The notes under the pieces were generated by a model. It searched no databases. It had not been told where the DNA came from and saw only the letters and a list, made by a program, of their open reading frames with translations. Below, one piece after another: positions 1 through 64,000 of a stretch of 64,000 nucleotides of DNA. A program made the translations under genes and the position numbers. Origin of the DNA: Eutreptiella sp. 'Long Island Sound 2002' (Eukaryota > Euglenozoa > Euglenophyceae > Eutreptiales > Eutreptiaceae); the NCBI GenBank assembly GCA_964036045.1, contig OZ038378.1:56521498-56585497 (forward strand), read 5' to 3'. Positions within the stretch are counted from its first letter, which is position 1. Every line of letters starts with the position of its first letter.

Positions 1-3000
1 CAGCTCGCTCCTAGTTCGAGTCTTGATTACCGAGCTGGGTTTACCCTGTCGAGGTTTTACACCACCTTTTAGGGGCCAAGGCTGAGCAACACGTTTTAGC
101 AGCAACAGCAGCAGTAAGCAGAAGGTCCAAAAGTCCTTGCGACCACACCGCGGCTCAAAACCGGCATCCAAGTAGCTCAAAACGACCGGAGAGCAAAGGC
201 GCATCACCACAAACAAGTTTCGTTGCGTTTTGAGCCGCATAGCCCGGTCTACGGCCGATTTAGTGTCCAAAAATGGCCGTTTTTGGGCTGTTTTTGGCTG
301 TTTTCAGGACGATTGTCCTGAAAGTTCACGACGATCGCCGCTACGCCAAGCAGGTGTTTCCGATGAGGGCCATTGTTCTTTCATGGCGATTGGGCCATCA
401 AAGGAAGGCAAATGAGTGTTGAATAAGGCGTGTACCACGCCGTGGTGCCACGCAATGGTCCATTTTGAGGTGAAAATGGGCCGTTTTCCAGCCGCGTTTG
501 AGGACCATCGCCGTAACCATGGAGGCACATCTCTAAAGCAAGGGATCTTTCTTCAACGGTGATTTCCCATGCGTTACGCAAGACGAGGACCCAGCTCGGT
601 GCTAGTTCGAGTCTTGATTACCGAGCTGCGTTTACCCTGTCGAGGTTTTACACCACCTTTTAGGGGCCAAGGCTGAGCAACACGTTTTAGCAGCAGCAGC
701 AAGCAGCAGCAGCAAGTAGCAGCAGCAGCAGGCGAGTAAAAAGTCCTTGCGACCACACTGCGGCTCAAAACCGGCATCCAAGTAGCTCAAAACGACCGGG
801 GAGCCAAGGCGCATCACCACAGACAAATTTTGTTGCATTTTTAGCCGTCTAGCCCGTTCTACGGCCGATTTAGTGTCCAAAAATGGCCGTTTTTGGGCTG
901 TTTTCGGCCGTTTTCAGGACCATCGTCCTGAAAGTTCAGGACGATCGCCGCTACGCCAAGCAGGTGTTTCCGATGAGGGCCGTTGTTCTTCCATGGCAAT
1001 TGGGCTATCAAAGGATGGCAAATGGGTGTTCAATAAGGCGTGTACCACGCCATGGTGCGACGCAGTGGTCCATTTTGAGGTGAAAATGGGCCGTTTTCAA
1101 GCCGCGTTTGAGGACCATCGCCGTAACCATGGAGGCACATCTCTAAAGCAAGGGGTCTTTCTTCAACGGTGATTTCCCATGCGTTACGCAAGACTAGGAC
1201 CCAGCTCGGTCCTAGTTGGAGTCTTGATTACAGAGCTGGGTTTAGCCTGTCGAGGTTTTACACCACCTTTTAGGGGCCAAGGATGAGCTACACGTTTTAG
1301 CAGCAGCAAGCAGCAAGCAGCAAGCAGCAGCAGCAGCAAGCAGCAGCAGCAGGCGGTCCAAAAGTCCTTGCGACCACAGCGCGGCTCAAAACCGGCATCC
1401 TAGTAGCTCAAAACGACCGGGGAGCCAAGGCGCATCACCACAAACAATTTTTGCTGCATTTCGAGCCGTCTAGCCCGTTCTACGGCCGATTTAGTGTCCA
1501 AAAATGGCCGTTTTTGGGCTGTTTTCGGCTCTTTTCAGGACGATTGTCTTGGAAGTTCACGACGATCGCCGCTACGCCAAGTAGGTGCTTCCGATGAGGG
1601 CCATTGTTCTTTCATGACGATTGGGCCATCAAAGGAAGGCAAATGGGTGTTCAATAAGGCGTGTACCACGCCGTGCTGGAACGCAGTGGTCCATTTTGAG
1701 GTGAAAATGGGCCGTTTTCCAGCCGCGTTTGAGGACCATCGCCGTAACCATGGAGGCACATCTCCAAAGCAAGGGGTCTTTCTTCAACGGTGATTTCCCA
1801 TGCGTTACGCAAGACTAGGACCCAGCTCGGTCCTAGTTCGAGTCTTGATTACCGAGCTGGGTTTACTCTGTCGAGGTTTTACACCACCTTTTAGGGGCCA
1901 AGGATGAGCTACACGTTTTAGTAGCAGCAGCAAGCAGTAGGCGCATAAAAAGTCCTTTCGACCACACCGCGGCTCATAACGGGCATCCAAGTAGCTCAAA
2001 ACGACCGGGGAGCCAAGGTGCATTACCGCAAACAAGTTTCGTTGCGTTTTGAGCCGTCTAGCCCGTCTTACGGCCGATTTAGTGTCCAAAAATGGCCGTT
2101 TTTGGGCTATTTTTCAGGACGATCGTCCTGAAAGTTAACGACGATCGCCGCTACGCCAAGCAGGTGTTTCCGATGAGGGCCGTTGCTCTTTCATGGCGAT
2201 TGGGCTATCAAAGGATGGCAAATGGGTGTTCAATAAGGCGTGTACCACGGCGTGGTGCCACGCAGTGGTCCACTTGGGGTGAAAATGAGCCGTTTTCCAG
2301 CCGCATTTCAGGACTATCGCTACAAGCATCAGCAGGCGCTTAAAAAGACCTTGCAACCACACCGAGGCTCAGAACCGGCATCCAAGTAGCTCAAAACGAC
2401 CAGGGAGCCAAGGCGCATCACCACAAACAAGTTTCGTTGCATTTCGAGCCGTCTAGCCCGTTCTACGGCCGATTTAGTGTCCAAAAATGGCCGTTTTTGG
2501 GCTGTTTTTGGCTTTTTTTAGGACGATCGTCCTGAAAGTTATGGACGATCGCCGCTACGCCAAGCTGGTGTTTCCGATGAGGGCCGTTGTTCTTTCATGG
2601 CGATTGGGCTATCAAAGGATGGCAAATGGGTGGTCAATAAGGCGTGTACCACGCCGTGGTGCCACAGAGTGGTCCACTTGAGGTGAAAATGAGCCGTTTC
2701 CAGCCGCATTTCAGAACCATCGCGACAAGCATCTGCAGGCGCTTAAAAAGTCCTTGAGACCACACCGCGGCTCAAAACCGGCATCCAAGTACCTCAAAAC
2801 GACCGCGGAGCCAAGGCGCATCACCACAAACAACTTTGGTTGCATTTCGAGCCGTCTAGCTTGTTCTACGGCCGATTTAGTGTCCAAAAATGGCCGTTTT
2901 TGGGCTGTTTTTGGCTGTTTTCAGGACCTTGTAGTAGCCGCTATATTGTAGTTGAAAACCGGCATCAAGTAGCTCGAGGAAGCAAACGCGCATCACGGGA

Positions 3001-3115
3001 AACAGGTTTTGTACCGTTCCGAGCCGTCTAGCCTGTTTTACCGCTGAATTAGTGTCCAAAGATGGCCGTTTTTGGGTTGATTTCGGGTTTCCCGTGGTCC
3101 ATTTGGGGTGAATAA
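1..3115 (+). repeat. Left tandem array of ~0.6-kb satellite units (forward)
   Basis: Near-identical units begin at 1, 592, 1202 and 1823, with periods of 591, 610 and 621 bp. Two shortened units follow from about 2336 and 2738, then a divergent remnant at about 2946-3115. Each full unit holds a conserved block around CCTGTCGAGGTTTTACACC, an AGC-rich microsatellite of variable length (for example about 691-735 and 1298-1352), the block GGCCGTTTTTGGGCTG, and a copy, sometimes mutated, of the perfect 16-bp palindrome CAGGACGATCGTCCTG (clean at 2115-2130). The array starts at base 1, so it probably continues to the left. The same unit recurs inverted at 8531-12768. Short open frames of about 99 codons in some copies look incidental. 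Confidence 0.93.
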
Positions 3116-3200
3116 TGAGCGTTTTTGAGTTAGTGGTCAAGAGCGCACACGGTAGGAGCAAGCAGCTCGCAACACCCGTCAATCCATATGTGCCTTTGTT

Positions 3201-3222
3201 GCCATGTAGGCTTTCTCATGGC
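3201..3222 (+). other. Hairpin 1, stem GCCATG/CATGGC
   Basis: Six-bp perfect stem around the loop TAGGCTTTCT (3207-3216). An outer T-A pair extends it to 7 bp. Confidence 0.85.
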
Positions 3223-3250
3223 ATCCAAGCGGATTGTTATGTACCTTCCT

Positions 3251-3282
3251 TGGTTGCCGTGTAGGCTTTCTCACGGCAATCA
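3251..3282 (+). other. Hairpin 2, stem GCCGTG/CACGGC, extended
   Basis: The same loop (3262-3271) on the stem 3256-3261/3272-3277. Pairing continues outward to 11 bp with one G-T wobble. Relative to hairpin 1 the fourth stem pair has changed from A-T to G-C on both arms. Confidence 0.88.
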
Positions 3283-3360
3283 AACTAATATTGACTTTGT
3301 CCGATGAGGGAACACAAGTGTTTGTTTGATGAGTGCACTTGCTCCATATGTGCCATTGTT

Positions 3361-3382
3361 GCCACGTAGGCTTTCTCGTGGC
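3361..3382 (+). other. Hairpin 3, stem GCCACG/CGTGGC
   Basis: The loop at 3367-3376 is unchanged. Relative to hairpin 1 the fifth stem pair has changed from T-A to C-G on both arms, a second independent compensatory change. Confidence 0.87.
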
Positions 3383-3568
3383 ATCAAAACGTGCTTGTTA
3401 TGTGGGTACCTTGGTCGCCGTGTTAACGATTAGACAATCAAATGACTGCAAATGAGTGATGGAGAAGGCATCTTCCGCACCGCTGTGTCTTCCCGTGGTC
3501 CCTTTGGGGCGAAAAATGGGTAGGAGCAAGCACCTTGCAACACCCGTCAATCCATTTATGCCTTTGTT

Positions 3569-3590
3569 GCCATGTAGGCTTTCTCATGGC
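3569..3590 (+). other. Hairpin 4, stem GCCATG/CATGGC
   Basis: Second-copy equivalent of hairpin 1, with the loop at 3575-3584. Confidence 0.85.
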
Positions 3591-3622
3591 ATCCAAGCGG
3601 CTGTTATGTACGTACCTTGGTT

Positions 3623-3644
3623 GCCGTGTAGGCTTTCTCACGGC
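3623..3644 (+). other. Hairpin 5, stem GCCGTG/CACGGC
   Basis: Second-copy equivalent of hairpin 2, with the loop at 3629-3638. The outer TTGG/TCAA flanks again extend the pairing. Confidence 0.85.
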
Positions 3645-3727
3645 AATCAAAGTAATATTGACTTTGTCCGATGAGGGAACACAAGTGTTTGTTTGATGAG
3701 TGCACTTGCTGCATATGTGCCTTTGTT

Positions 3728-3749
3728 GCCATGTAGGCTTTCTCATGGC
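3728..3749 (+). other. Hairpin 6, stem GCCATG/CATGGC
   Basis: Positional equivalent of hairpin 3, but with the A-T stem variant. The loop is at 3734-3743. Confidence 0.85.
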
Positions 3750-3783
3750 ATCAAAACGTGCTTGTTATGTGGGTACCTTGGTC

Positions 3784-3805
3784 GCCGTGTAGGCTTTCTC
3801 ACGGC
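3784..3805 (+). other. Hairpin 7, stem GCCGTG/CACGGC
   Basis: Loop at 3790-3799. This is the last hairpin before the gene, about 130 bp upstream of the ATG at 3935. It is the intact counterpart of the damaged copy near 3412-3440. Confidence 0.85.
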
Positions 3806-3934
3806 AATCAAGCCATTTCACTTTCGAATGATGTTTGACCATGCTTTGATTAGTTCCCAATTTGTATCACTTTATGGACGCTTAGTTGCTATTTTTGTCA
3901 CCATCTTTTGGTGTGGAATTTATTATTTGGACAC

Positions 3935-4537
3935 ATGCCGAGGCCTTCACTGATCGACAAAGATTGTCATGATGTGGCTCGCCTATGGGGATGGAAGTGG
4001 GTACGCCAAGACAACCAAGACATGAAGGCCAAGGCGGTCATGCGGTGGACTTGTGCATCTTGTGGAGAATCCAAGAATCTACGGTTTGATAACATGAAGA
4101 AGTTTGGTCCGGAAGAGCACAAGTGTTCAAAACTATGTCCACCACAAGGGAAAGAGGATAATGCGAAAGGAAAAGACGGTCGCCCATCCGTCAGCACGTT
4201 GCATTGCAATCAACTTGCGGCCGAATATGGATGTGATGAGTTGGGGGTGCTTGTGGACAACGTCGTGCATGTAGACGAGTCCCTCATTTCCTCAATTTGT
4301 GTGATGCGTTGGCAATGTTGGGGTTGTACCACCAATTTTGATCGTACATACAACATGATGAAGAGTCGAGGCTTTGTTTGCTCCACTTGCAACACATCAC
4401 AATCTCAGGAGGACAAAAAGCGCGCAGGGCAAGCGGGCTCCAAGGAGAACAAGCAGCGGGCAGGGCAAGCGGGCGGTGTGGTGGCACCCCGGGAGGACAA
4501 GCAGCGGGCAGGGCAAGCGGGCTCCAAGGAGAACTAG
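3935..4537 (+). pseudogene. N-terminal Cys-rich part of the Helitron-like Rep, ends at in-frame TAG
   Basis: The first ATG of this frame is at 3935 (MPRPSLIDKDCHDVARLWG). About 140 residues follow with two Cys-rich blocks: WTCASCGESKNLRF...HKCSKLC, and about 60 residues later WQCWGCTTNF...FVCSTCN. Each has two Cys pairs spaced like a zinc ribbon, suggesting nucleic-acid binding. The frame then enters a 12-residue repeat and stops at TAG 4535-4537. It is the same frame as the large Rep segment at 4661-7753, so I read it as the original N-terminus of one protein now split by nonsense codons (4535 and 4607). An intron removing the stops cannot be excluded, but no clear splice sites flank them. 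Confidence 0.6.
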
Positions 4538-4816
4538 CAGCGGGCAGGGAAAGCGGGCTCCAAGAAGGACAAGCAGCGCGCAGGGCAAGCGGGCTCCAAG
4601 GAGAACTAGCAGCGGGTAGGGCAAGCGGGCTCCAAAGAGGACAACCAGCGCGCAGGGCAAGTGGGCTCCAAGGAGAAGAAGAAGCGGGCAGGGCAAGCGG
4701 GCTCCAAGGAGGACAAGCAGCGGGCGGGACAGGCTAGCCCTAAGGAGGACAAGCAACGGGCGGGGCAAGCAGGGTCTAAGGAGGATAAGCAAGGGGCAGG
4801 GCAATCTGGGGCCGTT
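4409..4816 (+). repeat. 36-bp tandem repeat encoding a KEDKQRAGQAGS-like dodecapeptide
   Basis: About eleven 36-bp units; the second carries a small insertion (GVVAPR in place of SK). The frame encodes a Lys/Gln/Gly-rich dodecapeptide between the zinc-binding-like region and the Rep core, probably a flexible basic linker. In two units the codon AAG is TAG, in the context GAGAACTAG, at 4535 and 4607. The shared context suggests one mutation copied by repeat expansion. The last units (from about 4709) are more diverged. Confidence 0.9.
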
Positions 4817-7753
4817 CGGCGTGCTTTGAATTATGCAGGTGAAACCTTGGCAAGCCAATCAACACAAGCCATTCAGCACACGTGGGAGAGAGGCGATGAG
4901 ATAGAACCGCCCGGATCCGTTGTGGATGAAGATGAGGAAGCCATGCTGCAATCGGTTGCAGGCCCATCACCTGATGAGTTTACGGGATCAAAGGTTGGCA
5001 CATCTCTTGCTTCAACTGTGAGAGGCTTTTGGGAGCAAACTGGAATGGATAGATTTCCCGTTCAACCTGCAGCCAACTTGGAGAGTTGTGAGTCTTTGGA
5101 GGCCTTGGTGCGAGCTATACTGGATGAGAAGGTGGACACCGTGAATATGGTGGCGTTGGCCAAAGAGTGGCACAAAAAAGTTGGAGTATGCGAGGACATT
5201 CAATCTTGCGGGTGCTGCGGAGTGAGAGATTTCCAACAAGTGAAGGAAGTGGAGGTATCCAAGTTGGACCTTTTAAGGTTGGACACGAAACAAGTTTCAT
5301 GGTACCACGGGATTCCCATTCAGTATCGCAAGTATGCTGCGGTCTTTGAACAAGACACAAGGCTATATTGGTTGCACCATGATCTTGTATCTAATGGTGC
5401 AGTGCAATTGTGTAATTCATGTCATCGGAGTTTGTTTCATCCAAAGAAAGGTCAAGTGCCACCAAATGCCATTGCTAGTGGCAAGCATTTTGGTAAGCGA
5501 TGCGACTTACCGGAGTTAACGGATTTGGAGGAGCGTATGTTGGGACCAGTGCGGACGACAGTTAACACCGTAAAGCTTGTTAGTGCCAAGAATGGTGCAA
5601 CATCGCAATGGGGTGTTCGAGGGCACGCTATTTCTGTACCGCATGATGGACCCGAAGTGTTGGCAGCACGTCTACCGGATGTAGAGGCTCTTGTGGGTAC
5701 AGAGGTCATTTTTGTGGGACCGCGCCGTGATGCGGAGGCTATGCGTCGTGATCAACACTGCAAAGAACGAGTAGAGCGAATCTTCACACCGCGATGGGAT
5801 GGATTGGTTCAATGGTTGCGAGTTTTGAAAGTGATCAATCCGGAATATGCCAACGTCGAAATCTTGGAGGTTGCACCACCTGAAGTGGTTGATTTTCCAA
5901 ATGCTGTATTTGACAATGTGTCCATTGGTGATGATCCGGATGTGATTGCAACCGAAAAGCAATCCGGTGCGGACATTGCAGGAGCAAGAAAAGGTGACTT
6001 GGATGATGGTGAGGTAATATTGGATGCTGTTATGCTGTCGGATGGAGCATTATTGAATCGAGATGGGAACGATGTGCCACAAGTTCTTCAATCTATCAAG
6101 GAGATGCTAGCGGACCGTCGTAACATTAGAGTTCGACGAGAAGAAGTTGCCATGAACGAGTTTGAGGCCAATGACCGCCTTTTGACGTTGTCCTTTCCCT
6201 CGTTGTTTATGTTTGGAAGTGGTATCAAGCGGCCATGTGGAGTTTCGGAAGCGGATACAAAGCACATGTTGTTGCAATATGATAATCGCTTTGCCGAAGC
6301 CCGCGACTTTTGTTTGTTGCTCTTTAACCAAAAGTGTCGCCACACAGCGTTGCGAAGCGTCAGGGATGCCATTTATGCCAATCCCAATCGAATGAAGGCA
6401 TTTGAGACGGCCATCAACACGCCCAATCTCGAGGAAGATTTGAAGAAGGCAGAAGCAAACCCCCAAGGAAAAGAAGCGCGACACCTTGTGCACACATTCA
6501 TGCCTTTGTTCCGGACTTGCCATGCAGCGGTGCCCTTCAGCACTTCGGAGCAGTATGCCGTGATGGGGAAGATGAATAGTATGATGTTGTTCTTTGGGCC
6601 TCCAAGTCTCTTCTACACGGTTGCACCAAATGATATAGACAACGAGTTGTCTTTATGTTTGTCGATGGGTGATCGCCAAGCTCGTGTTCCATTGCCGGAG
6701 CTTTCGCGGCGATTTGAAGCGTTATCCAAGAACCCTGTGGCCGCCGCACACATTTTTGAGCGACAAGTGCGGGCTTTCTTGGAGGTTTTGCTAGGTCTTC
6801 CGAATTCCAAGCAAACCAAGAAAGATCGTGCGGTGTGCAACCGTAAGAAGGGTCTATTTGGTACATGTGTGGCCCATTGCACATACTACGAGTGCCAAGG
6901 CCGAGGCTCTCTCCATTTCCATGGTCTCTTTTGGGGTGGCATTCCCCCATGGTTGTTGGACATGGTTGTGGGGAATGACGAGCTTGTGAAAGCTGTGGCC
7001 ACGGTGTTGGATCAACAAATATGTGCCGCATTGGATGCCCACATTCACCAGGATTATGAGCATAGACTAAAGCACAAGGTTGAAGCCCCACGTATGCTAG
7101 AGGAGAAGCAACTTTTGCCTCCATTGCCGGATGACCCCCATGAAGCGGCACGGGAAATTGAACAGTTTGCCTCCAAGGTCTTTGGACACATTCAAATCCA
7201 CAGGTGTCTCATTGCTAGTTGCGGTAAACCACCAGGAGGAAAGAGTGGGTGCCGTTTTGGGTTGCCTCGTGCAGCAGGAGAAGGGTACAGTGAAACACGG
7301 CCACATGTCTTTGTGGTGTATCATACCCCTTCAGGAAGGCACAACATCCGGATGTATGAGTCGGAAGTAGAATTTGATGCCAATGATGAAAAGGTAAGCT
7401 GTGTTCTCGTCATATGGGAGTTGCGGCGGCCACATCCTTGTGATGGACGTGTGGTTGAAACCAACAAACTCTTGGCCTACTTGTATGCTAGCAACACAAA
7501 TGTGCAATTCCTCGGAGGTGAGGACGTGCTAGTTGCTGTGGCCAAATACCTTGTTGGTTACTGTAGCAAGAATCCGGTAAGGATTGCCAATGTGTTGAGC
7601 ACAATTCGTCAAGTGACTCGTGAGGTGGACAAAATGGACACCACGGAGTTTGCACAACCCGGAGAGAAGAAGGCCTTGTTGCTAAAGCGCATCATCAACT
7701 CGTTGGACAAGAAGGTGGAATTTGGTGCGCAAAGATCGTGTTTCCCATTTTGA
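4661..7753 (+). CDS. Helitron-like replication initiator (HUH Rep), no helicase domain
   Basis: Recognised by a series of Helitron Rep features. A DUF6570-like segment (LCNSCHRSL, about 5405-5560) precedes LSFPSLFMFG (about 6184), the LLLFNQK...FFGPPSLFYTVAPND region of Helitron_like_N, then YECQGRGSLHFHGLFWGG with the metal-binding HFH (His codons 6914 and 6920). YLVGY follows, with Tyr codons at 7547 and 7559, spaced as in two-tyrosine Reps. These would nick and join single-stranded DNA in rolling-circle transposition. The open stretch begins at 4610 after a TAG. The first in-frame ATG is 4943, which still leaves about 936 codons with every motif. It stops at TGA 7751-7753 just past LLLKRIINSLDKKVEF, where canonical Helitron proteins continue to a Pif1 helicase. 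That part is missing or lost to a frameshift. Confidence 0.88.
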   Translation: MGSKEKKKRAGQAGSKEDKQRAGQASPKEDKQRAGQAGSKEDKQGAGQSGAVRRALNYAGETLASQSTQAIQHTWERGDEIEPPGSVVDEDEEAMLQSVAGPSPDEFTGSKVGTSLASTVRGFWEQTGMDRFPVQPAANLESCESLEALVRAILDEKVDTVNMVALAKEWHKKVGVCEDIQSCGCCGVRDFQQVKEVEVSKLDLLRLDTKQVSWYHGIPIQYRKYAAVFEQDTRLYWLHHDLVSNGAVQLCNSCHRSLFHPKKGQVPPNAIASGKHFGKRCDLPELTDLEERMLGPVRTTVNTVKLVSAKNGATSQWGVRGHAISVPHDGPEVLAARLPDVEALVGTEVIFVGPRRDAEAMRRDQHCKERVERIFTPRWDGLVQWLRVLKVINPEYANVEILEVAPPEVVDFPNAVFDNVSIGDDPDVIATEKQSGADIAGARKGDLDDGEVILDAVMLSDGALLNRDGNDVPQVLQSIKEMLADRRNIRVRREEVAMNEFEANDRLLTLSFPSLFMFGSGIKRPCGVSEADTKHMLLQYDNRFAEARDFCLLLFNQKCRHTALRSVRDAIYANPNRMKAFETAINTPNLEEDLKKAEANPQGKEARHLVHTFMPLFRTCHAAVPFSTSEQYAVMGKMNSMMLFFGPPSLFYTVAPNDIDNELSLCLSMGDRQARVPLPELSRRFEALSKNPVAAAHIFERQVRAFLEVLLGLPNSKQTKKDRAVCNRKKGLFGTCVAHCTYYECQGRGSLHFHGLFWGGIPPWLLDMVVGNDELVKAVATVLDQQICAALDAHIHQDYEHRLKHKVEAPRMLEEKQLLPPLPDDPHEAAREIEQFASKVFGHIQIHRCLIASCGKPPGGKSGCRFGLPRAAGEGYSETRPHVFVVYHTPSGRHNIRMYESEVEFDANDEKVSCVLVIWELRRPHPCDGRVVETNKLLAYLYASNTNVQFLGGEDVLVAVAKYLVGYCSKNPVRIANVLSTIRQVTREVDKMDTTEFAQPGEKKALLLKRIINSLDKKVEFGAQRSCFPF

Positions 7754-8444
7754 ATTTCTCTCCAATGAAGAAGCGGCAAAAAATACACTTCTTTCCACTC
7801 CAAGTGCACCACTCTGCCCCATTGCATGTGACTTGCAAACACAAATGGACCGTTTGTTTGGATGGCATGCCAAATTCCCGCACAGCCGTCATACAACCAC
7901 TAGTAGTATCAATGCCTTTTTGCGCAAACATGGTGGGCATTTTGATGTGACAATGCTCTTGCAAAAATGTGCCAATGTAGAATTGAACATTCATATTTTC
8001 GAAGATCTTATCTCTCGGATGTTACACGTTACCAATACCAATGACCGGGTTGATGTGCTCATGGCACATCGCTCCAATTTTCCATTCCCGGAATTGGAGG
8101 CGTTCTTGGATGGAATGACAGTAGCATGCATGAACGATCTCATTCCCACACTAGCGCCACCGGTCACACCATCACCACAAACACCAAACACCCCGCGGAA
8201 TCCGAGCTCCGAGATTTTAGTCATTCCTTTCGAACTCCCATCCGATGAGGATGGCAAGGAGGAGGACTCACCACCAAAGAGAGCATCCGAAAAGAAAAGT
8301 ACTTCAAACAGAAAAACCGCCAAAAAGGCCCTGTTTGGAAAAGGATCGCGCACCCGCAATGTCCGCAGCACAAAGGAAGACCGTCACGCCCGAGAACTCC
8401 GAAAAAAAAACTCCAAAAATGTTAGAGGTCCCCAAATTGGGTGA
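7722..8444 (+). CDS. Overlapping frame downstream of Rep, possible frameshifted C-terminus
   Basis: This frame is +1 relative to Rep and overlaps its last 32 bases. It has no ATG at the overlap (first ATG 7845), so it is more likely a continuation by frameshift, or a spliced exon, than an independent gene. The text VRKDRVSHFEFLSNEE could correspond to the part of Helitron Reps just after the tyrosine helix, but I cannot confirm homology. About 100 residues of unknown globular sequence follow. The tail is Pro/Ser-rich (PPVTPSPQTPNTPRNP), then acidic (SDEDGKEED), then strongly basic, like a nuclear-localisation tail. Near 8280-8469 another frame (KTVTPENSEKKTPKMLEVPK...DTDDE, ending TAG 8467-8469) reads at least as naturally, so a second frame change is possible. 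No helicase motifs are visible. Confidence 0.5.
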   Translation: MVRKDRVSHFEFLSNEEAAKNTLLSTPSAPLCPIACDLQTQMDRLFGWHAKFPHSRHTTTSSINAFLRKHGGHFDVTMLLQKCANVELNIHIFEDLISRMLHVTNTNDRVDVLMAHRSNFPFPELEAFLDGMTVACMNDLIPTLAPPVTPSPQTPNTPRNPSSEILVIPFELPSDEDGKEEDSPPKRASEKKSTSNRKTAKKALFGKGSRTRNVRSTKEDRHARELRKKNSKNVRGPQIG

Positions 8445-8496
8445 AGCCAATGATACGGACGATGAGTAGTTCGGTTCATCATTTGTGTCCCTCACC

Positions 8497-8528
8497 ACAT
8501 GCGCATGTAGGCTTTCTCATGTGCGTGT
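8497..8528 (+). other. Right-hand hairpin with the same TAGGCTTTCT loop
   Basis: Loop at 8508-8517. The stem pairs 8497-8507 with 8518-8528 over 11 bp including two G-T wobbles. The outer stem sequence differs from all left-side hairpins while the loop is identical. It lies about 30 bases after the last candidate stop codon and 2 bases before the inverted satellite array, consistent with a 3' subterminal hairpin or a transcript-end structure. Confidence 0.87.
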
Positions 8529-8530
8529 AC

Positions 8531-11500
8531 CTCGACAGGGTAAACCCAGCTCGGTAATCAAGACTCGAACTAGGAGCGAGCTGGGTCCTAGTGTTGCGTA
8601 GCGCATTGGAGATCACCGTTGAGGAAAGACTGCTTGCTTTTGAGATGTGCCTCCACGGTTGGGACAATCGTCCTGAAACACAGCTAGAAAACGGCTTGTT
8701 TTCACCGCAAAATGGACCACCGCGTGGCACCACAGCGTCTGACACGCCTTCTTGAACACCCATTGGCCATCCTTTGATATCCCAATCGCCATGAAAGAGC
8801 AACGGCCCTCATCGGAAACACCTGCTTGGCGCAGCAGCGATCGTCCTGAACTTTCAGGACAATCGTCCTGAAAACAGCCGAAAACAGCCCAAAAACGGCC
8901 ATTTTTGGACACTAAATCGGCCGTAGGACGAGCTAGACGGCTCGAAACGCAACAAAACTTGTTTGTGGTGGTGCGCCTTGGCCCCCGGTCATTTTGAGCT
9001 AGTTGGATGCCGGTTCTGAACCGCGGTGTGGTCGCAAGGACTTTTGAACCGCCTGCTTGCTGCTGCTGCTGCTGCTGCTAAAACGTGTAGCTCATCCTTG
9101 GCCCCTAAAAGGTGGTGTAAAACCTCGACAGGGTAAACCCAGCTCGGTAATCAAGACTCGAACTAGGACCGAGCTGGGTCCTAGTGTTGCGTAATGCCTT
9201 GGAGATCGCTGCGGGTGAAAGACCGCTTGCTGTGCAGATTTGCCTCCACATTCAGGATGATCGTCGTGAAACACGGCTCAAAAACGGCTCGTTTTCACCT
9301 CAAAATGGACCACTGCATGGCACCACAGCGTGGTACACGCCTTATTGAACACCAATTTGCCATCCTTTAATAGCCCAATGGCCATGAAAGAACAACAGCC
9401 CTGATGGGAAACACCTGCTTGGTGCAGCGGCGATGGTCGTGAAGTTTCAGGACGATCATCCTGAAAACAGCCCAAAACAGCCCCAAAATGGCCATTTTTG
9501 GACACTAAATCGGCCGTAGAATGGGCTAGACGGCTCGAAACGGCACGAAACCTGTTTGTGGTGATGCGCCTTGGCTCCCCGGTCGTTTTGAGCTACTTTG
9601 ATGCACGTTTTGAGCCGCGGTGTGGTCGCAAGGACTTTTTATGCGCCTATTGCTGCTTGCTGCTGCTTGCTGTTGCTGCTTGCTAAAACGTGTAGCTCAG
9701 CCTTGGCCCCTAAAAGGTGGTGTAAAACCTTGACAGGGTAAACCCAGCTCAGTAATTCAGACTCGAACTAGGACCGAGCTGGGTCCTAGTCTTGCCTAAC
9801 GCATGGGAAATCACCGTTGAAGAAAGACCGCTTGCTTTAGAGGTGTGTCCTGAAACACGGCTCAAAAACGGCTCCTTTTTACCTCAAAATGGACCACCGC
9901 GTGGCACCACGGTGTGGTACACGCCTTATTGAACACCCATTTGCCATCCTTTGATAGCCCAATCGCCATGAAAGAGCAACGGCCCTCATCGGAAACACCA
10001 GTTTGGCATAGCGGCGATCGTCCTGAACTTTCACGACGATCGTCCTGAAAACGGCCGAAAACAACCCAAAAACGGCCATTTTTGGACACTAAATGGGCCG
10101 TAGAACCGGCTAGACGGCTCGAAACGCAACGAAACTTGTTTGTGGTGATGCGCCTTGGCTCCCCGGCCGTTTTCAGCTACTGGGATGCCGGTTTTGAGCC
10201 GCGGTGTGGTCGCAAGGACTTTTGGGGCGCCGCTGCTGCTTGCTGTTCCTGCTAAAAGGTGTTGCTTAGCCTTGGCCCCTAAAAGGTGGTGTAAAACCTC
10301 GACAGGGTAAACCCAGCTCGGTAATCAAGACTCGAACTAGGACCGAGCTGGGTCCTAGTCTTGCGTAACGCATGTGAAATCACCGTTGAAGAAAGACAGC
10401 TTGCTTTAGAGATGTGCCTCCATGGTTACGGCGATTGTCCTGAACCACGGCTCAAAAACGGCTCATTTTCACGTCAAAATGGACCACGGCGTGGCACCAC
10501 GGCGTGGTACACGCCTTATTAAACACCCATTGGCCATCCTTTGATAGCCCAACCGCCATGAAAAAACAACGGCCCTCATCGGAAACACCGGCTTGACGTA
10601 GCGGCGATCGTCCTGAACTTTCAGGACGATCGTCCTGAAAACAGCCCAAAACAGCCCAAAAACGGCCAAAAACAGCCCAAAAGCGGCCATTTTTGGACGC
10701 TAAATCGGCCGTAGCACGGGCTAGATGGCTCGAAATGCAACGAAACCTGTTTGTGGTGATGCGCCTTGGCTCCCAGGTCGTTTTGAGCTACTTGGATGCC
10801 CGTTTTGAGCCGCGGTGTGGTCGCAAGGACTTTTGGACCTTCTGCTGCTTGCTGCTGCTTGCTGCTGTTGCTGCTAAAACGTGTTGCTCATCCTTGGCCC
10901 CTAAAAGGTGGTGTAAAACCTCGACAGGGTAAACCCAGCTCGGTAATCAAGACTCGAACTAGGACCGAGCTGGGTCCTAGTCTTGGGTAACGCATTGGAG
11001 ATCACCGTTGAGGAAAGACGGCTTGCTTTCGAGATGTGCCTCCACGGTTGGGACGATGGTCCTGAAACGCGGCTGGAAAACGTCTCATTTTCACCTCAAA
11101 ATGCACCACTGCGTGGCACCACGGCGAGGTACACGCCTTATTGAACACCCATTTGCCACCCTTTAATACCCCAATCGTCATGAAAGAACAACGCCCCTCA
11201 TCGGAAACACCGGCTTGACATAGCGGCGATCGTCCTGAACTTTCAGGACGATCGTCCTGAAAACGGCCGAAAACAGCCAAAAAACGGCCATTTTTGGACA
11301 CTAAGTTTTGGGGCGTAGAACCAGCTAGACGGCTCGAACCGCAACGAAACTTGTTTGTGGTGATGCGCCTTAGCTCCCCGGTCGTTTTGAGCTACTTGGA
11401 TGCCGGTTCTGAGCCACAGTGTGGTTGCAAGGACTTTATAAGCGCCTGCTGCTTGCTGCTGCTGCTTGCTGCTTGCTGCTGCTAAAACGTGTTGCTCACC

Positions 11501-12768
11501 CTTGGCCCCTAAAAGGTGGTGTACAACCTCGATAGGGTAAACCGAGCTCAGTAATCAAGACTCGAACTAAGACCGAGCTGGGTCCTAGTCTTGCGTAACG
11601 CATTGGAGATCACCGTTGAAGAAAGACCGCTTGCTTTAGAGATGTGCCTCCACGGTGACGACGATGGTCCTGAAACACGGCTCAAAAATGGCTCATTTTC
11701 ACCTCGAAATTGACCACCCTGTGGCACCACGGCATGGTACATGCCGCATTGAACACCCATTTGCCATCATTTGACAGGCCAATCGCCACGGAAGAACGAC
11801 GGCCCTCATTGCAAACGCCCACTTGACACACCGGCGATCGTCCTGGGTGTTGAGGACGATCGTCCTGAAAGCAGCCAAAAATACCCAAAAACGGCCATTT
11901 TTGGACACTAAATCGGCCGTAGAACGGGCTAGACGGCTGGAAATGCAACGAAACTTGTTTGTGGTGATGCGGCTTGGCTCCCCGGTCATTTTGAGCGACT
12001 TGAATGTCGGTTTTGAGCCGCGGTGTGGTCTCAAGGACTTTTTAAGCGCCTGCTTGCTGCTGCTTGCTGCTGCTGCTGCTGCTGCTGCTTGCTGAAGCGT
12101 GTAGCTCAGCCTTGGCCCCTAAAAGGTGGTGTAAAACCTCGACAGGGTAAATCCAGCTCGGTAATCAAAACTCGAACTAGGACCGAGCTGGGTCCTAGTC
12201 TTGCGTAACGCATTGCAGATCACCGTTGAAGAAAGACCGCTTCCTTTAGAGATGTGCCTCCATGGTTACGACGGTTGTCGTGAACCACAGGTGGAAAACG
12301 GCTCATTTTCACCTCAAAATGGACCACGGCGTGGCACCACGGCGCGGTACACGCCTTATTGAACACCCATTTGCCATCCTTTAATAGCCCAATTGCCATG
12401 AAAGAACAACGGCCCTCATCGGAAACACCTGCTTGGCGTAGCGGCGATCGTCCTGAACTTTCAGGACGATCGTCCTGAAAACAGCCGAAACCAGCCCAAA
12501 AACGGCCATTTTTGGACACTAAATCGGCCGTAGAACGAGCTAGAAGGCTCAAAATGCAACAAAACTTTTTTGTGGTGATGCCCCTTGGCTCCACGGTCAT
12601 TTTGAGCTACTTGGATGCCGGTTTTGAGCCGCGGTGGGGTCTCAAGGACTTTTTAAGCGCCCGCTTGCTTGCTGTTGCTGCTTGCTGCTGTTGCCGCTAA
12701 AACGTGTAGCTCATCCTTGGACCCTAAAAGGTGGTGTAAAACCTCGACAGGGTAAACCCAGCTCGGTG
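8531..12768 (-). repeat. Right tandem array of the ~0.6-kb satellite, inverted
   Basis: Seven units begin with CTCGACAGGGTAAACCCAG or a one-base variant, at 8531, 9124, 9729, 10298, 10920, 11528 and 12138. A 25-bp partial unit at 12743-12767 closes the array. Periods are 569-622 bp. It is the reverse complement of the 1-3115 array, with CTG-rich microsatellites in place of AGC (for example about 9059-9078 and 12052-12092). The unit-to-unit differences are mostly microsatellite length and point changes. Open frames of 99-126 codons in some copies (8613-8912, 11002-11301, 12220-12600, all minus) share the same ending but are disrupted elsewhere. Confidence 0.93.
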
Positions 12769-13010
12769 ATAATCTTTAATTAATATCTCAAAAATTAATG
12801 GATTTGTATTAATATTAAGCTGAAAAAATTAAGCGAACCGCTCCCAAAACTAACCCAAACAAAAACATGCGCCACCAACAGCTCAGTGTAACACGGATGG
12901 GGGGTGGGGGGTTGTGCCTCACCATATGGGCACCCGCGAGAGGGAGGGGGGGGGGGCAACTTGCGGGGAGGGGGTCACCAACAAAACCTTGTGCAGAACG
13001 TGTTGCACTG
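12769..13010. other. AT-rich stretch followed by a G-rich stretch, no gene seen
   Basis: Directly after the array the sequence turns AT-rich (about 12769-12840), then G-rich with a run of about ten G near 12945-12954. I see no coding or RNA feature. Confidence 0.6.
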
Positions 13011-13011
13011 C

Positions 13012-13320
13012 CCCCATAGAACACACCCCCACTTAACACAGCTCCACAAACCACAACACCACACACCACAGCCCCACGCAGCATGGCCTAGTGCAGTGCA
13101 ACCCCACACAGCACAGCCCCACACACCAAAGCCCGCGAGACCTTGGATCCACACACCACAGCCAGAAACACCACAGCCCCACACACCACCACACCACACA
13201 CCACATCCCCATCCACCACAGCCCTACACACCACATCCCGACACCATACCCCCATACACCCCGGCCCCATACACCCAGCCCCACAGACCATACCCCCATG
13301 TACCACATTGCCATGGGGAG
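13012..13320. repeat. Degenerate CCACA/CCCC low-complexity repeat
   Basis: Irregular repeats of CACACCACAGCCCCACA-like text. Open frames here read as His/Pro/Thr strings or Cys/Trp/Val/Gly strings in every frame, as expected of a simple repeat rather than a gene. Confidence 0.85.
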
Positions 13321-13531
13321 GGGCGGGGAGTGCAAGGGAAGGGTAACATACCTGGAAGCCACGAACAACACACAAAAAAACTTGCAAAAACCTGCCACAA
13401 TCTGCAAAAAGAAAACAGCATACCCTCCCTAACCTGGACCGTGTGGGCAAGCGGTGGTGACAAAGAAGGGAGGAAGGAGGGATGTGTGTGGGAGGCAATT
13501 TGTGTGGGGGGGTACCTTCATCATCGTCTTT

Positions 13532-13532
13532 G

Positions 13533-13590
<58 letters not shown>
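13532..13590. repeat. (TC)n(TG)n microsatellite
   Basis: About 12 TC repeats pass directly into about 16 TG repeats. It is flanked by GGGGGGG and AGGAGG stretches. Confidence 0.97.
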
Positions 13591-13591
<1 letters not shown>

Positions 13592-13726
13592 CTTGGAAAG
13601 CCGCAGAAGAAAAAGGTGCAATTATGCTACATATGTGTCATTCCTCCTAAAACGCACTTGGTAGTGGGGTGGGGTGGAGGGTCACAAAGCACAACATCGC
13701 CATGTATTAATATATTAAAGGTACAC

Positions 13727-14160
13727 AAGAAGGGTACGACTTGGTGCATTCATGTGGCTAGATGGGCTAAAATGGGTCAAAATAGCTTCAAAGTGGGCGC
13801 AATCGTCCAATTTGAGCTCCCCAAGTGGTCCAACATTATTATTTCTGGAAAAACATGTTGTTGACCCATTTTTGACACGCATTTGGTCACAAAATGACCC
13901 ATTTTCAAGGCTTTTTGAGATCTTAGATGGGCCGAAAAGCCTCAAAATAGGCTCAAAATGGGCTTATTGCACTTGCTTGCGCACCCCTAACTGTCCACGA
14001 TCTCTTTTGGAAAAACATGCTTTTGACCCATTGTTGACCCATTTTTGGTCCCAAAACAGTCCATTTTTGAGGCATTTTGGGATTTCCCCAGGCCAAAACG
14101 TCACCAGTGGCTGAAAATGGGCTAAAAACACTTGTTTGAGCATCCCAAGTGGTCTACGGT
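13727..14160 (+). repeat. Dispersed repeat family A, copy 1
   Basis: Begins near GGTACACAAGAAGGG and CTTGGTGCATTCATGTGGC. Two ~170-190 bp subunits follow, each with GGAAAAACATG, TTTTGACCCATT, TTTTTGGTC and CTCAAAATGGGCT-like blocks. Related copies are at 15296-15710 and 19030-19290. No coding capacity is evident. The origin is unknown; it could be a decayed nonautonomous element. Confidence 0.75.
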
Positions 14161-14165
14161 GCGAC

Positions 14166-14400
14166 CGGTGAGTTTTTTTTGCTCAAAGCTTGGACTCGGC
14201 AAGTCCACCACCTAGGCTCTAGCAGGGCTAGATTCCGGAAGGATTTGAGATGTCGGGACGGAGCAATGACCAAACCGGAAAGGAAAAATGTGGCTTTTTT
14301 GTTGTTGCTTGCTTGTTGGTATCTAGATTTCAAGGGAGAGGAGTGTAGTCGTATACTTTCGCCACGGGGGGGGGGGGGTTCAAAACCAATGCGGTGAACA
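14166..14400 (+). repeat. Dispersed repeat family B, copy 1
   Basis: Shares with 16205-16415 the ordered blocks GCTCAAA..CTTG, CCACCACCTAGGCTC, GGATTTGAGA..GGGACGGAG, a TTG-rich tract, then CTAGATTT and a homopolymer run (here about 11 G). It follows family A by only a few bases. Confidence 0.7.
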
Positions 14401-15184
14401 AGTCGGCCACTTCGGGCCGAAGCTCGGCAATGGTACCTTGCTCCATTAGAGATGCCCGGCTCCCACTCTATTCTGAGTGTGCCAATTCAAAAATCGATGA
14501 GTTGGACCTCAAATCAACAATATGTTGGCACCACGGGCCGTTTTCGGTCATTGGGTCGGGATTTTGGCCTGCCCGGGTTTTGCATTGCACGGGTACCCGT
14601 GAACCATATTAGGCCCATTGCTACAACATATCGCCGCAAAACCACAAAAGATGCGCAGCTTCATGATCAATGCATTGGTGTTGGTGCCATGTCCTAACTC
14701 AATGTTATCTCGAACATATTCGGGATTTGCCAATTTGGGAACTTGAAAATCTGTTGAATTTAAGGAAATGAGAGCCATGGCACAACACGTATGTGGAACT
14801 GCTCGCCCTGTTGTGCCTTCCCGTGGTGTCATTCGGCCTTAGGAGTTGTTTCCTTTTTCTGCATTCGGCATGTCCAACATGGGTGGGGCTGACGCAAATA
14901 CAAAAATACTGTATATTGGCGCTTGAACAAAGAAAGATGATCCATGTAGGGCACAACCATGTCTGCCGCATGCAGTCAGCAGAAAAAAGGCAAACAACAC
15001 GCAAATCACCCGACTTCGCTCCTCGACAAACCTTGCCACCGTCTCGACAAGCTCCAACCCTTGTTTTTTGGGGGGGCATGTCCAAAGTAGGGGGGGGGGG
15101 AGACTTTTCCCGTGTGGGAATGGCGGCATTCGGTCGAAAATCCCGATTTCATGAAAAATTGACTTTCACCGCATTAAAACAACC
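14401..15184. other. No recognisable gene
   Basis: Mixed-composition sequence with short open frames only. A piece near 14805-14835 (GTGCCTTCCCGTGGT) echoes the edge sequence near 3480. G runs occur near 15068 and 15091-15100. I cannot assign a function. Confidence 0.5.
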
Positions 15185-15215
15185 TCTTTGAACCCCCCTC
15201 CCTTGGGCACAACAA

Positions 15216-15244
15216 CCATATACATACATATATACATATATATC
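15216..15244. repeat. AT/AC microsatellite
   Basis: Short tract of alternating ATAC and ATAT units. Confidence 0.9.
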
Positions 15245-15295
15245 CTCTAACCAACATCCCTCTCCCCATTTCTAGGACGCTCCACAGCACAGCTA

Positions 15296-15710
15296 TGGGT
15301 ACGCCACAAGTGTATAGCTTGGTGCATTCATGTGGCTGCATGTGCTACATTGGGTCGAGATGGGCTCAACATGGGCTCCATTATCCCGTTTCAGCAACCC
15401 AAATACTTTGGAACATCATTTGGACCCATTTTTGACATGTTTTTGGCTTCTTAGGGGCTTAGGGGGGGCGAAATGGCTCAAAACAGGCTCAAAATGGGCT
15501 AAAATTGGGCTCATTTCACTTGTTGACCCAAAATGATCCAAGATTAATTTTGAAAAAATGTGTTTTTGGCCTTTTTTTGGTTCCAAAACGGCCCGTTTTC
15601 AAGGTATTTGGGATTTCCCATGGGTCAAACTTGGCCACCACGGGCTCAAAACGGGCAAAAAACATTTGTTTGAGCCCCATCCCAAGCGGTCTCGGAACAA
15701 CTTTGGAAAA
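15296..15710 (+). repeat. Dispersed repeat family A, copy 2
   Basis: Has the same entry block (GGGTACGCCACAAGTGTATA, CTTGGTGCATTCATGTGGC) and two subunits with GACCCATTTTTGACA, CTCAAAATGGGCT and TTGTTTGAGCCCCATCCC-type text as copy 1. The divergence indicates an old insertion or duplication. Confidence 0.75.
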
Positions 15711-16204
15711 AAATTTTGCCCTAGGGACCCTGCTGGACCCAGGTTGGGGCCCAACCATGCAGGGTCCGGGTTGCCCTGGGTCCACCAATTGACCATTGGT
15801 ATGGGGGTCTAGGCGTCTCTTTGGGCGAACTTGAGACTTGGAAACAATGAAAACTCCAATGGGCTAGGTTCCCCCGGAATTCGGATTTGAGCCACATAGC
15901 CCAATATGCGGCCCATTCCAGGTTTTGGGGCTGGTGGACACAAACAGCGCAACCCTGGCGGCATTTATGGACATTCTTTGGCCGTTTCTCAGACATATCA
16001 TGGAGCTACAAGATAAGAAAGGGCTCCTTGCCACCCGCACATGAAGCCGCATGTGTGGTGTAGCAACAGCTTCCCTTCGTTTGGCTGTGTTGAACAGGTA
16101 ATAGGGTTGTCTTGGGGGCACAATGGCTCTTGCTGGCCCTAAATGGCGCAGATTTGGGAAGGCACCTCCCGACTTGGTGCCCCCACCCTAGGCCGCCAGC
16201 GGTG
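15711..16204. other. No recognisable gene
   Basis: Lies between family A and family B copies. Short open frames on both strands show no recognisable motifs. Confidence 0.5.
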
Positions 16205-16415
16205 GGTTTTGGGCTCAAACTTGCGATTTGGCAAAGCCACAACCTAGGCTCCAGGGTGACTAATTAAGCAAAGGATCTGAAGCGTTGGGACAGAGTGCTG
16301 GCCAAAACGGAATGGAGATGTGCTTGTTGTTGTTGTTGTTGTTGTTTATTAGCTAGATTTAAGGGGACAGGGGTATAGCAATATATGGCATAAATTGTAA
16401 CACCCCCCCCCCCAC
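16205..16415 (+). repeat. Dispersed repeat family B, copy 2
   Basis: Matches copy 1 in block order, ending in a (TTG)n tract (about 16322-16348), TAGCTAGATTT and a poly-C run. The homopolymer is C here and G in copy 1, so the two tails have diverged or one has been inverted. Confidence 0.7.
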
Positions 16416-16764
16416 CATATGGAGAGGATTGGGGTGCAAGTAAGCATCACACCCCAAATTGTATGAGTGAGGAACACAAATAAACACTGTTGAGAAATTT
16501 TCTTGGATGGTTGGAATGGAGCATTTGGGCACACAAAGGTCCGGGTAGGGCTAAAAAGATGGTATGATTTTAGTCAAAATAGGGTCTTAACTACGTACCT
16601 CAAAATAGCAAAATATGCAACATTGGGCCAAAAAAGGGTAAGGCAGCACGGTGTTGGGCCTCTGCCCCCCAGCACAGCAAAAGGGTTGAGAATGGAAGAA
16701 GAGGGAGGAATTAATCTCATTGGGTTGGGGCTTTTGTGGGTCTTGTGAGGTGAAGACACCTATT
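16416..16764. other. No recognisable gene
   Basis: Unassigned sequence between repeat family B and family C. I see no motif or structure worth naming. Confidence 0.45.
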
Positions 16765-16985
16765 TTGGCTAGTTGGGGGGATGATGTCACTCGGTAAGTA
16801 CACCCTATTTTTTTTTAATTTATCGGCCCAAAAAATAGGGCGGGGGTCCATGACCCCAACTAAACCTTGGCCACAAGTCGTAACCCCCCCCCCCCCACCG
16901 TGCCTCAGCGGCCGGGGTTGGGTTGGGGTTAGGGACACCCCCCATTTTGGGTCGAGAAACGCAAAAAGAAAATGTATCGGGTCAA
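16765..16985 (+). repeat. Dispersed repeat family C, copy 1
   Basis: Begins with GGGGGGATGATGTCACTCGG followed by TAAGTACACCCTATTTTTTT. It contains GACCCCAACTAAACC, a run of about 14 C, and CCCATTTTGGGTCGAGAAAC. It is compared with 18765-18960, where the left blocks match directly and the right block matches as reverse complement. Confidence 0.65.
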
Positions 16986-17297
16986 TTTGAGATGGTGGCG
17001 GGTCACTAGGCCCCTGCCAAGTTCCTAAAAAATGGTTGTTCCTACCCATCCCCAAAAAGAGCCTCCAAAACCTAAACATAGCACTCTATACCTCAGAAAA
17101 CCAACCAATCCCCGAACCAGTCTTCACCCTAGTCTCCGGCATGCTAGTGACCGCGTGATGTGATGGCAACCTCTTGCCAGGCTGCCGGATGTGGCCTATT
17201 CCTATGCCGGAGACTGTCGGATGTGAGTGTTGTTTTGCATTTGGGTTTTTCTTGATTGTTTGGCTCACAAAAGTGTAAAACTTGCCCCTTTGGGTGA

Positions 17298-17930
17298 TTG
17301 GCACTCAAGGCATACTTTTGGGATGCCGGTGTGGGCAACTACACCAGTGTCAATCCTGCTCAGCGTGTTGTCAGCATGTTGAGCCAAAGTTGGCTCACGC
17401 TGGATACACTATGCAACCCTCAAAAATACACACCATTATTGAACACAATGGAGTTAGTATCACGGTTGCAAGAATGGACACAACGAATGCCACACAACCA
17501 ACATGCCCTGGCATGTTCCACATTTGACTTCAGATCACTGTACACCAACATAACTTGGCGCAATTTGTTGCGCACGTGGGAGTGGTGGAAACGGTGGTAC
17601 AAAGATCTGCCTGACACTAAATTTGGGGGGGGGGGGGTAAGTGAAGGGGCAAATATGTATGTTGACATGTTCTTCTCCCCAATGGACCAAGCAGAGGTGA
17701 ACCATCTGAAGTGCTTCTTCCCCTATCTGCACCTTCCCTCTTTAGATGAGAGTATTGATCTGGGTCTAGTGCTGTTGAATGGTGTACACATGCACGTATT
17801 TTTTGAATGCCTTGGCGCTGAAGTCTATCGACAGTGCATTGGTTTGGCCATTGCTCTGCAGCTATGAAAATCTTACCGTATGTGCACTAAGAGATTACAA
17901 GGGGTTATTCGGCGCCTAGGAGACCCTTTG
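17298..17930 (+). pseudogene. Degenerate reverse transcriptase fragment
   Basis: The frame 17298-17867 contains STFDFRSLYTNI (about 17517-17555), like the RT motif around the first catalytic Asp in Penelope/DIRS-type and related RTs. Further on is VYRQCIGLAIAL (about 17823-17860), resembling the YRQxxGIPMG motif B but with the Gly-Ile-Pro-Met-Gly core degraded. The next expected text (SYENL, like the LYSYE of intact RTs) lies in a shifted frame just past 17860. No YxDD box is clear. A run of about twelve G (near 17626-17637) sits within the frame and probably arose by slippage. I read it as a decayed retroelement fragment; which RT clade is uncertain. Confidence 0.55.
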
Positions 17931-17934
17931 CATA

Positions 17935-18529
17935 TCGTGCAAATCCTACCACTGCCATGGGAATCTAAACACAGGTATGGCCAACCAAGATTGGATCATT
18001 TGGACAATGTGGTGGGTGGGATGGGTCCAAAAAAAAATGCACATTCTCAGAGCACCATTCCATGCTCTGTGCCATTGGTGTGGTGCAGAGAGTGGCTAAT
18101 CGAATTCCACAGCTAAATAATATCAGATTGTTTGCTATTTTAAAGCCCTTGCCTAACCTTGGGGCTATTTTCCGCACACAGATGTGTGCCACACTTGATG
18201 GTCATGCGCGCGCATCGCAGGAGAATGCATAGCAGCTGTAGGGAGAGAATGATGGTCTCTACAGCAAATTTGTGTCGCAATTTGCTGGTGTCATTTTTGC
18301 CCATGAGTGTTTCACAGCTTGTTGGCTGATCAGGGCCTGTGTCAGCCGAAACTAGTCTGCACCGAGTAGAGGGAAAGAAAGACACACCCCATCTTGCTCT
18401 CGTGCTACCGCTGTATCGCCGTGTGGGAGCCGATTGAGGCCTGGTGTACAAGCAGCTCGGTTTTTCTTGAGGCGAAATCATTCAAGGTTGTACATCAAAC
18501 ACAAAACTTTTATTTGCGCTTCTGGGAGA
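17935..18529. other. Unassigned, may include more of the decayed RT
   Basis: Follows the RT fragment. Frames are short and no YxDD or RNase H motif is identifiable. Confidence 0.4.
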
Positions 18530-18534
18530 GTGGT

Positions 18535-18652
18535 GTTTGCTCTGCCGGAGGCTGCCGGATGTGGACCAAACTTCTGCCGGAGGCTGGCGGGTGTAACCTG
18601 ATGTTTTTGCCGGAGGCTGCTGGAGGCGGCCAAAAATTTTGCCGGAGACTGT
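18535..18652. repeat. GCCGGAGGCTG-type short repeats
   Basis: Four to five copies of TGCCGGAGGCTG-like text, irregularly spaced, with GGATGTGG linkers. A related inverted and direct pair lies at about 17148-17222 (TGCCGGATGTGG, GCCGGAGACTGTCGGATGTG). Function unknown. Confidence 0.7.
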
Positions 18653-18764
18653 GATCAAAACTGCCCCGAACCCATTGCCGTCAAGGCCTTCCACCACATC
18701 CATTCTTCACCTTTTTGCCCCACACCTCACTGTACCATTTCTTGAGCCAACCAAGTATATTTTC

Positions 18765-18960
18765 GGGGATGATGTCAATCGGTAAGACTACCCTATTTTT
18801 TTGGCAAATTTTCGCCCTTGCCTGGCCCCAGTAGTGCCGAGTTGGGCTCTGAAGCCATTTTGTTTTTGCGATTCTTGACCCCCAAAAGGGGGGGGGGTTC
18901 CTTGACCCCAACCTAACCCCGGACGGTGGGGCTCTGGGGGGGGGGGGCGTTGCCAACTTA
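18765..18960 (+). repeat. Dispersed repeat family C, copy 2, internally rearranged
   Basis: GGGGATGATGTCAATCGGTA followed by AGACTACCCTATTTTTTT matches copy 1 directly. The later block CATTTTGTTTTTGCGATTC followed by TTGACCCCCAAAAGG matches the reverse complement of copy 1's right end. G runs of 10-12 are present. Confidence 0.6.
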
Positions 18961-19029
18961 TGCCATTTATTTTTTTTAATATCATCCAATCTGCACCCCT
19001 CTCCCCCTGTCTATGTGGCTCCATGAGCT

Positions 19030-19290
19030 CTAAGGTATGCAACAAGTGTACAACTTGGTGCATATATGTGGCTAGATGGGCTAAGGTGGGTCAAAATGGG
19101 GTGAAAATGGGTGCAATTATCCCAAAATGGTCCAGGATCATTATTGGAAAAAATGTTTTGAGCCATTGTTGACGGGTTTTTGGTCAAAAAATGGCCCTTT
19201 TCAATGCTTTTTGGGACCTAAGAAGGCCGGCCCACCATGGCACAAAACGGGCTCAAAATGGGCTCATTTCACTTGTTTGTGCACCCGGTG
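19030..19290 (+). repeat. Dispersed repeat family A, copy 3
   Basis: Has the entry block GTATGCAACAAGTGTACAAC followed by TTGGTGCATATATGTGGC, then one subunit with TTGGAAAAAATG, GTTGACGGGTTTTTGGTC and CTCAAAATGGGCTC. It ends near TTGTTTGTGCACCC, about 120 bases from the last CNBD exon. Confidence 0.75.
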
Positions 19291-19415
19291 AGAACATGGG
19301 GAAAGGGGAGGAGCGGGAGGTGGCATTCGAAGGATCACGCAGCAGCATCCCACACTCCAGCTCCCTCGCCCCTGTGTGCCTCTCAACCATGGGCGTGCAC
19401 ACACGCAGCTCATAC

Positions 19416-19889
19416 CCAGGCTTGGATTGTGTTCAGAGACCGCACTGTGTAATACTCAGGCTCCACCAACAGCACTGCCCTCACACCAAACATGTCCCCA
19501 GCACCTAAGATTTTGGGAGGGTAACGGCGCTTCTCGTCTCCCTCACAGATCTGCTCGCAGCGGCCCTTTGAGATGAAGTACAGACACGTTCCTGCACTGC
19601 CCCTCTGAAGGAGCGTCGTGTTCTCCGCGAAGCACACGGGCTCCATTTTTGTGCAAATCTCCTCTAACATCTCCTGGGTGAACTCCTTAAAAACCAATGA
19701 CCTGGCCAACGTTGTGGGCTGGACCTTGTAAATTTTGGACATGTTCGCCTCGAAAGAGGTGTTGATGGCCTTGTAAACCTGTGCACACACAGTTGACATG
19801 GACAGCATCAATGGCGTACAAAACACGAGAAGGATCCAGCAGAAAGGTGCCGAGGAGGATCCAAAGACGACCCACTTTGACAGAAAAAG
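19416..19889 (-). CDS. Exon: membrane helix, linker and second (degenerate) cyclic-nucleotide-binding domain
   Basis: Reading on the minus strand, an acceptor CACTTTTCAG precedes 19889, and the donor GTATGAG follows 19416, after ...NTIQAW. The 158 codons begin with a hydrophobic stretch (FCWILLVFCTPLMLSMSTV) like a last pore helix. AQVYKAINTSFEANMSKIYK follows, in the place of the C-linker of CNG/HCN-type channels. Then comes a CNBD: TLLQRGSAGTCLYFISKG and ILGAGDMFG. The phosphate-binding cassette, usually FGE..(10)..RTAT, reads FGVRAVLLVEPEYYTVRS, so the Glu and Arg that hold the cyclic phosphate are absent. Either it does not bind cNMP in the usual way or it is decaying. It is likely part of the same gene as the exons at 20653-20836 and 23400-23815. 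Confidence 0.72.
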
Positions 19890-20652
19890 CTGAAAAGTGC
19901 ATACTCAGCACGCAGCTTGCAATAGAGCACTGTTGAATACATTGCAAACAAATCACCAAACCAAAAAAGCACATCCACAAGTCTTTCAGGAATCGCATAT
20001 CCCTTGCCCGTCCCGCGCACCTCCCATGTTACCTCTCGATGCAATTTTTCTTTTGATCGCTCTCTGTATGTTGGTCTTGCTCTTCACCGTTTACCTTGCC
20101 TTGGACGTGAGGTTGTGTGCCTGTTATTTTTCCACGGGCAAGGTCACTGGTGACTTGCATGTGATCAAACATTATGAAACTAGGGGCAGCAGCCTACCGT
20201 TAGATGGTGCGGTTATGCTGCAGTGACACAACTCGACTGCCCGCCCACCATTGGAACACTGAAATCCCCTGAGACTGAGCAGATCCCATTCCACCCCGTT
20301 AGACGTTTCAAATTCTGGGCAGCACATCCACCTATTCTTAACCGAGACCCCTTATCAGGACGTTCCTTTCCGAAGAGCAACAAAAAAAACCAGCCTCCAG
20401 TACCTTGGTACCAACAACCAGGCGTCAGTCCACCACCAACTGACGTCACTTGACCGCCAACTGCCGTCGGTTGGGTGCCGCCGTCGGCTACTCATCAACC
20501 ACCGTTGGGTACCTGCCACCGAAAGCATTGTTTCAGGGGCGTTCTTTGACGACATTTAACAAGAAAAAGAAGAGGAAGCGACTCCCAAAAGCCGCTCCCT
20601 TTTTCTTCCTCCTTTGGTTCACCGTCTACAATGAGCGAGGGCCGGCATGCAC
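19890..20652 (-). other. Intron and unresolved exon(s) of the CNBD gene
   Basis: Between the two better exons on the minus strand. T-rich text leads to the acceptor at 19890. A Lys/Arg-rich open stretch (VKSKTNIQRAIKRKIA, about 20089-20034) could be part of an exon, but I could not find phase-compatible splice sites. On the plus strand, 20440-20515 has repeated CCGTCGG/CCGTTGG motifs. Confidence 0.4.
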
Positions 20653-20836
20653 CTTCTGGGGCAGCATCATTAAGTGGTCGAGAAAATCTCTCTTAGCACA
20701 CGCCCATCCTGTCACGGGCTCTGTGCAGTATATAGTGGCAGAGCGTGCCTCATCGGTGAACACTCCGTATTCCCCAAAATACTTGGTGGGCTTCAGTGTC
20801 GCAACGGTGATGCCGGAGGCCTTGCCCCTTTTCTTG
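20653..20836 (-). CDS. Exon: C-terminal half of first cyclic-nucleotide-binding domain
   Basis: The acceptor CATGCAG ends at 20837 and the donor AAG/GTGCAT follows 20653. The exon reads KKRGKASGITVATLKPTKYF then GEYGVFTDEARSATIYC and TEPVTGWACAKRDFL, a textbook second half of a CNBD. The phosphate-binding cassette is intact: FGE, then RSAT with the key Arg. The exon enters in phase 2, which joins exactly with the donor at 23400/23399 (AACAG/GTGCTG) to read through ...VDVVIRAKN-SKKRGK.... This supports a single gene with a ~2.56-kb intron. Confidence 0.75.
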
Positions 20837-23399
20837 CTGCATGGACATGTGGGTGTTGGGCATGAGCGACAGGGGTAGGCACAGGATTCTAGACTTGGGG
20901 GCATGGGTCTATTCAAGTCCCAATCGCTCGGGTGCAGGGAAGGCCAGGAGTTACAGGAAACGGTCACAGGCAGGGATGCATTGGAAACGAGGGGGCCCAG
21001 AGCAGTCACCTTGTTTCATGGCTTGATACAAGCCAATTCCACCCAAATTTGTCCCCTGTGAAAACGGAATCATTCCTGCACGTGGCGATGGGGCTTCACA
21101 TATGCGCGTGCCAACACCGTTGTCATCATACCACTTTGTCTGTGTGGCTACAACTTTGGTTGGGCATCAATATCTATCTAATCCGTGATACCACATGTCT
21201 TCCCCACGTCTTCCCCACCACCATGTACCACCATCATTTGTGTCGGCTGCCACAAAAGCGGCCACCATGTTCGAGATTGCCCCACTGCTGCTAGTTCACC
21301 CTCTGGACGTGCGGTGCAAGAGCCAGACCCGTGTTGGTGGTGTGTTGAAAGGGAGCTGTGGCTTCGGTTTTATAATTGGTGCCTCAATGAGGTGCCCCAA
21401 GCTATCCGCCACGGGAACGATACAACGTCCAAAAGAATATGAAATTCAAAAATCTCCTATTACGTGAGCATGCCCCTGCCCATGGTGATGGCAACTACCC
21501 TTGGGGTTGAAGGGAGATACTCCTTTCCCTTTCCCCGTCACTGTCACTCACTTGATGCCCCAAAATGTCCCATGAATAGTTGGGCAGGGTACAAACCATC
21601 GTTACACGGTTTGTCTCAGTAACCTGCCACATTGGCAATAGGTCATGCTCAGACGAGTACAGCTGGTGTGCACTACACCATACACCATGAAAAGGGTGCT
21701 TGATAAAGCAATGCGTCAAAGTGAGGTGCACATCAGGCCGCCCTGTCAATGTGGGCCAGGGTACAGAGACCACTGGCGTTCATTGGGGATGTGCATGCGT
21801 AAGATGGGCACTGCGTGGTTATTCCTGTTGTCATCACCTACCCCCATCCCTCTTTCCCGAGTCTGGGTGCTGGTGATGGGTCCTCCAAACCATGTTGCAT
21901 GAGAGCTGCATGTTTGCGTGTGTGCATACTGTGGATGAGGGGTTGGGACTGCTGTGGGGTCTTTGTAGGGCATGGACATGGGATCAAACCAGGAATTTTC
22001 TCAAAAAAGAGGGGTACCCTATCATGCCACTCGTGCATGACGATTTCAGCTGCTGATTTCAGCTACGCGTCACAATATGCAAAAATGTCTCCATTTCACT
22101 GGGAACAAGTTTGAGTGGTTACAAATGTGGAAAAAGGTAGGTTTGAAATTATGGGGTCAAACCGGGTTGCACCCTGCGACACATCAAATATGGTGCAAAT
22201 ATGCCCTTGGCTGGCCCAGTGGCTGCAACTGATTTTCTGAGTGGCTGTGCACTCTCGTCACATAGCATAGGTGCCTTTCTGTGGGAGAAGCGCACAGTGC
22301 CTCGTGACCAAGAGGGGGGCACAGGCAATACCGGGCCCCTGCCCATCCCCTCTACTCCAGCTGCGTCCATAAAGACCACCACGGAGGCCTACAAAGGTGC
22401 ATAAATGTACTGTACTACACATCCCTCCCCCTGGTGCGGCAGCCGACCAGAGTTCTTTATATGGTTCAGTATCAGAGGGAGAAGAAAAAAAATTGAAACT
22501 ATGGTACGAACCTGCAAGGGGAACAAACACAGACACACACGTGCGTCTGCACACAAAGGGTGAAAACATGCGCACACACAATACACCACATCAGAGCCAC
22601 AGAATCCCCAAAGCCATACAATGCCCCAGCCTACTCAGCAGCGCCCTGGCGCTGGCCCTGACTGCAGCTCCCAAGCAACTTCAGCGCTGGTGGTTGCAGC
22701 AACCAGCAGCGCTCCGGAACCTGACCAGCAGAACCTGACTGTATCAACACCGACCGTCTCACCCCCGTGGTATTGTCAAAGGGTGCCAAGACTTAAGGCA
22801 GACAGGCATACAGGGCACCGGGGGCGAAAACAGCGAGTGGGCCATAAATGCAAAGCGAGAAAAGCTACACTCGGCACTGAGCAAATGGGAGAGGCAGGGA
22901 GGGCAGGGGGTCGGTATGACGCGTAGTCAACGCCATCCGATGCGCTGTACACACCGGTGGGCTAGAAGCTGAGCATGAAGCACATCTACAATCGAGGGAA
23001 GTCACCCTGCAAGATCACTGATAGGCAGGGCTATCCTTAAGACCAAAAAAAAGCCGGCAGAGGGACCTCATAAAGCAAATTGATCTGGCAGTGTCCACCG
23101 TCACCAGCCACCCGGGAGGGGCGGGGGGAGGGGGGGAAGGGTAGCCAACTTTCTCACTGACCTTTGTGTGCTTGCCGTCAACGAGGCAAGTGAAGCCACT
23201 CGAATCTCCGCAGAGCCAGCCGGCGAGCAACTGCAATCCATCATCGGCAAACCGGTGGCCATCACGTGCCATCAGATAAGTGCCAACCTCCATCGAGCCG
23301 AGCTCTGACACAGACGGCCTTATGTTGTCCTTCGTGAAAAACAAGAAGAATACTCCCGTTCCTAAAGGGCGGCCCTGCTGATAGGACAGGGAGCAGCAC
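20837..23399 (-). other. Probable ~2.56-kb intron of the CNBD gene
   Basis: GT at 23399-23398 and AG at 20838-20837 bound this interval, with matching phase on both sides. It contains no recognisable exon on the minus strand. It does contain a plus-strand CCHC zinc-knuckle fragment (21239-21280) and a poly-G/purine stretch near 23118-23141 (minus-strand CCCC-rich). Its length exceeds the other probable introns here, so an insertion into an originally shorter intron is possible. Confidence 0.5.
21185..21442 (+). pseudogene. CCHC zinc-knuckle fragment (gag-like), retroelement remnant
   Basis: The frame contains CVGCHKSGHHVRDC at 21239-21280, which fits C-x2-C-x4-H-x4-C exactly. This motif is typical of gag-type nucleocapsid domains and of some cellular RNA-binding proteins. 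The rest (WWCVERELWLRFYNW and so on) is unrecognised, and the frame is short and lies in a probable intron. The match is only one short motif, so chance is possible. Confidence 0.35.
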
Positions 23400-23815
23400 C
23401 TGTTCTTCGCCCGAATCACTACGTCCACCGACCCGGAGGTGAGCACGTACAAGACGTCCGACACATCGCCTCCATGGCAAATGTAATCCCCAGCATCGAA
23501 AGCCACACAGAACAACTTGTTGATGAAGCTGATCAGAATCTCCTCAGGCCAGCCAGCAAACAGCGGACCTGTTCCCTGCAGCTGTTCGTTGGTTAGCCGT
23601 TTCGTGTTCTCCAGTGCCTTTGAGATCCGCTCCTCCCTCTCCCGCTTGCGCTTCTGGCGGTTGGTGAAGCGGCGGAGGAGGGGGATCACCAGATGTAGGA
23701 ACTGCCACCGCTGTTGCTTCTGTTCGTGGATCTCCCAATACTTCCGCACCTGTGTATGGTCCGCAGGGACACAACAGGGTCTCACCGAGCGGGTGAAAAG
23801 ATGGACCAACAGACC
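23400..23815 (-). CDS. Exon: basic linker and N-terminal half of first cyclic-nucleotide-binding domain
   Basis: The acceptor TGCCAATTTCAG precedes 23815, and the exon ends at 23400 before GTGCTG. A basic helix (LRRFTNRQKRKREREERI) is followed by LQGTGPLFAGWPEEILISF and INKLFCVAFDAGDYICHGGD. These correspond to the helix A and first beta strands of a CNBD, and VSDVLYVLTSGSVDVVI leads into the split site. An internal GTGAG...CACAG segment (23785-23750, 36 bp, in frame) could be either coding or a tiny intron. Upstream exons are not identified. Together with 20653-20836 and 19416-19889 it suggests a multi-CNBD, possibly channel-like membrane protein. Confidence 0.72.
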
Positions 23816-23957
23816 CTGAAATTGGCAGAAAAAGGAGCTGTGAGATCCATACACAGATGCCCTTAGGCTGTGCCTGGAAAAGCGGACCTTTCGCCGCAGA
23901 TTTCGTGCTCCATTGTGCAACTGTGGACCACTTGAATGCACGTGGATCTCGTATAGC

Positions 23958-24003
23958 CATGTTTGTATGTATGCATGCATACAGGCATACATACATACAT
24001 AGT
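23958..24003. repeat. GTAT/CATA microsatellite with inverted symmetry
   Basis: GTATGTATGCATGCATAC is self-complementary in large part and runs into (CATA)n. Confidence 0.85.
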
Positions 24004-24085
24004 CATATTCATAGATCAGTTACCATGCTGTCTACTGGTGTTACTGGCCAACGCGACTGAGTGGGTGGTTCCCAACCCACTGCTG

Positions 24086-24179
24086 TGCTGTAGGTCCCAC
24101 GCCTGCCTCAGATTGTCCACACGGAGGACGCATGCTGTAGGTCCCACGCCTGCCTCAGATTGTCCACACGGAGGACGCA
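24086..24179. repeat. 47-bp direct duplication
   Basis: Two adjacent copies starting at 24086 and 24133 (TGCTGTAGGTCCCACGCC...GGAGGACGCA), nearly identical and therefore recent. Confidence 0.93.
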
Positions 24180-24439
24180 GAGGACTGGGGATACCGGCCA
24201 TCCAGGCTTTGGGGCAGTGGCAACTGCAAAGCGCCAGCAGCCTTAGCACTGGTGACAAGCGCTGGCCCGTGAGTCCACCAGGGGGGAAGGGGAAAGGAAC
24301 AGCATGGCAGCATTGCAACAAGCAAGCTTTCCATGGGGTGTGGTTTTTTTTGTGGGTGGGGGTTTGCTGGCGTAGATAATGTTGTAGGCTGTGGCACCCT
24401 TTGACCAGCAGATTTGGCTGTGTGTCCTGCACTGGGGGG

Positions 24440-25470
24440 GCCCCATCCCAATGGCTGAGGGTGCAAGGGGTAGTTGCTGGGCGCACTGGGGGTGCAGGGA
24501 CATCGGCAAGGCGCTTTCAGGGCACATGGTGCCCAAAGGGTGCGAAGGGCAGCCGCAAGGTGTGCTGATGGTGTGGGTGGCAGCTGCACGCACTCAGGGT
24601 GTTGCGGGGGGTCTCTGAGGGTGCGCGTGGTGACTGCGGGGCGCACAGAGAATGTGAAAGGCAGCTGCAAGGCATTATGAGGGTGTGGGGAGCAGTTGTA
24701 GGGTGCACTAGGCATGCAGGCAGCAGTTGCGGGGCACACCAAGGGCACATGGGGCAGCCGCTAGGCGCACCAAGGGTGTGGGCGACAGCCACAGGGTACA
24801 CTGTAGCTATTGAGGGGCAGCTGCATGGGCACTCTGAGGGCACGGGGGCAAATGCAACAGGCATGGAGAGCGCTAGGGGCGGCTGCAAGGCGCATTGAAG
24901 GTGCGGGGGGCTGCTGCCAAGCACATTGAAGGCGCGTGGGGGGGGGGGGGTGGCTTGCAGGGCACCTTGAGGGTGTGGGGGGCAGCCCCAGGGTGTGGAG
25001 AAGGGCTAAAGGCATTGCAGCACTCTGAGGGTGCTAGCACTGTTCACAGCAAGGAGGGGGTGGGAGGGGGGGCAAGGAGGAGGAGGGGGGGGGGGGCGAG
25101 CACTGTGGGAGGCAAACAAGCACTGTGCATCGGGCAGATTGGTGTGGTGTTTCGTGCACTATGCGGGGCATGTGGGCACTTTGCATGAGCAAGCACGCAC
25201 TATGCAACAGCCACTTGTGGTTTTCCGTGTGGGCTACGCACTTAGCACAGAGGTTTTGGATTTTGCGTTCGTGGGGCAAGCACTCTGTGCCCAAGGGTGG
25301 ATGGGGGCACGGACAGCTCATAGGCGTCAGGGGCGGCTGGAATGCGCATGAAGAGCATGGGGGCTGCCGTTGAGCACATGGAGAGTGCGGGGGGCAGCTT
25401 CAAGGCGTGCAGGGAGTGTGGGGGACAGTTGTAGGGTGTATGGCGCAACGAGCGTTGGTGGGACACAACG
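24440..25470. repeat. Degenerate ~40-bp GC-rich minisatellite
   Basis: Repeating theme GGGTGTGGGG-GCAGCTGCAAGGCGCA with drift in length and sequence. Several long open frames on both strands follow the repeat and show Cys/Pro/His/Leu strings with a period near 14 residues, so I do not call genes here. Runs of G occur near 24940 and 25086. Confidence 0.8.
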
Positions 25471-26040
25471 CCCCACCACCTGTTTGATGGACCATGTCCC
25501 CCACATCATGGAGGTGCAGCACGGGTACGGCGCGCCTCCACTTTCCTCGGGGGACCGTACCCCCTGTCATGTCCTGGTAGGGGGCCCACCCCTTCTTTCA
25601 TGTCCAGATCACTTGGGAGGCCTCCCAGTGGTTCTTGCTGCAGCACAGGTGTGTGTTGTCTCGGTGTGGGGGTCCATGACCTCCTGTTCGCCGGTGGCGG
25701 TGCTTGGGGGCAAGGTTCTAGCGGAACGCTCCCCCTGCGCGAGCCGAGTAGGGTGCTACCCCTTCCTTCAATCAGTGCGTGGGGGTTCTCCCCTTGTTTC
25801 ACTCCACGGCGCCTCTCAGGGCGTGACCGTCGCTCTGTTAGGGCGCTCTCCTCCGCCGTGGCGCTGGCGCGGCGGGAGCGGCATGCTCTCCGCTTTGGCA
25901 CTTGTGGAGAGAAAAACGCGCGGGTGGGGGCTGAGGGGTAGGCACGAGGAGAGCATTGGAGGGTGGAGGCAAGCGGCGAGCACATGGGCGGGAGGGAGTG
26001 TTGGGGTTTGTCGTGGGGGGGGGGGTCGACGGGTATTTGG
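25471..26040. other. GC-rich region, no recognisable gene
   Basis: Contains short repeats of CATGTCC/GGGGGCCCACC type. Open frames of up to 227 codons occur on the plus strand, but their composition resembles the neighbouring minisatellite and I recognise no domain. Confidence 0.45.
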
Positions 26041-26150
26041 TAAAACTGAGTAAAATGTGGTAAAACTGAGTAGATTTGAGGTAAAACTGAGTAAAAAAAA
26101 TTTTTGTAAAAATTTTTTTGTAAAAATTTTTTTTTTTACTCAGTAAAAGG
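26041..26150. repeat. GGTAAAACTGAGTA repeats ending in a perfect 15-bp inverted repeat
   Basis: About four direct copies of TAAAACTGAGTA. The last, ACTGAGTAAAAAAAA (26086-26100), is exactly complementary to TTTTTTTTACTCAGT (26130-26144). The 29-nt loop between them is itself made of TTTTTGTAAAAA repeats. Confidence 0.88.
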
Positions 26151-26285
26151 CCAATTTTTTTTGAAAAAAATTGCACAAAGAACTGCACACTTTGATGGTA
26201 GGTGGTACTTTTGTTTAAGGGCATAAAGCCCCCAGGTCGATTCCCGGCCACTTGTGTTAGTGGCGCCCCACCCGGGCCAAACCAT

Positions 26286-26430
26286 CATGCACGGAGGAGA
26301 GAGGAATCACACAACCGCTTCACCAAGGAGGGTTGAGTACCGTATGCATGCATGCACAGAGGAGGGAGGGATCACACACCCACTTCACCAAAGAGGGTTG
26401 AGTATCGTATGCATGCATGCACAGAGGAGG
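26286..26430. repeat. 67-bp tandem repeat (two copies plus a partial)
   Basis: GGTTGAGTAxCGTATGCATG recurs at about 26329 and 26396, with GGAGGGAGGGATCACACA-type text between. Confidence 0.88.
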
Positions 26431-26452
26431 GAGGGAGGGTGGGGCCAACTAC

Positions 26453-26950
26453 TTACAAGTAGTTACAAAAGACACGCTTGAAGATCAAGTCGGCCTTAGT
26501 ATCTCTATAGTGAGGCTTGCCTCTCGGGGTGGGATTCAGCTTGCATCTCTCAAAGAGATCTTCTTTCTTTTCCAAATGCAGCTTTCTGCAAAATGCTTGG
26601 TCATTTTCCAATTGACCATCAGCATTTTGGGGGTATTGAGGAGGCAACGCATACCACTTCCGACAGATCCACACACCGGGACGGGTGTCATCTGTGGCAT
26701 TGGCATTGGCAGGAGTGGCATGAGTGGCATTGGCAGCAGTAACTGCAGCAAAAGCAACAACTGCAGCAGCAGCAGCAACGTTGGCCGCCAAAAATTGGCG
26801 CAATCCTACACAAATCTTGGACTGACACAAGACAGTGGTATGGAAGGTACAATGAAGAACCTTACATTCCTGGAACGCTATGGCGGGTGTGCCATCGCAA
26901 AAAAAGCATGTGTCAGGGGGGTCTGCAGATTTGGGCGTGGGGTACCCCTG
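26453..26950 (-). CDS. Possible Cys-rich coding fragment abutting the satellite
   Basis: A minus-strand frame runs through about 165 residues outside the satellite. It has CFFCDGTPAIAFQEC, then HCTFHTTVLCQSKIC, a zinc-binding-like spacing. An Ala/Asn/Thr-rich low-complexity section encoded by GCT/GTT repeats follows, and then a mixed, protein-like tail (WICRKWYALPPQYPQ...RDTKADLIFKRVF). The frame's upstream end enters the 85-bp satellite, so any true start is lost or is on a missing exon. I do not recognise the family. It may be a gene end truncated by satellite growth, or chance. Confidence 0.3.
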   Translation of the reverse strand, partial: QGYPTPKSADPPDTCFFCDGTPAIAFQECKVLHCTFHTTVLCQSKICVGLRQFLAANVAAAAAVVAFAAVTAANATHATPANANATDDTRPGVWICRKWYALPPQYPQNADGQLENDQAFCRKLHLEKKEDLFERCKLNPTPRGKPHYRDTKADLIFKRVFCNYL

Positions 26951-29900
26951 CCGTCTCGGGGATCCCCACCGCTTCAGAGCGGGGGGCAAAATCAGAAGTG
27001 GCCCACTTGTGGGCAAAGTGGCTACGTCACCCCTGCCGTCTCGGGGATCCCCACCGCTGCAGAGCGGGGGGGGAAATCAGAAGTGGCCCACAAGTGGGCA
27101 AAGTGGCTACGTCACCCCTGCCGTCTCGGGGATCCCCACCGCTTCACAGCGGGGGGAAAATCAGAAGTGGCCCACAAGTCGGCAAAGTGGCTACGTCACC
27201 CCTGCCGTCTCGGGGATCCCCACCGCTTCAGAGCGGGGGGGAAAATCAGAAGTGGCCCACTTGTGGGCAAAGTGGCTACGTCACCCCTGCCGTCTCGGGG
27301 ATCCCCACCGCTTCAGAGCGGGGGGGAAAATCAGAAGTGGCCAACAAGTGGGCAAAGTGGCTACGTCACCCCTGCCGTCTCGGGGATCCCAAGTGCTGCA
27401 GAGCGGGGGGGGAAATCAGAGGTGGCCCACAAGTGGGCAAAGTGGCTACGTCACCCCTGCCGTCTCGGGGATCCCCACCGCTGCAGAGCGGGGGGCAAAA
27501 TCAGAAGTGGCCCACTTGTGGGCAAAGTGGCTACGTCACCCCTGCCGTCTCGGGGATCCCCACCGCTTCAGAGCGGGGGGGGAAATCAGAAGTGGCCCAC
27601 TTGTGGGCAAAGTGGCTATGTCACCCCTGCCGTCTCGGGGATCCCCACCGCTGCAGAGCGGGGGGGGAAATCAGAAGTGGCCCACAAGTGGGCAAAGTGG
27701 CTACGTCACCCCTGCCGTCTCGGGGATCCCCACCGCTTCACAGCGGGGGGAAAAATCAGAAGTGGCCCACAAGTGGGCAAAGTGGCTACGTCACCCCTGC
27801 CGTCTCGGGGATCCCCACCGCTGCAGAGCTGGGGGGGAAATCAGAAGTGGCTCACTTGTGGGCAAAGTGGCTACGTCACCCCTGCCGTCTCGGGGATCCC
27901 CACCGCTTCAGAGCGGGGGGGAAAATCAGAAGTGGCCAACAAGTGGGCAAAGTGGCTACGTCACCCCTGCCGTCTCGGGGATCCCCAGTGCTGCAGAGCG
28001 GGGGGGGACATCAGAGGTGGCCCACAAGTGGGCAAAGTGGCTACGTCACCCCTGCCGTCTCGGGGATCCCCACCGCTGCAGAGCGGGGGGAAAATCACAA
28101 GTGGCCCACTTGTGGGCAAAGTGGCTACGTCACCCCTGCCGTCTCGGGGGCCCCAACTGCTTCAGAGCGGGGGCAAAATCAGAAGTGGCCCACTTGTGGG
28201 CAAAGTGGCTACGTCACCCCTGCCGTCTCGGGGATCCCCACCGCTGCACAGCGGGGGGGGAAATCAGAAGTGGCCCACTTGTGGGCAAAGGGGCTACGTC
28301 ACCCCTGCCGTCTCGGGGATCCCCACCGCTGCAGAGCGGGGGGGGAAATCAGAAGTGGCCCACTTGTGGGCAAAGTGGCTACGTCACCCCTGCCGTCTCG
28401 GGGATCCCCACCGCTTCAGAGCGGGGGGGGAAATCAGAAGTGGCCCACTTGTGGGCAAAGTGGCTATGTCACCCCTGCCGTCTCGGGGATCCCCAGTGCT
28501 GCAGAGCGGGGGGGGAAATCAGAAGTGGCCCACTTGTGGGCAAAGTGGCTACGTCACCCCTGCCGCCTCGGGGATCCCCACCGCTGCAGAGCGGGGGGGG
28601 AAATCAGAAGTGGCCCACAAGTGGGCAAAGTGGCTACATCACCCCGCCGTCTCGGGGATCCCCACCGCTTCACAGCGGGGGGGGAAATTAGAAGTGGCCC
28701 AATTGTGGGCAAAGTGGCTACGTCACCCCTGCCGTCTCGGGGATCCCCACCGCTGCATAGCTGGGGGGGAAATGAGAAGTGGCCCACTTGTGGGCAAAGT
28801 GGCTACGTCACCCCTGCCGTCTCGGGGATCCCCACCGCTTCAGAGCGGGGGGTGAAATCAGAAGTGGCCCACAAGTGGGCAAAGTGGCTACGTCACCCCT
28901 GCCGTCTCGGGGATCCCCACCGCTTCAGAGCTGGGGGGGAAATCAGAAGTGGCCCACTTGTGGGCAAAGTGGCTACGTCACCCCTGCCGTCTCGGGGATC
29001 CCCACCGCTTCACAGCGGGGGGAAAAATCAGAAGTGGCCCACAAGTGGGCAAAGTGGCTACGTCACCCCTGCCGTCTCGGGGATCCCCACCGCTTCAGAG
29101 CTGGGGGGGAAATCAGAAGTGGCCCACTTGTGGGCAAAGTGGCTACGTCACCCCTGCCGTCTCGGGGATCCCCACCGCTTCAGAGCGGGGGGGAAAATCA
29201 GAAGTGGCCAACAAGTGGGCAAAGTGGCTACGTCACCCCTGCCGTCTCGGGGATCCCAAGTGCTGCAGAGCGGGGGGGGAAATCAGAGGTGGCCCACATG
29301 TGGGCAAAGTGGCTACGTCACCCCTGCCGTCTCGGGGATCCCCACCGCCGCAGAGCGGGGGGAAAATCACAAGTGGCCCACTTGTGGGCAAAGTGGCTAC
29401 GTCACCCCTGCCGTCTCGGGGGCCCCGACTGCTTCAGAGCGGGGGCAAAATCAGAAGTGGCCCACAAGTGGGCAAAGTGGCTACGTCACCCCTGCCGTCT
29501 CGGGGATCCCCACCGCTGCACAGCGGGGGGGGAAATCAGAAGTGGCCCACTTGTGGGCAAAGGGGCTACGTCACCCCTGCCGTCTCGGGGATCCCCACCG
29601 CTGCAAAGCGGGGGGGGGAAATCAAAAGTGGCCCACTTGTGGGCAAAGTGGCTACGTCACCCCTGCCGTCTCGGGGATCCCCACCGCTTCAGAGCGGGGG
29701 GGGAAATCAGAAGTGGCCCACAAATGGGCAAAGTGGCTACGTCACCCCTGCCGTCTCGGGGATCCCCACCGCTGCAGAGCGGGGGGGGAAATCAGAAGTG
29801 GCCCACTTGTGGGCAAAGTGGCTACGTCACCCCTGCCGCCTCGGGGATCCCCACCGCTTCACAGCGGGGGGGGAAATTAGAAGTGGCCCACAAGTGGGCA

Positions 29901-32900
29901 AAGTGGCTACGTCACCCCTGCCGTCTCGGGGATCCCCACCGCTGCATAGCTGGGGGGGAAATGAGAAGTGGCCCACTTGTGGGCAAAGTGGCTACGTCAC
30001 CCCTGCCGTCTCGGGGATCCCCACCGCTTCAGAGCGGGGGGTGAAATCAGAAGTGGCCCACAAGTGGGCAAAGTGGCTACGTCACCCCTGCCGTCTCGGG
30101 GATCCCCACCGCTTCAGAGCTGGGGGGCAAATCAGAAGTGGCCCACTTGTGGGCAAAGTGGCTACGTCACCCCTGCCGTCTCGGGGATCCCCACCGCTTC
30201 ACAGCGGGGGGGAAAATCAGAAGTGGCCCACAAGTGGGCAAAGTGGCTACGTCACCCCTGCCGTCTCGGGGATCCCCACCGCTTCAGAGCTGGGGGGGAA
30301 ATCAGAAGTGGCCCACTTGTGGGCAAAGTGGCTACGTCACCCCTGCCGTCTCGGGGATCCCCACCGCTTCAGAGCGGGGGGGAAAATCAGAAGTGGCCAA
30401 CAAGTGGGCAAAGTGGCTACGTCACCCCTGCCATCTCGGGGATCCCAAGTGCTGCAGAGCGGGGGGGGGAAATCAGAAGTGGCCCACAAGTGGGCAAAGT
30501 GGCTACGTCACCCCTGCCGTCTCGGGGATCCCCACCGCTGCAGAGCGGGGGGAAAATCACAAGTGGCCCACTTGTGGGCAAAGTGGCTACGTCACCCCTG
30601 CCGTCTCGGGGGCCCCGACTGCTTCAGAGCGGGGGCAAAATCAGAAGTGGCCCACTTGTGGGCAAAGTGGCTACGTCACCCCTGCCGTCTCGGGGATCCT
30701 CACCGCTGCACAGCGGGGGGGGAAATCAGAAGTGGCCCACTTGTGGGCAAAGGGGCTACGTCACCCCTGCCGTCTCGGGGATCCCGACCGCTGCAGAGCG
30801 GGGGGGGGAAATCAGAAGTGGCCCACTTGTGGGCAAAGTGGCTACGTCACCCCTGCCGTCTCGGGGATCCCCACCGCTTCAGAGCGGGGGGGGAAATCAG
30901 AAGTGGCCCACAAATGGGCAAAGTGGCTACGTCACCCCTGCCGTCTCGGGGATCCCCACCGCTGCAGAGCGGGGGGGGAAATCATAAGTGGCCCACTTGT
31001 GGGCAAAGTGGCTACGTCACCCCTGCCGCCTCGGGGATCCCCACCGCTGCACAGCGGGGGGGGAAATCAGAAGTGGCCCACAAGTGGGCAAAGTGGCTAC
31101 ATCACCCCGCCGTCTCGGGGATCCCCACCGCTTCACAGCGGGGGGGGAAATTAGAAGTGGCCCACAAGTGGGCAAAGTGGCTACGTCACCCCTGCCGTCT
31201 CGGGGATCCCCACCGCTGCATAGCTGGGGGGGAAATCAGAAGTGGCCCACTTGTGGGCAAAGTGGCTACGTCACCCCTGCCGTCTCGGGGATCCCCACCG
31301 CTTCAGAGCGGGGGGTGAAATCAGAAGTGGCCCACAAGTGGGCAAAGTGGCTACGTCACCCCTGCCGTCTCGGGGATCCCCACCGCTTCAGAGCTGGGGG
31401 GGAAATCAGAAGTGGCCCACTTGTGGGCAAAGTGGCTACGTCACCCCTGCCGTCTCGGGGATCCCCACCGCTTCACAGCGGGGGGAAAAATCAGAAGTGG
31501 CCCACAAGTGGGCAAAGTGGCTACGTCACCCCTGCCGTCTCGGGGATCCCCACCGCTTCAGAGCTGGGGGGGAAATCAGAAGTGGCCCACTTGTGGGCAA
31601 AGTGGCTACGTCACCCCTGCCGTCTCGGGGATCCCCACCGCTTCAGAGCGGGGGGGAAAATCAGAAGTGGCCAACAAGTGGGCAAAGTGGCTACGTCACC
31701 CCTGCCGTCTCGGGGATCCCAAGTGCTGCAGAGCGGGGGGGGAAATCAGAGGTGGCCCACAAGTGGGCAAAGTGGCTACGTCACCCCTGCCGTCTCGGGG
31801 ATCCCCACCGCTGCAAAGCGGGGGGAAAATCACAAGTGGCCCACTTGTGGGCAAAGTGGCTACGTCACCCCTGCCGTCTCGGGGGCCCCGACTGCTTCAG
31901 AGCGGGGGCAAAATCAGAAGTGGCCCACTTGTGGGCAAAGTGGCTGCGTCACCCCTGCCGTCTCGGGGATCCCCACCGCTGCACAGCGGGGGGGGAAATC
32001 AGAAGTGGCCCACTTGTGGGCAAAGGGGCTACGTCACCCCTGCCGTCTCGGGGATCCCCACCGCTGCAGAGCGGGGGGGGGGAATCAGAAGTGGCCCACA
32101 AGTGGGCAAAGTGGCTACGTCACCCCTGCCGTCTCGGGGATCCCCACCGCTTCAGAGCTGGGGGGGAAATCAGAAGTGGCCCACTTGTGGGCAAAGTGGC
32201 TACGTCACCCCTGCCGTCTCGGGGATCCCCACCGCTTCAGAGCGGGGGGGAAAATCAGAAGTGGCCAACAAGTGGGCAAAGTGGCTACGTCACCCCTGCC
32301 ATCTCGGGGATCCCAAGTGCTGCAGAGCGGGGGGGGAAATCAGAAGTGGCCCACAAGTGGGCAAAGTGGCTACGTCACCCCTGCCGTCTCGGGGATCCCC
32401 ACCGCTGCAGAGCGGGGGGAAAATCACAAGTGGCCCACTTGTGGGCAAAGTGGCTACGTCACCCCTGCCGTCTCGGGGATCCCCACCGCTGCACAGCGGG
32501 GGGGGAAATCAGAAGTGGCCCACTTGTGGGCAAAGGGGCTACGTCACCCCTGCCGTCTCGGGGATCCCCACCGCTGCAGAGCGGGGGGGGGAAATCAGAA
32601 GTGGCCCACTTGTGGGCAAAGTGGCTACGTCACCCCTGCCGTCTCGGGGATCCCCACCGCTTCAGAGCGGGGGGGGAAATCAGAAGTGGCCCACAAATGG
32701 GCAAAGTGGCTACGTCACCCCTGCCGTCTCGGGGATCCCCACCGCTGCAGAGCGGGGGGGGAAATCAGAAGTGGCCCACTTGTGGGCAAAGTGGCTACGT
32801 CACCCCTGCCGCCTCGGGGATCCCCACCGCTGCACAGCGGGGGGGGAAATCAGAGGTGGCCCACAAGTGGGCAAAGTGGCTACATCACCCCGCCGTCTCG

Positions 32901-35900
32901 GGGATCCCCACCGCTTTACAGCGGGGGGGGGAAATTAGAAGTGGCCCACAAGTGGGCAAAGTGGCTACGTCACCCCTGCCGTCTCGGGGATCCCCACCGC
33001 TGCATAGCTGGGGGGGAAATCAGAAGTGGCCCACTTGTGGGCAAAGTGGCTACGTCACCCCTGCCGTCTCGGGGATCCCCACCGCTTCAGAGCGGGGGGT
33101 GAAATCAGAAGTGGCCCACAAGTGGGCAAAGTGGCTACGTCACCCCTGCCGTCTCGGGGATCCCCACCGCTTCAGAGCTGGGGGGGAAATCAGAAGTGGC
33201 CCACTTGTGGGCAAAGTGGCTACGTCACCCCTGCCGTCTCGGGGATCCCCACCGCTTCACAGCGGGGGGAAAAATCAGAAGTGGCCCACAAGTGGGCAAA
33301 GTGGCTACGTCACCCCTGCCGTCTCGGGGATCCCCACCGCTTCAGAGCTGGGGGGGAAATCAGAAGTGGCCCACTTGTGGGCAAAGTGGCTACGTCACCC
33401 CTGCCGTCTCGGGGATCCCCACCGCTTCAGAGCGGGGGGGAAAATCAGAAGTGGCCAACAAGTGGGCAAAGTGGCTACGTCACCCCTGCCGTCTCGGGGA
33501 TCCCAAGTGCTGCAGAGCGGGGGGGGAAATCAGAGGTGGCCCACAAGTGGGCAAAGTGGCTACGTCACCCCTGCCGTCTCGGGGATCCCCACCGCTGCAG
33601 AGCGGGGGGAAAATCACAAGTGGCCCACTTGTGGGCAAAGTGGCTACGTCACCCCTGCCGTCTCGGGGGCCCCGACTGCTTCAGAGCGGGGGCAAAATCA
33701 GAAGTGGCCCACTTGTGGGCAAAGTGGCTGCGTCACCCCTGCCGTCTCGGGGATCCCCACCGCTGCACAGCGGGGGGAGAAATCAGAAGTGGCCCACTTG
33801 TGGGCAAAGGGGCTACGTCACCCCTGCCGTCTCGGGGATCCCCACCGCTGCAGAGCGGGGGGGGGGAATCAGAAGTGGCCCACTTGTGGGCAAAGTGGCT
33901 ACGTCACCCCTGCAGTCTCGGGGATCCCCACCGCTTCAGAGCGGGGGGGGAAATCAGAAGTGGCCCACAAATGGGCAAAGTGGCTACGTCACCCCTGCCG
34001 TCTCGGGGATCCCCACCGCTTCACAGCGGGGGGAAAAATCAGAAGTGGCCCACAAGTGGGCAAAGTGGCTACGTCACCCCTGCCGTCTCGGGGATCCCCA
34101 CCGCTTCAAAGCTGGGAGGGAAATCAGAAGTGGCCCACTTGTGGGCAAAGTGGCTACGTCACCCCTGCCGTCTCGGGGATCCCCACCGCTTCAGAGCGGG
34201 GGGGAAAATCAGAAGTGGCCAACAAGTGGGCAAAGTGGCTACGTCACCCCTGCCGTCTCGGGGATCCCAAGTGCTGCAGAGCGGGGGGGGAAATCAGAGG
34301 TGGCCCACAAGTGGGCAAAGTGGCTACGTCACCCCTGCCGTCTCGGGGATCCCCACCGCTGCAGAGCGGGGGGGGAAATCAGAAGTGGCCCACAAGTGGG
34401 CAAAGTGGCTACATCACCCAGCCGTCTCGGGGATCCCCACCGCTTCACAGCGGGGGGGGAAATTAGAAGTGGCCCACAAGTGGGCAAAGTGGCTACGTCA
34501 CCCCTGCCGTCTCGGGGATCCCCACCGCTGCATAGCTGGGGGGGAAATCAGAAGTGGCCCACTTGTGGGCAAAGTGGCTACGTCACCCCTGCCGTCTCGG
34601 GGATCCCCACCGCTTCAGAGCGGGGGGTGAAATCAGAAGTGGCCCACAAGTGGGCAAAGTGGCTACGTCACCCCTGCCGTCTCGGGGATCCCCACCGCTT
34701 CAGAGCTGGGGGGGAAATCAGAAGTGGCCCACTTGTGGGCAAGTGGCTACGTCACCCCTGCCGTCTCGGGGATCCCCACCGCTTCACAGCGGGGGGAAAA
34801 ATCAGAAGTGGCCCACAAGTGGGCACAGTGGCTACGTCACCCCTGCCGTCTCGGGGATCCCCACCGCTTCAGAGCTGGGGGGGAAATCAGAAGTGGCCCA
34901 CTTGTGGGCAAAGTGGCTACGTCACCCCTGCCGTCTCGGGGATCCCCACCGCTTCAGAGCGGGGGGGAAAATCAGAAGTGGCCAACAAGTGGGCAAAGTG
35001 GCTACGTCACCCCTGCCGTCTCGGGGATCCCAAGTGCTGCAGAGCGGGGGGGGAAATCAGAGGTGGCCCACAAGTGGGCAAAGTGGCTACGTCACCCTTG
35101 CCGTCTCGGGGATCCCCACCGCTGCAGAGCGGGGGGAAAATCACAAGTGGCCCACTTGTGGGCAAAGTGGCTACGTCACCCCTGCCGTCTCGGGGGCCCC
35201 GACTGCTTCAGAGCGGGGGCAAAATCAGAAGTGGCCCACTTGTGGGCAAAGTGGCTACGTCACCCCTGCCGTCTCGGGGATCCCCACCGCTGCACAGCGG
35301 GGGGGGAAATCAGAAGTGGCCCACTTGTGGGCAAAGGGGCTACGTCACCCCTGCCGTCTCGGGGATCCCCACCGCTGCAGAGCGGGGGGGGGAAATCAGA
35401 AGTGGCCCACTTATGGGCAAAGTGGCTACGTCACCCCTGCCGTCTCGGGGATCCCCACCGCTTCAGAGCGGGGGGGGAAAATCAGAAGTGGCCCACAAAT
35501 GGGCAAAGTGGCTACGTCACCCCTGCCGTCTCGGGGATCCCCACCGCTGCAGAGCGGGGGGGGAAATCAGAAGTGGCCCACTTGTGGGCAAAGTGGCTAC
35601 GTCACCCCTGCCGCCTCGGGGATCCCCACCGCTGCACAGCGGGGGGGGAAATCAGAAGTGGCCCACAAGTGGGCAAAGTGGCTACATCACCCCGCCGTCT
35701 CGGGGATCCCCACCGCTTCACAGCGGGGGGGGGAATTAGAAGTGGCCCACAAGTGGGCAAAGTGGCTACGTCACCCCTGCCGTCTCGGGGATCCCAAGTG
35801 CTGCAGAGCGGGGGGGGAAATCAGAGGTGGCCCACAAGTGGGCAAAGTGGCTACGTCACCCTTGCCGTCTCGGGGATCCCCACCGCTGCAGAGCGGGGGG

Positions 35901-38250
35901 AAAATCACAAGTGGCCCACTTGTGGGCAAAGTGGCTACGTCACCCCTGCCGTCTCGGGGGCCCCGACTGATTCAGAGCGGGGGCAAAATCAGAAGTGGCC
36001 CACTTGTGGGCAAAGTGGCTACGTCACCCCTGCCGTCTCGGGGATCCCCACCGCTGCACAGCGGGGGGGGAAATCAGAAGTGGCCCACTTGTGGGCAAAG
36101 GGGCTACGTCACCCCTACCGTCTCGGGGATCCCCACCGCTGCAGAGCGGGGGGGGGAAATCAGAAGTGGCCCACTTGTGGGCAAAGTGGCTACGTCACCC
36201 CTGCCGTCTCGGGGATCCCCACCGCTTCAGAGCGGGGGGGGAAATCAGAAGTGGCCCACAAATGGGCAAAGTGGCTACGTCACCCCTGCCGTCTCGGGGA
36301 TCCCCACCGCTGCAGAGCGGGGGGGGAAATCAGAAGTGGCCCACTTGTGGGCAAAGTGGCTACGTCAACCCTGCCGCCTCGGGGATCCCCACCGCTGCAC
36401 AGCGGGGGGGGAAATCAGAAGTGGCCCACAAGTGGGCAAAGTGGCTACATCACCCCGCCGTCTCGGGGATCCCCACCGCTTCACAGCGGGGGGGGAAATT
36501 AGAAGTGGCCCACAAGTGGGCAAAGTGGCTACGTCACCCCTGCCGTCTCGGGGATCCCCACCGCTGCATAGCTGGGGGGGAAATCAGAAGTGGCCCACAA
36601 ATGGGCAAAGTGGCTACGTCACCCCTGCCGTCTCGGGGATCCCCACCGCTTCAGAGCGGGGGGTGAAATCAGAAGTGGCCCACAAGTGGGCAAAGTGGCT
36701 ACGTCACCCCTGCCGTCTCGGGGATCCCCACCGCTTCAGAGCTGGGGGGGAAATCAGAAGTGGCCCACTTGTGGGCAAAGTGGCTACGTCACCCCTGCCG
36801 TCTCGGGGATCCCCACCGCTTCACAGCGGGGGGAAAAATCAGAAGTGGCCCACAAGTGGGCAAAGTGGCTACGTCACCCCTGCCGTCTCGGGGATCCCCA
36901 GCGCTTCAGAGCTGGGGGGGAAATCAGAAGTGGCCCACTTGTGGGCAAAGTGGCTACGTCACCCCTGCCGTCTCGGGGATCCCCACCGCTTCAGAGCGGG
37001 GGGGAAAATCACAAGTGGCCCACTTGTGGGCAAAGTGGCTACGTCACCCCTGCCGTCTCGGGGATCCCAAGTGCTGCAGAGCGGGGGGGGAAATCAGAGG
37101 TGGCCCACAAGTGGGCAAAGTGGCTACGTCACCCCTGCCGTCTCGGGGATCCCCACCGCTGCAGAGCGGGGGGAAAATCACAAGTGGCCCACTTGTGGGC
37201 AAAGTGGCTACGTCACCCCTGCCGTCTCGGGGGCCCCGACTGCTTCAGAGCGGGGGCAAAATCAGAAGTGGCCCACTTGTGGGCAAAGTGGCTACGTCAC
37301 CCCTGCCGTCTCGGGGATCCCCACCGCTGCACAGCGGGGGGGGAAATCAGAAGTGGCCCACTTGTGGGCTAAGGGGCTACGTCACCCCTGCCGTCTCGGG
37401 GATCCCCACCGCTGCAGAGCGGGGGGAGGAAATCAGAAGTGGCCCACTTGTGGGCAAAGTGGCTACGTCACCCCTGCCGTCTCGGGGATCCCCACCGCTT
37501 CAGAGCGGGGGGGGAAATCAGAAGTGGCCCACAAATGGGCAAAGTGGCTACGTCACCCCTGCCGTCTCGGGGATCCCCACCGCTTCACAGCGGGGGGAAA
37601 AATCAGAAGTGGCCCACAAGTGGGCAAAGTGGCTACGTCACCCCTGCCGTCTCGGGGATCCCCACCGCTTCAGAGCTGGGGGGGAAATCAGAAGTGGCCC
37701 ACTTGTGGGCAAAGTGGCTACGTCACCCCTGCCGTCTCGGGGATCCCCACCGCTTCAGAGCTGGGGGGGAAATCAGAAGTGGCCAACAAGTGGGCAAAGT
37801 GGCTACGTCACCCCTGCCGTCTCGGGGATCCCAAGTGCTGCAGAGCGGGGGGGGAAATCAGAAGTGGCCCACAAGTGGGCAAAGTGGCTATGTCACCCCT
37901 GCCGTCTCGGGGATCCCCACCGCTTCAGAGCTGGGGGGGAAATCAGAAGTGGCCCACAAGTGGGCAAAGTGGCTACGTCACCCCTGCCGTCTCGGGGATC
38001 CCCACCGCTTCAGAGCGGGGGGGGAAATCAGAAGTGGCCAACAAGTGGGCAAAGTGGCTACGTCACCCCTGCCGTCTCGGGGATCCCAAGTGCTGCATAG
38101 CTGGGGGGGAAATCAGAGGTGGCCCACAAGTGGGCAAAGTGGCTACGTCACCCCTGCCGTCTCGGGGATCCCCACCGCTGCAGAGCGGGGGGAAAATCAC
38201 AAGTGGCCCACTTGTGGGCAAAGTGGCTACGTCACCCCTGCCGTCTCGGG

Positions 38251-41200
38251 GGCCCCGACTGCTTCAGAGCGGGGGCAAAATCAGAAGTGGCCCATTTGTG
38301 GGCAAAGTGGCTACGTCACCCCTGCCGTCTCGGGGATCCCCACCGCTGCACAGCGGGGGGGGAAATCAGAAGTGGCCCAGTTGTGGGCAAAGGGGCTACG
38401 TCACCCCTGCCGTCTCGGGGATCCCCACCGCTGCAGAGCGGGGGGGGGAAATCAGAAGTGGCCCACTTGTGGGCAAAGTGGCTACGTCACCCCTGCCGTC
38501 TCGGGGATCCCCACCGCTTCAGAGCGGGGGGGGAAATCAGAAGTGGCCCACAAATGGGCAAAGTGGCTACGTCACCCCTGCCGTCTCGGGGATCCCCACC
38601 GCTGCAGAGCGGGGGGGGAAATCAGAAGTGGCCCACTTGTGGGCAAAGTGGCTACGTCACCCCTGCCGCCTCGGGGATCCCCACCGCTGCACAGCGGGGG
38701 GGGAAATCAGAAGTGGCCCACAAGTGGGCAAAGTGGCTACATCACCCCGCCGTCTCGGGGATCCCCACCGCTTCACAGCGGGGGGGGAAATTAGAAGTGG
38801 CCCACAAGTGGGCAAAGTGGCTACGTCACCCCTGCCGTCTCGGGGATCCCCACCGCTGCATAGCTGGGGGGGAAATCAGAAGTGGCCCACTTGTGGGCAA
38901 AGTGGCTACGTCACCCCTGCCGTCTCGGGGATCCCCACCGCTTCAGAGCGGGGGGTGAAATCAGAAGTGGCCCACAAGTGGGCAAAGTGGCTACGTCACC
39001 CCTGCCGTCTCGGGGATCCCCAGCGCTTCAGAGCTGGGGGGGAAATCAGAAGTGGCCCACTTGTGGGCAAAGTGGCTACGTCACCCCTGCCGTCTCGGGG
39101 ATCCCCACCGCTTCACAGCGGGGGGAAAAATCAGAAGTGGCCCACAAGTGGGCAAAGTGGCTACGTCACCCCTGCCGTCTCAGGGATCCCCACCGCTTCA
39201 GAGCTGGGGGGGAAATCAGAAGCGGCCCACTTGTGGGCAAAGTGGCTACGTCACCCCTGCCGCCTCGGGGATCCCCACCGCTGCAGAGCGGGGGGGGGGA
39301 AATCAGAAGTGGCCCACTTGTGGGCAAAGTGGCTACGTCACCCCTGCCGCCTCGGGGATCCCCACCGCTTCAGAGCGGGGGGGGAAATCAGAAGTGGCCA
39401 ACAAGTGGGCAAAGTGGCTACGTCACCCCTGCCGTCTCGGGGATCCCAAGTGCTGCATAGCTGGGGGGGAAATCAGAGGTGGCCCACAAGTGGGCAAAGT
39501 GGCTACGTCACCCCTGCCGTCTCGGGGATCCCCACCGCTGCAGAGCGGGGGGAAAATCACAAGTGGCCCACTTGTGGGCAAAGTGGCTACGTCACCCCTG
39601 CCGTCTCGGGGGCCCCGACTGCTTCAGAGCGGGGGCAAAATCAGAAGTGGCCCATTTGTGGGCAAAGTGGCTACGTCACCCCTGCCGTCTCGGGGATCCC
39701 CACCGCTGCACAGCGGGGGGGGAAATCAGAAGTGGCCCAGTTGTGGGCAAAGGGGCTACGTCACCCCTGCCGTCTCGGGGATCCCCACCGCTGCAGAGCG
39801 GGGGGGGGAAATCAGAAGTGGCCCACTTGTGGGCAAAGTGGCTACGTCACCCCTGCCGTCTCGGGGATCCCCACCGCTTCAGAGCGGGGGGGGAAATCAG
39901 AAGTGGCCCACAAATGGGCAAAGTGGCTACGTCACCCCTGCCGTCTCGGGGATCCCCACCGCTGCAGAGCGGGGGGGGAAATCAGAAGTGGCCCACTTGT
40001 GGGCAAAGTGGCTACGTCACCCCTGCCGCCTCGGGGATCCCCACCGCTGCACAGCGGGGGGGGAAATCAGAAGTGGCCCACAAGTGGGCAAAGTGGCTAC
40101 ATCACCCCGCCGTCTCGGGGATCCCCACCGCTTCACAGCGGGGGGGGAAATTAGAAGTGGCCCACAAGTGGGCAAAGTGGCTACGTCACCCCTGCCGTCT
40201 CGGGGATCCCCACCGCTGCATAGCTGGGGGGGAAATCAGAAGTGGCCCACTTGTGGGCAAAGTGGCTACGTCACCCCTGCCGTCTCGGGGATCCCCACCG
40301 CTTCAGAGCGGGGGGTGAAATCAGAAGGGGCCCACAAGTGGGCAAAGTGGCTACGTCACCCCTGCCGTCTCGGGGATCCCCACCGCTTCAGAGCTGGGGG
40401 GGAAATCAGAAGTGGCCCACTTGTGGGCAAAGTGGCTACGTCACCCCTGCCGTCTCGGGGATCCCCACCGCTTCACAGCGGGGGGAAAAATCAGAAGTGG
40501 CCCACAAGTGGGCAAAGTGGCTACGTCACCCCTGCCGTCTCAGGGATCCCCACCGCTTCAGAGCTGGGGGGGAAATCAGAAGTGGCCCACTTGTGGGCAA
40601 AGTGGCTACGTCACCCCTGCCGCCTCGGGGATCCCCACCGCTGCAGAGCGGGGAAGGGGAAATCAGAAGTGGCCCACTTGTGGGCAAAGTGGCTACGTCA
40701 CCCCTGCCGCCTCGGGGATCCCCACCGCTTCAGAGCGGGGGGGGAAATCAGAAGTGGCCAACAAGTGGGCAAAGTGGCTACGTCACCCCTGCCGTCTCGG
40801 GGATCCCAAGTGCTGCAGAGCGGGGGGGGAAATCAGAGGTGGCCCACAAGTGGGCAAAGTGGCTACGTCACCCCTGCCGTCTCGGGGATCCCCACCGCTG
40901 CAGAGCGGGGGGAAAATCACAAGTGGCCCACTTGTGGGCAAAGTGGCTACGTCACCCCTGCCGTCTCGGGGGCCCCGACTGCTTCAGAGCGGGGGCAAAA
41001 TCAGAAGTGGCCCACTTGTGGGCAAAGTGGCTACGTCACCCCTGCCGTCTCGGGGATCCCCACCGCTGCACAGCGGGGGGGGAAATCAGAAGTGGCCCAC
41101 TTGTGGGCAAAGTGGCTACGTCACCCCTGCCGTCTCGGGGATCCCCACCGCTGCAGAGCGGGGGGGGGGGAAATCAGAAGTGGCCCACTTGTGGGCAAAG

Positions 41201-42331
41201 TGGCTACGTCACCCCTGCCGTCTCGGGGATCCCCATGCTTCAGAGCGCGGGGGGAAATCAGAAGTGGCCCACAAATGGGCAAAGTGGCTACGTCACCCCT
41301 GCCGTCTCGGGGATCCCCACCGCTGCAGAGCGGGGGGGGAAATCAGAAGTGGCCCACAAATGGGCAAAGTGGCTACGTCACCCCTGCCGCCTCGGGGATC
41401 CCCACCGCTGCAGAGCGGGGGGGGAAATCAGAAGTGGCCCACAAGTGGGCAAAGTGGCTACGTCACCAATGCCGTCTCGGGGATCCCCACCGCTTCAGAG
41501 CGGGGGGGGAAATCAGAAGTGGCCCACAAATGGGCAAGTTGGCTACGTCAACCCTGCCGTCTCGGGGATCCCCACCGCTTCAAGGCGGGGGGGGAAATCA
41601 GAAGTGGCCCACTTATGGGCAAAGTGGCTACGTCACCCCTGCCGTCTCGGGGATCCCCACCGCTGCAGAGCGGGGGGGGAAATTAGAAGTGGCCCACTTG
41701 TGGGCAAAGTGGCTACGTCACCCCTGCCGCCTCGGGGATCCCCACCGCTGCAGGCGGGGGGGGAAATCAGAAGTGGCCCACAAGTGGGCAAAGTGGCTAC
41801 ATCACCCCGCCGTCTCGGGGATCCCCACCGCTTCACAGCGGGGGGGGGAAATTAGAAGTGGCCCACAAGTGGGCAAAGTGGCTACATCACCCCTGCCGTC
41901 TCGGGGATCCCCACCGCTGCATAGCTGGGGGGGAAATCAGAAGTGGCCCACTTGTGGGCAAAGTGGCTACGTCACCCCTGCCGTCTCGGGGATCCCCACC
42001 GCTTCAGAGCGGGGGGTGAAATCAGAAGTGGCCCACAAGTGGGCAAAGTGGCTACGTCACCCCTGCCGTCTCGGGGATCCCCACCGCTTCAGAGCTGGGG
42101 GGGAAATCAGAAGTGGCCCACTTGTGGGCAAAGTCGCTACGTCACCCCTGCCGTCTCGGGGATCCCCACCGCTTCACAGCGGGGGGAAAAATCAGAACTG
42201 GCCCACAAGTGGGCAAAGTGGCTACGTCACCCCTGCCGTCGCGGGGATCCCCACCGCTTCAGAGCTGGGGGGGAAATCAGAAGTGGCCCACTTGTGGGCA
42301 AAGTGGCTACGTCACCCCTGCCGTCTCGGGG
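38251..42331. repeat. Higher-order repeat of 16 units (1,360 bp)
   Basis: The rare variant GGCCCCGACT begins at 38251, 39611, 40971 and 42331, exactly 1,360 bp apart each time. The first two copies also share the private variants CCCATTTGTGGG (38291, 39651) and CCCAGTTGTGGG (38377, 39737), so they are the most recent duplication. The same marker elsewhere in the array (about 28147-37226) is spaced by other multiples of 85. Confidence 0.9.
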
Positions 42332-45300
42332 GCCCCGACTGCTTCAGAGCGGGGGCAAAATCAGAAGTGGCCCACTTGTGGGCAAAGTGGCTACGTCACC
42401 CCTGCCGTCTCGGGGATCCCCACCGCTGCACAGCGGGGGGGGAAATCAGAAGTGGCCCACTTGTGGGCAAAGGGGCTACGTCACCCCTGCCGTCTCGGGG
42501 ATCCCCACCGGTGCAGAGCGGGGGGGGGAAATCAGAAGTGGCCCACTTGTGGGCAAAGTGGCTACGTCACCCCTGCCGTCTCGGGGATCCCCACCGCTTC
42601 AGAGCGGGGGGGGGGAAATCAGAAGTGGCCCACAAATGGGCAAAGTGGCTACGTCACCCCTGCCGTCTCGGGGATCCCCACCGCTGCAGAGCGGGGGGGG
42701 AAATCAGAAGTGGCCCACTTGTGGGCAAAGTGGCTACGTCACCCCTGCCGCCTCGGGGATCCCCACCGCTGCAGAGCAGGGGGGGAAATCAGAAGTGGCC
42801 CACTTATGGGCAAAGTGGCTACATCACCCCGCCGTCTCGGGGATCCCCACCGCTTCACAGCGGGGGGGGAAATTATAAGTGGCCCACAAGTGGGCAAAGT
42901 GGCTACGTCACCCCTGCCGTCTCGGGGATCCCCACCGCTTCAGAGCTGGGGGGGAAATCAGAAGTGGCCCACTTGTGGGCAAAGTGGCTACGTCACCCCT
43001 GCCGTCTCGGGGATCCCCACCGCTGCAGAGCGGGGGGGGAAATCAGAAGTGGCCCACTTGTGGGCAAAGTGGCTACGTCACCCCTGCCGTCTCGGGGATC
43101 CCCACCGCTTCAAAGCGGGGGGTGAAATCAGAAGTGGCCCACAAGTGGGCAAAGTGGCTACGTCACCCCTGCCGTCTCGGGGATCCCCACCGCTTCAGAG
43201 CGGGGGGGGAAATCAGAAGTGGCCCACAAATGGGCAAAGTGGCTACGTCACCCCTGCCGTCTCGGGGATCCCCACCGCTTCAGAGCGGGGGGGGGAATCA
43301 GAAGTGGCCCACAAATGGGCAAAGTGGCTACGTCACCCCTGCCGTCTCGGGGATCCCCACCGCTGCAGAGCGGGGGGGGGAAATCAGAAGTGGCCCACTT
43401 GTGGGCAAAGTGGGTACGTCACCCCTGCCGTCTCGGGGATCCCCACCGCTGCAGAGCGGGGGGGGAAATCAGAGGTGGCCCACAAGTGGGCAAAGTGGCT
43501 ACGTCACCCCTGCCGTCTCGGGGATCCCCACCGCTGCAGAGCGGGGGGAAAATCACAAGTGGCCCACTTGTGGGCAAAGTGGCTACGTCACCCCTGCCGT
43601 CTCGGGGGCCCCGACTGCTTCAGAGCGGGGGCAAAATCAGAAGTGGCCCACTTGTGGGCAAAGTAGCTACGTCACCCCTGCCGTCTCGGGGATCACCACC
43701 GCTGCACAGCGGGGGGGGAAATCAGAAGTGGCCCACTTGTGGGCAAAGTGGCTACGTCACCCCCGCCGTCTCGGGGATCCCCACCGCTGCAGAGCGAGGG
43801 GGGGAAATCAGAAATGGCCCACTTGTGGGCAAAGTGGCTACGTCACCCCTGCCGTCTCGGGGATCCCCACCGCTTCAGAGCGGGGGGGGAAATCAGAAGT
43901 GGCCCACAAATGGGCAAAGTGGCTACGTCACCCCTGCCGTCTCGGGGATCCCCACCGCTGCAGAGCGGGGGGGGGAAATCAGAAGTGGCCCACTTGTGGG
44001 CAAAGTCGCTACGTCACCCCTGCCGCCTCGGGGATCCCCACCGCTGCAGAGCGGGGGGGGAAATCAAAAGTGGCCCACAAGTGGGCAAAGTGGCTACATC
44101 AGCCCGCCGTCTCGGGGATCCCCACCGCTTCACAGCGGGGGGGGAAATTAGAAGTGGCCCACAAGTGGGCAAAGTGGCTACGTCACCCCTGCCGTCTCGG
44201 GGATCCCCATCGCTTCAGAGCTGGGGGGGAAATCAGAAGTGGCCCACTTGTGGGCAAAGTGGCTACGTCACCCCTGCCGTCTCGGGGATCCCAACCGCTG
44301 CAGAGCGGGGGGGGAAATCAGAAGTGGCTCACAAGTGGGCAAAGAGGCTACGTCACCCCTGCCGTCTCGGGGATCCCCACCGCTGCATAGCTAGGGGGGA
44401 AATCAGAAGTGGCCCACTTGTGGGCAAAGTGGCTACGTCACCCCTGCCGTCTCGGGGATCCCCACCGCTTCAGAGCGGGGGGTGAAATCAGAAGTGGCCC
44501 ACAAGTGGGCAAAGTGGCTACGTCACCCCTGCCGTCTCGGGGATCCCCACCGCTGCAGAGCGGGGGGGGAAATCAGAAGTGGCCCACAAATGGGCAAAGT
44601 GGCCCGTCACCCCTGCCGTCTCGGGGATCCCCACCGCTTCAGAGCGGGGGGGGAAATCAGAAGTGGCCCACAAATGGGCAAAGTGGCTATGTCACCCCTG
44701 CCGTCTCGGGGATCCCCACCGCTGCATAGCTGGGGGGGAAATCAGAAGTGGCCCACTTGTGGGCAAAGTGGCTACGTCACCCCTGCCGCCTCGGGGATCC
44801 CCACCGCTGCACAGCGGGGGGGGACATCAGAAGTGGCCCACAAGTGGGCAAAGTGGCTACATCACCCCGCCGTCTCGGGGATCCCCACCGCTTCACAGCG
44901 GGGGGAAAAATCAGAAGTGGCCCACAAGTGGGCAAAGTGGCTACGTCACCCCTGCCGTCTCGGGGATCCCCACCGCTTCAGAGCTGGGGGGGAAATCAGA
45001 AGTGGCCCACTTGTGGGCAAAGTGGCTATGTCACCCCTGCCGTCTCGGGGATCCCCACCGCTTCAGAGCGGGGGGGGAAATCAGAAGTGGCCAACAAGTG
45101 GGCAAAGTGGCTACGTCACCCCTGCCGTCTCGGGGATCCCAAGTGCTGCAGAGCGGGGGGGGAAATCAGAGGTGGCCCACAAGTGGGCAAAGTGGCTACG
45201 TCACCCCTGCCGTCTCGGGGATCCCCACCGCTGCAGAGCGGGGGGAAAATCAGAAGTGGCCCACTTGTGGGCAAAGTGGCTACGTCACCCCTGCCGTCTC

Positions 45301-48300
45301 AGGGATCCCCACCGCTGCACAGCGGGGGGGGAAATCAGAAGTGGCCCACTTGTGGGCAAAGGGGCTACGTCACCCCTGCCGTCTCGGGGATCCCCACCGC
45401 TGCACAGCGTGGGGGGGAAATCAGAAGTGGCCCACTTGTGGGCAAAGTGGCTACGTCACCCCTGCCGTCTCGGGGATCCCCACCGCTGCAGAGCGGGGGG
45501 GGAAATCAGAAGTGGCCCACTTGTGGGCAAAGTGGCTACGTCACCCCTGCCGCCTCGGGGATCCCCACCGCTGCAGAGCGGGGGGGGAAATCAGAAGTGG
45601 CCCACAAGTGGGCAAAGTGGCTACGTCACCCCTGCCGTCTCGGGGATCCCCACCGCTTCGGAGCGGGGGGGGGGAATCAGAAGTGGCCCACAAATGGGCA
45701 AAGTGGCTACGTCACCCCTGCCGCCTCGGGGATCCCCACCGCTGCAGAGCGGGGGGGGAAATCAGAAGTGGCCCACTTGTGGGCAAAGTGGCTACGTCAC
45801 CCCTGCCGTCTCGGGGATCCCCACAGCTTCAGAGCGGGGGGGGAAATCAGAAGTGGCCCACAAATGGGCAAAGTGGCTACGTCACCCCTGCCGTCTCGGG
45901 GATCCCCACCGCTGCAGAGCGGGGGGGGAAATCAGAAGTGGCCCACTTGTGGGCAAAGTGGCTACGTCACCCCTGCCGTCTCGGGGATCCCCACCGCTTC
46001 AGAGCGGGGGTGGAAATCAGAAGTGGCCCACTTATGGGCAAAGTGGCTACGTCACCCCTGCCGTCTCGGGGATCCCCACCGCTGCAGAGCAGGGGGGGGA
46101 AATCAGAAGTGGCCCACTTGTGGGCAAACTGGCTACGTCACCCCTGCCGCCTTGGGGATCCCCACCGCTGCACAGCGGGGGGGGACATCAGAGGTGGCCC
46201 ACAAGTGGGCAAAGTGGCTACGTCACCCCTGCCGTCTCGGGGATCCCCACCGCTTCAGAGCGGGGGGGGGAAATCAGAAGTGGCCCACAAATGGGCAAAG
46301 TGGCTACGTCACCCCTGCCGTGTCGGGGATCCCCACCGCTGCAGAGCGGGGGGGGAAATCAGAAGTGGCCCACTTGTGGGCAAAGTGGCTACGTCACCCC
46401 TGCCGTCTCGGGGATCCCCACCGCTTCAGAGCGGGGGGGGGAAATCAGAAGTGGCCCACAAATGGGCAAAGTGGCTACGTCACCCGTGCCGTCTCGGGGA
46501 TCCCCACCGCTGCAGAGCGGGGGGGGGAAATCAGAAGTGGCCCACTTGTGGGCAAAGTGGCTACGTCACCCCTGCCGTCTCGGGGATCCCCACCGCTTCA
46601 GAGCGGGGGGGGAAATCAGAAGTGGCCAACTTATGGGCAAAGTGGCTACGTCACCCCTGCCGTCTCGGGGATCCGCACCGCTGCAGAGCGGGGGGGGGAA
46701 ATCAGAAGTGGCCCACTTGTGGGCAAAGTGGCTACGTCACCCCTGCCGCCTCCGGGATCCCCACCGCTGCACAGCGGGGGGGGAAATCAGAAGTGGCCCA
46801 CTTGTGGGCAAAGTGGCTACGTCACCCCTGCCGTCTCGGGGATCCCCACCGCTTCAGAGCGGGGGGAAAAATCAGAAGTGGCCAACAAGTGGGCAAAGTG
46901 GCTACGTCACCCCTGCCGTCTCGGGGATCCCAAGTGCTGCAGAGCGGGGGGGGAAATCAGAGGTGGCCCACAAGTGGGCAAAGTGGCTACGTCACCCCTG
47001 CCGTCTCGGGGATCCCCACCGCTGCAGAGCGGGGGGAAAATCAGAAGTGGCCCACTTGTGGGCAAAGTGGCTACGTCACCCATGCCGTCTCAGGGATCCC
47101 CACCGCTGCACAGCGGGGGGGGAAATCAGAAGTGGCCCACTTGTGGGCAAAGGGGCTACGTCACCCCTGCCGTCTCGGGGATCCCCACCGCTGCAGAGCG
47201 GGCGGGGGAAATCAGAAGTGGCCCACTTGTGGGCAAAGTGGCTACGTCACCCCTGCCGTCTCGGGGATCCCCACCGCTTCAGAGCGGGGGGGGAAATCAG
47301 AAGTGGCCCACAAATGGGCAAAGTGGCTACGTCACCCCTGCCGTCTCGGGGATCCCCACCGCTGCAGAGCGGGGGGGGAAATCAGAAGTGGCCCACTTGT
47401 GGGCAAAGTGGCTACGTCACCCCTGCCGCCTCGGGGATCCCCACCGCTGCAGAGCGGGGGGGGAAATCAGCAGTGGCCCCCTTATGGGCAAAGTGGCTAC
47501 GTCACCCCTGCCGTCTCGGGGATCCCCACCGCTTCAGAGCGGGGGGGGGAAATCAGAAGTGGCCCACAAATGGGCAAAGTGGCTACGTCACCCCTGCCGT
47601 CTCGGGGATCCCCACCGCTGCAGAGCGGGGGGGGAAATCAGAAGTGGCCCACTTGTGGGCAAAATGGCTACGTCACCCCTGCCGTCTCGGGGATCCCCAC
47701 CGCTTCAGAGCGTGGGGGGAAATCAGAAGTGGCCCACAAATGGGCAAAGTGGCTACGTCACCCCTGCCGCCTCGGGGATCCCCACCGCTGCAGAGCGGGG
47801 GGGGAAATCTGAAGTGGCCCACTTGTGGGCAAAGTGGCTACGTCACCCCTGCCGTCTCGGGGATCCCCACCGCTTCAGAGCGGGGGGGGGAAATCACAAG
47901 TGGCCCACAAATGGGCAAAGTGGCTACGTCACCCGTGCCGTCTCGGGGATCCCCACCGCTGCAGAGCGGGGGGGGGAAATCAGAAGTGGCCCACTTGTGG
48001 GCAAAGTGGCTACGTCACCCCTGCCGCCTTGGGGATCCCCACCGCTGCACAGCGGGGGGGGACATCAGAAGTGGCCCACAAGTGGGCAAAGTGGCTACGT
48101 CACCCCTGCCGTCTCGGGGATCCCCACCGCTTCAGAGCGGGGGGGGGAAATCAGAAGTGGCCCACAAATGGGCAAAGTGGCTACGTCACCCCTGCCGTCT
48201 CGGGGATCCCCACCGCTGCAGAGCGGGGGGGGAAATCAGAAGTGGCCCACTTGTGGGCAAAGTGGCTACGTCACCCCTGCCGTCTCGGGGATCCCCACCG

Positions 48301-51300
48301 CTTCAGAGCGGGGGGGGGAAATCAGAAGTGGCCCACAAATGGGCAAAGTGGCTACGTCACCCGTGCCGTCTCGGGGATTCCCACCGCTGCAGAGCGGGGG
48401 GGGAAATCAGAAGTGGCCCACTTGTGGGCAAAGTGGCTACGTCACCCCTGCCGTCTCGGGGATCCCCACCGCTTCAGAGCGGGGGGTAAATCAGAAGTGG
48501 CCCACTTATGGGCAAAGTGGCTACGTCACCCCTGCCGTCTCGGGGATCCCCACCGCTGCAGAGCGGGGGGGGAAATCAGAAGTGGCCCCCTTGTGGGCAA
48601 AGTGGCTACGTCACCCCTGCCGTCTCGGGGATCCCAAGTGCTGCAGAGCGGGGGGGGAAATCAGAGGTGGCCCACAAGTGGGCAAAGTGGCTACGTCACC
48701 CCTGCCGTCTCGGGGATCCCCACCGCTGCAGAGCGGGGGGAAAATCAGAAGTGGCCCACTTGTGGGCAAAGTGGCTACGTCACCCATGCCGTCTCAGGGA
48801 TCCCCACCGCTGCACAGCGGGGGGGGGAAATCAGAAGTGGCCCACTTGTGGGCAAAGGGGCTACGTCACCCCTGCCGTCTCGGGGATCCCCACCGCTGCA
48901 GAGCGGGGGGGGGAAATCAGAAGTGGCCCACTTGTGGGCAAAGTGGCTACGTCACCCCTGCCGTCTCGGGGATCCCCACCGCTTCAGAGCGGGGGGGGAA
49001 ATCAGAAGTGGCCCACAAATGGGCAAAGTGGCTACGTCACCCCTGCCGTCTCGGGGATCCCCACCGCTGCAGAGCGGGGGGGGAAATCAGAAGTGGCCCA
49101 CTTGTGGGCAAAGTGGCTACGTCACCCCTGCCGCCTCGGGGATCCCCACCGCTGCAGAGCGGGGGGGGAAATCAGCAGTGGCCCCCTTATGGGCAAAGTG
49201 GCTACGTCACCCCTGCCGTCTCGGGGATCCCCACCGCTTCAGAGCGGGGGGGGGAAATCAGAAGTGGCCCACAAATGGGCAAAGTGGCTACGTCACCCCT
49301 GCCGTCTCGGGGATCCCCACCGCTGCAGAGCGGGGGGGGAAATCAGAAGTGGCCCACTTGTGGGCAAAATGGCTACGTCACCCCTGCCGTCTCGGGGATC
49401 CCCACCGCTTCAGAGCGTGGGGGGAAATCAGAAGTGGCCCACAAATGGGCAAAGTGGCTACGTCACCCCTGCCGCCTCGGGGATCCCCACCGCTGCAGAG
49501 CGGGGGGGGAAATCTGAAGTGGCCCACTTGTGGGCAAAGTGGCTACGTCACCCCTGCCGTCTCGGGGATCCCCACCGCTTCAGAGCGGGGGGGGGGAAAT
49601 CACAAGTGGCCCACAAATGGGCAAAGTGGCTACGTCACCCGTGCCGTCTCGGGGATCCCCACCGCTGCAGAGCGGGGGGGAGAAATCAGAAGTGGCCCAC
49701 TTGTGGGCAAAGTGGCTACGTCACCCCTGCCGCCTTGGGGATCCCCACCGCTGCACAGCGGGGGGGGACATCAGAAGTGGCCCACAAGTGGGCAAAGTGG
49801 CTACGTCACCCCTGCCGTCTCGGGGATCCCCACCGCTTCAGAGCGGGGGGGGGAAATCAGAAGTGGCCCACAAATGGGCAAAGTGGCTACGTCACCCCTG
49901 CCGTCTCGGGGATCCCCACCGCTGCAGAGCGGGGGGGGAAATCAGAAGTGGCCCACTTGTGGGCAAAGTGGCTACGTCACCCCTGCCGTCTCGGGGATCC
50001 CCACCGCTTCAGAGCGGGGGGGGGAAATCAGAAGTGGCCCACAAATGGGCAAAGTGGCTACGTCACCCGTGCCGTCTCGGGGATCCCCACCGCTGCAGAG
50101 CGGGGGGGGAAATCAGAAGTGGCCCACTTGTGGGCAAAGTGGCTACGTCACCCCTGCCGTCTCGGGGATCCCCACCGCTTCAGAGCGGGGGGTAAATCAG
50201 AAGTGGCCCACTTATGGGCAAAGTGGCTACGTCACCCCTGCCGTCTCGGGGATCCCCACCGCTGCAGAGCGGGGGGGGAAATCAGAAGTGGCCCACTTGT
50301 GGGCAAAGTGGCTACGTCACCCCTGCCGCCTCGGGGATCCCCACCGCTGCACAGCGGGGGGGGAAATCAGAAGTGGCCCACTTGTGGGCAAAGTGGCTAC
50401 GTCACCCCTGCCGTCTCGGGGATCCCCACCGCTTCAGAGCGGGGGGGAAAATCAGAAGTGGCCAACAAGTGGGCAAAGTGGCTACGTCACCCCTGCCGTC
50501 TCGGGGATCCCAAGTGCTGCAGAGCGGGGGGGGAAATCAGAGGTGGCCCACAAGTGGGCAAAGTGGCTACGTCACCCCTGCCGTCTCGGGGATCCCCACC
50601 GCTGCAGAGCGGGGGGAAAATCAGAAGTGGCCCACTTGTGGGCAAAGTGGCTACGTCACCCATGCCGTCTCAGGGATCCCCACCGCTGCACAGCGGGGGG
50701 GGAAATCAGAAGTGGCCCACTTGTGGGCAAAGGGGCTACGTCACCCCTGCCGTCTCGGGGATCCCCACCGCTGCAGAGCGGGGGGGGGAAATCAGAAGTG
50801 GCCCACTTGTGGGCAAAGTGGCTACGTCACCCCTGCCGTCTCGGGGATCCCCACCGCTTCAGAGCGGGGGGGGAAATCAGAAGTGGCCCACAAATGGGCA
50901 AAGTGGCTACGTCACCCCTGCCGTCTCGGGGATCCCCACCGCTGCAGAGCGGGGGGGGAAATCAGAAGTGGCCCACTTGTGGGCAAAGTGGCTACGTCAC
51001 CCCTGCCGCCTCGGGGATCCCCACCGCTGCAGAGCGGGGGGGGAAATCAGAAGTGGCCCACTTATGGGCAAAGTGGCTACGTCACCCCTGCCGTCTCGGG
51101 GATCCCCACCGCTTCAGAGCGGGGGGGAGGAATCAGAAGTGGCCCACAAATGGGCAAAGTGGCTACGTCACCCCTGCCGTCTCGGGGATCCCCACCGCTG
51201 CAGAGCGGGGGGGGAAATCAGAAGTGGCCCACTTGTGGGCAAAGTGGCTACGTCACCCCTGCCGTCTCGGGGATCCCCACCGCTTCAGAGCGTGGGGGGA

Positions 51301-52199
51301 AATCAGAAGTGGCCCACAAATGGGCAAAGTGGCTACGTCACCCCTGCCGTCTCGGGGATCCCCACCGCTGCAGAGCGGGGGGGGAAATCAGAAGTGGCCC
51401 ACTTGTGGGCAAAGTGGCTACGTCACCCCTGCCGTCTCGGGGATCCCCACCGCTTCAGAGCGGGGGGGGAAATCAGAAGTGGCCCACTTATGGGCAAAGT
51501 GGCTACGTCACCCCTGCCGTCTCGGGGATTCCCATCGCTGCAGAGCAGGGGGGGGAAATCAGAAGTGGCCCACTTGTGGGCAAACTGGCTACGTCACCCC
51601 TGCCGCCTTGGGGATCCCCACCGCTGCACAGCGGGGGGGAACATCAGAGGTGGCCCACAAGTGGGCAAAGTGGCTACGTCACCCCTGCCGTCTCGGGGAT
51701 CCCCACCGCTTCAGAGCGGGGGGGGGAAATCAGAAGTGGCCCACAAATGGGCAAAGTGGCTACGTCACCCCTGCCGTCTCGGGGATCCCCACCGCTGCAA
51801 AGCGGGGGGGGAAATCAGAAGTGGCCCACTTGTGGGCAAAGTGGCTACGTCACCCCTGCCGTCTCGGGGATCCCCAGCGCTTCAGAGCGGGGGGGGGAAA
51901 TCAGAAGTGGCCCACAAATGGGCAAAGTGGCTACGTCACCCCTGCCGTCTCGGGGATCCCCACCGCTGCACAGCGGGGGGGGAAATCAGAAGTGGCCCAC
52001 TTGTGGGCAAAGTGGCTACGTCACCCCTGCCGCCTCGGGGATCCCCACCGCTGCACAGCGGGGGGGGAAATCAGAAGTGGCCCACTTGTGGGCAAAGTGG
52101 CTACGTCACCCATGCCGTCTCGGGGATCCCCACCGCTGCAGAGCGGGGGGTGAAATCAGAAGTGGCCCACAAGTGGGCAACGTGGCTACGTCACCCCTG

Positions 52200-55100
52200 C
52201 CGTCTCGGGGATCGCCACCGCTGCAGAGCTGGGGGGGAAATCAGACTCGGCCCACTTGTGGGCAAAGTGGCTACGTCACCCCTGCCGTCTCGGGGATCCC
52301 CACCGCTTCAGAGCGGGGGTGAAAATTAGAGTGGCCCACAAGTGGGCAAAGTGGCTACGTCACCCCTTGCCGTCTCGGGGATCCCCACTGCTGCAGAGCG
52401 GGGGGGGAAATCAGAAGTGGCCCACTTGTGGGCAAAGTGGCTACGTCACCCCTGTCGTCTCGGGGACCCCGACTGCTTCAGAGCGGGGGAAAAATCAGAA
52501 GTGGCCCATTTCTGGGCAAAGTGGCTACGTCACCCCTGCCGTCTCGGGGATCCCCACCGCTGCAGAGCGGGGGGGGAAATCAGAAGTGGCGCCACTTGTG
52601 GGAAAAGGGGCTACGTCACCCCTGCCGTCTCGGGGATCCCCACCGGTGCAGAGCGGGGGGGGGAAATCAGAAGTGGCCCACAAGTGGGCAAAGTGGCTAC
52701 GTCACCCATGCCGTCTCGGGGATCCCCACCGCTTCAGAGCAGGGGAAAAATCAGAAGTGGCCCAATTGTGGGCAAAGTGGCTACGTCACCCCTGCCGTCT
52801 CGGGGATCCCCACCGCTGCAGAGCGGGGGGGGGGGGATGAGAAGTGGCCCACTTGTGGGCAAAGTGGCTACGTCACCCCTGCCGTCTCAGGGATCGCCAC
52901 CGCTGCAGAGCGGGGGGCGGAATCAGAAGTGGCCCACTTATGGGCAAAGTGGCTACGTCACCCCTGCCGTCTCGGGGATCCCCACCGCTGCAGAGCGGGG
53001 GAAAAATCAGAAGTGGCAGACTTGTGGGCAAAGTGGCTACGTCACCCCTGCCGTCTCGGGGATCCCCACCGCTTCAGAGCGGGGGAAAAATCAGAAGTGG
53101 CCCACTTGTGGGCAAAGTGGCTACGTCACCCCTGCCGTCTCGGGGATCCCCACCGCTGCAGAGCGGGGGGGGGGGGAAATCAGAAGTGGCCCACAAGTGG
53201 GCAACGTGGCTACGTCACCCCTGCCGTCTCGGGGATCCCCACCGCTGCAAAGCGAGGGGGAAAATCAGAAGTGGCCCACAAGTGGGCAAAATGGCTACGT
53301 CACCCATGCCGTCTCGGGGATCCCCACCACTTCAGAGCGGGAGGGAAAATTAGAAGTGGCCCACTTGTGGGCAAAGTGGCTACGTCACTCCTGCCGTCTC
53401 GGGGATCCCCACCGCTGCAGAGCGGGGGCGGGAAATCAGACGTGGCCCACTTGTGGGCAAATTGGCTATGTCACCCCTGCTGTCTCGGGGATCCCCACCG
53501 CTGCAAAGCGGGGGAAAAATCAGAAGTGGCCCACTTGTGGGCAAAGTGGCTATGTCACCCCTGTCCTCTCGGGGACCCCGACTGCTTCAGAGCGGGGGAA
53601 CAATCAGAAGTGGCCCAATTGTGGGCAAAGTGGCTACGTCACCCCTGCCGTCTCGGGGATCCCCACCGCTGCAGAGCGGGGGGGGGAAATCAGAAGTGGC
53701 CCACTTGTGGGCAAAGTGGCTACGTCACCCCTGCCGTCTCGGGGATCCCCACCGGTGCAGAGCGGGGGGGGAAATCAGAAGTGGCCCACAAGTGGGCAAA
53801 GTGGCTATGTCACCCCTGCCGTCTCGGGGATCCCCACCGCTTCAGAGCGGGGGAAAAATCAGAAGTGGCCCAATTGTGGGCAAAGTGGCTACGTCACCCC
53901 TACCGTCTCGGGGATCCCCACCGCTGCAGAGCGGGGGGGGGGGGGGATGAGAAGTGGCCCACTTGTGGGCAAAGTGGCTACGTCACCCCTGCCGTCTCAG
54001 GGATCGCAACCGCTGCAGAGCGGGGGGCGGAATCAGAAGTGGCCCACTTATGGGCAAAGTGGCTACGTCACCCCTGCCGTCTCGGGGATCCCCACCGCTG
54101 CAGAGCGGGGGAAAAATCAGAAGTGGCCCACTTGTGGGCAAAGTGGCTACGTCACCCCTGCCGTCTCGGGGATCCCCACCGCTTTAGAGCGGGGGAAAAA
54201 TCAGAAGTGGCCCACTTGTGGGCAAAGTGGCTACGTCACCCCTGCCGTCTCGGGGATCCCCACCGCTGCAGAGCGGGGGAGGAAATCAGAAGTGGCCCAC
54301 AAGTGGGCAACGTGGCTACGTCACCCCTGCCGTCTCGGCGATCGCCACCGCTGCAGAGCGAGGGGGAAAATCAGAAGTGGCCCACAAGTGGGCAAAATGG
54401 CTACGTCACCCATGCCGTCTCGGGGATCCCCACCACTTCAGAGCGGGAGGGAAAATTAGAAGTGGCCCACTTGTGGGCAAAGTGGCTACGTCACCCCTGC
54501 CGTCTCGGGGATCCCCACCGCTGCAGAGCGGGGGGGGAAATCAGACGTGGCCCACTTGTGGGCAAAGTGGCTATGTCACCCCTGCCGTCTCGGGGATCCC
54601 CACCGCTGCAAAGCGGGGGAAAAATCAGAAGTGGCCCACTTGTGGGCAAAGTGGCTATGTCACCCCTGCCGTCTCTGGGACCCCGACTGCTTCAGAGCGG
54701 GAAAAAATCAAAAGTGGCCCACTTGTGGGCAAAGTGGCTATGTCAGCCCTGCCGTCTCGGGGATCCCCACCGCTTCAGAGCGGGGGGCGGAAATCAGAAG
54801 TGGCCCACAAATGGGCAAAGTGGCTACGTCACCCCTGCCGTCTCGGGGATCCCCACCGCTGCAGAGCGGGGGGGGAAATCAGAAGTGGCCCACTTGTGGG
54901 CAAAGTGGCTACGTCACCCCTGCCGTCTCGGGGATCCCCACCGCTTCAGAGCGTGGGGGGAAATCAGAAGTGGCCCACAAATGGGCAAAGTGGCTACGTC
55001 ACCCCTGCCGTCTCGGGGATCCCCACCGCTGCAGAGCGGGGGGGGAAATCAGAAGTGGCCCACTTGTGGGCAAAGTGGCTACGTCACCCCTGCCGTCTCG

Positions 55101-58100
55101 GGGATCCCCACCGCTTCAGAGCGGGGGGGGAAATCAGAAGTGGCCCACTTATGGGCAAAGTGGCTACGTCACCCCTGCCGTCTCGGGGATCCCCACCGCT
55201 GCAGAGCAGGGGGGGGAAATCGGAAGTGGCCCACTTGCGGGCAAACTGGCTACGTCACCCCTGCCGCCTTGGGGATCCCCACCGCTGCACAGCGGGGGGG
55301 GACATCAGAGGTGGCCCACAAGTGGGCAAAGTGGCTACGTCACCCCTGCCGTCTCGGGGATCCCCACCGCTTCGGAGCGGGGGGGGGAAATCAGAAGTGG
55401 CCCACAAATGGGCAAAGTGGCTACGTCACCCCTGCCGTCTCGGGGATCCCCACCGCTGCAGAGCAGGGGGGGAAATCAGAAGTGGCCCACTTGTGGGCAA
55501 AGTGGCTACGTCACCCCTGCCGTCTCGGGGATCCCCACCGCTTCAGAGCGGGGGGGGGAAATCAGAAGTGGCCCACAAATGGGCAAAGTGGCTACGTCAC
55601 CCCTGCCGTCTCGGGGATCCCCACCGCTGCAGAGCGGGGGGGGAAATCAGAAGTGGCCCACTTGTGGGCAAAGTGGCTACGTCACCCCTGCCGTCTCGGG
55701 GATCCCCACCGCTGCAGAGCGGGGGGGGAAATCAGAAGTGGCCCACTTATGGGCAAAGTGGCTACGTCACCCCTGCCGTCTCGGGGATCCCCACCGCTGC
55801 AGAGCGGGGGGGGAAATCAGAAGTGGCCCACTTGTGGGCAAAGTGGCTACGTCACCCCTGCCGCCTCGGGGATCCCCACCGCTGCACAGCGGGGGGGGAA
55901 ATCAGAAGTGGCCCACTTGTGGGCAAAGTCGCTACGTCACCCATGCCGTCTCGGGGATCCCCACCGCTTCAGAGCGGGGGGTGAAATCAGAAGTGGCCCA
56001 CAAGTGGGCAACGTGGCTACGTCACCCCTGCCGTCTCGGGGATCGCCACCGCTGCAGAGCTGGGGGGGAAATCAGACTCGGCCCACTTGTGGGCAAAGTG
56101 GCTACGTCACCCTTGCCGTCTCGGGGATCCCCACCGCTTCAGAGCGGGGGTGAAAATTAGAGTGGCCCACAAGTGGGCAAAGTGGCTACGTCACCCCTTG
56201 CCGTCTCGGGGATCCCCACTGCTGGGAAGCGGGGGGCGAAATCAGAAGTGGCCCACTTGTGGGCAAAGTGGCTACGTCACCCCTGTCGTCTCGGGGACCC
56301 CGACTGCTTCAGAGCGGGGGAAAAATCAGAAGTGGCCCATTTGTGGGCAAAGTGGCTACGTCACCCCTGCCGTCTCGGGGATCCCCACCGCTGCAGAGCG
56401 GGGGGGGAAATCAGAAGTGGCGCCACTTGTGGGAAAAGGGGCTACGTCACCCCTGCCGTCTCGGGGATCCCCACCGGTGCAGAGCGGGGGGGGGAAATCA
56501 GAAGTGGCCCACAAGTGGGCAAAGTGGCTACGTCACCCATGCCGTCTCGGGGATCCCCACCGCTTCAGAGCAGGGGAAAAATCAGAAGTGGCCCAATTGT
56601 GGGCAAAGTGGCTACGTCACCCCTACCGTCTCGGGGATCCCCACCGCTGCAGAGCGGGGGGGGGGGGGGATGAGAAGTGGCCCACTTGTGGGCAAAGTGG
56701 CTACGTCACCCCTGCCGTCTCAGGGATCGCCACCGCTGCAGAGCGGGGGGCGGAATCAGAAGTGGCCCACTTATGGGCAAAGTGGCTACGTCACCCCTGC
56801 CGTCTCGGGATCCCCACCGCTGCAGAGCGGGGGAAAAATCAGAAGTGGCAGACTTGTGGGCAAAGTGGCTACGTCACCCCTGCCGTCTCGGGGATCCCCA
56901 CCGCTTCAGAGCGGGGGAAAAATCAGAAGTGGCCCACTTGTGGGCAAAGTGGCTACGTCACCCCTGCCGTCTCGGGGATCCCCACCGCTGCAGAGCGGGG
57001 GGGGGGGAAATCAGAAGTGGCCCACAAGTGGGCAACGTGGCTACGTCACCCCTGCCGTCTCGGGGATCCCCACCGCTGCAGAGCGAGGGGGAAAATCAGA
57101 AGTGGCCCACAAGTGGGCAAAATGGCTACGTCACCCATGCCGTCTCGGGGATCCCCACCACTTCAGAGCGGGAGGGAAAATTAGAAGTGGCCCACTTGTG
57201 GGCAAAGTGGCTACGTCACTCCTGCCGTCTCGGGGATCCCCACCGCTGCAGAACTGGGGCGGGAAATCAGACGTGGCCCACTTGTGGGCAAATTGGCTAT
57301 GTCACCCCTGCCGTCTCGGGGATCCCCACCGCTGCAAAGCGGGGGAAAAATCAGAAGTGGCCCACTTGTGGGCAAAGTGGCTATGTCACCCCTGTCGTCT
57401 CGGGGACCCCGACTGCTTCAGAGCGGGGGAACAATCAGAAGTGGCCCAGTTGTGGGCAAAGTGGCTACGTCACCCCTGCCGTCTCGGGGATCCCCACCGC
57501 TGCAGAGCAGGGGGGGGAAATCAGAAGTGGCCCACTTGTGGGCAAAGTGGCTACGTCACCCCTGCCGTCTCGGGGATCCCCACCGGTGCAGAGCGGGGGG
57601 GGAAATCAGAAGTGGCCCACAAGTGGGCAAAGTGGCTACGTCACCCCTGCCGTCTCGGGGATCCCCACCGCTTCAGAGCGGGGGAAAAATCAGAAGTGGC
57701 CCAATTGTGGGCAAAGTGGCTACGTCACCCCTACCGTCTCGGGGATCCCGACCGCTGCAGAGCGGGGGGGGGGGGGGATGAGAAGTGGCCCACTTGTGGG
57801 CAAAGTGGCTACGTCACCCCTGCCGTCTCAGGGATCGCAACCGCTGCAGAGCGGGGGGCGGAATCAGAAGTGGCCCACTTATGGGCAAAGTGGCTACGTC
57901 ACCCCTGCCGTCTCGGGGATCCCCACCGCTGCAGAGCGGGGGAAAAATCAGAAGTGGCCCACTTGTGGGCAAAGTGGCTACGTCACCCCTGCCGTCTCGG
58001 GGATCCCCACCGCTTCAGAGCGGGGGAAAAATCAGAAGTGGCCCACTTGTGGGCAAAGTGGCTACGTCACCCCTGCCGTCTCGGGGATCCCCACCGCTGC

Positions 58101-61100
58101 AGAGCGGGGGAGGAAATCAGAAGTGGCCCACAAGTGGGCAACGTGGCTACGTCACCCCTGCCGTCTCGGCGATCGCCACCGCTGCAGAGCGAGGGGGAAA
58201 ATCAGAAGTGGCCCACAAGTGGGCAAAATGGCTACGTCACCCATGCCGTCTCGGGGATCCCCACCACTTCAGAGCGGGAGGGAAAATTAGAAGTGGCCCA
58301 CTTGTGGGCAAAGTGGCTACGTCACCCCTGCCGTCTCGGGGATCCCCACCGCTGCAGAGCGGGGGGGGAAATCAGACGTGGCCCACTTGTGGGCAAAGTG
58401 GCTATGTCACCCCTGCCGTCTCGGGGATCCCCACCGCTGCAAAGCGGGGGAAAAATCAGAAGTGGCCCACTTGTGGGCAAAGTGGCTATGTCACCCCTGC
58501 CGTCTCTGGGACCCCGACTGCTTCAGAGCGGGAAAAAATCAAAAGTGGCCCACTTGTGGGCAAAGTGGCTATGTCAGCCCTGCCGTCTCGGGGATCCCCA
58601 CAACTGCAGAGCGGGGGGGGGAAATCAGAAGTGGCCCACTTGTGGGCAAAGGGGCTACGTCACCCCTGCCGTCTCGGGGATCCCCACCGCTGCAGAGCGG
58701 AGGAGGAAATCAGAAGTGGCCCACAAATGGGCAAAGTGGCTACGTCACCCCTGCCGTCTCGGGGATCCCCACCGCTGCAGAGCGGGGGGGGGGGGAGGAA
58801 TGAGAAGTGGCCCAAAAGTGGGCAAAGTGGCTATGTCACCCCTGCCGTCTCAGGGATTGCCACCGCTGCAGAGCGGGGGGGGAAATGAGAAGTGGCCCAC
58901 TTATGGGCAAAGTGGCTACGTCACCCCTGCCGTCTCGGGGATCCCCACCGCTTCAGAGTGGGGGTGGAAATCAGAAGTGGCCCACTTGTGGGCAAAGTGG
59001 CTACGTCACCCCTGCCGTCTCGGGGATCCCCACCGCTTCGGAGCGGGGGAAAAATCAGAAGTGGCCCAATTGTGGGCAAAGTGGCTATGTCAGCCCTGCC
59101 GTCTCGGGGATCCCCACCGCTTCAGAGCGGGGGGGAAAAATCACAAGTGGCCCACTTATGGGCAAAGTGGCTACATCACCCTTGCCGCCTCGGGGATCCC
59201 CACCGCTGCAGAGCGGAAGGGGAAATCAGAAGTGGCTCACAAGTGGGCAAAGTGGCTACGAGACCCCTGCCGTTGCGAGAATCCCCACCGCTTCAGAGCG
59301 GGGGGGAAAAATGAGAAGTGGCCCACAAGTGGGCAAAGTGGCTACATCACCCCTGCCGCCTCGGGGATCCCCACCGCTGCAGAGCGGAAGGGGAAATCAG
59401 AAGTGGCTCACAAGTGGGCAGAGTGGCTACGTCACCCCTGCCGTCGCGAGAATCCCCACCGCTGCTGAGCGGGGGAAAAATCAGAAGTGGCCCAATTGTG
59501 GGCAAAGTGGCTACGTCATCCCTGCCGTCTCGGGGATCCCCACCACTTCAGAGCGGGGGGAAAATCAGAAGTGGCCCAATTGTGGGCAAAGTGGCTACGT
59601 CACCCCTGCCGTCTCGGGGATCCCCGCCGCTGCAGAGCAGGGGGGGGGGGGGGATGAGAAGTGGCCCACAAGTGAGCAAAGTGGCTACGTCACCCCTGCC
59701 GTCTCAGGGATCGCCTCCGTTGCAGAGCGGGGGGGGGGGGGAATTCAGAAGTGGCCCACTTATGGGCAAAGTGGCTATGTCACCCCTGCCGTCTCGGGGA
59801 TCCCCACCGCTGCAGAGCGGGGGGCAAAATCACATGTGGCCCACTTATGGGCAAAGTGGCTATGTCACCCCTGCCGTCTCGGGGATCCCCACCGCTGCAG
59901 AGCGGGGGGCAAAATCAGAAGTGGCCCAATTGTGGGCAAAGTGGCTACGTCACCCTTGCCGTCTCGGGGATCCCCACCGCTGCAGAGCGGGGGGGGGAAA
60001 GCAGTAGTGGCCCACTTATGGGCAAAGTGGCTACGTCACCCCTGCCGTCTCGGGGATCCCCACTGCTGCACAGCGGGGGGGGGAATCAGAAGTGGCCCAC
60101 TTATGGGCAAAGTGGCTACGTCACCCCTGGCGTCTCGGGGATCCCCACCACTTCAGAGCGGGGGAAAAATCAGAAGTGGCCCACTTGTGGGCAAAGTGGC
60201 TACGTCACCCCTGCCGTCTCGGGGATCCCCACCGCTGCAGAGCGGGGGAAAAATCAGAAGTGGCCCACAAGTGGGCAAAATGGCTACGTCACCCATGCCG
60301 TCTCGGGGATCCCCACCACTTCAGAGCGGGAGGGAAAATTAGAAGTGGCCCACTTGTGGGCAAAGTGGCTACGTCACTCCTGCCGTCTCGGGGATCCCCA
60401 CCACTTCAGAGCGGGAGGGAAAATTAGAAGTGGCCCACTTGTGGGCAAAGTGGCTACGTCACTCCTGCCGTCTCGGGGATCCCCACCGCTGCAGAGCGGG
60501 GGCGGGAAATCAGACGTGGCCCACTTGTGGGCAAATTGGCTATGTCACCCCTGCCGTCTCGGGGATCCCCACCGCTGCAAAGCGGGGGAAAAATCAGAAG
60601 TGGCCCACTTGTGGGCAAAGTGGCTATGTCACCCCTGTCGTCTCGGGGACCCCGACTGCTTCAGAGCGGGGGAACAATCAGAAGTGGCCCAGTTGTGGGC
60701 AAAGTGGCTACGTCACCCCTGCCGTCTCGGGGATCCCCACCGCTGCAGAGCGGGGGGGGGAAATCAGAAGTGGCCCGCTTGTGGGCAAAGTGGCTACGTC
60801 ACCCCTGCCGTCTCGGGGATCCCCACCGGTGCAGAGCGGGGGGGGAAATCAGAAGTGGCCCACAAGTGGGCAAAGTGGCTACGTCACCCCTGCCGTCTCG
60901 GGGATCCCCACCGCTTCAGAGCGGGGGAAAAATCAGAAGTGGCCCAATTGTGGGCAAAGTGGCTATGTCACCCCTACCGTCTCGGGGATCCCCACCGCTG
61001 CAGAGCGGGGGGGGGGGGGATGAGAAGTGGCCCACTTGTGGGCAAAGTGGCTACGTCACCCCTGCCGTCTCAGGGATCGCCACCGCTGCAGAGCGGGGGG

Positions 61101-62250
61101 CGGAATCAGAAGTGGCCCACTTATGGGCAAAGTGGCTACGTCACCCCTGCCGTCTCGGGATCCCCACCGCTGCAGAGCGGGGGAAAAATCAGAAGTGGCA
61201 GACTTGTGGGCAAAGTGGCTACGTCACCCCTGCCGTCTCGGGGATCCCCACCGCTTCAGAGCGGGGGAAAAATCAGAAGTGGCCCACTTGTGGGCAAAGT
61301 GGCTACGTCACCCCTGCCGTCTCGGGGATCCCCACCGCTGCAGAGCGGGGGGGGGGGAAATCAGAAGTGGCCCACAAGTGGGCAACGTGGCTACGTCACC
61401 CCTGCCGTCTCGGGGATCCCCACCGCTGCAGAGCGAGGGGGAAAATCAGAAGTGGCCCACAAGTGGGCAAAATGGCTACGTCACCCATGCCGTCTCGGGG
61501 ATCCCCACCACTTCAGAGCGGGAGGGAAAATTAGAAGTGGCCCACTTGTGGGCAAAGTGGCTACGTCACTCCTGCCGTCTCGGGGATCCCCACCGCTGCA
61601 GAGCGGGGGCGGGAAATCAGACGTGGCCCACTTGTGGGCAAATTGGCTATGTCACCCCTGCCGTCTCGGGGATCCCCACCGCTGCAAAGCGGGGGAAAAA
61701 TCAGAAGTGGCCCACTTGTGGGCAAAGTGGCTACGTCACCCCTGTCGTCTCGGGGACCCCGACTGCTTCAGAGCGGGGGAACAATCAGAAGTGGCCCAGT
61801 CGTGGGCAAAGTGGCTACGTCACCCCTGCCGTCTCGGGGATCCCCACCGCTGCAGAGCGGGGGGGGGAAATCAGAAGTGGCCCACTTGTGGGCAAAGTGG
61901 CTACGTCACCCCTGCCGTCTCGGGGATCCCCACCGGTGCAGAGCGGGGGGGGAAATCAGAAGTGGCCCACAAGTGGGCAAAGTGGCTACGTCACCCCTGC
62001 CGTCTCGGGGATCCCCACCGCTTCAGAGCGGGGGAAAAATCAGAAGTGGCCCAATTGTGGGCAAAGTGGCTACGTCACCCCTACCGTCTCGGGGATCCCC
62101 ACCGCTGCAGAGCGGGGGGGGGGGGGGATGAGAAGTGGCCCACTTGTGGGCAAAGTGGCTACGTCACCCCTGCCGTCTCAGGGATCGCAACCGCTGCAGA
62201 GCGGGGGGCGGAATCAGAAGTGGCCCACTTATGGGCAAAGTGGCTACGTC
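52200..62250. repeat. Higher-order repeat of ~13 units (~1.1 kb) and a 2.56-kb block duplication
   Basis: The variant GGGACCCCGACTGCTTC recurs near 52463, 53571, 54670, 56291, 57403, 58503, 60643 and 61743, mostly about 1.10 kb apart. In addition 52.2-54.77 kb matches 56.03-58.60 kb at an offset of 3.83 kb, sharing CAGACTCGGCCCAC, TTAGAGTGGCCCAC, TCTCGGCGATCGCC and others. A one-base deletion (TCTCGGGATCCCC) at 56807 is shared with 61157 but not 52971, so the 61-kb block descends from the 56.8-kb one. Confidence 0.85.
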
Positions 62251-64000
62251 ACCCCTGCCGTCTCGGGGATCCCCACTGCTGCACAGCGGGGGGGGAAATC
62301 AGAAGTGGCCCACTTATGGGCAAAGTGGCTACGTCACCCCTGCCGTCTCGGGGATCCCCACCACTTCAGAGCGGGGGAAAAATCAGAAGTGGCCCACTTG
62401 TGGGCAAAGTGGCTATGTCACCCCTGCCGTCTCGGGGATCCCCACCGCTGCAGAGCGGGGGGAAAAATCAGAAGTGGCCCACTTATGGGCAAAGTGGCTA
62501 CGTCACCCCTGCCGTCTCGGGGATCCCCACCGCTGCAGAGCGGGGGGGAAAATCAAAAGTGGCCCACTTGTGGGCAAAGTGGCTATGTCACCCCTGCCGT
62601 CTCGGGGATCCCCACCGCTGCAGAGCGGGGACGGAAATCAGAAGTGGCCCACAAGTGGGCAAAGTGGCTACGTCACCCCTGCCGTCTCGGGGATCCCCAC
62701 CGCTTCACAGCGGGGGGAAAAATCAGAAGTGGCCCACAAGTGGGCAAAGTGGCTACGTCACCCCTGCCGTCTCGGGGATCCCCACCGCTGCAGAGCTGGG
62801 GGGGAAATCAGAAGTGGCCCACTTGTGGGCAAAGTGGCTACGTCACCCCTGCCGTCTCGGGGATCCCCACCGCTTCAGAGCGGGGGGGAAAATCACAAGT
62901 GGCCAACAAGTGGGCAAAGTGGCTACGTCACCCCTGCCGTCTCGGGGATCCCCACCGCTGCACAGCGGGGGGGGAAATCAGAAGTGGCCCACTTGTGGGC
63001 AAAGGGGCTACGTCACCCCTGCCGTCTCGGGGATCCCCACCGCTGCAGAGCGGGGGGGGGAAATCAGAAGTGGCCCACTTGTGGGCAAAGTGGCTACGTC
63101 ACCCCTGCCGTCTCGGGGATCCCCACCGCTTCAGAGCGGGGGGGGGAAATCAGAAGTGGCCCACAAATGGGCAAAGTGGCTACGTCACCCTTGCCGTCTC
63201 GGGGGCCCCGACTGCTTCAGAGCGGGGGCAAAATCAGAAGTGGCCCACTTGTGGGCAAAGTGGCTACGTCACCCCTGCCGTCTCGGGGATCCCCACCGCT
63301 GCAGAGCGGGGGGGGAAATCAGAAGTGGCCCACTTGTGGGCAAAGTGGCTACGTCACCCCTGCCGTCTCGGGGATCCCCACCGCTTCAGAGCGGGGGGGG
63401 GAAATCAGAAGTGGCCCACAAATGGGCAAAGTGGCTACGTCACCCCTGCCGTCTCGGGGATCCCCACCGCTGCAGAGCGGGGGGGGAAATCAGAAGTGGC
63501 CCACTTGTGGGCAAAGTGGCTACGTCACCCCTGCCGCCTCGGGGATCCCCACCGCTGCAGAGCGGGGGGGGGAAATCAGAAGTGGCCCACAAGTGGGCAA
63601 AGTGGCTACGTCACCCCTGCCGTCTCAGGGATCCCCACCGCTTCACAGCGTGGCAGGAAATTAGAAGTGGCCCACAAGTGGGCAAAGTGGCTACGCCACC
63701 CCTGCCGTCTCGGTGATCCCCACCACTGCATAGCTGGGGGCAAAATCACAAGTGGCCCACTTGTGGGCAAAGTGGCTACGTCACCCCTGCCGTCTCGGGG
63801 ATCCCCACCGCTTCAGAGCGGGGGGTGAAATCAGAAGTGGCCCAGAAGTGGGCAACGTGGCTACGTCACCCCTGCCGTCTCGGGTATCGCCACCGCTGCA
63901 GAGCTGGGGGGGAAATCAGACTCGGCCCACTTGTGGGCAAAGTGGCTACGTCACCCCTGCCGTCTCGGGGATCCCCACCGCTTCAGAGCGGGGGTGAAAA

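What the first reader, a model, noticed from the sequence alone, without database searches (positions are those of the whole stretch)
3201..8528. Hairpin family with invariant loop and compensatory stem changes on both sides of a Rep gene
Eight intact hairpins share the loop TAGGCTTTCT exactly, while stems differ as GCCATG/CATGGC, GCCGTG/CACGGC, GCCACG/CGTGGC and a longer, different stem at 8497-8528. Two stem positions change on both arms together. Selection on both loop sequence and pairing is the simplest reading. Candidate roles are a Rep recognition or termination hairpin, a small hairpin mobile element, or an RNA element in the Rep transcript.
Basis: seen in the sequence. Interest (0 to 1): 0.78.

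Follow-up and report, generated by a model that had tools for sequence, protein, structure and literature searches.

The report
Strand-specific hairpin family inside a Helitron
A large eukaryotic genome carries a jumping gene of the Helitron type whose non-coding stretches hold dozens of tiny hairpins that keep the same bulge and loop while their stems change, which points to a folded single-strand signal rather than ordinary repeats.

Summary
In detail: eight exact TAGGCTTTCT loops with complementary arms lie at 3199-3807 and 8500-8525, and both stem changes are two-sided; the seven left copies are related by duplication. The gene is the N-terminal part of a Helitron transposase. In the 2.28-Gb genome (45 Rep places scored) the motif is broader: stem, one bulged T, two covarying pairs (AG/CT, GG/CC, GT/AC) and a GC(T/C)TT pentaloop. 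It recurs upstream of Rep, in a ~110-bp tandem array after RepHel, and after a second ORF. A scan fixing shape but no letters, in 43 oriented loci, found 162 such hairpins on the sense strand and 0 on the other. They are not the element's ends: those carry a 12-bp asymmetric inverted repeat and a different 3' hairpin, and a ~600-bp deletion derivative amplified into arrays has none of them where searched. I read it as a selected, strand-specific site folded in single-stranded DNA (45%) or RNA (33%); the data do not decide. Host element: Helitron2/Helentron-like. The hairpin family was not found in Rfam or in the eight paper searches made.

The parts
3199..3224 (+). hairpin A, stem TGCCATG/CATGGCA, bulged T, pentaloop GCTTT
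3254..3279 (+). hairpin B, stem TTGCCGTG/CACGGCAA
3359..3384 (+). hairpin A variant, stem TGCCACG/CGTGGCA (two-sided change at pair 2)
3417..3437 (+). broken hairpin B: left arm GCCGTG and T kept, rest replaced; a breakpoint of the duplication lies in its loop
3567..3592 (+). hairpin A
3621..3646 (+). hairpin B
3726..3751 (+). hairpin A
3782..3807 (+). hairpin B
8500..8525 (+). hairpin H1 (full stem 8497-8528), first of the series that follows ORF2 in other copies; this copy is truncated at 8528
3151..3790 (+). local duplication: 3151-3423 and 3519-3790, 95% identical, with 3427-3520 resembling the terminal U unit (70%) between them
3908..7753 (+). Helitron transposase frame, N-terminal part (Helitron_like_N, DUF6570), two in-frame TAG stops at 4535 and 4607; PIF1 helicase part missing
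   Evidence: helicase present in L171
7722..8444 (+). ORF2, joined to the end of Rep homology at about 7737-7741, read as an internal deletion; in four other copies it lies about 9-12 kb downstream of Rep
1..3140 (+). tandem U units in Rep orientation: deletion derivatives made of the element's 5' and 3' ends; last part diverged
8529..12770 (-). U-unit array in the opposite orientation (7 units and 30 nt)

Best explanation
The window holds a decayed, internally deleted copy of a Helitron2/Helentron-like rolling-circle transposon (called F1 here). Shown: F1's non-coding segments carry many copies of one structured motif on the Rep-sense strand: an outer stem of varied sequence (usually closed by G-C), a single bulged T on the 5' side, two covarying base pairs, and a GC(T/C)TT pentaloop. 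Inferred: the motif is under selection as a folded single strand. Most likely mechanism (inferred, about 45%): it works in the single-stranded DNA that rolling-circle transposition displaces, as a recognition site for the element's own machinery, for example for loading Rep/helicase or starting second-strand synthesis on this long element. It is not the nick or termination site. The RNA reading (about 33%) is the main rival.
For: Folding as DNA: the five sense, core-bearing sequences of the seven folded share bulged T + 2 bp + GCTTT; z-scores -6.5 to -2.0. Scan with any bulge base, any pentaloop, outer stem of at least 6 WC: 192 sense hits, 162 of them T + GCYTT; 13 antisense hits, 0 of them (43 loci, 94.6 kb). 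Selected by loop letters: WC fraction per outer pair .83 .88 .86 .83 .73 .50 in 145 unique F1-locus sites versus .18-.53 in 17 background sites; inner pair 2-10 G-C 65, A-T 56, G.T 10, other 14; WC 0.77 vs 0.57 with arms shuffled, maximum 0.61. Covariation 0.525 vs 0.202 +/- 0.026 shuffled and at most 0.200 slid; two-sided changes at 10 of 10 pairs. Covariance model: 8 hits in the window; 267 in 26 loci, none in the 5 background and 4 F2 loci among them; 128 in 20 ORF2-downstream loci, all on the ORF2-sense strand by the listing. HUH-type Rep plus PIF1. IS608 transposase contacts an unpaired stem T and a loop T (PMC8266576, passage).
Against: The amplified ~600-bp U derivative has none of these hairpins where searched, so they are not needed in cis for its spread. 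Sense-strand bias and UTR-like placement fit RNA equally well. In H1 hairpins (18 distinct sequences, H1 and its neighbour copy) only the inner pair shows a two-sided change; most changes are G.T or A.C steps, and pair 7 is A.C in 12 of 18. RNAalifold on the 34 sequences predicted no structure. In one search two measures are not extreme: pairs with two-sided change 10 vs 8.2 shuffled (37/500), further pair types 27 vs 23.4 (19/500). The array hairpin alone folds only a little better than shuffles (z -1.98, 9 of 200; its antisense -1.81). No binding, expression or mobility data exist here.
Confidence: 0.45

Rival explanations
1. RNA element. The hairpins act in F1 transcripts: 5' leader, the region after RepHel, and the region after ORF2. 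A protein reads bulged T and pentaloop, for stability, export, translation control or cis-preference.
For: Sense strand only (162:0); in non-coding segments around the ORFs; absent from the gene-less U derivative where searched; G.T pairs are tolerated as class features (array pair 6 G.T in 111 of 132; H1 pairs 5 and 8).
Against: No transcript data. An array of 44 hairpin units over about 5 kb, running off the fetched stretch, would be an unusual untranslated region. G.T versus A.C in pairs 1-5 of 130 unique hairpins is only 30:24.
Confidence: 0.33
2. Neutral by-product: satellite expansion plus palindrome correction (template switching between arms) keeps arms complementary without function.
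For: Array units are tandem copies; two rearrangement breakpoints in the window fall at hairpins (3423-3427 and 8528); the 34 sequences are related and shuffling does not remove that.
Against: Does not explain one core (T..GCYTT..) shared by hairpins with unrelated stems, nor the 162:0 strand bias.
Confidence: 0.12
3. Rep recognition, nick or termination hairpin at the element's ends.
For: Hairpins occur on both sides of Rep; the 3' hairpin of Helraiser is described as a transposition terminator (PMC5876387, passages).
Against: The 3' end lies about 175-225 nt past the last core hairpin and has its own hairpin ACTAGGACC-CAGCTC-GGTCCTAGT 11 nt before the end; U units share both ends and lack the motif.
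Confidence: 0.06
4. Small hairpin mobile element that inserts by itself.
For: Many copies; several stems.
Against: Stems differ, so whole hairpins were not copied; in the 28 C1 loci fetched from the 100 listed places, armed sites sit with F1 parts or its array and 14 of 14 sites in the isolated loci lack arms.
Confidence: 0.02

Closest known systems
Helitron2 / FoHeli elements of Fusarium (PMC5148889, passages)
   Same: RepHel; asymmetric terminal inverted repeat with the 3' copy in a hairpin; non-CTRR end; multiple 5' termini combined with one 3' terminus
   Different: In those passages hairpins are described at termini; F1 has dozens of internal hairpins with a shared bulge and loop
Helentron / HINE / DINE-1 (PMC4067079 and PMC2374699, passages)
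   Same: subterminal inverted repeats, 3' stem-loop, non-autonomous deletion derivatives, tandem repeats inside; DINE-1 3' stems differ among species, read there as compensatory
   Different: The passages describe a 3' stem-loop (and in DINE-1 a 5' inverted repeat), not a shared loop over many stems; no endonuclease domain among the Pfam hits of the F1 pieces scanned
IS608 / REP hairpins read by HUH transposases (PMC8266576, passages)
   Same: strand-specific folded ssDNA, unpaired T in stem, loop bases read
   Different: bacterial enzymes; hairpins accompany cleavage sites; here internal and in large numbers
Single-strand origins of rolling-circle plasmids (recalled, no call)
   Same: hairpins with a conserved loop on the displaced strand used to start second-strand synthesis
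   Different: prokaryotic; not compared here

Membership tests
Helitron (superfamily) | Helitron_like_N Rep domain | tested here: met
   PF14214 E 2.7e-23
Helitron (superfamily) | two tyrosines three residues apart and an HUH-type motif | tested here: met
   KYLVGYC from codon 962 of the Rep ORF; HFH in GSLHFHGLFW (seen). Meaning of the motifs recalled
Helitron (superfamily) | PIF1-like helicase following Rep | tested here: met
   L171 PF05970 E 1.8e-23, just downstream of Rep copy C9:20914864; absent in the window copy
canonical Helitron1 | 3' CTRR end with hairpin 10-12 nt upstream | tested here: not met
   End reads CTTGA before T; a hairpin 11 nt before it is present
Helitron2 / Helentron | asymmetric terminal inverted repeat with 3' copy in a hairpin | tested here: met
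   ACCGAGCTGGGT at the inferred 5' end, ACCCAGCTCGGT in the 3' hairpin
Helitron2 | hairpin at both termini | tested here: inconclusive
   3' present; a 5' terminal hairpin was not analysed
Helentron | endonuclease domain fused to RepHel | tested here: inconclusive
   No such Pfam hit in the pieces scanned; no copy was scanned end to end; a DnaJ domain was seen
Helentron / Helitron2 | insertion in a T-rich or TT site | not tested
   No empty sites retrieved; the 3' boundary is followed by T in 6 of 6 copies aligned
Rfam RNA families | match to any described family | tested here: not met
   0 matches at E<=1 over 2900-8700; the array and the GT/AC class were not searched

The most novel reading that the evidence does not exclude
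A eukaryotic rolling-circle transposon carries an internal, strand-specific hairpin code: tens of stem / bulged-T / 2-bp / GCYTT-loop sites spread over its non-coding DNA and read as single strands by its own proteins, for second-strand synthesis, protection or RNA control, separate from the hairpin that marks its end.
Probability: 0.6. Interest if true: 0.82.

Novelty: new variant of a known kind. Interest (0 to 1): 0.7.

Why it matters
How Helitrons handle their single-stranded intermediate, and whether they need sites beyond their two ends, is little known (general knowledge, no call). A defined folded motif with dozens of natural variants, a matching transposase and a natural derivative without it makes this directly testable in vitro. 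If it is RNA instead, it would be a structured RNA family in transposons without an Rfam match in the stretch searched.

Tried and rejected
Bacterial and viral sources: no phage match, no relative of Rep in viral contigs, no solved structure by sequence. A viral pattern scan gave 3 stretches that were not followed up.

A first strand count showed 4-7 antisense hairpins; these came from my wrong orientation of L184. Corrected: 162 to 0. One search scanned L184 the wrong way too.

RNAalifold on the mixed alignment gave no structure; the pair count with a named structure and the covariance model were used instead, and the model's training set was chosen for pairing. The 34 sequences are 32 representatives chosen by loop letters alone plus two that I added for their stems (window 3367 and L156). 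The second loop type (TGTGCYTTAC) was selected by all its letters, so within that type the inner pairs say nothing.

A related RepHel family F2 does not carry this motif (0 model hits at E<=0.1 in 4 loci) but has its own repeated motif. Genome-wide counts of armed hairpins could not be had: the pattern requests CATGTAGGCTTTCTCATG and SGTAGGCTTTCTCS did not complete. The reversed pattern served as control for the bare loop only (2341 vs 1245).

Full report
What was checked. Two stem positions change on both arms. The seven left copies are related by duplication: 3151-3423 and 3519-3790 are 95% identical. They form A/B pairs about 55 bp apart, and one B copy is broken in its loop.

What the gene is. 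The ORF 4661-7753 matches Helitron_like_N (E 2.7e-23) and DUF6570; with the upstream frame (two TAG stops, 4535 and 4607) it is the N-terminal part of a Helitron transposase. The PIF1 helicase is missing here but follows Rep in another copy (L171). The genome search listed 45 places with Rep homology at 88% identity or more, the window included (plus one fragment row); only 45 of 1207 first-look candidates were scored, and four places (C11, C58, C161, C655) have the same scores and may be one locus repeated in the assembly. ORF2 (7722-8444) lies about 9-12 kb downstream of Rep, same strand, at C5:104.7, C5:119.4, C2:111.3 and C11:31.7 Mb. Against this, near Rep at C11:20.6 and C4:41.96 Mb an ORF2 copy lies upstream, which may belong to a neighbouring element. 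From the four cases I infer that the window copy lost helicase, array and spacer by a deletion at about 7737-7741. It is also cut at 8528, at the foot of the last hairpin, against an inverted array: in 18 of 20 sister loci the match to the window stops at 8528 while further hairpins follow (L184 was mis-oriented, L188 has no match).

Anatomy of the element, pieced from different copies. U-like terminal ~490-590 nt; 5' hairpin block; RepHel frame with a DnaJ-like domain near its end (PF00226, E 4.6e-9); a tandem array of ~110-bp units with a hairpin (44 units in L171, 41 in L172, running off the fetched stretches); ORF2; a 3' hairpin series. In other copies (L131, L133, L135, L138, L140, L146) an array is followed by a last hairpin of the type GCRTGGCAAG/CTTGCCATGT and, about 175-225 nt on, by the 3' end. 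How these copies relate to those with ORF2 was not settled; no copy was read end to end.

The motif. Hairpins of unrelated stems share more than a loop. DNA folding gives the same shape for the five sense core-bearing sequences tried. Selected by loop letters, 145 unique sites (452 in all) in F1-bearing loci pair at .83 .88 .86 .83 .73 .50 (Watson-Crick) over the first six pairs; 17 sites from background loci pair at .18 to .53. Positions 2 and 10 of the old "loop" pair as G-C 65, A-T 56, G.T 10, other 14. On 34 sequences, the covariation score is 0.525 against 0.202 shuffled (0 of 500) and at most 0.200 slid, with two-sided changes at all ten pairs; the counts of such pairs and of pair types are less extreme (37 and 19 of 500), and relatedness is not removed by the shuffles. 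A scan that fixes only one bulged base, two pairs, any five-base loop and an outer stem of six found 192 sense and 13 antisense hits in 43 oriented loci; 162 and 0 of them are T + GCYTT (corrects).

Where it occurs. Of 20 Rep copies fetched, 19 have 3-9 loop matches upstream, most with stems (L164 none). Of 20 ORF2 loci, 19 have model hits downstream, 128 in all at E<=0.1, on the ORF2-sense strand throughout (L188 none). In 26 further loci there are 267 hits, none in the five background loci and none in the four loci of family F2. No hit lies in the coding parts of the window, L171 or L172.

Why it is not the end hairpin. Six copies aligned at their 3' side share the type ACTAGGACCCAGCTCGGTCCTAGTTCGAGTCTTGA, and two of them (L133, L146) diverge right after the following T. 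The U unit (622 bp in the one used; 569-622 among those measured) makes the arrays on both sides of the window element. It equals the U-like 5' part of F1 (ending at U position ~490-590, most often 496) plus F1's last 49 nt. It has the inverted repeat ACCGAGCTGGGT / ACCCAGCTCGGT and the 3' hairpin but no model hit in the window arrays or in those of L138, L139, L142 and L146. So the ends exist, and the unit has multiplied, without the motif. That U is the 5' end of F1 is inferred from this pattern.

Mechanism. Strand bias, non-coding placement, covariation and a fixed bulge and loop point to a folded single strand. The displaced strand of rolling-circle transposition (polarity recalled) and the transcript have the same sense, so neither is excluded. 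I favour ssDNA because the element encodes an HUH enzyme, a class of which IS608's member reads an unpaired T and a loop T in a hairpin (passage in PMC8266576), and because a long element with many hairpins and a short derivative with none suits a role in handling long ssDNA. The RNA reading explains the absence from the gene-less derivative just as well. A mild G.T over A.C excess (30:24 in pairs 1-5 of 130) does not decide.

Known or new. Helitron2, Helentron and Helraiser papers seen in passages (PMC5148889, PMC4067079, PMC2374699, PMC5876387) and two oyster satellite/HINE papers (PMC8268682, PMC7492417; passages) describe hairpins or palindromes at or near termini and internal tandem repeats; I saw no internal hairpins with a shared bulge and loop. 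Paper searches were made; Rfam gave nothing over 2900-8700. Most subscription papers are outside this library.

Noticed in passing
L193, L194, L195, L196: A second RepHel family, F2 (P0006, 61% identical to F1; 30 of 26432 first-look candidates scored), carries its own repeated sense-only motif GGCTTTCGCTTCACCGCGATCCC: 22 copies at up to 6 mismatches in these four loci. Possible stem TCGC/GCGA; one two-sided change (T-A to C-G) at the same place in three copies, and a few one-sided breaks. It shares GGCTTTC with F1.
   Followed up: partly
L193, L194, L196: F2 copies are flanked by CCCTAACC-type, telomere-like repeats, and some lie near contig ends (C22 38.78-38.84 of 38.90 Mb; C1 0.59-0.64 Mb; C17 0.38 Mb), suggesting insertion in telomeric repeats; other copies lie elsewhere.
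   Followed up: no
L171:3448-3951: DnaJ-like domain (PF00226, E 4.6e-9) near the end of the F1 transposase frame.
   Followed up: no
window 26944-63994: 37 kb of an 85-bp satellite, about 435 copies.
   Followed up: no
window 3423-3427 and 8528: Two rearrangement breakpoints near the element fall in or at the foot of a hairpin.
   Followed up: no
window 3207, 3575, 3734, 8508: Four hairpins read ATG TAG, a start codon followed at once by a stop, across stem and bulge; not shared by all classes.
   Followed up: no
window 23015-23992 (-): Weak cyclic-nucleotide-binding domain match (PF00027, E 2.4e-4, below its cut-off).
   Followed up: no
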